Origin: Candidatus Giovannonibacteria bacterium
GTDB taxonomy: Bacteria; Patescibacteriota; Minisyncoccia; JACPKW01; UBA11713
NCBI GenBank assembly: GCA_016176285.1
Contig: JACOXM010000006.1
Coordinates: 1-45,259, forward strand
Direction: 5' to 3'
DNA length: 45,259 bases
The position numbers and the translations under genes are program-made. The notes below the pieces were generated by a model that was not told where the DNA came from, did not search any database, and worked only from the letters and a program-made list of their open reading frames with translations. Below are positions 1 to 45,259 of this stretch, in pieces. Position 1 is the stretch's first letter, and each line of letters starts with the position of its first letter.

Positions 1-149
1 GGGCGAACCCAATCACAGCAGAAATGACATACCAGACGCCCAGGTATTCGGTGAGGCCGTACAGCGCGACATAGTAGGCAATAACGCCAGCGGCTCCTGC
101 AATGCAGAACCGCACAACTTGCCAGAGGCGAGACGCTTCGGTTTGCATT
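1..149 (-). CDS. GtrA-like membrane protein, N-terminal fragment (truncated by window edge)
   Basis: Reverse-strand reading from CAT at 147-149: MQTEASRLWQVVRFCIAGAAGVIAYYVALYGLTEYLGVWYVISAVIGFA..., a GtrA-like first TM region; preceded by AAAGGAGAT Shine-Dalgarno. Confidence 0.65.
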
Positions 150-219
150 AAAGGTATCTCCTTTCAGTTTTTGTGTTCAGAATCCAGCTCATTTCTAGCA
201 TTTTTGAGCGCTTTTTACA

Positions 220-253
220 AATAAAAACACCCCATTTCCATGGCATTTTTATT
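220..253. terminator. Possible bidirectional terminator between the GtrA-like gene and tmRNA
   Basis: AATAAAAA...TTTTTATT inverted arms enclosing CCAT-TTCC-ATGG hairpin, located just 3' of the tmRNA. Confidence 0.4.
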
Positions 254-274
254 CTTCCATATTGTTTATGTCTG

Positions 275-625
275 TGGAGGCGGGGAGATTTGCACTCCCG
301 TCTGAAAAAGTTAATTAAAAAATTTCTACAGCGTTAGCTCCTTTGTTCGCTTCTGAATTAAAAAAGGAGCAAAATAATTCAGAAGTTTCTCCCTTGGATT
401 TTCCGCGAAATCGGGAGAGTTCTCGCGGTAAGCCTCAAATATTATGCCCCTTCCTTTCTACGAGGCGATCAAAAGGAGAGACACCTAGCTTAGCGATTAA
501 GCGTAAGCGAGGGCAGGTGCAGTTTTGTTTGCACTTGAAAGTTTGCGAAGGAATATTTATGAGGGAACTTCGCATCCTCACGCTGCGTTTTTCAATGTCC
601 TAATCCATCGAGGCTAGACGCCCCC
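275..625 (-). ncRNA. ssrA: tmRNA (SsrA)
   Basis: Minus strand 5' GGGGGCGUCUAGCCUCGAUGGAUUAGGACAUUG... and 3' GACGGGAGUGCAAAUCUCCCCGCCUCCA; 7-bp acceptor GGGGGCG/CGCCUCC; tag ORF GCA AAC AAA ACT GCA CCT GCC CTC GCT TAC GCT TAA = ANKTAPALAYA (497-532). CCA not encoded. Confidence 0.93.
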
Positions 626-627
626 AT

Positions 628-1068
628 TTATTTTATCGATCTGCCGATTTCGCGTTCGATGTCGCGTTTTTTTATTTTCTCTCTTTTCTCGAATTTTTTC
701 TTTCCGCGTACAACCGCGATTTCCGCTTTGATTCGGCCGCGAACAGTATATATCTTTGTCGGGATGATTGTCAATCCTCGCTCTTCCGCCTTTCCGGCGA
801 GTCTTGAAATTTCTTCTTTATGAAGCAAAATTTTTTTTGTGCGCTCCCGCTCATAATTTTTCGGAGTGTTATTTGGCTGGTAGGGAGGTATATCCATTCC
901 AACAATATATGCCTCATCCCCCCTTATGATGACGCGCGCGCCGGAAATGTTTCCATGTTTTTGCTTCAGGGACTTAACTTCAAGCCCGAGCAATTCCAAA
1001 CCGGCCTCGTATTTTTCAATGATTTCGTAATTAAAATATGCCTTTTTATTCTCCAAAAGCGCTTGCAT
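628..1068 (-). CDS. smpB: SsrA-binding protein SmpB
   Basis: 146 aa; NKKAYFNYEIIEKYEAGLELLGLEVKSLK...GNISGARVIIRGDEAYIVGMDIPPY...ERTKKILLHKEEI; adjacent to tmRNA. Confidence 0.96.
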   Translation of the reverse strand: MQALLENKKAYFNYEIIEKYEAGLELLGLEVKSLKQKHGNISGARVIIRGDEAYIVGMDIPPYQPNNTPKNYERERTKKILLHKEEISRLAGKAEERGLTIIPTKIYTVRGRIKAEIAVVRGKKKFEKREKIKKRDIEREIGRSIK

Positions 1069-1143
1069 ATTTCAAGTTTAGCATAACTTGTTAACGTATC
1101 GTTTTAGTGTTATTAATTAAGAAAAACTGCTTGGAGGTGATCC

Positions 1144-1554
1144 GTGAAAAAAATTCTTATTGTTATCCTATTGGCTGTATGGGGACTTCTTTTAAAACCT
1201 GCTTTCGCTCAAGAAAAAGCCGAAATATCGATGGTTTTCAAAATCCCGGAAACTCCCTATTATATAAAATTAGTGGGAGAGCTTCGAGGGGTTTTTGACG
1301 AATCGTTGCCCGGAGCAAAAAAGAAAATTTCCCCAGGAAAATGGGCAATCGCGATTATGGCGGACCGGCTAGAGAATCTGGGAGAACCTGTTTTGGTATT
1401 CGGAGTTAGTCATGGGAAAACTAATTTTTTAGCAATTTATCCTCTCGAAAAAGAGGATTATGCAAAGATTGGTTTTGTCTCAAAAGATCTTGTTCGAAAT
1501 GTAATAGATGTGTTTTATAAACTTTCTGAACAAAACAGAAAGGAGGCAGAATGA
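1144..1554 (+). CDS. Hypothetical secreted/anchored protein
   Basis: 136 aa with signal-peptide-like N-terminus (MKKILIVILLAVWGLLLKPAFAQ); strong SD GGAGGTGATCC before GTG start; overlaps downstream REC gene by ATGA. Confidence 0.7.
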   Translation: MKKILIVILLAVWGLLLKPAFAQEKAEISMVFKIPETPYYIKLVGELRGVFDESLPGAKKKISPGKWAIAIMADRLENLGEPVLVFGVSHGKTNFLAIYPLEKEDYAKIGFVSKDLVRNVIDVFYKLSEQNRKEAE

Positions 1555-1910
1555 AGATTCTTGTGGCCGACGATGATGAGTGCATTCGCGCATGTTTGTC
1601 AGATATGTTGAGAGCAGAGGGATATGAAGTGGTTGAAGCAGAAGACGGGGACAAGGAGTGGAAAATACTTCATTTGGATTGCGATATCGATGTCGTTGTA
1701 AGCGATGACAAGATGCCATTCAGGACGGGATCCGACGTAATAAAGACACTTAAAGAAGAGAATGGTAGAACGATAAAAACCATTCTTGTCTCCGCGAATT
1801 GCGATATAGGACGTATAGCACTTGAATGTCATGCGGACGCATGGCTGGAGAAGCCTTATTCTATGGCTTCTCTTAGAGAGAAAATTAACCAGGTTTTTTA
1901 TACAAAATGA
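1551..1910 (+). CDS. Single-domain response regulator (REC)
   Basis: 119 aa; ILVADDDE acidic pocket, VVVSDDKMP phosphoacceptor region, LVSAN, EKPY lysine; SD AAAGGAGG. Confidence 0.9.
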   Translation: MKILVADDDECIRACLSDMLRAEGYEVVEAEDGDKEWKILHLDCDIDVVVSDDKMPFRTGSDVIKTLKEENGRTIKTILVSANCDIGRIALECHADAWLEKPYSMASLREKINQVFYTK

Positions 1911-1921
1911 GGAGGTGATAA

Positions 1922-1972
1922 ATGGGTCGGTGGAGACATTGGCCCTTTTGTATTTATATAGAAGTGTTTTAG
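1922..1972 (+). CDS. Candidate 16-codon small ORF / leader peptide upstream of argS (MGRWRHWPFCIYIEVF)
   Basis: Near-perfect anti-SD complement GAGGAGGTGATAA before ATG; no homology assessment possible. Confidence 0.35.
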   Translation: MGRWRHWPFCIYIEVF

Positions 1973-1981
1973 AGTAAAAGA

Positions 1982-3445
1982 ATGATAAGAGATGTATTGA
2001 AAGAAGAAATTTCACGGATAGTTTTAGAACTTGCCGGAGGGGAAGTCGATGTAAAGATTACAGTACCGGAGCGTCCGGAAAATGGCGACTATACGACAAA
2101 TATAGCCTTTAAAACCGGCGATCCGGAAAAAATTGCCGAAGAATTGCGGAAGTGCGAAATTATTCGCGAGGTTTTTGTAAAAAATAAATTTATAAATATT
2201 TTCGTTAAAGATGAAGTGTTTTTGGACGAGCTCCAAAAAAAAGCCGAATTCCCCAAAAAAAGAGAGAAAATAAATCTCGAATTTATTTCCGCAAATCCTA
2301 CCGGGCCGCTTACAATGGCCAATGGCAGGGGAGGTTTTTACGGCGACGCACTCGCGAATGTTTTGAGCAAGGCGGGATATGATGTAACGCGCGAGTATTA
2401 TATTAATGACGCAGGAAATCAAGTGCGGCTTTTGGGTGAATCTATCGAAGCGGCAGAAGGAAAACGCGAAGTAAAAGAAGAATATTATAAGGGAGAGTAT
2501 ATAAAAGGTCTTGTAGGAAAATCCGCGCCTGAAGCGGTTAGTTATCTTTTAGGTGAGATAAAGAAATCTTTAGAAAAAGTTGGAATTAAATTTGACGTTT
2601 GGTTTTCGGAGAGGGAGCTTCGTGAAAAAAAAGAACCGGAACAATTATTAAAATTTCTTGAAGAAAAAAAACTGCTTGAGAAAAGGGATGGGGCAACTTG
2701 GTTGGGCGACGCTGTGCTCGTAAAATCAGACGGCGAATATACTTATTTTCTTGTTGACCTTGCATACCATTGGAATAAATTTCATGACCGGAAGTTTGAT
2801 TTGGCGATAGATATCTGGGGAGCGGACCATCATGGGTATGTTGAACGCATGAAGAAGGGAATTGAATCAATCGGAGTAGACCAAAATCAGCTTACGATTA
2901 TTATCATGCAGCTTGTCCGTTTGATATCCGGAGGCAAAGAAGTTCGGATGTCAAAACGCGCCGGAGAATTTGTGACCATGGATGATCTTATTGAAGACGT
3001 GGGCGTTGACGTGGCACGCTGGTTTTTCCTCGAGCGCTCACCGAATACCCACATGGATTTTGATCTGGACCTTGCCAAAGAGCGTTCCGAGAAAAATCCA
3101 GTTTTTTACGTACAATATGCTCACACAAGAATGGCAAGCATCCTCTCCAAATCCAACTTGGACACTCGGTTTCCAAGTGCGTTTAAGCATGCATCAGAGA
3201 GGGCGCTTGCGATGAAGATTTTAAGGCTTCCGGAGCTACTTGCGGATGTGTCGCGGGATTTTCAAGTACAGCGCCTGACTACGTATGCCTATGAACTTGC
3301 CCAAATATTTTCAGCTTTTTACCGCGATGTGAAAGTGATCGGTTCCGAGCGAGAAGCGGAGCTTTTATATTTAGTTTCAAAAACAAAAGAAACGCTAGCC
3401 GATGCGCTGACAATTCTCGGCATTTCTCTTCCGGAGAAGATGTAA
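1982..3445 (+). CDS. argS: Arginyl-tRNA synthetase
   Basis: 487 aa; EFISANPTGPL...NGRGG, REYYINDAGNQVRLLGES, ADHHGYVERMKKGIE, VRMSKRAGEFVTMDDLIEDVGVDVARWFFL. Confidence 0.96.
   Translation: MIRDVLKEEISRIVLELAGGEVDVKITVPERPENGDYTTNIAFKTGDPEKIAEELRKCEIIREVFVKNKFINIFVKDEVFLDELQKKAEFPKKREKINLEFISANPTGPLTMANGRGGFYGDALANVLSKAGYDVTREYYINDAGNQVRLLGESIEAAEGKREVKEEYYKGEYIKGLVGKSAPEAVSYLLGEIKKSLEKVGIKFDVWFSERELREKKEPEQLLKFLEEKKLLEKRDGATWLGDAVLVKSDGEYTYFLVDLAYHWNKFHDRKFDLAIDIWGADHHGYVERMKKGIESIGVDQNQLTIIIMQLVRLISGGKEVRMSKRAGEFVTMDDLIEDVGVDVARWFFLERSPNTHMDFDLDLAKERSEKNPVFYVQYAHTRMASILSKSNLDTRFPSAFKHASERALAMKILRLPELLADVSRDFQVQRLTTYAYELAQIFSAFYRDVKVIGSEREAELLYLVSKTKETLADALTILGISLPEKM
3156..3178. repeat. 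Palindromic element, diverged copy 3 (in argS)
   Basis: ACTTGGACA-CTCGG-TTTCCAAGT; one arm mismatch relative to the ileS copies. Confidence 0.7.
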
Positions 3446-3469
3446 TTTATTTGCTTAACAAATAAATTA
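3443..3469. repeat. AT-rich perfect inverted repeat at argS 3' end (possible hairpin/terminator)
   Basis: TAATTTATTTG-CTTAA-CAAATAAATTA, 11-bp arms. Confidence 0.6.
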
Positions 3470-3521
3470 ATTATGTTACCTTGGAAAAAAGGCTGTTTTT
3501 TATTTGCAGAAGGAGGTTTTT

Positions 3522-3800
3522 ATGTCATATCCAAGGGAAGCTAAGCTTCTGATGCAGGTTAGGCATAATCATGGTAGTTGGAAAAAGGATTCTACGGTGG
3601 TGATAAAATACGAGGTCTCCGGTGGGTTTCCGTACTATGCTGTTTTAAAAGAGAGGCAGGGAGAAACAGCATTACTGGGCGCACATGAATTTGTGTTCGT
3701 TGATGAAGCTAAGTGTGGCGAGGCTCCTTCGACATATGTTGCTATGCAAAGTTCATTGGCTTGCGCCACGTGCCCTTTTGCCCTGCAAAAATGTTCGTAA
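3522..3800 (+). CDS. Small hypothetical protein with C-terminal CxxC...C motif
   Basis: ORF track starts at 3504; ATG at 3522 is preceded by AGAAGGAGG. C-terminus LACATCPFALQKCS. Confidence 0.6.
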   Translation: MSYPREAKLLMQVRHNHGSWKKDSTVVIKYEVSGGFPYYAVLKERQGETALLGAHEFVFVDEAKCGEAPSTYVAMQSSLACATCPFALQKCS

Positions 3801-3826
3801 AAGAAGGGAGGTTTCGTCTCCATATT

Positions 3827-4672
3827 TTAATCGAGTCCGTTCATCCGAGCGGACTCAAATTTTTTTAAAAACAAAAAAGGAAGAGCCTTCTCTACTCCCA
3901 CGGGAACATTCATAATTTTTGCGGCAAACTTGGAGAATTTTTCCTGGTCGCCCGTCGTAACAAAGCGCCTTTGGCCATTTTTGCCAAGGCGCTTTTCGAT
4001 TTCAGGATGCCTTGTGAGATAATTTTCAAGCGACGCAGGAATTACGGAAGGGGAATCAAAGATTTTCGCGCCTGGCATTTCGGCTTGGATTAAATCTTTT
4101 ATCAATGGATAATGCGTGCATCCAAGGATAATATTTTTTATTCCTGTTTTTTTAAAAGATTCGAGATATTTTCTTAAAGCCAATTTCATGCTGTTATGAT
4201 ATATCATATCAGTTTCAATGAGCGGTACGAGGGTGGGAGCGGCGATTTGGATTATTTCAGCATCAGACTTGAATTTTTTTATTTCACGCAGGTAAGCTCC
4301 TGATGAAACGGTCGCTTCAGTAGCTAAAATTCCTATTTTGCCATCAGCGGTTTTTGCGATTTCTTCGGCGACCGGAATCAATACTCCTAGCACGCGACGT
4401 TCGGAGTAATTTTTTATAAGATATTCCTGTTGGATTTTTTGAAGCGCTTGTGCTGAAGCGGTATTGCAGGCGAGAATTATAAGTTCGCACCCCTCGCGGA
4501 AAAGCCAATCAACTGCTTCGCGGGTATATTTATAAATTTCTTCTTGCGAGCGCGAGCCGTAGGGCGCGCGGGCATTGTCGCCGAAATAAATAAAATTATA
4601 CCGTGGAAATTTTTTCGTAAGCGGTTTGAATACAGTTAATCCGCCGTACCCCGAATCAAAAACCCCGATCAT
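3827..4672 (-). CDS. murI: Glutamate racemase
   Basis: 281 aa; MIGVFDSGYGGLTVFKPL, YFGDNARAPYGSRS, ACNTASAQAL, ILGCTHYPLI. Confidence 0.96.
   Translation of the reverse strand: MIGVFDSGYGGLTVFKPLTKKFPRYNFIYFGDNARAPYGSRSQEEIYKYTREAVDWLFREGCELIILACNTASAQALQKIQQEYLIKNYSERRVLGVLIPVAEEIAKTADGKIGILATEATVSSGAYLREIKKFKSDAEIIQIAAPTLVPLIETDMIYHNSMKLALRKYLESFKKTGIKNIILGCTHYPLIKDLIQAEMPGAKIFDSPSVIPASLENYLTRHPEIEKRLGKNGQRRFVTTGDQEKFSKFAAKIMNVPVGVEKALPFLFLKKFESARMNGLD
3833..3867 (+). terminator. Rho-independent terminator downstream of the 3522-3800 gene (overlaps 3' end of murI)
   Basis: GAGTCCG-TTCATCCGAG-CGGACTC followed by AAATTTTTTT. Confidence 0.7.
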
Positions 4673-4709
4673 AGGTTGATTATATCCTTCTTTTGGGTAA
4701 GATATATAA

Positions 4710-7700
4710 ATGACCGATGAGAAAGGTCCAAAGTATGAAGGTGTTTCTCCTCGCTCCGAAGAGGAGATTTTGTCTTTTTGGAAAGAAAATAAAATTTTTG
4801 AGAAATCGCTGGAATCCAGAAAAAAGGGGGAGTGTTTCGTTTTTTACGAAGGGCCGCCGTATGCAAACGGACTCCCTGGAATCCACCACGTAGAGTCCCG
4901 CTCATTCAAGGATATTATTTTACGCTATAAAACCATGCGCGGTTTTTATGTTCCCAGGCGCGCAGGATGGGATACTCATGGACTACCGACGGAAATGGCG
5001 GTTGAAAAAGAACTTAAAATTAATTCGAAGCGGGAAATTGAGGAAAAAATCGGCGTCGAGAAATTCGTTGAGACCGCGAAGAAAAATGTTTTTACATATA
5101 TCGGCGCTTGGGAAAAATTGACCGACCGCATGGCGTACTGGCTCGATTTAGAAAACGCGTACGTGACGATGACAAATAATTACATTGAATCTTTGTGGGC
5201 GATTGTTTCTGAAATTTCGAAGAAGGGATTTTTATACGAGGACTACAAAGTGCTTCCATGGTGCACGCGATGCGGAACTTCTCTTTCTTCGCATGAATTA
5301 GCTCTCGGGTACAAGAAAGTAAAAGAGGATTCGATATATGTGAAAGTTCCGTTAAGGGGGAGGGGCAATACTACGAGCTTCTTGGTTTGGACAACCACGC
5401 CCTGGACTCTTCCGGGAAATGTCGCCCTGGCCATAAACCCTAAGGCCGATTACGTTACAATTGAACCGGAAGATTCTCCGGGCGAGTGGCTTATATTGGC
5501 GGAAAAACGTTTGAGCGTGATTAGGGGCGCTTATAAAATCATAAACAGGGTGAATGGAAAAAGTCTCGCTGGAATGGAATACGATCCTTTATACCCCGCA
5601 GAAAAAAAAGAAAAAAATATTTATCGGGCAGTTGCGGCTGATTTTGTTTCCACCGAAGACGGCTCCGGCATTGTTCATATAGCCCCCGCTTTCGGAAAAG
5701 ACGATATGGAAATCGGAAAAAAAGAAAAACTTCCCATATTGGTCACGGTAAACGAAGAGGGAAGGATTATTGCGCCCGGGAAGAGCTGGCACGGCGAGTT
5801 TATAAAAAAAGCGGACCCGTTAATAATAGAAGACTTAAAAGATCGCTCGCTCTTATACAAAACCGAATCTTATCTGCACGATTATCCTTTTTGCTGGAGA
5901 TGCGGAACTCCTTTAATGTACTACGCGAAGAATTCCTGGTTTTTCAAAACAACGGCGGTCAAGGAAAAAATGCTCGAAGAAAATTCCAAGATAGATTGGC
6001 ATCCTTCACATCTTAAGGATGGACGCTTCGGGGAGTGGCTGAAGGAAAATGTGGATTGGGGAATTTCTCGCGAAAGATATTGGGGGGCTCCTTTGCCGGT
6101 TTGGAAGTGTTCTGGGAGCGAGTGCGGCTCGATTAAAGTAATAGGTTCGCTTGCCGAGTTGGATGAACTTGAATTAAATCCGACTAATTTAATTCTGATG
6201 CGGCACGGAGAAGCAATGCATAATGTGGAAAAATTAACGACGATTGATCCGGAAAATGATTCGGATGACAAACTCACGGAAGCGGGAATAAAAGCGGCGG
6301 GAGAGGCAGCTAAAAAATTAAAAAAAGAAAAAATAGATGTAATTGTTTCCTCGCCTTCATATAGGACGAAAGAAACTGCAGAAATAGTGAGAAGGGTAAT
6401 CGGGTTTTCGGATTTTGAAACTGATAAAGACCTTTATGAAATATTGGTAATGGGTTTTGCGGGAAAGCCACTTTCTGAATACAGGGGGGCGTTTGAAAGT
6501 GATGAAGAGAGATTCACTAAAAGGCCGTTAGGTGCTGAAAACCTTAGGGAATTGCGCGCGCGGGTTATGAGGGCGGCGAAAAGAATCAGAGAAAAATACG
6601 CTGGAAAAAATATTCTAGTAATAAGCCATGGGGATCCCGCGCGCGTGATGGAATGGGCAATTAAGGGGCTTGAGGAAAAAGATTTTAAAAATATCCAGGA
6701 GCTTAGGCCAGCCGAATTCCGAAAAATAAGATTTCATAACTGGCCGTACAGCAGTGAAGGCACGCTTGATATACATAAACCGTATATTGATGAGATAAAA
6801 ATAAAATGCAAGGCGTGCGGGGGTGAGATGTTGAGGCAAAAGGAAGTTATTGATGTTTGGTTTGATTCGGGTGCTATGCCGTTCGCGAGCCAGGGGTGGA
6901 AACTTGGAAACTCGGTTTCCAAGTGGATCAAGCGGAAACCGAGTTTCCTTTATCCAGCGGATTATATTTGTGAGGCAATCGACCAAACCCGCGGATGGTT
7001 TTATACTCTTCTTGCTGTTTCGTCGCTGCTCGGATTTAAATCTTCTTATAAAATGGTAATATCGCTGGGATTAGTTTTAGATGAGAAGGGAGAAAAAATG
7101 TCGAAGTCGAAGGGGAATGTTGTCGATCCGCAAATGCTCATGGAAAAGTATGGAGCGGATGCAGTTAGATGGTATTTCTACACGGTTAACCAGCCATGGG
7201 ACGATAAACTTTTCCGCGAAAAAGATATTCAAGATTCGCACAGAAGATTTTTGATGATCTTGTGGAACTCGTTTGTGTATTGGCGTACATATAGAGGAGC
7301 ACAACCCCCACTTGGAAACTCGGTTTCCAAGTGGCCCAAGTTAGTTATTAATAAATGGCTTTTAGTGAAATGGAATTCAATTTTAGGGGAAGCGACCGGA
7401 AAATTGGATGCGTATGATATCGTTGGCGCGGCGCGCGCTCTTGAAAATTTTGTCATCGAAGATTTGTCCCATTGGTATATCCGTCGCATACGCGGACATA
7501 TGAAAAGTGAAAAATCTGAAGTGGCAAGGGAAAGTTCTCTCGTGCTCGGATTTATTTTGGGGGAGCTTTCGAAAGTTTTGGCGCCCTTCGCCCCTTTCGT
7601 TTCGGAAGGAATTTATCACGGAATTAGTGGAGAAAAAGAAAGCGTGCATTTGGAAGATTGGCCTAAATTTAAAAAAGAAAACACGAAAGATAGAAAACTT

Positions 7701-8189
7701 ATAGATGAAATGGAAAAAGTAAGGGAAATTGTCACGAAGGCGCTTGAATTGCGGCAGAAGGCCGGAATTAAAATAAGACAGCCGCTTGCGGAACTAATAA
7801 TTACAACCAAATTACAAAAGGAACTCTTTAATTTGATCAAGGGCGAAATTAACGTCAAGGAAATTTCTTTTGGAAAAGAGCTCAAGCTTGACACAAATAT
7901 TACTCAAGAACTTAAAGAAGAAGGGCTTGTGCGCGAATTCATCCGGCAAGTCCAGGATTTCAGGAAGGAATTGAAGTTGACTCCGAAAGAAAAGGTTTCG
8001 CTTTTCACTGAAACGGACCATGATTTAGAAATCGTTTTAAAAAAATATTCCGATATGATTTTAAGGGAAATAAATCTTTCGGAATTTAAGCTGGGAAAAT
8101 TGGAAGGCAAGACTAAGGAGTTTTCTTTGGACGGCAAAAAAACGGAGATTGGCATATATCATGTGCACCACGTTGAAATCGAGAGTTAA
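4710..8189 (+). CDS. ileS: Isoleucyl-tRNA synthetase with inserted histidine-phosphatase (PGAM-like) domain
   Basis: 1159 aa; [95 protein letters not shown]. Phosphatase motifs inside: [28 protein letters not shown]. Confidence 0.96.
   Translation: [1159 protein letters not shown]
6177..6764 (+). other. Inserted histidine phosphatase domain within ileS
   Basis: Lies between [33 protein letters not shown] and [23 protein letters not shown], which are contiguous in ordinary IleRS; RHGE at 6201-6212. Boundaries approximate. Confidence 0.88.
6902..6948. repeat. Compound palindromic element, copy 1 (in ileS)
   Basis: ACTTGGAAA-CTCGG-TTTCCAAGT followed by GGAAACCGAGTTTCC, the reverse complement of GGAAACTCGGTTTCC within the first arm. 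Confidence 0.85.
7308..7334. repeat. Palindromic element, copy 2 (in ileS)
   Basis: CCACTTGGAAA-CTCGG-TTTCCAAGTGG, perfect 11-bp arms; core identical to copy 1. Confidence 0.85.
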
Positions 8190-8192
8190 TGT

Positions 8193-9953
8193 ATGAGCGA
8201 GTCGCGAACCTGCCAAAATTGCAAACAAAATTTTACAATCGAACCGGAGGATTTTAAATTTTATGAAAAGATAGATGTGCCTGCGCCGACTTTTTGCTGG
8301 AGGTGCCGCGCGCAGAGGCGTCTTGCTTTTCGTTCTGGTTGGAAACTTTATAAAAGGAAAGTGGAGGGAAGAGATGATGAAGTTTTTTCGCCGATCCCTC
8401 CCGAGGCGCCGTTTCGCGTTTTCGATGAAAATTACTGGTGGCGCGATACATGGGATCCCATGGATTATGGTCGCGATTACGATTTCTCTCGGCCATTTTT
8501 TGAGCAATTCAAAGAGCTTCTCTCCGTGGTCCCGATTTCGCACAAGAGAGCCACCAATGCTATTAGGAGCGAATATTCTTCAAACGCAATAGATATTAAG
8601 GATTGTTATCTTTGCTTCAATGCCGGATGGGTGGAAAATTCGATGTATTCAGAAACAATCAATCGCTCGCGCGATTCCATGGATCTTTTGAAGGTAGAAG
8701 ATTGCGAAGAGTGCTACGAGCTTTTTGACTGCAAAAAATGTTTCAAAACTTTTTTCTCTTCGGAATGTAATGAATGTGTTGATGTTTGGTTTTCGAAAAA
8801 TTTAATCGGATGCAGTGATTGTTTCGGGTGCGTTAATTTACGCCACAAAAAATATTATATTTTCAATGAGCCGTACACGCGCGAGGAATACTTGAAAAAT
8901 ATAAGAGAATATTCCTTGGGATCGCGCTCCGTAATGGATGGGCTGAAAGAAAAATTTGATAAGCATAAAACGGCATTCCCCCTAAAATATATGAATGGCT
9001 TGCATAATGTTAATGTCCGGGGAGATTATTTGGATCATTCAAAAAATGTCCGTGAATCATATGCTTGTGTTGATCTTGAAAACTGCGGATATTGCCAGCT
9101 TATTCTTTTTCTTAAAAGTTCGGATTGCATGGATATATCCGTTGCTGGGGGAGAGTTGTGTTATGAGCTGCAGGAGGCAGGGGGATATAATGTAAAGTTT
9201 TCTTATATTTGCGTGCCCAAAGATTTAAAAAGTTTGAATGTGGCTTTAATGCACTTGGAATACACTATGTTTGCATTTAATGCCTCATATATTTTTGGAT
9301 GTGTGGGTATTCGCAACAAACAATATTGCATTTTAAATAAACAATATACAAAAGAAGAATACGAAGAACTCGTCCCGAAAATAAAAAAGCATATGGACGA
9401 GATGCCGTTTACAGACAGGGCGGGCCGAATTTATAAATATGGAGAATTTTTTCCTCCGGAATTTTCGCCGTTTCCATATAATGATTCTTGGGCTCAAGAA
9501 TATTTTCCTCTTACAAAAAAAGAGGCGGGAGAGCGCGGTTTTTCGTGGAGAGATTTAGAAAAACGCAATTATCAAATTACCGCTAAATCCAGCGATCTTC
9601 CTGATAATATAAAAGATGTTAAAAATGACATTTTGGAACAAGTCATCGAGTGTTTACACGAGGGAAAGTGTGGCGAGGGGTGTACGGATGCTTTCAGGAT
9701 TATTCCGAAAGAACTCGAATTTTATCTTAAATTTAATTTGCCTTTGCCGAGACTTTGTCCGATATGTCGACATTGCGCACGAACAAAACAGAAAAATCCA
9801 TGGAAGCTATGGCACCGCGCGTGCATGTGCCAAGTCGCGGGACACAACTGGCACCAAAATAACAAATGCACCAATGAATTCGAAACCTCATACGCGCCCG
9901 AGAGGCCAGAAATTATTTATTGCGAACAATGTTATAACCAGGAAATAGTTTAA
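8193..9953 (+). CDS. Large Cys-rich protein, predicted zinc-binding, with duplicated terminal zinc-ribbon-like modules
   Basis: 586 aa, about 34 Cys, many as CxxC; N-terminal FTIEPEDFKFYEKIDVPAPTFCWRCRAQRR...WKLYKR matches C-terminal FRIIPKELEFYLKFNLPLPRLCPICRHCAR...WKLWHR. Confidence 0.8.
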   Translation: MSESRTCQNCKQNFTIEPEDFKFYEKIDVPAPTFCWRCRAQRRLAFRSGWKLYKRKVEGRDDEVFSPIPPEAPFRVFDENYWWRDTWDPMDYGRDYDFSRPFFEQFKELLSVVPISHKRATNAIRSEYSSNAIDIKDCYLCFNAGWVENSMYSETINRSRDSMDLLKVEDCEECYELFDCKKCFKTFFSSECNECVDVWFSKNLIGCSDCFGCVNLRHKKYYIFNEPYTREEYLKNIREYSLGSRSVMDGLKEKFDKHKTAFPLKYMNGLHNVNVRGDYLDHSKNVRESYACVDLENCGYCQLILFLKSSDCMDISVAGGELCYELQEAGGYNVKFSYICVPKDLKSLNVALMHLEYTMFAFNASYIFGCVGIRNKQYCILNKQYTKEEYEELVPKIKKHMDEMPFTDRAGRIYKYGEFFPPEFSPFPYNDSWAQEYFPLTKKEAGERGFSWRDLEKRNYQITAKSSDLPDNIKDVKNDILEQVIECLHEGKCGEGCTDAFRIIPKELEFYLKFNLPLPRLCPICRHCARTKQKNPWKLWHRACMCQVAGHNWHQNNKCTNEFETSYAPERPEIIYCEQCYNQEIV

Positions 9954-9955
9954 TT

Positions 9956-10459
9956 ATGGCAAATGGACTTTACCAGGCAGAAGGGATTATTTTGAACTCT
10001 TACGATTCGGGGGAGGTGGACAAAGTTTTGACCGTTTTTACCCAGGAATTTGGAATGCTGAAATTTCTTGCGCGGGGGACCAGGAAGCACACCTCAAAAC
10101 TGAATAAATTTTTGAATATTTTTTCATACGGACGATTCGGCTTTGTGTCCGGAAGGGGGACGTGGCACCTGGTGGATGCCCAAGATATTGGACATTTTGA
10201 TGAAATTTTGAATGAAGAAGAAAAAATCCATACTTTTGGAAGAGTATCGAATTTTGTGCAAAGATTTTGCCACGGAGAAGAAAAAAATGAAAAACTATGG
10301 GCTGCACTTTTGTTTTTTATTAAATCAGGGGACGAACTTGTATTTTACGCAAGGGCTCTGGCCTCATTGGGATATCTTGATGAAAAAGAAATTGAAAGTA
10401 GCTCAAGGGAAAATTTAGCCGAAATAATAAAAGAGGGTATCGCGTCAAGCCAGCTTTAA
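9956..10459 (+). CDS. recO: RecO-like DNA repair protein (short form)
   Basis: 167 aa; YQAEGIILNSYDSGEVDKVLTVFTQEFGMLKFLARGTRK is RecO OB-fold-like. Confidence 0.75.
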   Translation: MANGLYQAEGIILNSYDSGEVDKVLTVFTQEFGMLKFLARGTRKHTSKLNKFLNIFSYGRFGFVSGRGTWHLVDAQDIGHFDEILNEEEKIHTFGRVSNFVQRFCHGEEKNEKLWAALLFFIKSGDELVFYARALASLGYLDEKEIESSSRENLAEIIKEGIASSQL

Positions 10460-10475
10460 GTGGTAAAATTGGCAC

Positions 10476-12341
10476 ATGTCCGAACACCTTGAAGAATTAA
10501 AAAAACGCCTTTATAAATCTGGAGAGTCTTTCGAGGGCCGTCTTCGCCGTCCTGAATTGACTCCTCATCCCGAGAAGCTTCCTTCGGATTGGAAAAATGA
10601 AATAAAACAGGAAAAGAAAACCCCGGGTAATAAGAAATTTTGGATTCTCGGCGTAGTGTTGGCGGCAATTCTCGGTGGGGGCTTTTACTATTTTATATTA
10701 ATAAATTCAGTATCGGCTAAAAGGATAGACACAAAGATAAATGGTCCTGAAAGCATTGTGGGAGGGGAGCGGGTTACCTGGGAGGTTGTAGTCAGCAACA
10801 ACAATAAAAAAGCGCTCGAGGGGGCACAGCTATCTTTTGAGTATCCGGAAGGGTCAAAAGTTCTTGATGAGGGCGTTAAGGGCTTGCATGCTTCAAAGAT
10901 AGTCGGCGAAATAGGCCCCGGCAAAACCGAAAGATTTGTTTATAGTGCCTTTGTTTACGGATTTGAAAACGAAGAAAAAATTTCCAATGCAATTCTTGAA
11001 TACAGGCCAGAAGACTCGCGTACTATTTTAACCAAGGAATTTTCGTCCACGGTGAAAATCACCCGTTCGCCAGTTGGAGTTTCGTTTGATATGCCGCAGG
11101 AAATACTCGCAGGCCAGGAAACAGAAATAAAAATAAATTATGTTTCGAATTCCGAAAGCGTGTTGAATAATTTAGTTTTGCAGTTCGAGCCGCCCGCGGG
11201 ATTTTCATTAAAAAGCGCGAATCCCTCGCCCGAAGCCGGAGGAAAGAGCTGGGCGCTCAAAGATCTGAACCCGGGAGATAGCGGGAGTATTGCGATAAAA
11301 GGAATTTTAAGCGGAGGGGATCTCGAGGAAAAAAGTTTTAAAGCTACGGTTGGAACGAAAAACGAATTTGGCGAGGTCAGCTTATACGGCAGGGGTGTCG
11401 CGTCCATTAATTTAAGCAAGCCGTTCTTGGAAGTAGACGCGAAGGTCAACGGACAGGATGCCTACGATGCCCGCCCGGGGGAAATTTTGCAGGTTGAAGT
11501 TTCTTATAAAAATAATTTGAGCGTTCCTGTTCAGAATGCGGTGATTGAAGGGGTGCTTTCCGGCAAAGGGTTTGATGAAAAACAAATACGCGTGGAAGAA
11601 GGATCTTACAGGGCAATAGATAAAAAAATAATCTGGAACGGCTCATCCCTACCGGCGCTTTCGCAAATTAACCCCGGGCAGGGGGGCAAGATTAAATTCC
11701 AGTTTGGGATTTCCGAATCTCCGTCTATTAAAACATCTTCAGATAAAGAATTTAAAACCACGATTAACTTTACTATAAGGCCGGGGGTCATTCCTCCGGG
11801 CGTGCCCGGCGCGGAATTAAACGGGCAGGACAGTATGGATGTGAGATTGATATCTCGAATGCAGCTTGTCAGAAAGGGATTTTACTATTCCGCGGTCATT
11901 TCCAATTCCGGCCCGATGCCCCCGAGGGTGGGGAAAGAGACGACTTTCACGGTAACTTTATCGCTTACTAATTCATCCAATGATTTGGAAAATGTAATAG
12001 TTAAGGCAACCCTTCCCGCTTACGTTAATTGGAAGAGTAAAATATTGCCCGTTGGTTCGCCTGTAACTTTCGACCAGAATACGGGCGCGATTACGTGGAA
12101 TGTCGGGCAGATTAAAGCGGGGGTTGGGTATACTTCGCCCGCGAAGCAGTTAATTTTTCAGATTGGATTCATTCCCTCTCCCGGGCAAATCGGGCAAGCG
12201 CCTGAACTTGTGTCGGGAATCTTGGTCCAAGGGAAAGACAAATTTACCGGAGCGGATTTGGAAGTGCTGGCGCCGGAATTGACGTTGGCGCTAGAAGATG
12301 ATGGACGCATTGATATTTCCCAAACCACGGTGGTAAAGTGA
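10476..12341 (+). CDS. Membrane-anchored protein with extracellular DUF11-like repeats
   Basis: 621 aa; N-terminal basic cytosolic region, one TM (FWILGVVLAAILGGGFYYFILI), repeated 'GxxVTxxVxxxNxS...LENVxVxxxLP' beta-sandwich-like segments. Confidence 0.65.
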   Translation: MSEHLEELKKRLYKSGESFEGRLRRPELTPHPEKLPSDWKNEIKQEKKTPGNKKFWILGVVLAAILGGGFYYFILINSVSAKRIDTKINGPESIVGGERVTWEVVVSNNNKKALEGAQLSFEYPEGSKVLDEGVKGLHASKIVGEIGPGKTERFVYSAFVYGFENEEKISNAILEYRPEDSRTILTKEFSSTVKITRSPVGVSFDMPQEILAGQETEIKINYVSNSESVLNNLVLQFEPPAGFSLKSANPSPEAGGKSWALKDLNPGDSGSIAIKGILSGGDLEEKSFKATVGTKNEFGEVSLYGRGVASINLSKPFLEVDAKVNGQDAYDARPGEILQVEVSYKNNLSVPVQNAVIEGVLSGKGFDEKQIRVEEGSYRAIDKKIIWNGSSLPALSQINPGQGGKIKFQFGISESPSIKTSSDKEFKTTINFTIRPGVIPPGVPGAELNGQDSMDVRLISRMQLVRKGFYYSAVISNSGPMPPRVGKETTFTVTLSLTNSSNDLENVIVKATLPAYVNWKSKILPVGSPVTFDQNTGAITWNVGQIKAGVGYTSPAKQLIFQIGFIPSPGQIGQAPELVSGILVQGKDKFTGADLEVLAPELTLALEDDGRIDISQTTVVK

Positions 12342-13555
12342 TTTCTATGCCGGATTTCGAATCAATTGTGTCGCTTGCGAAAAGAAGAGGTTTTATTTTT
12401 CCAGGATCGGAAATTTACGGCGGGCTAGCCGGTACGTGGGACTACGGCCCCTTGGGAGTCGCGCTAAAAAATAATTTAAAAAATCTTTGGTGGCGGATGT
12501 TTGTTGAAAATCGCGAGGACATGTTCGGAGTGGATGCCGCTATATTAATGAACCCCAAAGTTTGGGAAGCGTCAGGCCACGTTTCTGGATTTTCAGATCC
12601 TCTTGGTGAGACGCGTTTCAATTTAATGTTCGAAACTAAAATCGGAGCGGCCGAAAATGCGCAAAAAATTTATCTACGTCCGGAAACAGCGGGCGGAATT
12701 TTCGTGAATTTTAAAAATATTATTGATTCCATGCATCCGAAAATTCCGTTTGGCATTGCGCAGATCGGAAAGGCTTTTCGTAACGAGATTGCTCCCCGTG
12801 ATTTTATTTTCCGCGCACGGGAATTTGAGCAGATGGAAATAGAATATTTTGTGAGGCCTGATGACTGGGAAAAAAGTTTCGAGGAATGGAGAGAAAATAT
12901 GCTTCGATATATCGAGGCAGCAGGGATTGATCCGGCAAAAGTTAATGAATTAGAAGTTCCAGAAGAAGAGAGGGCGCACTATTCGAAGCGTACGATTGAT
13001 TTTGAATTTGATTTTCCGTTTGGCCGCAAAGAACTTTACGGACTTGCGTATCGCACTGATTTTGATTTATCAGCTCACTCAGAATCTTCCGGTGCGGATC
13101 CTTCTTATTTGGATGAGGAGACAAAAGAAAAATTTATTCCTCATGTGATTGAACCGTCGCTTGGAGTAGATAGAACTGTTCTTGCTATTTTATGCAGTGC
13201 ATATATGGAAGACGAGCTCGGGGGTGAGAAAAGAATCGTTTTAAAATTAAAGCCTTCCATAGCTCCGGTGAAAATTGCGGTGTTTCCTCTCGTTAGAAAT
13301 AAGCCGGAGCTGGTTTCAAGGGCAAGAGAAATATATGCAGGTCTCAAAAAAAATATCGGGCAGGTTTTCTGGGACGACAACGGCAACATTGGCAAACGTT
13401 ACCGCAGGCAAGACGAAATCGGCACGCCGTGGTGTGTGACAGTGGATTACCAAACGCTTGAAGATGGGACTGTAACGGTTCGTGACCGCGACACAGGAGA
13501 ACAGAAAAGAATAGAAGAAAGTAAACTTAAACAGTATTTTATAGAAAAATTGTGA
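12338..13555 (+). CDS. glyS: Glycyl-tRNA synthetase (alpha2 type)
   Basis: 405 aa; SLAKRRGFIFPGSEIYGGLAGTWDYGPLGVALKNNLKNLWW, RPETAGGIFVNFKNI, FRNEIAPRDFIFRAREFEQMEIEYF. GTG at 12338 or ATG at 12347. Confidence 0.96.
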   Translation: MISMPDFESIVSLAKRRGFIFPGSEIYGGLAGTWDYGPLGVALKNNLKNLWWRMFVENREDMFGVDAAILMNPKVWEASGHVSGFSDPLGETRFNLMFETKIGAAENAQKIYLRPETAGGIFVNFKNIIDSMHPKIPFGIAQIGKAFRNEIAPRDFIFRAREFEQMEIEYFVRPDDWEKSFEEWRENMLRYIEAAGIDPAKVNELEVPEEERAHYSKRTIDFEFDFPFGRKELYGLAYRTDFDLSAHSESSGADPSYLDEETKEKFIPHVIEPSLGVDRTVLAILCSAYMEDELGGEKRIVLKLKPSIAPVKIAVFPLVRNKPELVSRAREIYAGLKKNIGQVFWDDNGNIGKRYRRQDEIGTPWCVTVDYQTLEDGTVTVRDRDTGEQKRIEESKLKQYFIEKL

Positions 13556-14763
13556 GAGAAAGAATTAACACAACATTCCGCGCCTTGCGGTCGCGTAACT
13601 TCCGCCTGTTTTTTTTCGGGCAGGGGATTTCGCTTATCGGAACATGGATGCAGAGGATTGCCATGAGCTGGCTCATATACCGCCTAACAGGTTCGGCTTT
13701 TCTTTTGGGGGTCGCGGGGTTTTCGAGCCACATTCCGATTTTTCTAATCTCGCCTTTCGCGGGGGTTTTGATTGACCGCTTCAGCCGCAGGCGCATACTT
13801 TTTTTATCGCAAACTCTCGCCATGCTTCAAGCATTTGTGCTCGCCTTTCTCGTTTTATCTGGAAGCGTGCAAGTTTGGCATGTGATAGCTCTTGGAATTG
13901 TTTTAGGAATCTCGAGCGCCTTTGATATTCCTGGAAGGCAGTCTTTTTATTCGCAGCTTGTTTCGAAAAAAGAAGATATCCAAAACGCGATCGCCCTCAA
14001 TTCCACCCTTTTTCATCTCGCGCGCTTTATCGGCCCTACCTTGGCTGGATTTGTTATCGCTTTCTTTGGAGAGGGGATTTGCTTTTTATTGAATGGCGTC
14101 AGTTTTGTCGCTATGCTCGTCGCTCTTATTATGATGAAAATAGAAAAGATTAATAACTCAATATCCGGCAAAAAAATTTCGGAAGAATTCAAAGAAGGTT
14201 TTTCCTATGTTTTTAAAAGCGCTCCGATCAAGAAAATTCTATTAATAGTAGCTTTGGTAAGTTTGTTTGGAGCTCCATATGTGGTATTACTGCCGATTTT
14301 CGCAAAAGATATTCTCGGCGGCGGGCCAGTTACGTTGGGGTTGCTTACTTCCTTTGCTTCGATCGGGGCCTTGTTTTCCGCTTTTTATATAGCGTCTATA
14401 AAAACCAACGAAGGTACAGATAAAAGACTCGTCATCTTCGGACTTATTTTTAGTTTTTCATTAATTGCATTTGCGTTTTCGAAAATTCTCGGCCTTTCCC
14501 TGTTTCTGATAAGCTTCGTGGGGGCCGGGATGATGGCTAATAATGTTTCCGCGAATTCCCTAATACAAAATTTAATCAGCGAAGATAAGAGGGGGCGCGT
14601 TATGAGCTTGTATACTTTTTCGCATCAGGGAGTTATGCCATTTGGGGAACTTCTCTTCGGAATACTTGCGGGAGGAATCGGAGCCGGACCTGCTTTGGCA
14701 ATGGGGGGAGTTTTATCCGCTTTATCTGTCTTTATTTTCGGCCGGAAAATATCTTCCAATTAA
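13552..14763 (+). CDS. MFS transporter (EntS/MFS_3-like)
   Basis: 403 aa, about 12 TM; LRSRNFRLFFFGQGISLIGTWMQRIAMSWLIYRLTGS; GTG start overlapping glyS stop. Confidence 0.88.
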   Translation: MRERINTTFRALRSRNFRLFFFGQGISLIGTWMQRIAMSWLIYRLTGSAFLLGVAGFSSHIPIFLISPFAGVLIDRFSRRRILFLSQTLAMLQAFVLAFLVLSGSVQVWHVIALGIVLGISSAFDIPGRQSFYSQLVSKKEDIQNAIALNSTLFHLARFIGPTLAGFVIAFFGEGICFLLNGVSFVAMLVALIMMKIEKINNSISGKKISEEFKEGFSYVFKSAPIKKILLIVALVSLFGAPYVVLLPIFAKDILGGGPVTLGLLTSFASIGALFSAFYIASIKTNEGTDKRLVIFGLIFSFSLIAFAFSKILGLSLFLISFVGAGMMANNVSANSLIQNLISEDKRGRVMSLYTFSHQGVMPFGELLFGILAGGIGAGPALAMGGVLSALSVFIFGRKISSN

Positions 14764-14803
14764 AATACTGGAAAATTAAGGAATGTTTTGCTAGAATCAC
14801 AGC

Positions 14804-16075
14804 ATGCGTTTCGAGAAAAAGACATTTAAAAACGGGCTTAGATCAATAGTTGCTCCGATGAAAGATACCCAGGCAATGACGCTTTGGGTTTTATTCGGGA
14901 CAGGATCCAAATACGAGAACAAAAAAATAAACGGCATTTCCCATTTTTTGGAGCATTTGTTTTTTAAAGGGACAAAGTCGCGCCCGAAGGCGGGGCAGGT
15001 TAACAGGGAGCTTGACCGGTTGGGTGCGCAGTCAAACGCGTTTACCTCAAAAGAATTTACGGGCTACTATGTTAAAGCGGCTTCGAAGCATTTCGACGTG
15101 GCGCTTGATATAGTTTCAGATATTTTAATTGAACCGTTATTTAAGAAGGAGGAAGTCGAACGTGAGCGCGGTGTCATTTTGCAGGAAATTTCCATGTACG
15201 AAGATGACCCGCGCCGCCAGTCCTTCGATCTTTTTGAGGAGCTTCTTTATGGAGATCAGCCCGCCGGATGGGATACCGCGGGAACCCCGGAGACAGTAAA
15301 AGGAATTGCGCGGGAAGATATTATTAAATATAAGGAAAGCCATTATCTTACCTCAAATGCAGTGGTGGTTGTTGCAGGGAATGTAGACGAAGCCCAGGCT
15401 TTTAGAAAAATCGAAAAGGCATTTAGCAAAATGCCCCAGGGAACTAAAATCGCGAAGCCGGAAATTCGGGAAAATCAAAGCCGCCCGCAGGTTAAATTCA
15501 AGAAAAAAAACGTTGACCAGACGCACCTTCGCATTGGCGTTCGCGGGTATGATATGTTTGATGAGAAAAGATACGCGCTTACAGTATTGCAGACAATTCT
15601 TGGAGGAAATTGGTCCTCCAGACTTTGGACGGAGCTCCGCGAAAAGAGAGGGCTTACTTACTACGTACGCGCTTTTCAGGAAAATTATACGGATTCCGGT
15701 TATATGATGGCCGCGGCCGGAGTTCCACATGATAAAGTTGCCGAGGCTTCCCAGAAAATTATTGATGTTTTCAGGGATGTGCGGACAAAAGGGGTTTCAG
15801 AGGCGGAAATAAAATTTGCGAAAGAATATCTTCGCGGATCGATGGCCTTGGCATTTGAATCTACGGACGAAATTGCGACCTTCCTTTCGTCTCAGGAGCT
15901 TTTTTACAACAAAATTATGACACCGGAAGAAGTACTCGCGAAAATCGAGAAGGTAAAAAGAAGTGAAATAATGAAAGTGGCGCGTGAAATTTTTATGCCG
16001 GAAAAGATAAATTTGGCGGCGATAAGTCCTGAAGAAAATATTAAGTTTTACGAGAGGGTATTGGCAAAAATATGA
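14804..16075 (+). CDS. M16 family zinc metallopeptidase
   Basis: 423 aa; HFLEHLFFKGT inverted zinc motif (HxxEH), downstream E-rich region, LGGNWSSRLWTELREKRGLTYYV. Confidence 0.94.
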   Translation: MRFEKKTFKNGLRSIVAPMKDTQAMTLWVLFGTGSKYENKKINGISHFLEHLFFKGTKSRPKAGQVNRELDRLGAQSNAFTSKEFTGYYVKAASKHFDVALDIVSDILIEPLFKKEEVERERGVILQEISMYEDDPRRQSFDLFEELLYGDQPAGWDTAGTPETVKGIAREDIIKYKESHYLTSNAVVVVAGNVDEAQAFRKIEKAFSKMPQGTKIAKPEIRENQSRPQVKFKKKNVDQTHLRIGVRGYDMFDEKRYALTVLQTILGGNWSSRLWTELREKRGLTYYVRAFQENYTDSGYMMAAAGVPHDKVAEASQKIIDVFRDVRTKGVSEAEIKFAKEYLRGSMALAFESTDEIATFLSSQELFYNKIMTPEEVLAKIEKVKRSEIMKVAREIFMPEKINLAAISPEENIKFYERVLAKI

Positions 16076-17103
16076 ATAATGAAAAAATATCAATAGAAAT
16101 ATCCACGGGAACAATTATAAAATTCCTGCTTTTGATTTTACTTGTACTCGTTCTGTATTTTTTAAGGGATGTTTTGGCGGTATTAATAACATCCGTGGTA
16201 ATTGCTTCTGCGATTGAACCCGCGACGAGACGCATAACAAGCTATAGGATTCCGAGGGTGCTTACTGTCCTTTTCATTTATTTAGCTGCTATTTCCGTCA
16301 TCGGATTTATTTTCTATCTAATTATTCCGCCGCTTATTTCGGAATTAATGGGTTTTCTTTCTGATCTTCCCCACAATATTGAAATATTCGAGCCAAGCAA
16401 CTTTTTGTCTTTTATTCCGCAGCTCCCGGCTGGATTTAATAATATATTGAGGGAAGCGATTCTTAATTTGCAGTCTAGCCTTGGAAACGGAACGGGCGCC
16501 CTTAATTTCGCGTTAAAAATTTTCGGAGGTGCGGTTTCCCTTATACTAATCATTGTCATCTCTTTTTATTTGGCGGTAGAGGAGCGGGGAATTGAGAATT
16601 TTTTGAGAGTCGTAACCCCCAAGCAATACGAGGAGTACGCGCTAGACCTTTGGAATCGTTCGCGAAGAAAAATAGGATGGTGGCTGCAGGGCCAACTCCT
16701 CCTCGCATTAGTTGTTGGTGCACTAGTATACATTGGGCTAACAGCATTGGGCATACAATACGCCCTATTGCTTGCCATCTTGAGCGGAATTTTAGAGATA
16801 ATCCCTATTTTCGGTCCGATAATTGCCGCTATTCCGGCAATTGGGGTTGCGTTTCTTCAGGAGCCGGTAATGGGTCTTTACGCATTACTACTGTATTTTA
16901 TTGTCCAGCAATTCGAAAATCACCTCATTTTTCCCTTGGTCATGAGAAAAACAACGGGAATCCCGCCTCTATTAGTAATCTTGTCGCTATTTATCGGCGG
17001 GAAGCTTGCTGGTTTTTTCGGGCTTTTGCTCGCTGTTCCTGTGGCTACGGTGCTTATGGAATTTATTAACGACTTCGCGAGGAGAAAACAGATTAAGTTT
17101 TAA
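16072..17103 (+). CDS. AI-2E/PerM family membrane protein
   Basis: 343 aa, multiple TM; ILEIIPIFGPIIAAIPAIGVAFLQ, FIVQQFENHLIFPLVMRKTTGIPPLLVILSLFIGGKLAGFFGLLLAVPV. Confidence 0.92.
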   Translation: MNNEKISIEISTGTIIKFLLLILLVLVLYFLRDVLAVLITSVVIASAIEPATRRITSYRIPRVLTVLFIYLAAISVIGFIFYLIIPPLISELMGFLSDLPHNIEIFEPSNFLSFIPQLPAGFNNILREAILNLQSSLGNGTGALNFALKIFGGAVSLILIIVISFYLAVEERGIENFLRVVTPKQYEEYALDLWNRSRRKIGWWLQGQLLLALVVGALVYIGLTALGIQYALLLAILSGILEIIPIFGPIIAAIPAIGVAFLQEPVMGLYALLLYFIVQQFENHLIFPLVMRKTTGIPPLLVILSLFIGGKLAGFFGLLLAVPVATVLMEFINDFARRKQIKF

Positions 17104-17113
17104 GGCTCCAAAA

Positions 17114-18643
17114 ATGGGCAAATTCTACATTACTACCGCTATTGATTATGTGAATGGCGATCCTCATATTGGACACGCCATTCAAAAAGTTTGGGCGGAC
17201 ATAATTGCACGCCATCACCGCCTTTCCGGAGACGAAACGTTTTTTTTAACCGGAACCGATGAACACGGAATAAATATTTTAAGAAAGGCATCGGAGCTTG
17301 GCGTGACTCCGCAAGAGTTGGCCGATGAAAATTCAGGAAAATTTCGCAAAATGAAAGAAGCGCTGAATTTGTCCTGGGACGATTTTATCAGAACTTCTGA
17401 TAAAGAGAAGCATTGGCCCGGGGCGATATTGATTTGGAATAAACTTGCCGAAAAAGGGGACATTTACAAGTCAACTTACAAGGGACTTTACTGTGCGGGG
17501 CACGAAGCTTTTATTACGGAAAAAGACATGTCAGGCGGAAAATGCGTTCTGCACGGAAAGCCGCCGGAAGAAATAGATGAAGAAAATTATTTTTTCCGTC
17601 TTTCGAAATATTCCCAAGATATAGAATCAAGAATTAAGAATAATGAATTAAGAATAATTCCAGAGACAAGAAAAAATGAAATTTTATCCCTTTTGGAAGA
17701 AGGTTTGGAGGATATAAGTTTTTCGCGACCTGCAAAAGACGTCCCGTGGGGGATTCCTGTTCCGGGGGATGATAGCCATACCATGTATGTATGGTGCGAT
17801 GCCCTCACTAACTACATCTCTGCCATTGGCTTTGGAAGAAATGAAGATTGGAAAAAATGGTGGCCGGCGGATGTCCATATTTTAGGGAAAGATAATCTTC
17901 GTTTTCACGCTGCAATTTGGCCGGGCATGTTGTTGTCGGCGGGGTTGGATTTACCGAAAACCGTTTTAGTTAATGGCTTTATTCAGGCAGGAGGAAGAAA
18001 GATGTCGAAAACTTTAGGAAACGTAGTTGACCCGTTTGATTTAGTCGAGCACTATGGCACGGACGCGGTAAGATATTATTTCTCGCGGGAAGTTCCTATT
18101 TTTGAAGACGGAGATTTTACAGAAGATAAGTTCAAGGCTGCGTATGAGGGGAATCTTGTAAACGGTCTCGGAAACTACATACAAAGAGTTTCCACTATGG
18201 GTGTAAATTACTTTGATTCTAAAATTGAAAAGCCGGAGGATTCGGAGATTATGAAAGTTCCAATGAAAAAGGGGGAGGCGGAATTCGTTTCCGTTGAATA
18301 TTTTGCGAAGGAAATTATTGGGAATGAATACAGCGAGGCAATGGAAAATTTTGAGCTGACCAAGGCAATCGATAAAGCTTTTATGCTGCTCCGCGAGCTC
18401 GATATTTATGTCCAAACTTACGAGCCATTTAAACTCATCAAAACAGATAAGGAAAAAACAAAAGCTGTCCTTTGGAATCTTTCTCTGGGGGCTTTTTATT
18501 TGGCAAAATATTTATCTTCTTTCCTGCCGGAAACTGCGGATAAAATATTTGAAATTTTCGGAGCTGATAAAAGTTCGCAAGATTTGGCTGTATTCCAAAT
18601 AAAGAAACACGAAGCGCTGTTTCCTAGAAATGCGATTCTTTGA
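17114..18643 (+). CDS. metG: Methionyl-tRNA synthetase
   Basis: ORF opens at 17006 but MGKFYITTAIDYVNGDPHIGHAIQKVWAD begins at 17114; TGTDEHG, GRKMSKTLGNVVDP. Confidence 0.95.
   Translation: MGKFYITTAIDYVNGDPHIGHAIQKVWADIIARHHRLSGDETFFLTGTDEHGINILRKASELGVTPQELADENSGKFRKMKEALNLSWDDFIRTSDKEKHWPGAILIWNKLAEKGDIYKSTYKGLYCAGHEAFITEKDMSGGKCVLHGKPPEEIDEENYFFRLSKYSQDIESRIKNNELRIIPETRKNEILSLLEEGLEDISFSRPAKDVPWGIPVPGDDSHTMYVWCDALTNYISAIGFGRNEDWKKWWPADVHILGKDNLRFHAAIWPGMLLSAGLDLPKTVLVNGFIQAGGRKMSKTLGNVVDPFDLVEHYGTDAVRYYFSREVPIFEDGDFTEDKFKAAYEGNLVNGLGNYIQRVSTMGVNYFDSKIEKPEDSEIMKVPMKKGEAEFVSVEYFAKEIIGNEYSEAMENFELTKAIDKAFMLLRELDIYVQTYEPFKLIKTDKEKTKAVLWNLSLGAFYLAKYLSSFLPETADKIFEIFGADKSSQDLAVFQIKKHEALFPRNAIL
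17631..17658 (+). repeat. Perfect 14-nt tandem duplication inside metG
   Basis: GAATTAAGAATAAT x2 head to tail. Confidence 0.9.
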
Positions 18644-19463
18644 CGTTCATACCCATGTTCAATTCGCGGCATTTCGCGAAGATTTTCAAGATGTTATTTC
18701 GCGCGCGCTTGAAAATAATGTCTGGATGGTAAATGTGGGGACGCAAAAAGAAACATCGGAAGATGCAATTCGTTTAGCCCACGAATATGCCGAAGGAGTT
18801 TGGGCCACTGTCGGATTGCACCCAATACATACCGAAGTGTCCCATCATGACGAGCAGGAGCTTGGCGGAGGGGAAGCGGCAAAATCGTTTACTTCCCGCG
18901 GGGAAGATTTTGATTTCGATATATATAAAAAACTCGCATCGGATCCGAAAGTAGTCGCGATTGGAGAATGCGGGCTTGATTACTATAGATTGCTGGACGA
19001 TTCAAAGAAAAAACAAAAAGAAGTTTTCATAAAACAAATTGAGCTTGCGGGTGAAATAAAAAAGCCGCTTATGATTCACTGCCGCGAAGCTTTTGGGGAT
19101 CTGATCGACATTATTAAATCGGAAATCGTAAATCTTAAATTTTCTTCCCCCGGAATTATCCACTTTTTCAGCGGAAGCAAAGATGACGCAAAAATTTTAA
19201 TGGATTTAGGTTTTTCATTTTCTTTCGGCGGCGTAGTTACATTCGCGAAAAATTATGAAGAGCTCGTGCGGTATACTCCACTCGATCGGATTCTGCTCGA
19301 AACAGACGCGCCGTATGTCGCTCCCGTTCCGTATCGTGGAAAACGCAACGAACCAGCTTATGTTGCTGAAGTCGCAAAGAAAATTGCAGAAATTAAGGGC
19401 GTTTCTCTTGAGGAAGTAGCAGAAGTAACCACGGGCAACGCCTTTAGGACGTTTTCCTTGTAA
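18630..19463 (+). CDS. tatD: TatD family metal-dependent hydrolase
   Basis: 277 aa; FFDVHTHVQ, GLHPIHTE, AIGECGLDYYR, IHCREAF, IIHFFSG, LLETDAPYVAPVPYRGKRNEPAYV. Confidence 0.95.
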   Translation: MRFFDVHTHVQFAAFREDFQDVISRALENNVWMVNVGTQKETSEDAIRLAHEYAEGVWATVGLHPIHTEVSHHDEQELGGGEAAKSFTSRGEDFDFDIYKKLASDPKVVAIGECGLDYYRLLDDSKKKQKEVFIKQIELAGEIKKPLMIHCREAFGDLIDIIKSEIVNLKFSSPGIIHFFSGSKDDAKILMDLGFSFSFGGVVTFAKNYEELVRYTPLDRILLETDAPYVAPVPYRGKRNEPAYVAEVAKKIAEIKGVSLEEVAEVTTGNAFRTFSL

Positions 19464-19546
19464 TAATTCTCTCCCGCCAACGTTTTAAATATCGATTAGT
19501 TTAGTTACGTTTGGCGTCATTAAAAAGTTATAAGGAGGACAGAGCT

Positions 19547-21370
19547 ATGTGTGGAATTAATGGATACGTTGGAAAGGGTCGCGATGCGGCCCTGCGGGCT
19601 TTGGATGGCATTTTAAAGCTTAAATACCGCGGATATGATTCAGCGGGAATTGTTTTCCAGAACGGGGGAGAACCTGTAATTTTGAAAGTTGTCGGGGATC
19701 CGGTGAATCTGGAGCAAAGACTTTCGAGTTTCAATCTCGAGTCATCAATCGCAATTGCGCATAACCGCTGGGCTACTCATGGCGTGCCTTCCGAAGAAAA
19801 TGCGCATCCACATAGCGATTGCACGGGAACCATCTTCCTCGTCCATAACGGCATTATTGAAAATTATCGCGAACTTCGCGACGAGTTGATCGCCAAAGGC
19901 CACGTATTCCGCTCCCAGACCGACACGGAAGTTGCGGTGCACCTGGTCGAAGAATGGTATGTGAAAGGAAAAACTTCTCTGGAATTTGCGGTGAAGAATG
20001 CGATCGCGCGGCTCCGTGGAAAATGGGCCTTTTTGATTTATACGTCTGACGATCCTGAAACTCTCATTGCAACGCGTTTTGGCTCGCCCTTGCTTTTGGG
20101 GATTGGAGAAGACGGTTATTACGCGGCTTCGTCTGCAGCACCTTTTGTCGGACGCGCGGAAAATTTTATTCTTCTTGAAGACGGTGATACGGCTTTGCTG
20201 AATGGGCAAGTTACAATATTCGATCAAGAAGGCAGGCAAATCACGCGTGAGGCAAAAAAGCTTGACTGGGAACTGGAGACAGCTCAAAGGGGTGGATTCC
20301 CGCATTTTATGCTTAAAGAAATTTTTGACCAGCCCGACGCGATCAGCAATTCCATGGCGGGAAGGATAAATCCGTCAGGCGAAATAAAGTTTGAGGAGTT
20401 GGATGGCGTTGATTTCGGAGAGGTCGGGCGCATCTTAATCATCGGGTGCGGCACATCATACTTCGCCGGGAGGCAGGTTGAAAATTTGTTTGAGGAAATT
20501 GCGGAAATCCCTGCCAAAACAGAACTCGCGAGTGAATTCAGGTACAGATCTCCGGTGCTTTGTAAAAACGACCTCGCGATTTTTATTTCCCAGTCCGGCG
20601 AAACCACAGACACTTACGAAGCGCTTCAAGTGGTAAAAAATCACGGCGTTGCGACTGTGGGCATTGTGAATGTTATGAATTCAAGCATTGCCCGTGAACT
20701 TGACCGTGTAATTTATCAGCGGGTCGGTCTGGAGATAGGGGTTGCTTCAACCAAGGCTTTTAGCTCGCAGGTCGTGATTCTAATGCTTCTTGCGTTTCAT
20801 ATCGCGAGATCCCGCGGAAAAAAGAATGCCGGGGAGAAAGCGGTGGACGAGCTTCTAAAAATTCCGGTGAAAATCGGGGAGGTCCTTAGGTGTTCCGAGC
20901 AATTACAAAAACTTGCCGAGAAATATTACAAACACAAGAATTTCTTTTTTATAGGAAGGAAAAATGGATTTGCGATCGCGAACGAAGGAGCGCTTAAGCT
21001 AAAAGAAGTTTCATATGTGCACGCCGAAGGGTACGGAGCGGGGGAGATGAAGCATGGTCCGATCGCGTTAATTGATCCGAGCTTTGTTACTCTCGCTATT
21101 GCGCCCGAAGATTCTGTCTACAGAAATATGATTTCCAATATTAACGAAGTGCGGGCGCGAAAGGGTAGAGTGATTTCTCTTGCCACGGAAGGTGATGGAG
21201 ATATCGGCAAAATTTCGGACGATGTTGTTTATCTTCCGGAGACAATCGAGGAGCTTTACCCATTCCTGGAAATTGTGGCTCTTCAGCTCTTTGCGTATTA
21301 CTTCGCTGTGGCACTCCAATACAATCCGGATCAGCCGCGAAATCTCGCGAAAAGTGTTACGGTCGAATAA
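19547..21370 (+). CDS. glmS: Glutamine-fructose-6-phosphate aminotransferase
   Basis: ATG at 19547 gives MCGINGYVG catalytic Cys N-terminus; SD AAGGAGG; SIS domains (GCGTSYFAGR, SQSGETTDT), C-terminal NLAKSVTVE. Confidence 0.97.
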   Translation: MCGINGYVGKGRDAALRALDGILKLKYRGYDSAGIVFQNGGEPVILKVVGDPVNLEQRLSSFNLESSIAIAHNRWATHGVPSEENAHPHSDCTGTIFLVHNGIIENYRELRDELIAKGHVFRSQTDTEVAVHLVEEWYVKGKTSLEFAVKNAIARLRGKWAFLIYTSDDPETLIATRFGSPLLLGIGEDGYYAASSAAPFVGRAENFILLEDGDTALLNGQVTIFDQEGRQITREAKKLDWELETAQRGGFPHFMLKEIFDQPDAISNSMAGRINPSGEIKFEELDGVDFGEVGRILIIGCGTSYFAGRQVENLFEEIAEIPAKTELASEFRYRSPVLCKNDLAIFISQSGETTDTYEALQVVKNHGVATVGIVNVMNSSIARELDRVIYQRVGLEIGVASTKAFSSQVVILMLLAFHIARSRGKKNAGEKAVDELLKIPVKIGEVLRCSEQLQKLAEKYYKHKNFFFIGRKNGFAIANEGALKLKEVSYVHAEGYGAGEMKHGPIALIDPSFVTLAIAPEDSVYRNMISNINEVRARKGRVISLATEGDGDIGKISDDVVYLPETIEELYPFLEIVALQLFAYYFAVALQYNPDQPRNLAKSVTVE

Positions 21371-21381
21371 ACTCAAACAAG

Positions 21382-21406
21382 GCGGTCACCTAAGGCGACC
21401 GCTTTT
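21382..21406 (+). terminator. Rho-independent terminator after glmS
   Basis: GCGGTCACC-TAA-GGCGACCGC followed by TTTT. Confidence 0.8.
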
Positions 21407-21437
21407 AAAATTTGGATTTTTAATATAATATCTTTAA

Positions 21438-23894
21438 ATGGCGCAGTCAAAAACTCTTCAGAATAAATGGATTAAGCTTTGGAGAAAGAACAAGGTATAT
21501 GAGCCGGATTTAAAGAAGGTAAAAAATCCTTTCTATAATTTAATGATGTTCCCTTATCCGTCTGCCGAGGGGCTTCATATAGGGAGCGTGCGCACTTTCA
21601 CCGGTGTAGACATTTATGGCCGTTTTAAAAGAATGCAGGGGCACGATGTTTTTGAACCCATCGGGCTCGACGGATTTGGAATAAATTCAGAAAATTACGC
21701 CCTCAAAATCGGCAAGCATCCAGCCAAGCTCGCTAAGATTACGGAGAAAAATTTTTATCGCCAGCTTGATGCGATAGGGAACGGGTTTGCTTGGAACGAA
21801 TGCCTCGAAACTTACGACGCAGAATATTATAAATGGACCCAGTGGATCTTCGTCCAAATGTTTAAGAAAGGACTTGCTTACAGAAAAAAATCTCCGGTGA
21901 ACTGGTGCCCTTCATGCAAAACCGTTTTGGCGGATGAGCAAGTTTTATCGGGCGAGTGCGAGCGCTGCAACTCCGCAGTTATAAAAAAAGACCTTGAACA
22001 GTGGTTTTTTAAAATAACTGATTATGCCGAGCGCTTGCTTGAGGGGCTTGAAAGAATCGATTGGCCGGATCAAATAAAAATCGCACAGAGAAATTGGATT
22101 GGGAGATCCGAGGGGTATTCAATCACTTTCCCATTGGTGGGCATTCCGGGGGAAGAAAATCGAAAGCATTCCGTTGATATTTTTACAACGCGCCCGGATA
22201 CTCTTTTCGGCGTGACTTATATCGCAATATCCCCGGAGCTTGGGTTGGAATGGATAGATAAAGGGTGGATAAAAAAAGAAGAAGCAATAAAGTATGTGGA
22301 CAATTCCATTTTGGCTAGATCGAGAAAAGAAAAAAGCTCGGAGGAAAAAACTGGAGTTTTTTCCGGCATTTACGGGATAAATCCTGGGAATCAGGAAAAA
22401 GTACCGATTTGGATTTCAAATTATGTTTTATCCAGCTACGGAACAGGAGCGGTCATGGGCGTACCGGCGCACGATGAAAGAGATTTCGAATTTGCGACGA
22501 AGTTCGACCTTTCTATCCGCGAGGTTATTTCCAGGGACGGCAGAGACCATGATTTGAGGCAGGCTTACGCTGGCGAGGGAGTTCTGATAAATTCCGGAAA
22601 ATTTAATGGCACGAATTCCGAAAATGCAAAAGAAGAAATCACAAAATTCGCGGGAGGAGGCAAAAAAATAAATTACAGGCTCCGTGATTGGCTTGTATCG
22701 CGCCAACGCTATTGGGGGCCTCCCATACCCATGATTTTTTGCAAGGCTTGCGGAGACGCTGGAAGGGGGGAAAGAAAAGATATGTCTGGATGGTATTCCG
22801 TTAACGAAAAAGAGCTTCCGGTTAAACTTCCATTTATGGAAAATTACAAACCGGACGGGACGGGGGAATCCCCGCTTGCCAAATCGAAAAAATTTGTACG
22901 AGCAAGATGCCCTAAATGCAAAAGCTGGGCTTCCAGGGAAACCGATGTTTCTGATACTTTTCTCGATTCGTCCTGGTACTACTTCAGATACCTTGATCCG
23001 AAAGATAAAACGAGGCCATTCGACAGGCAGATAATTAAAAAATGGCTTCCGGTGAATATGTATATCGGGGGAGCGGAGCATGCTGTTTTGCATTTGCTTT
23101 ATGTGCGATTTATCGCGAAAGCTTTTTATGACTGGAAATTAATAGGTTTCGATGAGCCATTCCCTAAGTTCAGAATAAACGGCCTCATTACAAAAGATGG
23201 CGCTAAAATGTCGAAATCCAGAGGAAATATAGTAAATCCCGACGATTACATTGAAAAATTCGGGGTGGATGCCGTCAGAATGTATTTGGCTTTTATGGCG
23301 CCGCTCGGCGAAGGAGGAGATTTCAGGGATGCGGGGATTTCGGGTACGACAAGATTTTTAGCCAGGGTGGAAAAATTATCCGAAAAGCTCGCGAAAACTT
23401 CGAAGGAAGGACTTAGCGAAAAAATGGAGAGGCTTTTGCATTTTTCCATAAAAAAAATAGGCGAAGATATCGAAAACCTACATTTTAATACTGCCATATC
23501 ACAACTCATGATATTATTAAACTCATTGGAGTCTTTGCCATCCGTTCCTTGGCAGGCTTATGAAATATTTTTAAAGCTTCTTGCCCCATTGGCCCCTTTC
23601 ACTTCCGAAGAATATTACCAGCAGTTAAAAAAACACAAATCTTTCAGAAAAGAATTATCGGTGCACCTCGGCCCGTGGCCAAAATACGAAGCGAAAAAAA
23701 TAGCCCTTGAAAGTTTCAAGCTTATCGTACAGATAAACGGCAAGACCCGCGCCGCGCTTGATATGCCGGTCGGGATTACGGAAAAGGATGCGGAAAAGAG
23801 AATTTTTGAGGATGAAAATTTAAAAAAATATTTTTCCACGTCTCCAAAAAAGACAATTTTTGTGCCTGACCGGTTAATTAATTTCGTAATATGA
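21438..23894 (+). CDS. leuS: Leucyl-tRNA synthetase
   Basis: 818 aa; MFPYPSAEGLHIGSVRTFTGVDIYGRFKRMQG, DWLVSRQRYWGPPIPMI, DTFLDSSWYYFRY, KMSKSRGNIVNPDDYIEKFGVDAVRMYLAFMAPL. Confidence 0.96.
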   Translation: MAQSKTLQNKWIKLWRKNKVYEPDLKKVKNPFYNLMMFPYPSAEGLHIGSVRTFTGVDIYGRFKRMQGHDVFEPIGLDGFGINSENYALKIGKHPAKLAKITEKNFYRQLDAIGNGFAWNECLETYDAEYYKWTQWIFVQMFKKGLAYRKKSPVNWCPSCKTVLADEQVLSGECERCNSAVIKKDLEQWFFKITDYAERLLEGLERIDWPDQIKIAQRNWIGRSEGYSITFPLVGIPGEENRKHSVDIFTTRPDTLFGVTYIAISPELGLEWIDKGWIKKEEAIKYVDNSILARSRKEKSSEEKTGVFSGIYGINPGNQEKVPIWISNYVLSSYGTGAVMGVPAHDERDFEFATKFDLSIREVISRDGRDHDLRQAYAGEGVLINSGKFNGTNSENAKEEITKFAGGGKKINYRLRDWLVSRQRYWGPPIPMIFCKACGDAGRGERKDMSGWYSVNEKELPVKLPFMENYKPDGTGESPLAKSKKFVRARCPKCKSWASRETDVSDTFLDSSWYYFRYLDPKDKTRPFDRQIIKKWLPVNMYIGGAEHAVLHLLYVRFIAKAFYDWKLIGFDEPFPKFRINGLITKDGAKMSKSRGNIVNPDDYIEKFGVDAVRMYLAFMAPLGEGGDFRDAGISGTTRFLARVEKLSEKLAKTSKEGLSEKMERLLHFSIKKIGEDIENLHFNTAISQLMILLNSLESLPSVPWQAYEIFLKLLAPLAPFTSEEYYQQLKKHKSFRKELSVHLGPWPKYEAKKIALESFKLIVQINGKTRAALDMPVGITEKDAEKRIFEDENLKKYFSTSPKKTIFVPDRLINFVI

Positions 23895-24580
23895 AAGCTA
23901 TTATTCCTTGCGCGGGCGAGGGCGTTAGGATGCGGCCGCTAACCCTGACAAAACCAAAACAGCTTATCGAGTTAAGGGGGAGGCCTATTTTGGAGCATAT
24001 TATAAATAATCTCCCGGATGAGGTGGACGAAGTAATTTTAGTGGTCGGGTATTTGGGCGATAAAATAACGGATTATTTCGGAAGCAATTTTTCGGGAAAA
24101 AAAATCCACTATATTAATCAGATGGAAAAACTAGGAACGGCACACGCTTTATGGCTCGCGAGGAAATTATTGCGCGATGAGCGTTTTTTAATGATGTACG
24201 GAGACGACATAATTGATAAAGAAAGCATAAATAAACTTTTAAAGCATAATCTCGCCGTGCTTGTTAAAGAAGTTCCCGATCCAAGCCGTTTTGGGGTAAT
24301 AGTTGCCGATGAAAAGGGGAGAATCTTAAGTCTTGTTGAAAAACCAAAGAGACCGTTATCCAACTTGGCCTCGACGGGAGTAAAAATCCTTGATTCAAGA
24401 ATTTTTAATTATCCGGCAGACAGACATTCGAACGGTGAATACTACATAACGAGTTCTCTCGCGAAGCTTGCGACGGAGCATAATGTTTATGTTGAAAGGG
24501 CTGATATCTGGCTTTCCGTCGCATCCCCGGAAGACCTTCTCCGCGTGGAAAAAGAATATGAAGATAATTTCGTTGGATAA
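23891..24580 (+). CDS. Sugar-phosphate nucleotidyltransferase
   Basis: 229 aa; IIPCAGEGVRMRPLTLTKPKQLIELRGRPILEHI, YGDDI. Confidence 0.9.
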   Translation: MKAIIPCAGEGVRMRPLTLTKPKQLIELRGRPILEHIINNLPDEVDEVILVVGYLGDKITDYFGSNFSGKKIHYINQMEKLGTAHALWLARKLLRDERFLMMYGDDIIDKESINKLLKHNLAVLVKEVPDPSRFGVIVADEKGRILSLVEKPKRPLSNLASTGVKILDSRIFNYPADRHSNGEYYITSSLAKLATEHNVYVERADIWLSVASPEDLLRVEKEYEDNFVG

Positions 24581-25172
24581 AAAAAATAGAGAGGAAGTAT
24601 TAAAAGAAGTTTTAAAAGTTTTAAAAACCGGAGGGATTGCGGTAATTCCAACGGATACGGTATACGGTTTTGTTGCAGATGCCGCTAACAGCGAAGGGGT
24701 AGAAAAAATTTATAAAATAAAAAAGCGTCCGCCAGAAAAGCTCTTTCCGATTTTTGTTGATTCAATTCCTATGGCAAAAACTTTAGTTTCAATAAGTGAC
24801 CGGCAGGGAGCATTTTTACTAGAGGTCTGGCCGGGAAAAGTTACGTGCGTTCTCGAGTCGGTAATTTCGGGAACGCTCGGCTTGCGAATGCCGGATGACG
24901 ATTTTATTTTAGAGCTTTTGCAAAAATTCGGCCATCCTCTTTCCCAGACCTCCGCTAATATTTCCGGACGAATGCCGCATGCAAAAATCTCAGAATTAAT
25001 TCAAGAATTTGAAAATTTCGAACTACGGCCTGATTTGATCGTTGACGGCGGCGATATAGGCGATCATCCGCCCTCCACGGTAGTAGATTTAACGAAAGAA
25101 GATCCGATTATTTTAAGGGAAGGAGCTGTTAGCGGCTCTATTATAAAAAAATTATGGGAAGAATTGCAGTAA
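24558..25172 (+). CDS. tsaC: YrdC/Sua5-type threonylcarbamoyl-AMP synthase
   Basis: ORF opens at 24468 but MKIISLDKKNREEVLKEVLKVLKTGGIAVIPTDTVYGFVADA starts at 24558; KIKKRPPEKLFPIFV, SQTSANISG. Confidence 0.9.
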   Translation: MKIISLDKKNREEVLKEVLKVLKTGGIAVIPTDTVYGFVADAANSEGVEKIYKIKKRPPEKLFPIFVDSIPMAKTLVSISDRQGAFLLEVWPGKVTCVLESVISGTLGLRMPDDDFILELLQKFGHPLSQTSANISGRMPHAKISELIQEFENFELRPDLIVDGGDIGDHPPSTVVDLTKEDPIILREGAVSGSIIKKLWEELQ

Positions 25173-25196
25173 TAGGAATATGGTAAAATTAGAGTA

Positions 25197-26375
25197 ATGA
25201 AAGACAAACAAATCGAAAAGTTGATAAAGGAAGAGGAGAGGCGCCAGAAAAGTGTGATTAGTTTGATTGCTTCTGAAAATTTTGTATCAAATGACGTTCT
25301 TCGCGCTATGGGCTCCGTGCTTACAAATAAATATTCGGAGGGATATCCTGGCGCGCGCTATTACGGAGGAAATGCCGTGATCGACAAGGTTGAAGACCTT
25401 TGCAGGCAGAGAGCCTTAAAGCTTTTTAAGTTAAGTCCTTCCGCGTGGCACGCAAATGTTCAACCGCTTTCCGGAAGCCCTGCGAATCTCGCTGTTTATT
25501 CCGCGCTGGTTCCTATTGGGGGAAAAATCATGGGCCTAACTCTTTCTTCCGGCGGGCATCTAACGCATGGCCAGAAAATGTCCATGACGGGAAAAATCTG
25601 GAAGCAAATCCCGTACGAAGTCGATTCTCAAACAGAAATCCTTGATTACGAAGCGCTTAAAAAACTGGCGGTACAAGAAAGGCCAAATATTATTGTAGCG
25701 GGTTATACGGCGTACCCGAGATTTGTCGACTGGAAAAAGTTTAGAGAAATCGCAGACGCATCGGGGGCTGTATTGATGGTAGATATGTCGCATATCGCGG
25801 GCTTGATCGCCGGGGGAGTTTACCCAAGCCCCTTTAAATATGCCGATGTTGTTACTACGACAACCCACAAAACTCTTCGCGGACCGAGATCAGCGATAAT
25901 TTTTGCAAAAAAAGACGAGCGCGGGTTCGACAAAAAAGTAGATAAGGCAATTATTCCGGGCCTCCAGGGAGGGCCGCACGAAAATCAGATCGCAGCGGTT
26001 GCGATTGCGCTCAAGGAAGATATGAGCCTATCTTTTAAAAAATATGCCAAGCAGATTGTTAAAAACGCGAAAGCGCTTGCGGCCACACTTCAAAAAAGGG
26101 GGTGGCGTGTAATTTCTGGAGGGACGGATTCACATTTACTACTCGTTGATACATGGATGAATGGAAACGGAATATCGGGAAGGGATGCGGAAAGAGTTTT
26201 GGAAAAGGGCGGCATCATTGTCAATAAAAATACAATCCCTGGCGATCCGAGGGGGCCGCTCGATCCATCGGGAATAAGAATCGGTACGCCCGCGGTTACT
26301 ACGAGGGGTATGAAAGAAAAAGATATGGTAAAAATCGGGGAGAAGATTGATAAAATACTGAAAGGCAAGAAATGA
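25197..26375 (+). CDS. glyA: Serine hydroxymethyltransferase
   Basis: 392 aa; SLIASENFVSNDVLRAMGSVLTNKYSEGYPGARYYGGNAVID, VTTTTHKTLRGPRSAIIF. Confidence 0.97.
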   Translation: MKDKQIEKLIKEEERRQKSVISLIASENFVSNDVLRAMGSVLTNKYSEGYPGARYYGGNAVIDKVEDLCRQRALKLFKLSPSAWHANVQPLSGSPANLAVYSALVPIGGKIMGLTLSSGGHLTHGQKMSMTGKIWKQIPYEVDSQTEILDYEALKKLAVQERPNIIVAGYTAYPRFVDWKKFREIADASGAVLMVDMSHIAGLIAGGVYPSPFKYADVVTTTTHKTLRGPRSAIIFAKKDERGFDKKVDKAIIPGLQGGPHENQIAAVAIALKEDMSLSFKKYAKQIVKNAKALAATLQKRGWRVISGGTDSHLLLVDTWMNGNGISGRDAERVLEKGGIIVNKNTIPGDPRGPLDPSGIRIGTPAVTTRGMKEKDMVKIGEKIDKILKGKK

Positions 26376-27196
26376 TTGTTGACGGGAAAGCTATTGCCGA
26401 GAAAATCAGAGCCTCGCTTCGCGAGGAAATTTTTAAATTAAATAAATCCGGAAAGAAAATAAGGCTCGCTGTCATAAAAGTTTCCGGCGATCCGGTAACG
26501 GAGAAATATTTGAAAACCAAAAAAAATTTTGCCGAGTCCATAGGGGTGGAGGTTAGGGTTTACGAAGTTCTTCCGGATATTTCCACCAATAAGCTCCGGG
26601 AAAAAGTTTCCGAGATTGTGCACATAAAAGAAAATAACGGAGTTATTATACAGCTTCCTTTTCCGGAAAAAATTAACATACAATACGTACTCGATGCGAT
26701 TATACCGGAAAAAGATCCCGATATGCTCTCCTCAAGGAGTTTGGGGAAATTTGGAACGGGCAAAAGCAGGATTTTTCCACCGGTTGTCGCGGCAGTAAAT
26801 AAAATTTTTAAAGAATACGGCGTCGAGCTTAAGGGTAAACAGGTTGTCGTGGTTGGCGCGGGGAGGCTTGTAGGAAAGCCCATTACCACTTGGCTTCTAA
26901 ATCAAAAAGCAACGATTTCTGTAATTGATGAAAATACACCCGATGTTTCAAATATTACTCTTCGCGCTGATGTGATTATATCCGGCGTTGGAAAACCAGG
27001 ACTGATAAAACCTGATATGGTAAAAGAAGGCGCGGTTTTGATCGACTGCGGGACATCGGAGTCAAGCGGACAGGTGAGAGGGGACATAGATCCCGAGGCC
27101 GCGAAGAAAGCGTCTTTATTTGCGCCGGTGCCGGGGGGAGTCGGCCCCGTTACGGTTGCGATGCTTTTTAAAAATCTTTTGGAACTTTCGATATGA
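26372..27196 (+). CDS. folD: Bifunctional methylenetetrahydrofolate dehydrogenase/cyclohydrolase
   Basis: 274 aa; GVIIQLPFPEKIN, IIPEKDPDML, VVVVGAGRLVGKPITTWLLNQKATISVID, PVPGGVGPVTVAMLFKN. Confidence 0.96.
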   Translation: MIVDGKAIAEKIRASLREEIFKLNKSGKKIRLAVIKVSGDPVTEKYLKTKKNFAESIGVEVRVYEVLPDISTNKLREKVSEIVHIKENNGVIIQLPFPEKINIQYVLDAIIPEKDPDMLSSRSLGKFGTGKSRIFPPVVAAVNKIFKEYGVELKGKQVVVVGAGRLVGKPITTWLLNQKATISVIDENTPDVSNITLRADVIISGVGKPGLIKPDMVKEGAVLIDCGTSESSGQVRGDIDPEAAKKASLFAPVPGGVGPVTVAMLFKNLLELSI

Positions 27197-27660
27197 ACGA
27201 TTTTCTGATTAATTTTTTTGGGAACTATCTTGCTTGGATTTTCGGGGTGATTCTATTTTTTTTCCTGATCTCTAAAAATAAAAAAAGATTTTTTGTGGGC
27301 GCGGAGGCGCTAATCGCCGCCATCCTATCCCGTTTCATTTTTACCGAGGTTATAAGGCTTTTTTATAACAGGCCGAGGCCGTTTGAATTAACCGGAATCG
27401 AACCCGTAATTCCTCACGAAATCGGATATTCTTTTCCTTCGGGCCATGCGGCTTTTTTCTTCGCGCTAGCGGTTACGATTTATTTTTATGACAGAAGATG
27501 GGGGATAATCTTCTTTACGGGAGCCGTTTTAATGGGCGCCGCGCGCGTTTTCGCGGGCGTGCATTGGACAACGGATATTCTTGGAGGAGCTGTACTTGGA
27601 GTAATGGCGAGCCTCCTTGTGCATAGAGTATTCTTAAAAATACATAAAAAATCTGGATGA
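27193..27660 (+). CDS. PAP2 family phosphatase (undecaprenyl-diphosphatase-like)
   Basis: 155 aa; RLFYNRPRP, PSGHAAFF, RVFAGVHWTTDILGG motifs. Confidence 0.92.
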   Translation: MNDFLINFFGNYLAWIFGVILFFFLISKNKKRFFVGAEALIAAILSRFIFTEVIRLFYNRPRPFELTGIEPVIPHEIGYSFPSGHAAFFFALAVTIYFYDRRWGIIFFTGAVLMGAARVFAGVHWTTDILGGAVLGVMASLLVHRVFLKIHKKSG

Positions 27661-27667
27661 ATTTTTG

Positions 27668-27751
27668 TGCCGCGGGAGGGAGTCGAACCCTCATGAGCTT
27701 GCGCCCGCAGGATTTTGAGTCCTGTGCGTCTGCCAGTTCCGCCACCGCGGC
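27668..27751 (-). tRNA. tRNA-Leu (anticodon CAA)
   Basis: GCCGCGG/CCGCGGC acceptor, long variable arm, anticodon stem-loop CAGGA-CTCAAAA-TCCTG, T-arm GAGGG-TTCGACT-CCCTC. Confidence 0.95.
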
Positions 27752-27829
27752 AGTACTATTTTATGTTTCCACACTTTAACTTCTAGTCAAGTGATTGTCA
27801 ATTTTAAAAAAATTGTATAACCTTTATTT

Positions 27830-28738
27830 ATGAACGATTTTCCAGAGCCAAGAAGGAGCTCAAGCATTTTTTTTATCGAGGTAGATCGAATAAAGCCCAA
27901 TCCACTCCAGCCTAGGACCGAATTTGACGAAACAAAGCTTTCGGAGCTTGCGGAATCCATCAGGCAATACGGAGTTCTCCAGCCTTTAGTGGTTACCCGC
28001 AAGGAAAGAGAAACTCCGAACGGCGTAATTACAGATTACGAACTTATTGCCGGCGAGAGAAGGCTTAAAGCCTCGCGTCTTGCCGGATTGAGGGAGGTGC
28101 CGGCATTAATAAGGGATGAGCCGATTGAAAAAATAAAATTAGAACTTGCTTTGGTTGAAAATGTGCAGAGAGAGGATTTGAATACTATCGATAGGGCCGT
28201 AGCTTTTAACAGGCTTCATGACGAATTCGGGCTTACGCATAAAGAAGTCGGTATGAGGATAGGGAAATCCCGGGAATATGTAGCAAATTCTGTGCGTTTA
28301 TTAGGTTTGCCTGAAGAAATTCAGGATGCCCTGAGGGCCGGACGAATAACAGAAAGCCATGCGCGCTATCTTCTTATGCTCCAAAATGATCCGCAGGGGC
28401 AAAAAGTTTTACTCGATACTATCATTAATCAGGGGATTAATGTCAGGGAGGCGGAACGAATATCGAAAGAGATGCTTTCCAATAATTCAGATTCGAAAAA
28501 AATCGTTGATCCAGATACAAAAAACATAGAGGAAAAATTGGCCCAGACTCTTGGCGCCAGAGTCAACATTTCAAAAAGCGATAATGGTGGCAAGATTTCT
28601 CTGGAATTTTTCTCTCCCGATGAATTAAATTCCTTTATTGCGAAGTTTTTTGCCGCTGAAAATCCCGCGCCGGACCTTCGGTCTGACGATATGCCGCAGA
28701 CCCAATTGGTATCGGAGCTTGAAGAATTTACTATTTGA
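27830..28738 (+). CDS. parB: ParB/Noc-like partition protein
   Basis: 302 aa; KPNPLQPRTEFDETKLSELAESIRQYGVLQPLVV, ELIAGERRLKASRLAGL, ENVQREDLNTIDRA, HTH. Confidence 0.95.
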   Translation: MNDFPEPRRSSSIFFIEVDRIKPNPLQPRTEFDETKLSELAESIRQYGVLQPLVVTRKERETPNGVITDYELIAGERRLKASRLAGLREVPALIRDEPIEKIKLELALVENVQREDLNTIDRAVAFNRLHDEFGLTHKEVGMRIGKSREYVANSVRLLGLPEEIQDALRAGRITESHARYLLMLQNDPQGQKVLLDTIINQGINVREAERISKEMLSNNSDSKKIVDPDTKNIEEKLAQTLGARVNISKSDNGGKISLEFFSPDELNSFIAKFFAAENPAPDLRSDDMPQTQLVSELEEFTI

Positions 28739-30446
28739 GCGCGTAGGTAACTTTTTTTACTCCGGATATTTTTTCGATTTTATTTTTTATTTTCTCGGCC
28801 TGATCGGGGTTTTTTTGCACAAACGTAATTTTTATCGGAGTTTCTTCGTTTCCCCCTCTTGCCGAAATCAAATTTTGGATGTTTATTTTATTTTTCGAGT
28901 ATACCGACGTGATGTCTTTGATAAACCCAACGCGGTTTTTGCCGTAAATTTTCATTTCGATGATTTTTGCCTCAGGATGTATAAAAGAGCCTTTCGGAAA
29001 AATTCTGAGCGCGCGCTTTATTCTGTTTTTTGCGAGCCCTGTTTTTACGAGAGAAAGCCATTCCGGCGTTGGCTTTTTTCCTTTCTGTGTGATTATCTCG
29101 ACTATGTCACCGGATTTTAGTTCCATTAAAAATGAAACTAATTTTCCGTTTATGCGCGCGCCAGTGGCATGGTTTCCTATTTCTGAATGAATATGGTAGG
29201 CAAAGTCGAGCGGAGTTGCCCCGCGAGGAAGGTCAATAACGTCGCCTTTCGGCGTAAGGGTAAAGATTCTGTCTTTGAAAAAATCTATCTTAAGGGCTTC
29301 CAATAATTCTTCCGAGGTTGTGTTTTCTTTTTTTAATTCTTTTTGCCATTCTTGAAGCTGTGATATCCAATTAAATTTCTTGCCTATTTTTTTAAATCCT
29401 TCTTTGGGTTTTCCGGCTTCCGAGTATGCCCAGTGCGCCGCAATTCCTGCCTCCGCTTCCTTGTGCATTTCTTCCGACCTGATTTGAAATTCAATCGTTA
29501 TTTTTTCTTCCGTGAAAACATTCGTGTGCAGGCTTTTATATCCGTTTGGCTTCGGCAGGGCTACATAATCCTTAAATTTTCCCGGAACAGGTTTCCATAG
29601 CTTGTGTATTATTCCCAGAGCGGCATAACAGCTTTTTACGTCGGGGACAATTATTCTAAGCGCGATGAGGTCCGATAGGCGCGACCAGTCTCCTTCGTAG
29701 CGGTGTAACTTTTGCCAAACAGAGTAAATGTGCTTCGTCCTGTAATTTATCTCGATTATTTTTATATTTTCTTTTTGGAGTTCAGTTTCTACAAGGGGCA
29801 GGATTTTTTTTAAATGCCGTTCTCTTTCCGGCGCGCGTTTTTTTAGTTCGACGGATATAATTTCGTATTCTTTGGGATAAAGAAATTTCATCGAGAGATC
29901 TTCAAGCTCCGCTTTAACGTTCCACATTCCAAGCCTTTCGGCGAGAGAAGCGTAAAGCATTAATGTTTCTTGAGCTATTCTTTTGCGTTTTTCTTCCGGG
30001 AGCCATTCGGCGGTTTCCATGTTGTGAAGCCTATCCATCAATTTTATTATGACGACGCGGATATCTTCCGCTAAAGCCAAAAACATTTTCTTTACGGATT
30101 CGAGCGCGCGATCGAATCCGGTAGCTTTTACGCGGTCGACTTTGGTGACGCCGTCAACCAAAAAAGAGACTTCCTCCCCGAAGTCTCTTTTAATTTCTTT
30201 TAGTGCGGATGACTGGTATTCCGCGCAATCGTGGAGAAGGCCTGCCGCAATTGTCGGGATATCCATTTTTAATTTCGCGAGCTTAAGTGCGACAGCCATC
30301 GGATGCGTAATGAATTCTTCGCCCGAAAGCCTTTTTTCTCCTTCATGTATTTTTTCGGCGAAATCTAGCGCTCTTTTTAATAATTCCTTGTCTTTCCCGG
30401 CAATACCGTATAATTCTAAATGTTTTTCGAATTCCTCCTTAGTCAT
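28731..30446 (-). CDS. RelA/SpoT family (p)ppGpp synthetase
   Basis: 571 aa; HD domain (THPMAVAL..LLHDCAE..KLMDRLHNM), synthetase (YKSLHTNVF, EFQIRSEEMH), TGS (FTLTPKGDVIDLPRGATPLDFAYHIHSEIG), ACT-like C-terminus. Confidence 0.95.
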   Translation of the reverse strand: MTKEEFEKHLELYGIAGKDKELLKRALDFAEKIHEGEKRLSGEEFITHPMAVALKLAKLKMDIPTIAAGLLHDCAEYQSSALKEIKRDFGEEVSFLVDGVTKVDRVKATGFDRALESVKKMFLALAEDIRVVIIKLMDRLHNMETAEWLPEEKRKRIAQETLMLYASLAERLGMWNVKAELEDLSMKFLYPKEYEIISVELKKRAPERERHLKKILPLVETELQKENIKIIEINYRTKHIYSVWQKLHRYEGDWSRLSDLIALRIIVPDVKSCYAALGIIHKLWKPVPGKFKDYVALPKPNGYKSLHTNVFTEEKITIEFQIRSEEMHKEAEAGIAAHWAYSEAGKPKEGFKKIGKKFNWISQLQEWQKELKKENTTSEELLEALKIDFFKDRIFTLTPKGDVIDLPRGATPLDFAYHIHSEIGNHATGARINGKLVSFLMELKSGDIVEIITQKGKKPTPEWLSLVKTGLAKNRIKRALRIFPKGSFIHPEAKIIEMKIYGKNRVGFIKDITSVYSKNKINIQNLISARGGNEETPIKITFVQKNPDQAEKIKNKIEKISGVKKVTYALK

Positions 30447-32512
30447 TCTTTTTTTACTAGTTCTTTTCCTTCAAAGCTGCAGGATTTTGACGAGCATTTA
30501 ATTGTATCATTCGCGCCCATTACTAATGGGGAAGAGCATACTGGGCAGGATTCTCCGGTGGGCCTAAGCCACGAAGCAAAATCGCATTTGGGCCACAGGG
30601 AACATCCGTAAAAAGCTTTACCTCTCTTTGTTGAGCGTTCCACGATTTCGCCTTCCATGCATTTGGGGCATTTTATGTTTAATGAAACCGGCGGGAGCGG
30701 TTTAGTGCTTTTGCAATCGGGGAAACCGGAACAAGCCATGAAGCGCCCAAACCTCCCGCGTTTTATCACCATGGGTTTCCCGCATTTTTCACAGACTTCA
30801 TTTGTTTGTTCTTGAAATTCGCGCTTTTCAACGCTTTCGTATTTTTCGTTAAGATTTTTTTCAAATGGAACATAAAAATTCTTGATGACATTTTTCCATT
30901 CGGAATTTCCCGAGGCAATTTCATCCAGCTCCTCTTCCATTTTCGCCGTAAATTGCATATCGACTATTTCCGGGAAATTTTCAACAAGCATGTCATTTAC
31001 TAAAAATCCCACTTCCGAAGGCGCTAACCTTTTTTTATCGTCTCTTTGCACGTAGCCGCGCTCTTGAATAGTCGAAATAATAGGAGCGTAAGTGGAAGGG
31101 CGCCCTATGCCGTTTTTTTCCAGAATTTTTACGAGGCTCGCTTCTGTATAGCGGGGAGGGGGTTCGGTAAAATGCTGGAAGGGCGTCAAGTTTTGAAGTG
31201 AAAGTTTTTCATCGGGCGCGATGTCGGGAAGGGTGCTTTCGATAATTTTGGAGGGATAAACTTTTAAATAACCGTCGAATTTCATCGTTTGCCCGGAAGC
31301 GCGAAAAGTATAATCTCCCGCCTTGATGTCCGCCGAAACGGAATTAAAAATTGCTTGGGGCATTTGAGAAGCAATAAATCTTCTCCAGACCAATTCATAT
31401 AGTTTTAATTGCCTTTTATTCAAAAAGTTTTTTATGGAATCGGGCGAGCGTGCCGGGTCGGTCGGCCGGATAGCTTCGTGGGCCTCTTGCGCCCCTTTTG
31501 TTTTAGTTTTGAAGCGTCTAGGAGATGGCAGGGCGTACTTTTCTCCAAATTCGTTTTCGAGAAAGTTTTTAGCGTTTAAGAGAGCTTCTTCTGAAACGTT
31601 AAGCGAGTCCGTTCTCATATAAGTTATAAGTCCCACGGGACCTTCGCCGAGCTCAATTCCCTCATAGAGCTGCTGGGCTAATAGCATGGTTTGTTTCGCG
31701 GAGAATCCAAGGCGCCGAAAAGCTTCCTGTTGGAGGGTTGATGTAGTAAACGGAGCAGAGCTATTCTTAAATACCTCTTTTTTTTCTACGCTTTCTACGA
31801 TCCAGTCTTTTTTATCTAGCTCTTTAAGGATTTTTTCGCCGTCTTCCTGGTTTTTTATAAAAAATTTATCTATGCTTTCGCCGTTTTTCTTTGCGAGTAC
31901 GGCCTCAAATTCTTCCTCTCCTTTAATTTTTTTAAGGATTGCCGATACGGTCCAATATTCTTCGGGTTTGAAATTTTGAATTTCTCTTTCTCTTTCAACA
32001 ATCAGCCGCACCGCCACGGATTGCACTCTTCCCGCGGAAAGGCCGCGATAGAGTTTTTTCCATAAGAAAGGGGATAGCTTGTATCCTACAAGGCGGTCAA
32101 GAATTCTGCGCGCCTGTTGGGCGTCAACAAGTTTATCGTCGATGCCCCTCGGAGCATTTAATGCCTGGTCAATGGCTTTTTTTGTAATTTCGTGAAATAC
32201 GATTCTTTCCGCCTTTCCGAGATCGAGCGCTTCTTTTAAATGCCAGGCGATGGCTTCCCCTTCCCGGTCTTCATCGGTCGCGAGTATTACCTCATCTGCC
32301 TCAGCGGCCTCTTTTTTTAAGGCGTTAACTTTTTTTCTTGCCGCCGTAGGAATTATATATTTAGGCTCAAAATTTTTTTCTACTTCAATTCCCAACGTGG
32401 ATTTGGGTAGATCCCGTATATGCCCATAGGATGACAAAACTTTAAAATCCTTAGATACAAAACTTGATATTGTTTTTGCTTTTGTGGGGGACTCTACTAT
32501 TATTAGTTTCAT
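30443..32512 (-). CDS. topA: DNA topoisomerase I
   Basis: 689 aa; MKLIIVESPTKAKTISSFV, ATDEDREGEAIAWHL, GLITYMRTDS, C-terminal C4 zinc fingers. Confidence 0.97.
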   Translation of the reverse strand: MKLIIVESPTKAKTISSFVSKDFKVLSSYGHIRDLPKSTLGIEVEKNFEPKYIIPTAARKKVNALKKEAAEADEVILATDEDREGEAIAWHLKEALDLGKAERIVFHEITKKAIDQALNAPRGIDDKLVDAQQARRILDRLVGYKLSPFLWKKLYRGLSAGRVQSVAVRLIVEREREIQNFKPEEYWTVSAILKKIKGEEEFEAVLAKKNGESIDKFFIKNQEDGEKILKELDKKDWIVESVEKKEVFKNSSAPFTTSTLQQEAFRRLGFSAKQTMLLAQQLYEGIELGEGPVGLITYMRTDSLNVSEEALLNAKNFLENEFGEKYALPSPRRFKTKTKGAQEAHEAIRPTDPARSPDSIKNFLNKRQLKLYELVWRRFIASQMPQAIFNSVSADIKAGDYTFRASGQTMKFDGYLKVYPSKIIESTLPDIAPDEKLSLQNLTPFQHFTEPPPRYTEASLVKILEKNGIGRPSTYAPIISTIQERGYVQRDDKKRLAPSEVGFLVNDMLVENFPEIVDMQFTAKMEEELDEIASGNSEWKNVIKNFYVPFEKNLNEKYESVEKREFQEQTNEVCEKCGKPMVIKRGRFGRFMACSGFPDCKSTKPLPPVSLNIKCPKCMEGEIVERSTKRGKAFYGCSLWPKCDFASWLRPTGESCPVCSSPLVMGANDTIKCSSKSCSFEGKELVKKE

Positions 32513-33594
32513 TTTGCGATTTTTATTATTTCTCCGCCCATGTCTTTTATGGCGCCTTTTAATTCGAGGAGCGTTAAAACCGGTATTACCTCGCCGGCGC
32601 TGAGGCCGGTTTTTCTGATAAGTTCGTCTTTTTGGATCGGCTCTGTTATTTCTTTAAGCAAGTTATTTTCCATTTCGGACAAATCCAATATTTTCTCCGA
32701 AATACAATTTTCAGATTCTATTCCGAATATATTTAAAATGTCAATGGCTGAAGTTATGGTAGCGGCCCCTTGTTTAATGAGCCCATTTGTACCTTTTGAG
32801 TTCTCGAGAAAAATTGAGCCGGGGAGCGCTAGGACATCCCGATCATAGTCGAGGGCGTAGTTTGCGGTAATAAGCGAGCCGGATTTTTCTTTTGCCTCAA
32901 CCACCCAGACTGCTTTCGAAAGCCCCGCAATTATCCTGTTTCTCTGCGGAAAGGAATTAATATTTGCCTTCATTTCATAAGGATATTCGGAAACTACGGC
33001 GCCTCCCTCGGATACGATTCTGTCCGCGAGGCGTTTGTTTTCTTTTGGAAAAAGGACTTTCGGAGAAAGCCCTGATCCTAAGACCGCGATAGTCTTAATT
33101 TTATTTTTAATTGCGGTTTCGTGCGAGAAAGAGTCGATTCCTTTTGCGAGGCCTGAAACTATAACGAAATTATGTCCTGCGAGATTTTCTACGATGCCTG
33201 TGGTTGCTTCTTTGCCGTAGGCCGAATATCTTCTTGTTCCGACGACCCCTAGGAAATTGTAAGTTTCGGGGGGTAAAGATCCTCTTATATATAGTATCTC
33301 AGGAGCCGATGGGGTATTTTTTAGGGATGTCGGCAATTCTTCACTTAAAAGTATTGAAACTCCTTCTTTTTCAAGGTTGTTTAGTTCTTTATCGGGGTTG
33401 ATTTCTTTCTTTATTCTATCCAGGCTTATTAGAGATTTCTTGTCCAGGTTGGGTATTCTGAGATATTCCCTGATTTCCGCTTCCCAGGCCTTTTTAAAAC
33501 TTCCAAAAGTAACGCGGATCTTTTCGAGCGTTTTTGGGCCGAACTCCGGAACATAATTCAGGGCGTTGGCGTACTTCTTCTCTTCTTCGTGCAT
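32509..33594 (-). CDS. dprA: DNA processing protein DprA
   Basis: 361 aa; LGVVGTRRYSAYGKEAT, VIVSGLAKGIDSFSHETAI, FPQRNRIIAGLSKAVWVVEA, ALPGSIFLENSKGTNGLIKQGA. Confidence 0.96.
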   Translation of the reverse strand: MHEEEKKYANALNYVPEFGPKTLEKIRVTFGSFKKAWEAEIREYLRIPNLDKKSLISLDRIKKEINPDKELNNLEKEGVSILLSEELPTSLKNTPSAPEILYIRGSLPPETYNFLGVVGTRRYSAYGKEATTGIVENLAGHNFVIVSGLAKGIDSFSHETAIKNKIKTIAVLGSGLSPKVLFPKENKRLADRIVSEGGAVVSEYPYEMKANINSFPQRNRIIAGLSKAVWVVEAKEKSGSLITANYALDYDRDVLALPGSIFLENSKGTNGLIKQGAATITSAIDILNIFGIESENCISEKILDLSEMENNLLKEITEPIQKDELIRKTGLSAGEVIPVLTLLELKGAIKDMGGEIIKIAK

Positions 33595-33674
33595 CCTTTA
33601 ATGTTATTTCAATAAGATTAAAGGCGCAATTTCCCCCCTTTTAATTTTTTAAAATACGTATATAATATATATCT

Positions 33675-35540
33675 ATGAAACTTCCCTCTAAAAATATAAT
33701 TGTTGGATTTTTGATATTAATGCTGTTGGCAGCTGCTTATTCCATGCTGCTTGAAGGTTTTGAATCAAAGCCCGAACTTTCCCTTTCTGATTTAGTCAAG
33801 AAAATTAACGCCGGAGAAGTAAGGAATATATCCGTGAGCGGGGAGGAGCTTAAAATAACTCTCCACGATAACTCTTCTTTTATTGCAAAGAAGGAGCCCG
33901 AAAGCTCCTTAACTCAAACATTAGCGAATTACGGCGTTTCAAAAGACGCCCTCGATAAAATTTCTATTCAAGTGGAGTATCCGTCCGGATTTGTTTTCTG
34001 GCTTTCGGCCTTGCTTCCATTTTTACTGCCCTTCTTACTTATTGTTTTATTTTTTTGGCTGGCGGCAAGGCAGGTTCAGCGTTCTAATATCCAGGCTTTT
34101 ACTTTTGGGCAGTCGAGGGCGAGAGTCATACAGCCTGATTCGAAAAAAGAAAAAGTGACATTTCGTGATGTCGCTGGAGTAAAAGAGGCCAAAGAAGAAT
34201 TACAGGAAATAGTCGAATTTCTCCGAAACCCGGCTAAATTTTTGGATATTGGGGCGAGAATACCAAAGGGTGTTCTGCTTATGGGCGCTCCCGGAACCGG
34301 CAAAACTCTTTTAGCGAGGGCTGTTGCTGGAGAAGCCGGAGTTCCATTTTTTCATCTTTCCGGTTCGGAATTTGTGGAAATGTTTGTCGGCGTTGGGGCA
34401 TCGAGAGTAAGGGATCTTTTCAAGATGGCAAAGCGCGCCGCTCCCGCAATTATTTTCATAGATGAAATTGATGCAGTCGGCAGGCATAGGGGGGCGGGTC
34501 TTGGCGGAGGACATGATGAAAGAGAGCAGACTTTAAACCAAATACTGGTTGAAATGGACGGTTTCGAGCCGCAAGAATCTGTGATAGTTATGGCCGGAAC
34601 CAACAGGCCGGATGTTTTAGACCCAGCGCTTCTTCGTCCGGGGCGTTTTGATCGAAGAGTAATTTTGGATCACCCCGATATAAATGACAGAGAGGCAATT
34701 TTAAAGCTTCACGCTAATAAAAAACCGCTTGCAAAGGATATTAATCTCCGAGTTATTGCTGAAAGGACTCCGGGGTTTTCGGGCGCTGATCTCGCTAACT
34801 TAATGAATGAGGGGGCGATATTGGCCGCGAGGGAAAATAGGAAAACGGTTGTGCAAATGGATTTAATACGATCAATAGAAAAAGTTCTTCTCGGCCCGGA
34901 GAGAAAGAGCCACATTTTATCGCCGATTGAAAAAAATATTTCCGCTTACCATGAGGCTGGGCACGCATTGGTCGCGGCGATATTGCCGAACGCTGATCCT
35001 GTTCATAAAATTACGATTGTCTCGCGCGGCCGCGCGGCCGGGTATACCCTAAAGCTTCCGGCAGAGGACAGGCATCTTTATTCGCGCAAAAATTTTCTTG
35101 ATGAATTAGCCGCGGCATTGGGAGGATATGCATCTGAAAAATTGGTTTTTGGGGAGCTCACGACGGGGTCGTCGGACGATATAAGAAAGGCTACGGTTAT
35201 CGCTCGGGATTTGGTTACAAGGTACGGAATGTCGGATAAAATCGGCCCGATAACTTTGGGCGAACGCGATGAACTTGTATTTTTGGGCAAGGAGTTAGGA
35301 GTTGAAAAAAATTATTCCGAGGCGACCGCCCAGCTTGTAGATTCGGAAGTCGCCCGCATAATGCGCAGCGCCTTCAAGCGCGCGCAGGATGTATTAAAGA
35401 AATACAGAAAAGTTCTCGATTCCATCGCCGGAAAACTTGTTGAAAACGAAACTATCGAAAGAGAGGAGTTTGATTCTATTTTGGATTCATTCGGCCTCAA
35501 GCAAATATTGCAGTCTTCCGCCGTTGCGGCTTCACGTTAG
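33675..35540 (+). CDS. ftsH: ATP-dependent zinc metalloprotease FtsH
   Basis: 621 aa; two N-terminal [58 protein letters not shown]. Confidence 0.97.
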
Positions 35541-35585
35541 GCTGTAAATGGTTTATGATAGCTCTGAATTGTGTAATTAGTGTCG

Positions 35586-35657
35586 CGGCACGTAGCTCAA
35601 TGGCGGAGCATTCGTCTTATACACGAAGGGTTGGAGGTTCGAGTCCTCCCGTGCCGA
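35586..35657 (+). tRNA. tRNA-Ile (anticodon UAU)
   Basis: CGGCACG/CGTGCCG acceptor, D-arm GCTC-AATGGCG-GAGC, anticodon arm TTCGT-CTTATAC-ACGAA (U33, UAU, A37), T-arm GGAGG-TTCGAGT-CCTCC. Confidence 0.85.
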
Positions 35658-35663
35658 CTTTTT

Positions 35664-37226
35664 ATGCCTTACACTTTTCTACATAACGCAAACGCAAAAG
35701 AGCTAAAGGGCAAGGACAGAATTCTATTCCGAATATTAGAAATAATTCCCGGCCTTTCCGCCTGGTTGACACTTCTGGGAATGGTTTTGGCGTCTTGGCT
35801 TTGGCCGGTTGCGGCAGCTATTTTTATTATTCTCTTTGATCTCTATTGGCTGGTTAAAACTGTCTATCTTTCAATCCATTTGCGCGGAAATTGGAAGAGA
35901 ATGCGCCATAATATGAAAATAAATTGGGTTGAAAGAATAGAAAAACTCAAATGGGATCACGTTTGGCAAATCGTAGTACTCCCTTTTTATAAAGAGCCCT
36001 TCGAGGTTGCGGATGGGCTTGTATCAAGTATTGCGAGCGCCAATTGGCCGAAAGATAGAATGATAATAGTCCTTGCGCGGGAAGAAAGAGCGGGGGAGGA
36101 GGCAAAAATTGTGTCCCAAAAATTAATAGAAAAGTATAAAAATATTTTCCCGCATTTAATTGAATCCGCTCATCCCGTAAATTTGCCTAATGAAATTCCT
36201 GGGAAGGGTTCAAATGCGGCTTGGGCTGGAAAGATAGTTAAGGAATATGTAGATAAGCTGGGACTCAACTATGAAGATATTATGGCTTCATCTTTGGATA
36301 TCGATACGCAGGTTCCTGAGCAGTATTTTCTTGTGGCAGCATACCATTTTTTAACCGTTGAAGACCCGACGCACACCTCTTTCCAGCCAGTGCCGCTTTA
36401 TCACAATAATATTTGGGAGGCCCCGGCTTTTTCGAGAGTTGTTGCGAACTCAGGAAGTTTTTGGCAGATGATGCAGCAAGAGCGGCCGGAGCGTCTTGCA
36501 ACTTTTTCTTCGCACTCGATGAGCTTTAAGGCGCTCGTTGACGTTAATTTTTGGCAGAGAAATATGGTTTCAGAAGATTCTAGAATTTTTTGGCAAGGGC
36601 TGTTGGAGTTTGACGGAAATTACAAATCCGTACCGCTTTCGTATCCGGTTTATATGGATGCCAATGTCGGTAAAAATATCTGGGAAACAATAAAAAATGT
36701 TTATAAACAGCAGCGGCGCTGGGCTTGGGGGGCGGAAAATTTTTCATACACGGTTTTTGGCTTTATTAAAAATCCGAGAATTTCCAAAAGAAAAAAAATG
36801 TATTTCACGGTGATAATGTTCGAAGGACTTTGGTCCTGGGCGACAAACGCGATTTTGATGTTTTTTCTTGGGTGGCTTCCGTTGGCATTGGGGGGAGAGG
36901 TTTTTAATTCCACAATTTTGGCTTTTAATCTTCCGCGCGCGACTAGGCTTATTATGACTTTTGCGATGGCCGGGATCATTACTTCTATTTTGATATCCGT
37001 ATCTTTTCTTCCTCCGCCTCCGGCAAATATGCCGCGCCGCCGCCGTTTTTATATGATTTTCCAGTGGCTTTTGATGCCAATTACTTTGATTCTATTCGGG
37101 TCAATTCCGGCGCTCGATGCCCAAACCCGTTTGATGTTTGGAAAGTATATGGGGTTTTGGGTTACGCCTAAATACCGAAAAACAACCGGAACTATTCAAA
37201 ATGAATCAACTGCGATTGTACGGTGA
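35664..37226 (+). CDS. Membrane-associated glycosyltransferase (family 2-like)
   Basis: ORF track start (35580) runs through the tRNA; ATG at 35664 gives MPYTFLHNANAKELKGKD..., multiple TM, IVVLPFYKEPFEVADGLVSSIASANWP, QQRRWAWGAENFSY. Confidence 0.88.
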   Translation: MPYTFLHNANAKELKGKDRILFRILEIIPGLSAWLTLLGMVLASWLWPVAAAIFIILFDLYWLVKTVYLSIHLRGNWKRMRHNMKINWVERIEKLKWDHVWQIVVLPFYKEPFEVADGLVSSIASANWPKDRMIIVLAREERAGEEAKIVSQKLIEKYKNIFPHLIESAHPVNLPNEIPGKGSNAAWAGKIVKEYVDKLGLNYEDIMASSLDIDTQVPEQYFLVAAYHFLTVEDPTHTSFQPVPLYHNNIWEAPAFSRVVANSGSFWQMMQQERPERLATFSSHSMSFKALVDVNFWQRNMVSEDSRIFWQGLLEFDGNYKSVPLSYPVYMDANVGKNIWETIKNVYKQQRRWAWGAENFSYTVFGFIKNPRISKRKKMYFTVIMFEGLWSWATNAILMFFLGWLPLALGGEVFNSTILAFNLPRATRLIMTFAMAGIITSILISVSFLPPPPANMPRRRRFYMIFQWLLMPITLILFGSIPALDAQTRLMFGKYMGFWVTPKYRKTTGTIQNESTAIVR

Positions 37227-39348
37227 TACGCCTTGAAAGTTCGGGATATTGGTGAAGTGTGTCCGATTCGATTATTTTTTTGGCTTCTTCGCGCGCGGCC
37301 TCTACCATTTTAATATTTTTTAAAGCCTCCATGCCGACATCCGAGATGCCCCATTGTTTTGATCCTGTGAGTTCGCCCGCACCTCGAAATTTTAGGTCAT
37401 ACTCGGCAAGCTCAAATCCGGATTTTGCCTCCACTAACGCTTGGAGGCGTTCTTTGGTTTTGGCTGTATTCGACTCTGTAAATAAAAAACAAAAAGGCTG
37501 GTGCGTTGAGCGCATCACGCGTCCGCGAAGCTGATGGAGTTGGGCAAGTCCGAAACGCTCCGCACCCTCGATTATAATTACTGTGGCATTAGGCACGTTG
37601 ATGCCGACTTCTATTACAGACGTCGCGACCAATATATTAATTCCTCCTTCATGAAATTCTTTCATGATTTTTTCTTTTTCTTTCGGATTCATTTGGCCGT
37701 GGAGCATCCCGACTTTGAACTCCGGAAAAATTTCCGCGGAAAGTTTTTTATACTCGTCTTTAACCGCTCGCATCGATAACTGAAGAAGGCTTGCTTCGTT
37801 TTCTTCGGGAGTTTCGATTCTCGGGCATATAACATACGCCTGTCTGCCTGATTTTATCTCAGCGCGAATATGCTCATAGGCTTCGTTTCTTTTTTGGGGC
37901 GAGACGATCTCTGTAATTATTTTTTTTCTTCCGGCGGGCATTTCGTCGAGCAGTGTCAAATCAAGGTCTCCGTAAATCGTGAGCGCGAGAGTTCGTGGAA
38001 TCGGGGTTGCGGTCATTGAAAGAAGGTGGGGAATCCGCCAGCTGGCGGAGCCTCCGTTTTTTTGGATCAATTTTAGTCGCTGGTTGATGCCAAACCGGTG
38101 TTGTTCATCTATTATCACCAATGCTAAATCTTTAAATTTTATTTTTTCGGCGATTAAGGCATGCGTGCCGATTAAAAGCTGAATTTCTCCGGAGGCGAGC
38201 CACCTTAAAAGGGGCGCGCGCGCGATATGAGTTGCTTGTCCGGCAAAAGCTTTTGAGGGAAATTTTAGAAATTCCGAAGAAGTCGCCATCCCCATTTTTA
38301 CCCCCACACCAAAATTTTTGGTGTGGGGGTAAATTCCTCCGAAAAATTTTATAAATTCATTAAAGATTTGGCGCGCTAGAACTTCAGTCGGCGCCATATA
38401 AGCCACCTGATAGCCGTTATTGATCGCGACAAGGCTCGCGATCATGGCGACAATAGTTTTGCCGGAACCGACGTCGCCCTCGAGAAGGCGGGACATGGGT
38501 TTGGCGGGCCCTTTTTTTGGATCAAAATTTTCAAAAATATGTTCGATCGCTTTTTTTTGCGCGGCGGTAAGCTCAAACGGAAGTTTTTTTATAAAAGCGT
38601 CAAGTTCCGTTTGCGGAATTTTTATTGAAAACGAAGGATGCAGGTCGCGCGATTTTCGCCAACTCTGGCGCATCAATTGGATTAAAAATATTTCTTCAAA
38701 TGAAAATCGTTTTCTCGCGGCTTCGGCCCATTTAACTCCGCGCGGAAAATGTATTTCACGAAGCGCGGTTTTTAAAGAGGGAAGATTATATTTTTTTAAA
38801 ATATTTTCCGGAATGTGGTCATCAAAATTTTCTTCCGGAATATTGTTCCAAACTCGGTTTAGGGCAAAACGGAGCCAGCGCGACGTGAGCCCGCGGGTTT
38901 CGGGATATATCGGCACAAGCGTTCCGGAGTCTTGGGGTATTTCAATTTCTCCTGATTCAAAGATAGGATTTTGCATGCCGATGCCGTATTTTCCGCGTTT
39001 TACCGTTCCCGTAAATGTATAGTCAGTATCCGGTTTGAGCTTATTGGCCAAGTAAGCCTGATTAAACCACGTAATTTGCAGAGACCCCGTGCCGTCTGAA
39101 ACAGTTGCGATCGCTATATTTATTTTTTTTCGAAAAAGTTTTTTTGCTTCGATTTTTATGACTCTCGCGTGTATTGAGGCTCTTTCGTTAGCCAAAAGAT
39201 CGGCGATGGCCTTTCGTCCGGCGAATCCTTCATAACGCGAAGGGAAGTGCCACAAAAGATCCTTGACGGTTTTTAGCCCAAGTTTATGTAGAATATTTTT
39301 TTGCCGCAGAGTCAGCTTAAAGTAGTTTTCAAGAGGATTTTCAAGCAT
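37192..39348 (-). CDS. recG: ATP-dependent DNA helicase RecG
   Basis: 718 aa; LLEGDVGSGKTIVAMIASL, DEQHRFGINQR, SMTATPIPRTLALTIYGDLDLTLLDEMPAGRKKI, QLRGRVMRS. Confidence 0.96.
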   Translation of the reverse strand: MLENPLENYFKLTLRQKNILHKLGLKTVKDLLWHFPSRYEGFAGRKAIADLLANERASIHARVIKIEAKKLFRKKINIAIATVSDGTGSLQITWFNQAYLANKLKPDTDYTFTGTVKRGKYGIGMQNPIFESGEIEIPQDSGTLVPIYPETRGLTSRWLRFALNRVWNNIPEENFDDHIPENILKKYNLPSLKTALREIHFPRGVKWAEAARKRFSFEEIFLIQLMRQSWRKSRDLHPSFSIKIPQTELDAFIKKLPFELTAAQKKAIEHIFENFDPKKGPAKPMSRLLEGDVGSGKTIVAMIASLVAINNGYQVAYMAPTEVLARQIFNEFIKFFGGIYPHTKNFGVGVKMGMATSSEFLKFPSKAFAGQATHIARAPLLRWLASGEIQLLIGTHALIAEKIKFKDLALVIIDEQHRFGINQRLKLIQKNGGSASWRIPHLLSMTATPIPRTLALTIYGDLDLTLLDEMPAGRKKIITEIVSPQKRNEAYEHIRAEIKSGRQAYVICPRIETPEENEASLLQLSMRAVKDEYKKLSAEIFPEFKVGMLHGQMNPKEKEKIMKEFHEGGINILVATSVIEVGINVPNATVIIIEGAERFGLAQLHQLRGRVMRSTHQPFCFLFTESNTAKTKERLQALVEAKSGFELAEYDLKFRGAGELTGSKQWGISDVGMEALKNIKMVEAAREEAKKIIESDTLHQYPELSRRITVQSQLIHFE
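38034..38049. repeat. Perfect 16-bp palindrome inside recG
   Basis: TCCGCCAGCTGGCGGA. Confidence 0.9.
38297..38333. repeat. 37-nt near-spacerless perfect inverted repeat inside recG
   Basis: TTTACCCCCACACCAAAA-T-TTTTGGTGTGGGGGTAAA, 18-bp arms. Confidence 0.95.
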
Positions 39349-39418
39349 GAAGTCATTTTATTTGTAAGAAAACTTGTTTGCAACGTCGCATAGGTATTAA
39401 GAATAAAAATATAATCTT

Positions 39419-41254
39419 ATGAAATTATATAAAATTGCGATAATAGTATTTGTTTTAGCGGGAATTATTCCTGGAGCGGCCGTGTTAGCTGCCGAGAAGC
39501 GCGCAAGCTTTGAGGGTTGGAAAACCCCAAACGTTGAAAAGAATATCTTTATACCCAATGGCAAGTTTAAAGGTTTGAGGGACCGGAAAACTAATCCGGT
39601 GCGCCTAATAAATGGGGGAGTCTCTAGCCAGGAGCTTATTCGGGCGCAAGCTCTTGGGCCGAATTTAATTCAAAATCCTTCAGTGGAAACAAGTGATTCG
39701 ACCGGTTTTCCGGTTGGCTGGAAGCGCGGCGGTTACGGAAGTAATTCACGAACTCTGTCGTATCCGGTAGCAGGATTTAATAGTCCGAGGGGATTGCAGG
39801 TTTCAATTTCAAGCTACACAAGCGGAGATGCAAAATGGTTTTTTAATGATGTGCCGGTAACGCCCGGACATACATACCAATTTTCGGATAGCTATATATC
39901 AAATGTAACGAGCTTCATTGATATCCGCTATACAATGCAAAACGGATCATTTGTTTATAGTGGCCTTGCTGCGGTTGGCCCAAGCTCGACTTATACGAAT
40001 ATTTCTTTTGTTTTTACTGTGCCGCAGGGCGCCGTTTCTGTGACAATTTTTCATGATATCGCAAGCGTCGGGACCCTTACGACGGATGCGTTTTCCTTGA
40101 ACGACATGAACGCGCCGCCGCCTGCTTCTAATAATCTTGTATCGAATGGTGATTTTGAAACGGCCGGCACGAACGGTCTTCCTGCGGGGTGGGGCCGCGG
40201 ACGGTTCGGGACAAATACGGCAAACTTTACATATCCTATCGCAGGAGTTAATGGCAGTAAGGCCGCAAGGGTTTCAATTTCAAGCCACACAAGCGGAGAC
40301 GCAAAATGGTTTTTTAATCCCATTTCTGCCTCGCCAGGCGTCTATACATATTCCGACCAATATCTTGCGAATATCCCAAGCACGATAACTGTGCAGTATC
40401 ATTTAACCAACGGATCATTTGTGTTTAACGACATTTCAAGTTTGCCAGCGGCAGGCGGCTTTACTTTTTCATCTGTTGATTTCACAGTCCCCGCTAATGT
40501 CGCGGACATAACAGTCTTTCATTTAATAGAAGGCGTTGGCTCGCTTACAATAGACAATGCTTCGCTTGTGAAAAAATCCGATCTAACCGGAATTTTCGCG
40601 ACAGGCGCAGTCAGTTTGACTTTCGACCATGCTTACGTTTCCCAATATCAGAATGCGGTTCCAAAACTAAACAATTCCGGGTTTAAGGGAACTTTTTTTG
40701 TCATCACCCGGGAAGTTGCGGATACTGGCTTCCCCGCTATTATTTCAAGGGCGCAGATTAAAGAGTTATTTAATATGGGACATGAAATCGGTTCCCATAC
40801 CCGAACGCACGCGGATTTGCCTACGCTAACTGCCGCAGAGCAAAAAGAGGAGATAGAAGGAGCCAGGCAGGATTTATTGGCTCTGAATATCGGTCCCATC
40901 CCATCCTTTGCTTATCCTTTCGGGGATTACGACAGCACTACGCTCCAAATAGTAAAAAATTCAGGATATTCAAATGCCCGTACGACTATTGTGAGAAATG
41001 CCAATCCTACCTCCGACCCGTTTCAGTTGCCGGCGTTTTCTGTCCAAGTAACCACGCCCATCTCCCAAGTAAAAAGCATGATCGATAACGCCATCGCAAA
41101 TAAACAATGGCTGATACTTACTTTCCATCAAATAGACAATGGGGGAGAAAAGTACAGTATAACACCTGCCAATTTCAACCAGATAATTGATTATCTTGCA
41201 GCTAAAAATGTTCCCGTCGTCACCGTCGCCGAGGGCATCAAAGACTTGCAGTAA
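39419..41254 (+). CDS. Secreted NodB-type polysaccharide deacetylase with two N-terminal beta-sandwich/CBM-like repeats
   Basis: 611 aa; signal peptide, two homologous about 155-aa modules (LIQNPSVETSDSTGFPVGW.../LVSNGDFETAGTNGLPAGW...), NodB motifs TFDHAY, GHEIGSHTRTHADL, FAYPFGDYD. Confidence 0.88.
   Translation: MKLYKIAIIVFVLAGIIPGAAVLAAEKRASFEGWKTPNVEKNIFIPNGKFKGLRDRKTNPVRLINGGVSSQELIRAQALGPNLIQNPSVETSDSTGFPVGWKRGGYGSNSRTLSYPVAGFNSPRGLQVSISSYTSGDAKWFFNDVPVTPGHTYQFSDSYISNVTSFIDIRYTMQNGSFVYSGLAAVGPSSTYTNISFVFTVPQGAVSVTIFHDIASVGTLTTDAFSLNDMNAPPPASNNLVSNGDFETAGTNGLPAGWGRGRFGTNTANFTYPIAGVNGSKAARVSISSHTSGDAKWFFNPISASPGVYTYSDQYLANIPSTITVQYHLTNGSFVFNDISSLPAAGGFTFSSVDFTVPANVADITVFHLIEGVGSLTIDNASLVKKSDLTGIFATGAVSLTFDHAYVSQYQNAVPKLNNSGFKGTFFVITREVADTGFPAIISRAQIKELFNMGHEIGSHTRTHADLPTLTAAEQKEEIEGARQDLLALNIGPIPSFAYPFGDYDSTTLQIVKNSGYSNARTTIVRNANPTSDPFQLPAFSVQVTTPISQVKSMIDNAIANKQWLILTFHQIDNGGEKYSITPANFNQIIDYLAAKNVPVVTVAEGIKDLQ
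39799..39847 (+). repeat. 49-nt direct repeat unit A within deacetylase gene
   Basis: GGTTTCAATTTCAAGCTACACAAGCGGAGATGCAAAATGGTTTTTTAAT; 2 mismatches to unit B. Confidence 0.9.
40270..40318 (+). repeat. 49-nt direct repeat unit B within deacetylase gene
   Basis: GGTTTCAATTTCAAGCCACACAAGCGGAGACGCAAAATGGTTTTTTAAT. Confidence 0.9.
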
Positions 41255-41266
41255 ATTTTTATCGAG

Positions 41267-41338
41267 TGCGCCCAGGAGGAATCGAACCTCCATCCCAGGT
41301 TCCGCAAACCTGTACTCTGTCCGTTGAGCTATGGGCGC
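41267..41338 (-). tRNA. tRNA-Arg (anticodon GCG)
   Basis: GCGCCCA/TGGGCGC acceptor, anticodon arm CAGGT-TTGCGGA-ACCTG, T-arm GGAGG-TTCGATT-CCTCC. Confidence 0.9.
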
Positions 41339-41354
41339 AGTAGGTCTATTTATA

Positions 41355-41852
41355 CTAAAATCTCAAAAATCTGGCAATCGTATCAAAAAGAGATTCGTGA
41401 ATTTCTTTTTCTTCGAGTATTTTTATTAAATGTTCCCGCACATTATTCGGGTCGGTATTTCCGAGCGGGATCGTTATCTGCGGCTGAATTGTTTTTTTGG
41501 AAATAATATAAAGCTCTCTGATGTGAGGGGGGTCATAATTAATCCAGAAATGTTTTAAATTATCGTAAGGGTATAAAGTTCGGTCTGCCTTTATTCCTCG
41601 CGAAGTTATTGCAAAAGTCATTACTTTAGGCTTTCTTGATCCGTAAATTCCCACGGCGAAACCGCCTAAAATAACGAGAATGGCAAATAAAATATTCTCC
41701 ATTATCACCGCGAGCCCCAGAAACCCAATCGCCACAATTCCAAGCGCCCAATACCAATCTTTAGGTTTTTCATAATGCGTGTATTCCTCGGCTTCCCATG
41801 AAATTAAAGTCAGGAAATGCTCTTGCGGGCCGTTGTTTTTTTCTTCGGGCAT
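41355..41852 (-). CDS. Hypothetical membrane protein (two TM plus C-terminal soluble domain)
   Basis: 165 aa; WYWALGIVAIGFLGLAVIMENILFAILVILGGFAVGIYG. Confidence 0.75.
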   Translation of the reverse strand: MPEEKNNGPQEHFLTLISWEAEEYTHYEKPKDWYWALGIVAIGFLGLAVIMENILFAILVILGGFAVGIYGSRKPKVMTFAITSRGIKADRTLYPYDNLKHFWINYDPPHIRELYIISKKTIQPQITIPLGNTDPNNVREHLIKILEEKEIHESLFDTIARFLRF

Positions 41853-41885
41853 AGTTAATTATAGCAAATTTGTTAAACTATAGGC

Positions 41886-42362
41886 ATGGAATTGTTATCC
41901 GGAATATTAACCAAGCCGGTATTAATTGGCTTGCATTTGGGCTTTGGAATTCTGGGGATAGATGCTTTTATATGGTATTTCGGAGAGATTATTGCCGGGG
42001 CTTCGAACGGACACAAAAGAATTAAAATTGCCTCCGTAATAGGCGCGTTTAGTTTTCTGGCGAGCTGGATTTTCGGCGGGTATTATTACGTAACTTATTA
42101 CGGAAATTTAGTTAAACCTGTTATTAAATCCGGAATGGCTCCCTGGGCGCATAACATCATAATGGAAACGAAGGAACACATCTTCCTTTTCTTGATCCCG
42201 CTTTCCATAACTGCGTTTTTACTCACATTTATTCCTGAAAAAGATTTTAAAGATAATAACATGAAAGGCTTGGCCTTAGCTTTAACAGGTCTGATTGTTT
42301 TTATCGGGCTTTCCATAGGGTTAATGGGTTATATCATCTCGGCCGCGGCGCGCTGGGGTTAA
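41886..42362 (+). CDS. Hypothetical polytopic membrane protein
   Basis: 158 aa, about 4 TM with His residues near TM ends; paired with the next gene (3-nt gap). Confidence 0.7.
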   Translation: MELLSGILTKPVLIGLHLGFGILGIDAFIWYFGEIIAGASNGHKRIKIASVIGAFSFLASWIFGGYYYVTYYGNLVKPVIKSGMAPWAHNIIMETKEHIFLFLIPLSITAFLLTFIPEKDFKDNNMKGLALALTGLIVFIGLSIGLMGYIISAAARWG

Positions 42363-42365
42363 AAT

Positions 42366-42689
42366 ATGGAAAAATCAAAAAAAATTATTTTTTCTTCAGC
42401 GATTGCGGCGTCGCTTTCCGTAATATTCATAACTTTTATAACAATATACGCCGAATTTTCTGTTCCCACGAAAGACTATTTGAAAAGTTTATCCGGGCAC
42501 CACTGGACGACGAAAAGCATTGCTTCGGTTATTTTATTTTTTGCCTCTTGGATTTTAATTTATGCTTTTTGCAGAAATATTGAAGTGCCGTCCATCAGAA
42601 AAAGTCTCAAGGTTTTAATTTGGCTTACGATCTTAGGATCTATTGCGATTTTGGGTTTCTTTACCGCACATTCCTTAGGAATGATTTAG
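42366..42689 (+). CDS. Hypothetical small membrane protein
   Basis: 107 aa, 3 TM, SGHHWTTKS motif. Confidence 0.7.
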   Translation: MEKSKKIIFSSAIAASLSVIFITFITIYAEFSVPTKDYLKSLSGHHWTTKSIASVILFFASWILIYAFCRNIEVPSIRKSLKVLIWLTILGSIAILGFFTAHSLGMI

Positions 42690-43334
42690 GGGAGAGTTAT
42701 TGGCTTCAATTTTAAAGCTTTCTTTAAGTTCTGTCGTAAAATTTTTACTGTAACGCCAGTTAATGAAAAAAATGATTAACATTGCTAAGATGGCGCCGAT
42801 GCCGGCCATAGCCATATCTTTTTGTGCATCCCATATGTCTCCTTGCGCCCCAAGAAATGTGATTCCGGCGGCGGAACCTACGTTTCTAGTCGTTGTCCAT
42901 TCAATTATTTCATACACGGCGGATAGAGAAAGAGTCACGTCAAATGGTAAATAATAGCCCCAAAAGCCTTTAGCCTTTGTAATTCGGACGAAAACTTCAC
43001 GAACTGCATAGGCGAGAAGGAAGCCGAAAGAAAAGTGAACGAGCCGATCATACATATTTCTGTCGGAGCCGAACCAATTCTGCAGGGTGTACCCGAATGG
43101 CACGCGTTCATATGTGAAGTGCGAACCAATGACATGGAGGACCATAAAAACTGTAATAAGGGTATAAGAGATGTTGGAAAGTTTGAAATATCTCCCGGTT
43201 ATAAGGATTACGGGAATGAAAATGAATACGAGATAATTTTCCAGCAGCCAAGTTTCTCGAAGCACCGGATTAATTGCCGCCCATACCCATACGAGCGCAA
43301 AAACTGAAAAAAGAATTTTTTGATACCGTGTCAT
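42675..43334 (-). CDS. DUF2238/YjdF-like membrane protein
   Basis: 219 aa; HFTYERVPFGYTLQNWFGSDRNMYDRLVHFSFGFLLAYAVREVF, TTRNVGSAAGITFLGAQGDIWDAQKDMAMAGIGA. Confidence 0.88.
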   Translation of the reverse strand: MTRYQKILFSVFALVWVWAAINPVLRETWLLENYLVFIFIPVILITGRYFKLSNISYTLITVFMVLHVIGSHFTYERVPFGYTLQNWFGSDRNMYDRLVHFSFGFLLAYAVREVFVRITKAKGFWGYYLPFDVTLSLSAVYEIIEWTTTRNVGSAAGITFLGAQGDIWDAQKDMAMAGIGAILAMLIIFFINWRYSKNFTTELKESFKIEANNSPLNHS

Positions 43335-43338
43335 ATTC

Positions 43339-43428
43339 TGGCGGTGGGGGTGAGATTCGAACTCACGGTGCCCGTAAAGGCACTCCGGTTTTCAAGACCG
43401 GTGCATTAGACCGCTCTGCCACCCCACC
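43339..43428 (-). tRNA. tRNA-Ser (anticodon UGA), CCA encoded
   Basis: GGTGGGG/CCCCACC acceptor, anticodon arm CCGGT-CTTGAAA-ACCGG, long variable arm, T-arm GTGAG-TTCGAAT-CTCAC, then G-CCA. Confidence 0.95.
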
Positions 43429-43431
43429 TTA

Positions 43432-43674
43432 TTATTTCCCGTATTTTCTTAAGCGATACGCATCTCCGGGTTTTATGCCACTTTCTTTATTATGTTCCGC
43501 TTCTCGGAGCACTTTATCAAACTCTTTCTGTGAAAGTCCAGAGGGTTTGCCTATAAACGGCTTGCATTTTTCCTCAAGAATTTTTTTCTCCTTAGGCGAA
43601 AGGGACTTTGCCCCTTTCTGTAAAAGTTTGTGAAATTCTCCTTTTTTCCTTATGTTTTTGTCGAATAGATCCAT
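43432..43674 (-). CDS. Small hypothetical charged protein
   Basis: 80 aa, Lys-rich; directly upstream of tRNA-Ser on the same strand; TATATT-N6-ATG. Confidence 0.6.
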   Translation of the reverse strand: MDLFDKNIRKKGEFHKLLQKGAKSLSPKEKKILEEKCKPFIGKPSGLSQKEFDKVLREAEHNKESGIKPGDAYRLRKYGK

Positions 43675-43686
43675 ATATTTAATATA

Positions 43687-44865
43687 TTAATTTATAATGG
43701 TTCCCGGACGATTAGGGGAATTATTAGGAGGATTATAGATATTATAATTATATAATTGAACTTGCTTTTCTTTGCAGACTCTGCCGGCTTCATGCTCGCT
43801 CCATGAAGCGGATTGATAGGAGTAGTCATAATAATAACTTGGAGACTCACTATCTTGGCTTGCCGCGAGAGCGAAGTCGGCGCAGAGGCGATATTTTGCC
43901 ATGCCACCAGTTTTGCCGTCAGAAAGAATTTTGTATTCGAATAATTCGTTTGTTTCCGGATCTTTTGCGTTTTTATAGTAGTAACTATATGTTGTGTCGT
44001 CTCTCAAATCTTCCAGAGATTCCGGGAGCTGACCGTTTTTATTTCCATAACCCTGAATTGCGGAATCGAGGCTCGAGAGGTTTTGGGCCCTCATCAGATC
44101 AAATTTTTTCTTGCGCTCCGATCCCTGGCCGCCGCTTACTATTAGCCCCCAAACCGTACCGGCGATTATTAGCATGGCGACAAGGCTCCCCAGTCCGATA
44201 AAAATTCCGGGAGAAACCTCTTTTTTATATTCGATTTTTTTCCGTTCAAAATAGAAGTAGGCGATTACAAGCAGAGCGATAACTAGAACTACAAAAATTT
44301 TGAGAAATGTTCTCATTGTGAGTTCTCCCTCCAGGTAACTTGTAACTAAAGAGGTTAAATCGGTAGTTGCCACCGCCCACGCGGAGTAAATTATTATATA
44401 GCTAAGCCATTTATTTAAACGAGACTCTTTTTTTAATTGGTTGCCAAATCTTCTAAAGATAAAAATGACCGCCCAGATTAAGAAGGGGAAGGCAACAATT
44501 AGCGAAGCAATGGAGGAATTTATTAGATAGTTGCCCGAAGGATTCGTAAAAAAATAATAATAACTTGTTTTATCAACGAGGGGATCGGGGAAGGCCTTGT
44601 TTATTAGTTGAAAAAATAAAGTCCCGAGAGAGAGGGCCACGGTCCATATTAGAAAAAATGTCCCGAAGCCGCCGAATATTTCAATCATTGACGCCGGGAG
44701 GGGCGCTTGAAGAGCGTCAGCTGTACCCGCGTTTTGTAATTCCGCGATCGCCCTATCAATTTGCGACTCATTCCAGCCCGAAGACATTAGGTTGTTTTTT
44801 ATGACTTTCGGATCTACTTTTTGGTCTAGTAAACCTTTAATATATTTTTTAAAATCACTGTCCAT
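43687..44865 (-). CDS. DUF5671-like polytopic membrane protein with N-terminal UBA-like helical segment
   Basis: 392 aa; FKKYIKGLLDQKVDPKVIKNNLMSSGWNESQIDRAI then five or more TM; C-terminal pilin-like extracellular segment. Confidence 0.75.
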   Translation of the reverse strand: MDSDFKKYIKGLLDQKVDPKVIKNNLMSSGWNESQIDRAIAELQNAGTADALQAPLPASMIEIFGGFGTFFLIWTVALSLGTLFFQLINKAFPDPLVDKTSYYYFFTNPSGNYLINSSIASLIVAFPFLIWAVIFIFRRFGNQLKKESRLNKWLSYIIIYSAWAVATTDLTSLVTSYLEGELTMRTFLKIFVVLVIALLVIAYFYFERKKIEYKKEVSPGIFIGLGSLVAMLIIAGTVWGLIVSGGQGSERKKKFDLMRAQNLSSLDSAIQGYGNKNGQLPESLEDLRDDTTYSYYYKNAKDPETNELFEYKILSDGKTGGMAKYRLCADFALAASQDSESPSYYYDYSYQSASWSEHEAGRVCKEKQVQLYNYNIYNPPNNSPNRPGTIIN

Positions 44866-45259
44866 GCAAATATTATAACACTCAACCTACTATTTCTTAA
44901 AATCAGCCCAGAGGGACAAGGCGCCAAGTGCCAAAAACAGCCCAGCTCCGAGCCAGTTCTGTTTTCAAAAATCTTTATAAAAAAATTTCTTCTCGTCCTG
45001 AGTTTATCGAGGGATTACCCTTATGGTTCAACTATGTTCACCACAAGTTGATAAATCCTTTCCCTTTTCGCCAAAAAAGCCCTTTCAAATCGCGAAGTTT
45101 CTATTGGCGGTGAAATTATATCCTTTGCGCGAACCTTTTTCGAGCGGAAACCGGACTGACCCGCCCCGCCGCCCGCCTCCGCTAACGCTCCGGCGGCAAC
45201 CTCGCAGAAAAATATCCTCCGCTTTCTTGATTTTGCGCGCACCCGATTTTTTCTTCTAA

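Follow-up and report, generated by a model that had tools for sequence, protein, structure and literature searches.

How a complete phosphatase comes to lie in the middle of an aminoacyl-tRNA synthetase, and what it might do there, is the question raised by the ileS gene in a 45,259-nucleotide stretch of a Candidatus Giovannonibacteria genome (hereafter the window). Positions 4710–8189 of the plus strand form one open frame of 1159 codons, without a stop or frameshift near the insert. The encoded protein scores 857 bits against the isoleucyl-tRNA synthetase (IleRS) profile TIGR00392 (cut-off 621) in a match that is split into two stretches, and between these lies a match to the branch-1 histidine phosphatases (PF00300; aa 494–676, nt 6189–6737) of 113–116 bits at a cut-off of 21.7. 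A preliminary description, made from the sequence alone, had placed a complete RHG-type phosphatase within an otherwise normal IleRS and had suggested alignment to both families; the split TIGR00392 match and the 113 bits for PF00300 in the same ORF bear this out. The phosphatase stands, as had also been described, between both halves of a zinc knuckle and just ahead of VIDVWFDSG. It is flanked by CSGSEC and CKAC (aa 700–703), which we take to be the second zinc site of IleRS. The span first given, 6177–6764, is close to that of the insert, the extent of which is slightly larger, at about 6165–6761 (aa 486–684). Compared with the T. thermophilus IleRS (1ile), the matched stretches stop at residue 478 and restart at residue 488 of that protein, so that about 200 residues stand in place of a linker of about 10 residues. 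The coordinates are collected in Table 1.

Table 1. Coordinates of ileS, its parts and the embedded phosphatase in the window.
Feature	Position	Strand	Residues and basis
ileS, type 2 isoleucyl-tRNA synthetase with embedded histidine phosphatase	4710..8189	+	1159 aa
IleRS N-terminal part (first half of catalytic domain and CP1 editing domain)	4710..6164	+	TIGR00392 and 1ile matches to aa ~486-490
Class I signature motif, swapped form GIHH	4878..4889	+	aa 57-60
Second zinc knuckle, first half CSGSEC	6108..6125	+	aa 467-472; alignment to T. thermophilus IleRS
Inserted branch-1 histidine phosphatase with linkers	6165..6761	+	aa ~486-684; Pfam core aa 494-676
R498-H499, predicted phosphohistidine acceptor	6201..6206	+	invariant in 67 inserts
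R552, catalytic	6363..6365	+	invariant
E577, putative general acid/base	6438..6440	+	E, or D in closest relatives
H640, catalytic	6627..6629	+	invariant in IleRS inserts
IleRS C-terminal part (anticodon-binding domain, DUF5915 C-terminal domain)	6762..8186	+	profile matches
Second zinc knuckle, second half CKAC	6807-6818	+	aa 700-703
KMSKS	7095-7109	+	inside IleRS C-terminal part

The profile score, the class I signature, KMSKS, the CP1 editing domain and the anticodon-binding domain all identify the body of the protein as an isoleucyl-tRNA synthetase. Its CP1 domain matches 1wk8, PF08264 was matched in the Pfam scan, and the closest solved structures are 1ile and the P. megaterium IleRS2. Because this is the only IleRS match of the genome at E ≤ 1e-100, the enzyme is presumed to be active in charging. 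A 586-aa Cys-rich protein without a Pfam match (8193–9953) lies between ileS and recO.

The catalytic residues, which had been thought intact, are all present in the insert (R498-H499, S548, R552, E577, R618 and H640). Across a set of 67 sequences, made up of single inserts and of freed copies (described below), R498, H499, S548, R552, T556, R618 and H640 are 100% invariant and E610 is conserved at 99%, against a mean commonest-residue frequency per column of only 0.49; retrieval by profile favours inserts with intact motifs, and dead copies may be under-sampled in these figures. At the acid/base position almost every copy has E or D, and one copy from a valyl-tRNA synthetase (ValRS) has S. 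An AlphaFold2 model of the insert alone reached a pLDDT of 91.7; in the full-length model, built on an 11-row alignment, the pLDDT of the synthetase core fell below 50 at residues 1–96 and 716–761. The best PDB matches of the insert model were the metal-independent phosphoserine phosphatase PspA, PhoE, the mycobacterial glucosyl-3-phosphoglycerate phosphatase and monomeric PGM, and superposition on known branch-1 members gave TM scores of 0.76–0.79. A profile search with the insert returned PhoE at 98 bits, PspA at 93 and CobC at 80. Score, fold and the catalytic set of RHG His, Arg, Glu and C-terminal His thus agree in assigning the insert to histidine phosphatase branch 1 (PF00300). A phosphatase of known specificity was also considered and rejected: the insert falls short of the equivalog cut-offs for the alpha-ribazole phosphatase CobC (TIGR03162; 63.5 vs 162.9 bits), for PspA (NF045917; 53.4 vs 350 bits) and for dPGM (63.9 vs 225 bits), and since all of them were missed it is not assignable to any known specificity.

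The preliminary description had proposed a search for the same insertion in IleRS of other CPR bacteria, and its occurrence proved to be far broader and older than was suggested there, extending over the window's class and, patchily, to other Patescibacteria. In the class, 41 of 57 sampled genomes, from 29 family codes, carry the insert inside the IleRS ORF at the same place, as checked by the order of IleRS N-part, insert and C-part. The ORFs are continuous in nearly all carriers; in genome G011 the N part lies in two frames. Roughly one in five genomes of the class lacks any copy, and the phosphatase is therefore not indispensable. From the phylum as a whole 134 genomes were drawn, 130 of them with an IleRS, and in 21 of these 130 the TIGR00392 match is split near model position 500 and the ORF enlarged. 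These comprise nine out of nine genomes drawn from the window's class, together with 12 that belong to seven further families. Among the carriers with names are Giovannonibacteria, Liptonbacteria, Zambryskibacteria, Uhrbacteria and Moraniibacteriota; the carriers as a whole form a large group of very small bacteria, most of them uncultured. A pattern scan of 85,462 species, which reaches close relatives only, gave one match outside Patescibacteria, a Clostridia MAG (L033); it was ruled out as an IleRS carrier, the match being a stand-alone phosphatase. The pairing of IleRS and phosphatase is real and ancient. Most likely, ileS acquired the insert early in the history of Patescibacteria, at a single loop that lies within the second zinc knuckle and separates its halves.

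Once there, the insert has evolved as a module of its own, with tandem copies, release upstream, loss and replacement of the surrounding body. In family f109, IleRS ORFs of 1440–1550 aa from 11 genomes carry two tandem phosphatases, with the catalytic residues kept in both, and a 1572-aa IleRS of family f87 carries three, of which the third occupies another site. In G024, G051 and G304, as well as in a Wildermuthbacterium, a stand-alone copy lies immediately upstream of an insert-free ileS, giving the gene order argS-phosphatase-ileS; the freed copy of G047 is found about 1 kb upstream of ileS. The upstream copies score 195–216 bits with the insert profile, as against at most 121 bits for other stand-alone phosphatases, and in the tree they fall inside the insert clade, in about four separate positions. 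As to loss, the insert-free IleRS of G009 (family f4) reads ...DKFSPKKL-KKGEHNWPYNKKGKLDLHRP..., in which the upstream junction matches that of the sister genome G040 (DKFSPKKLNHYIFLRHGE) and is followed by an insert-type tail, and we read this sequence as a deletion scar.

Inserts occur in both HXGH and GXHH IleRS bodies, and the tree of the hosts, calculated from IleRS with the insert cut out, disagrees with the tree of the inserts. The upstream gene of G304 pairs with the L029 insert as its sister (support 100/98, 62% identity), whereas the two IleRS bodies are only 49–53% identical and have the signature motifs HYGH and GLHH, respectively; a clade of these bodies is rejected (AU p 2.8e-7). 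Two upstream genes of family f19 are sisters as well (96/81); their bodies carry HYGH and GIHH and are likewise rejected as a clade (AU p 6.6e-7). In family f91 a single insert clade (100/97) spans both body types; host trees did not significantly reject vertical inheritance for f91 (AU p 0.08) or for f15 (AU p 0.11). To judge from these sequences, IleRS bodies have been swapped between the HXGH and GXHH types, with the phosphatase staying in place or next door. Since the module outlives such exchanges, the activity under selection would be independent of one particular body; and since it is found inside or beside the gene, association with ileS seems to be favoured, through co-production or a charging-linked substrate.

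Phosphatases have also entered ValRS. Seven ValRS of other Patescibacteria (L079–L085) carry one just before DTxDTWFSSG, at the homologous position to the insertion point of IleRS, with two present in one of the seven; L079 and L081 score above the ValRS cut-offs. Because these inserts are scattered in the tree among stand-alone phosphatases, they are of separate origins. The copy in L083 (G095), which reads VTSE, no longer has the second catalytic His; it is possibly dead and offers a useful contrast. Many ValRS of the window's class show a TIGR00422 match broken at about 415–447, with about 30 residues missing at the site that matches the IleRS insert.

Other embedded or fused enzymes were encountered as well. 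The ValRS at L079:327–4157 (G258) combines a HAD hydrolase, a PF06821 serine hydrolase and a His phosphatase. An IleRS at L190:3193–6780 (G031) has a NUDIX domain at aa 225–343, in the CP1 region, and another at L066:1638–5990 on the minus strand (G097) contains a GNAT acetyltransferase and also, at a second site within its C-terminal half, a His phosphatase. His phosphatase was further found fused to a D-2-hydroxyacid dehydrogenase (L092; G113, other Patescibacteria; 552 aa) and, in f86 genomes, to a VTT membrane domain (L093 and L094; about 450 aa).

Our preferred reading, to which we give a probability of roughly 0.68, is that the insert is an active, module-like phosphomonoesterase of the PhoE/PspA type that is kept with ileS and has its substrate outside the aminoacylation reaction; the confidences given to the next two explanations overlap with this value. 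The position, the conserved active site, the fold, the distribution, the tandem copies, the freed copies upstream and the replacement of bodies are observed, and activity of the phosphatase in the cell is most likely. Histidine phosphatases act on phosphomonoesters through a phospho-His intermediate. By this family mechanism the insert would be a catalytically competent, metal-independent enzyme working in two steps by way of phospho-His499; the phosphate would be held by R498, R552 and H640, and E577 would act as acid/base. Cleavage of an aminoacyl-AMP-like species, once proposed as a role for the domain, does not fit this mechanism, hydrolysis of Ile-AMP being chemically unlikely for a phosphomonoesterase. 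The substrate would rather be a soluble phosphomonoester that is not a product of aminoacylation, and lodging in ileS may serve stable co-production with the translation machinery, perhaps also localisation at it. On replacement of the body the module would stay or adjoin, having been duplicated in some lineages and freed upstream or lost in others.

A serious possibility, against which we would nevertheless bet, is that the location has no function: the zinc-knuckle loop would simply tolerate insertions, and its occupant would be an ordinary metabolic enzyme selected for its own activity only. The varied enzyme domains in loops of Patescibacteria synthetases are in keeping with this, as are the freed and lost states and the faster divergence of the insert relative to its host (41–57% vs about 60–80% identity within families f1 and f91). 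Neutrality, however, predicts more relocation than is seen, the freed copy tending to remain directly upstream of ileS, and it sits poorly with one insert clade at an identical point in two IleRS types.

The opposite view is a phosphatase coupled to IleRS, acting on a substrate tied to the synthetase and so regulating or protecting charging; such a substrate might be a phosphorylated synthetase residue, a tRNA end with a 3'- or 5'-phosphate, a nucleotide by-product or a phosphorylated inhibitor of the synthetase. We consider this unlikely. The domain persists uncoupled, both as an upstream gene and relocated in G208, it is missing from sister lineages with an ordinary IleRS, and PPi is dealt with by other enzymes. 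In favour of coupling are the persistence of the phosphatase within ileS or next to it, whichever type of IleRS2 is encoded, the separate insertion of the same kind of domain in ValRS at the homologous site, and the NUDIX, GNAT, HAD and serine hydrolase domains in IleRS and ValRS of other Patescibacteria. A bifunctional IleRS-phosphatase, with its second site doing charging-related work on an IleRS- or tRNA-linked substrate or disposing of by-products or phosphorylated inhibitors of the synthetase, is a tentative proposal; if true, it would be part of a wider habit of Patescibacteria, the embedding of small hydrolases and transferases in class Ia synthetases.

It is improbable that the pocket merely binds tRNA or another phosphate ligand without hydrolysis. 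Conserved arginines could bind phosphate in such a module, but both catalytic histidines are invariant and almost every copy retains E or D as the acid/base. The lysine-rich KKLKKEKI segment, present in many inserts and not universal, might suggest the same role; it was itself a search pattern, hence its seeming invariance in A2/A3, and was left out as evidence.

Highly improbable, too, is a function in pyrophosphate removal or in resistance of the mupirocin type. Family I pyrophosphatase is found in only 14 of the 57 relatives, and none is present in the window's genome, which is without PF00719. A membrane H+-pyrophosphatase is encoded by 35 of the 57, however, including the window's genome (PF03030, C5:17429–19402), for which reason pyrophosphate removal by the insert is not needed there; across the 57 class genomes, pyrophosphatase content shows no correlation with the insert. 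Most of these genomes have one or the other type of pyrophosphatase, and the soluble family I and membrane enzymes appear almost mutually exclusive among them. As for the mupirocin-like resistance put forward in the preliminary description, the swapped GXHH motif in IleRS2 has been reported to confer hyper-resistance by itself (PMC10485003); the body in the window is already an IleRS2 with GIHH, which suffices, and the insert occurs in HXGH bodies as well as in GXHH ones. Finally, an assembly or frame error fusing two genes has virtually no likelihood of being the explanation, and a chance arrangement is excluded too, as the ORF is open and the same arrangement recurs at the same point in 41 of the 57 class genomes, in independent assemblies of many species and with nearly all ORFs continuous.

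Synthetases with extra domains are known. A catalytically conserved phosphatase in the middle of a synthetase is apparently undescribed: a literature search, with most subscription journals outside its coverage, found no paper on a His phosphatase embedded in IleRS or another aminoacyl-tRNA synthetase, CPR included. The spread across the class amounts to a natural experiment, with exchange of the body, tandem copies, release next door and separate insertion in ValRS at the homologous site. Two questions thus become directly testable: does the placement of an unrelated enzyme inside an essential gene reflect functional coupling or a means by which tiny genomes retain it, and has a second activity of these synthetases been overlooked?

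Several known systems resemble the window protein in part. The insert shares its fold and the catalytic R-H...S-x-x-x-R...E...H with PhoE, the broad-specificity phosphatase of B. stearothermophilus (1h2e/1ebb), and with PspA (4ij5/4ij6), but these are stand-alone enzymes, whereas the phosphatase of the window is embedded in IleRS and 24–27% identical to them. Added enzyme domains in IleRS are already known from the NCBIfam family NF040702 (ileS_w_GNAT), and the phosphatase is a new addition. That family likewise joins an extra enzyme domain to IleRS, and GNAT is also found in one Patescibacteria IleRS, but N-acetyltransferase is a different enzyme class; the window protein scores 311 bits against its cut-off of 1999 and shows no GNAT in the Pfam scan. 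The ValRS with His phosphatase (L079–L085) have in common with it the fold class and the homologous site in a class Ia synthetase, and differ in the separate origin of their phosphatases and in one copy without the second His. The IleRS2 of T. thermophilus (1ile) and P. megaterium (8c8v) are alike over the whole body, including zinc knuckles, KMSKS and the C-terminal DUF5915, and the GXHH subtype of IleRS2 (PMC10485003) has the altered motif, GIHH in the window. In place of the linker of some 10 residues seen in solved IleRS2 structures, however, the IleRS of the window has about 200 residues of phosphatase.
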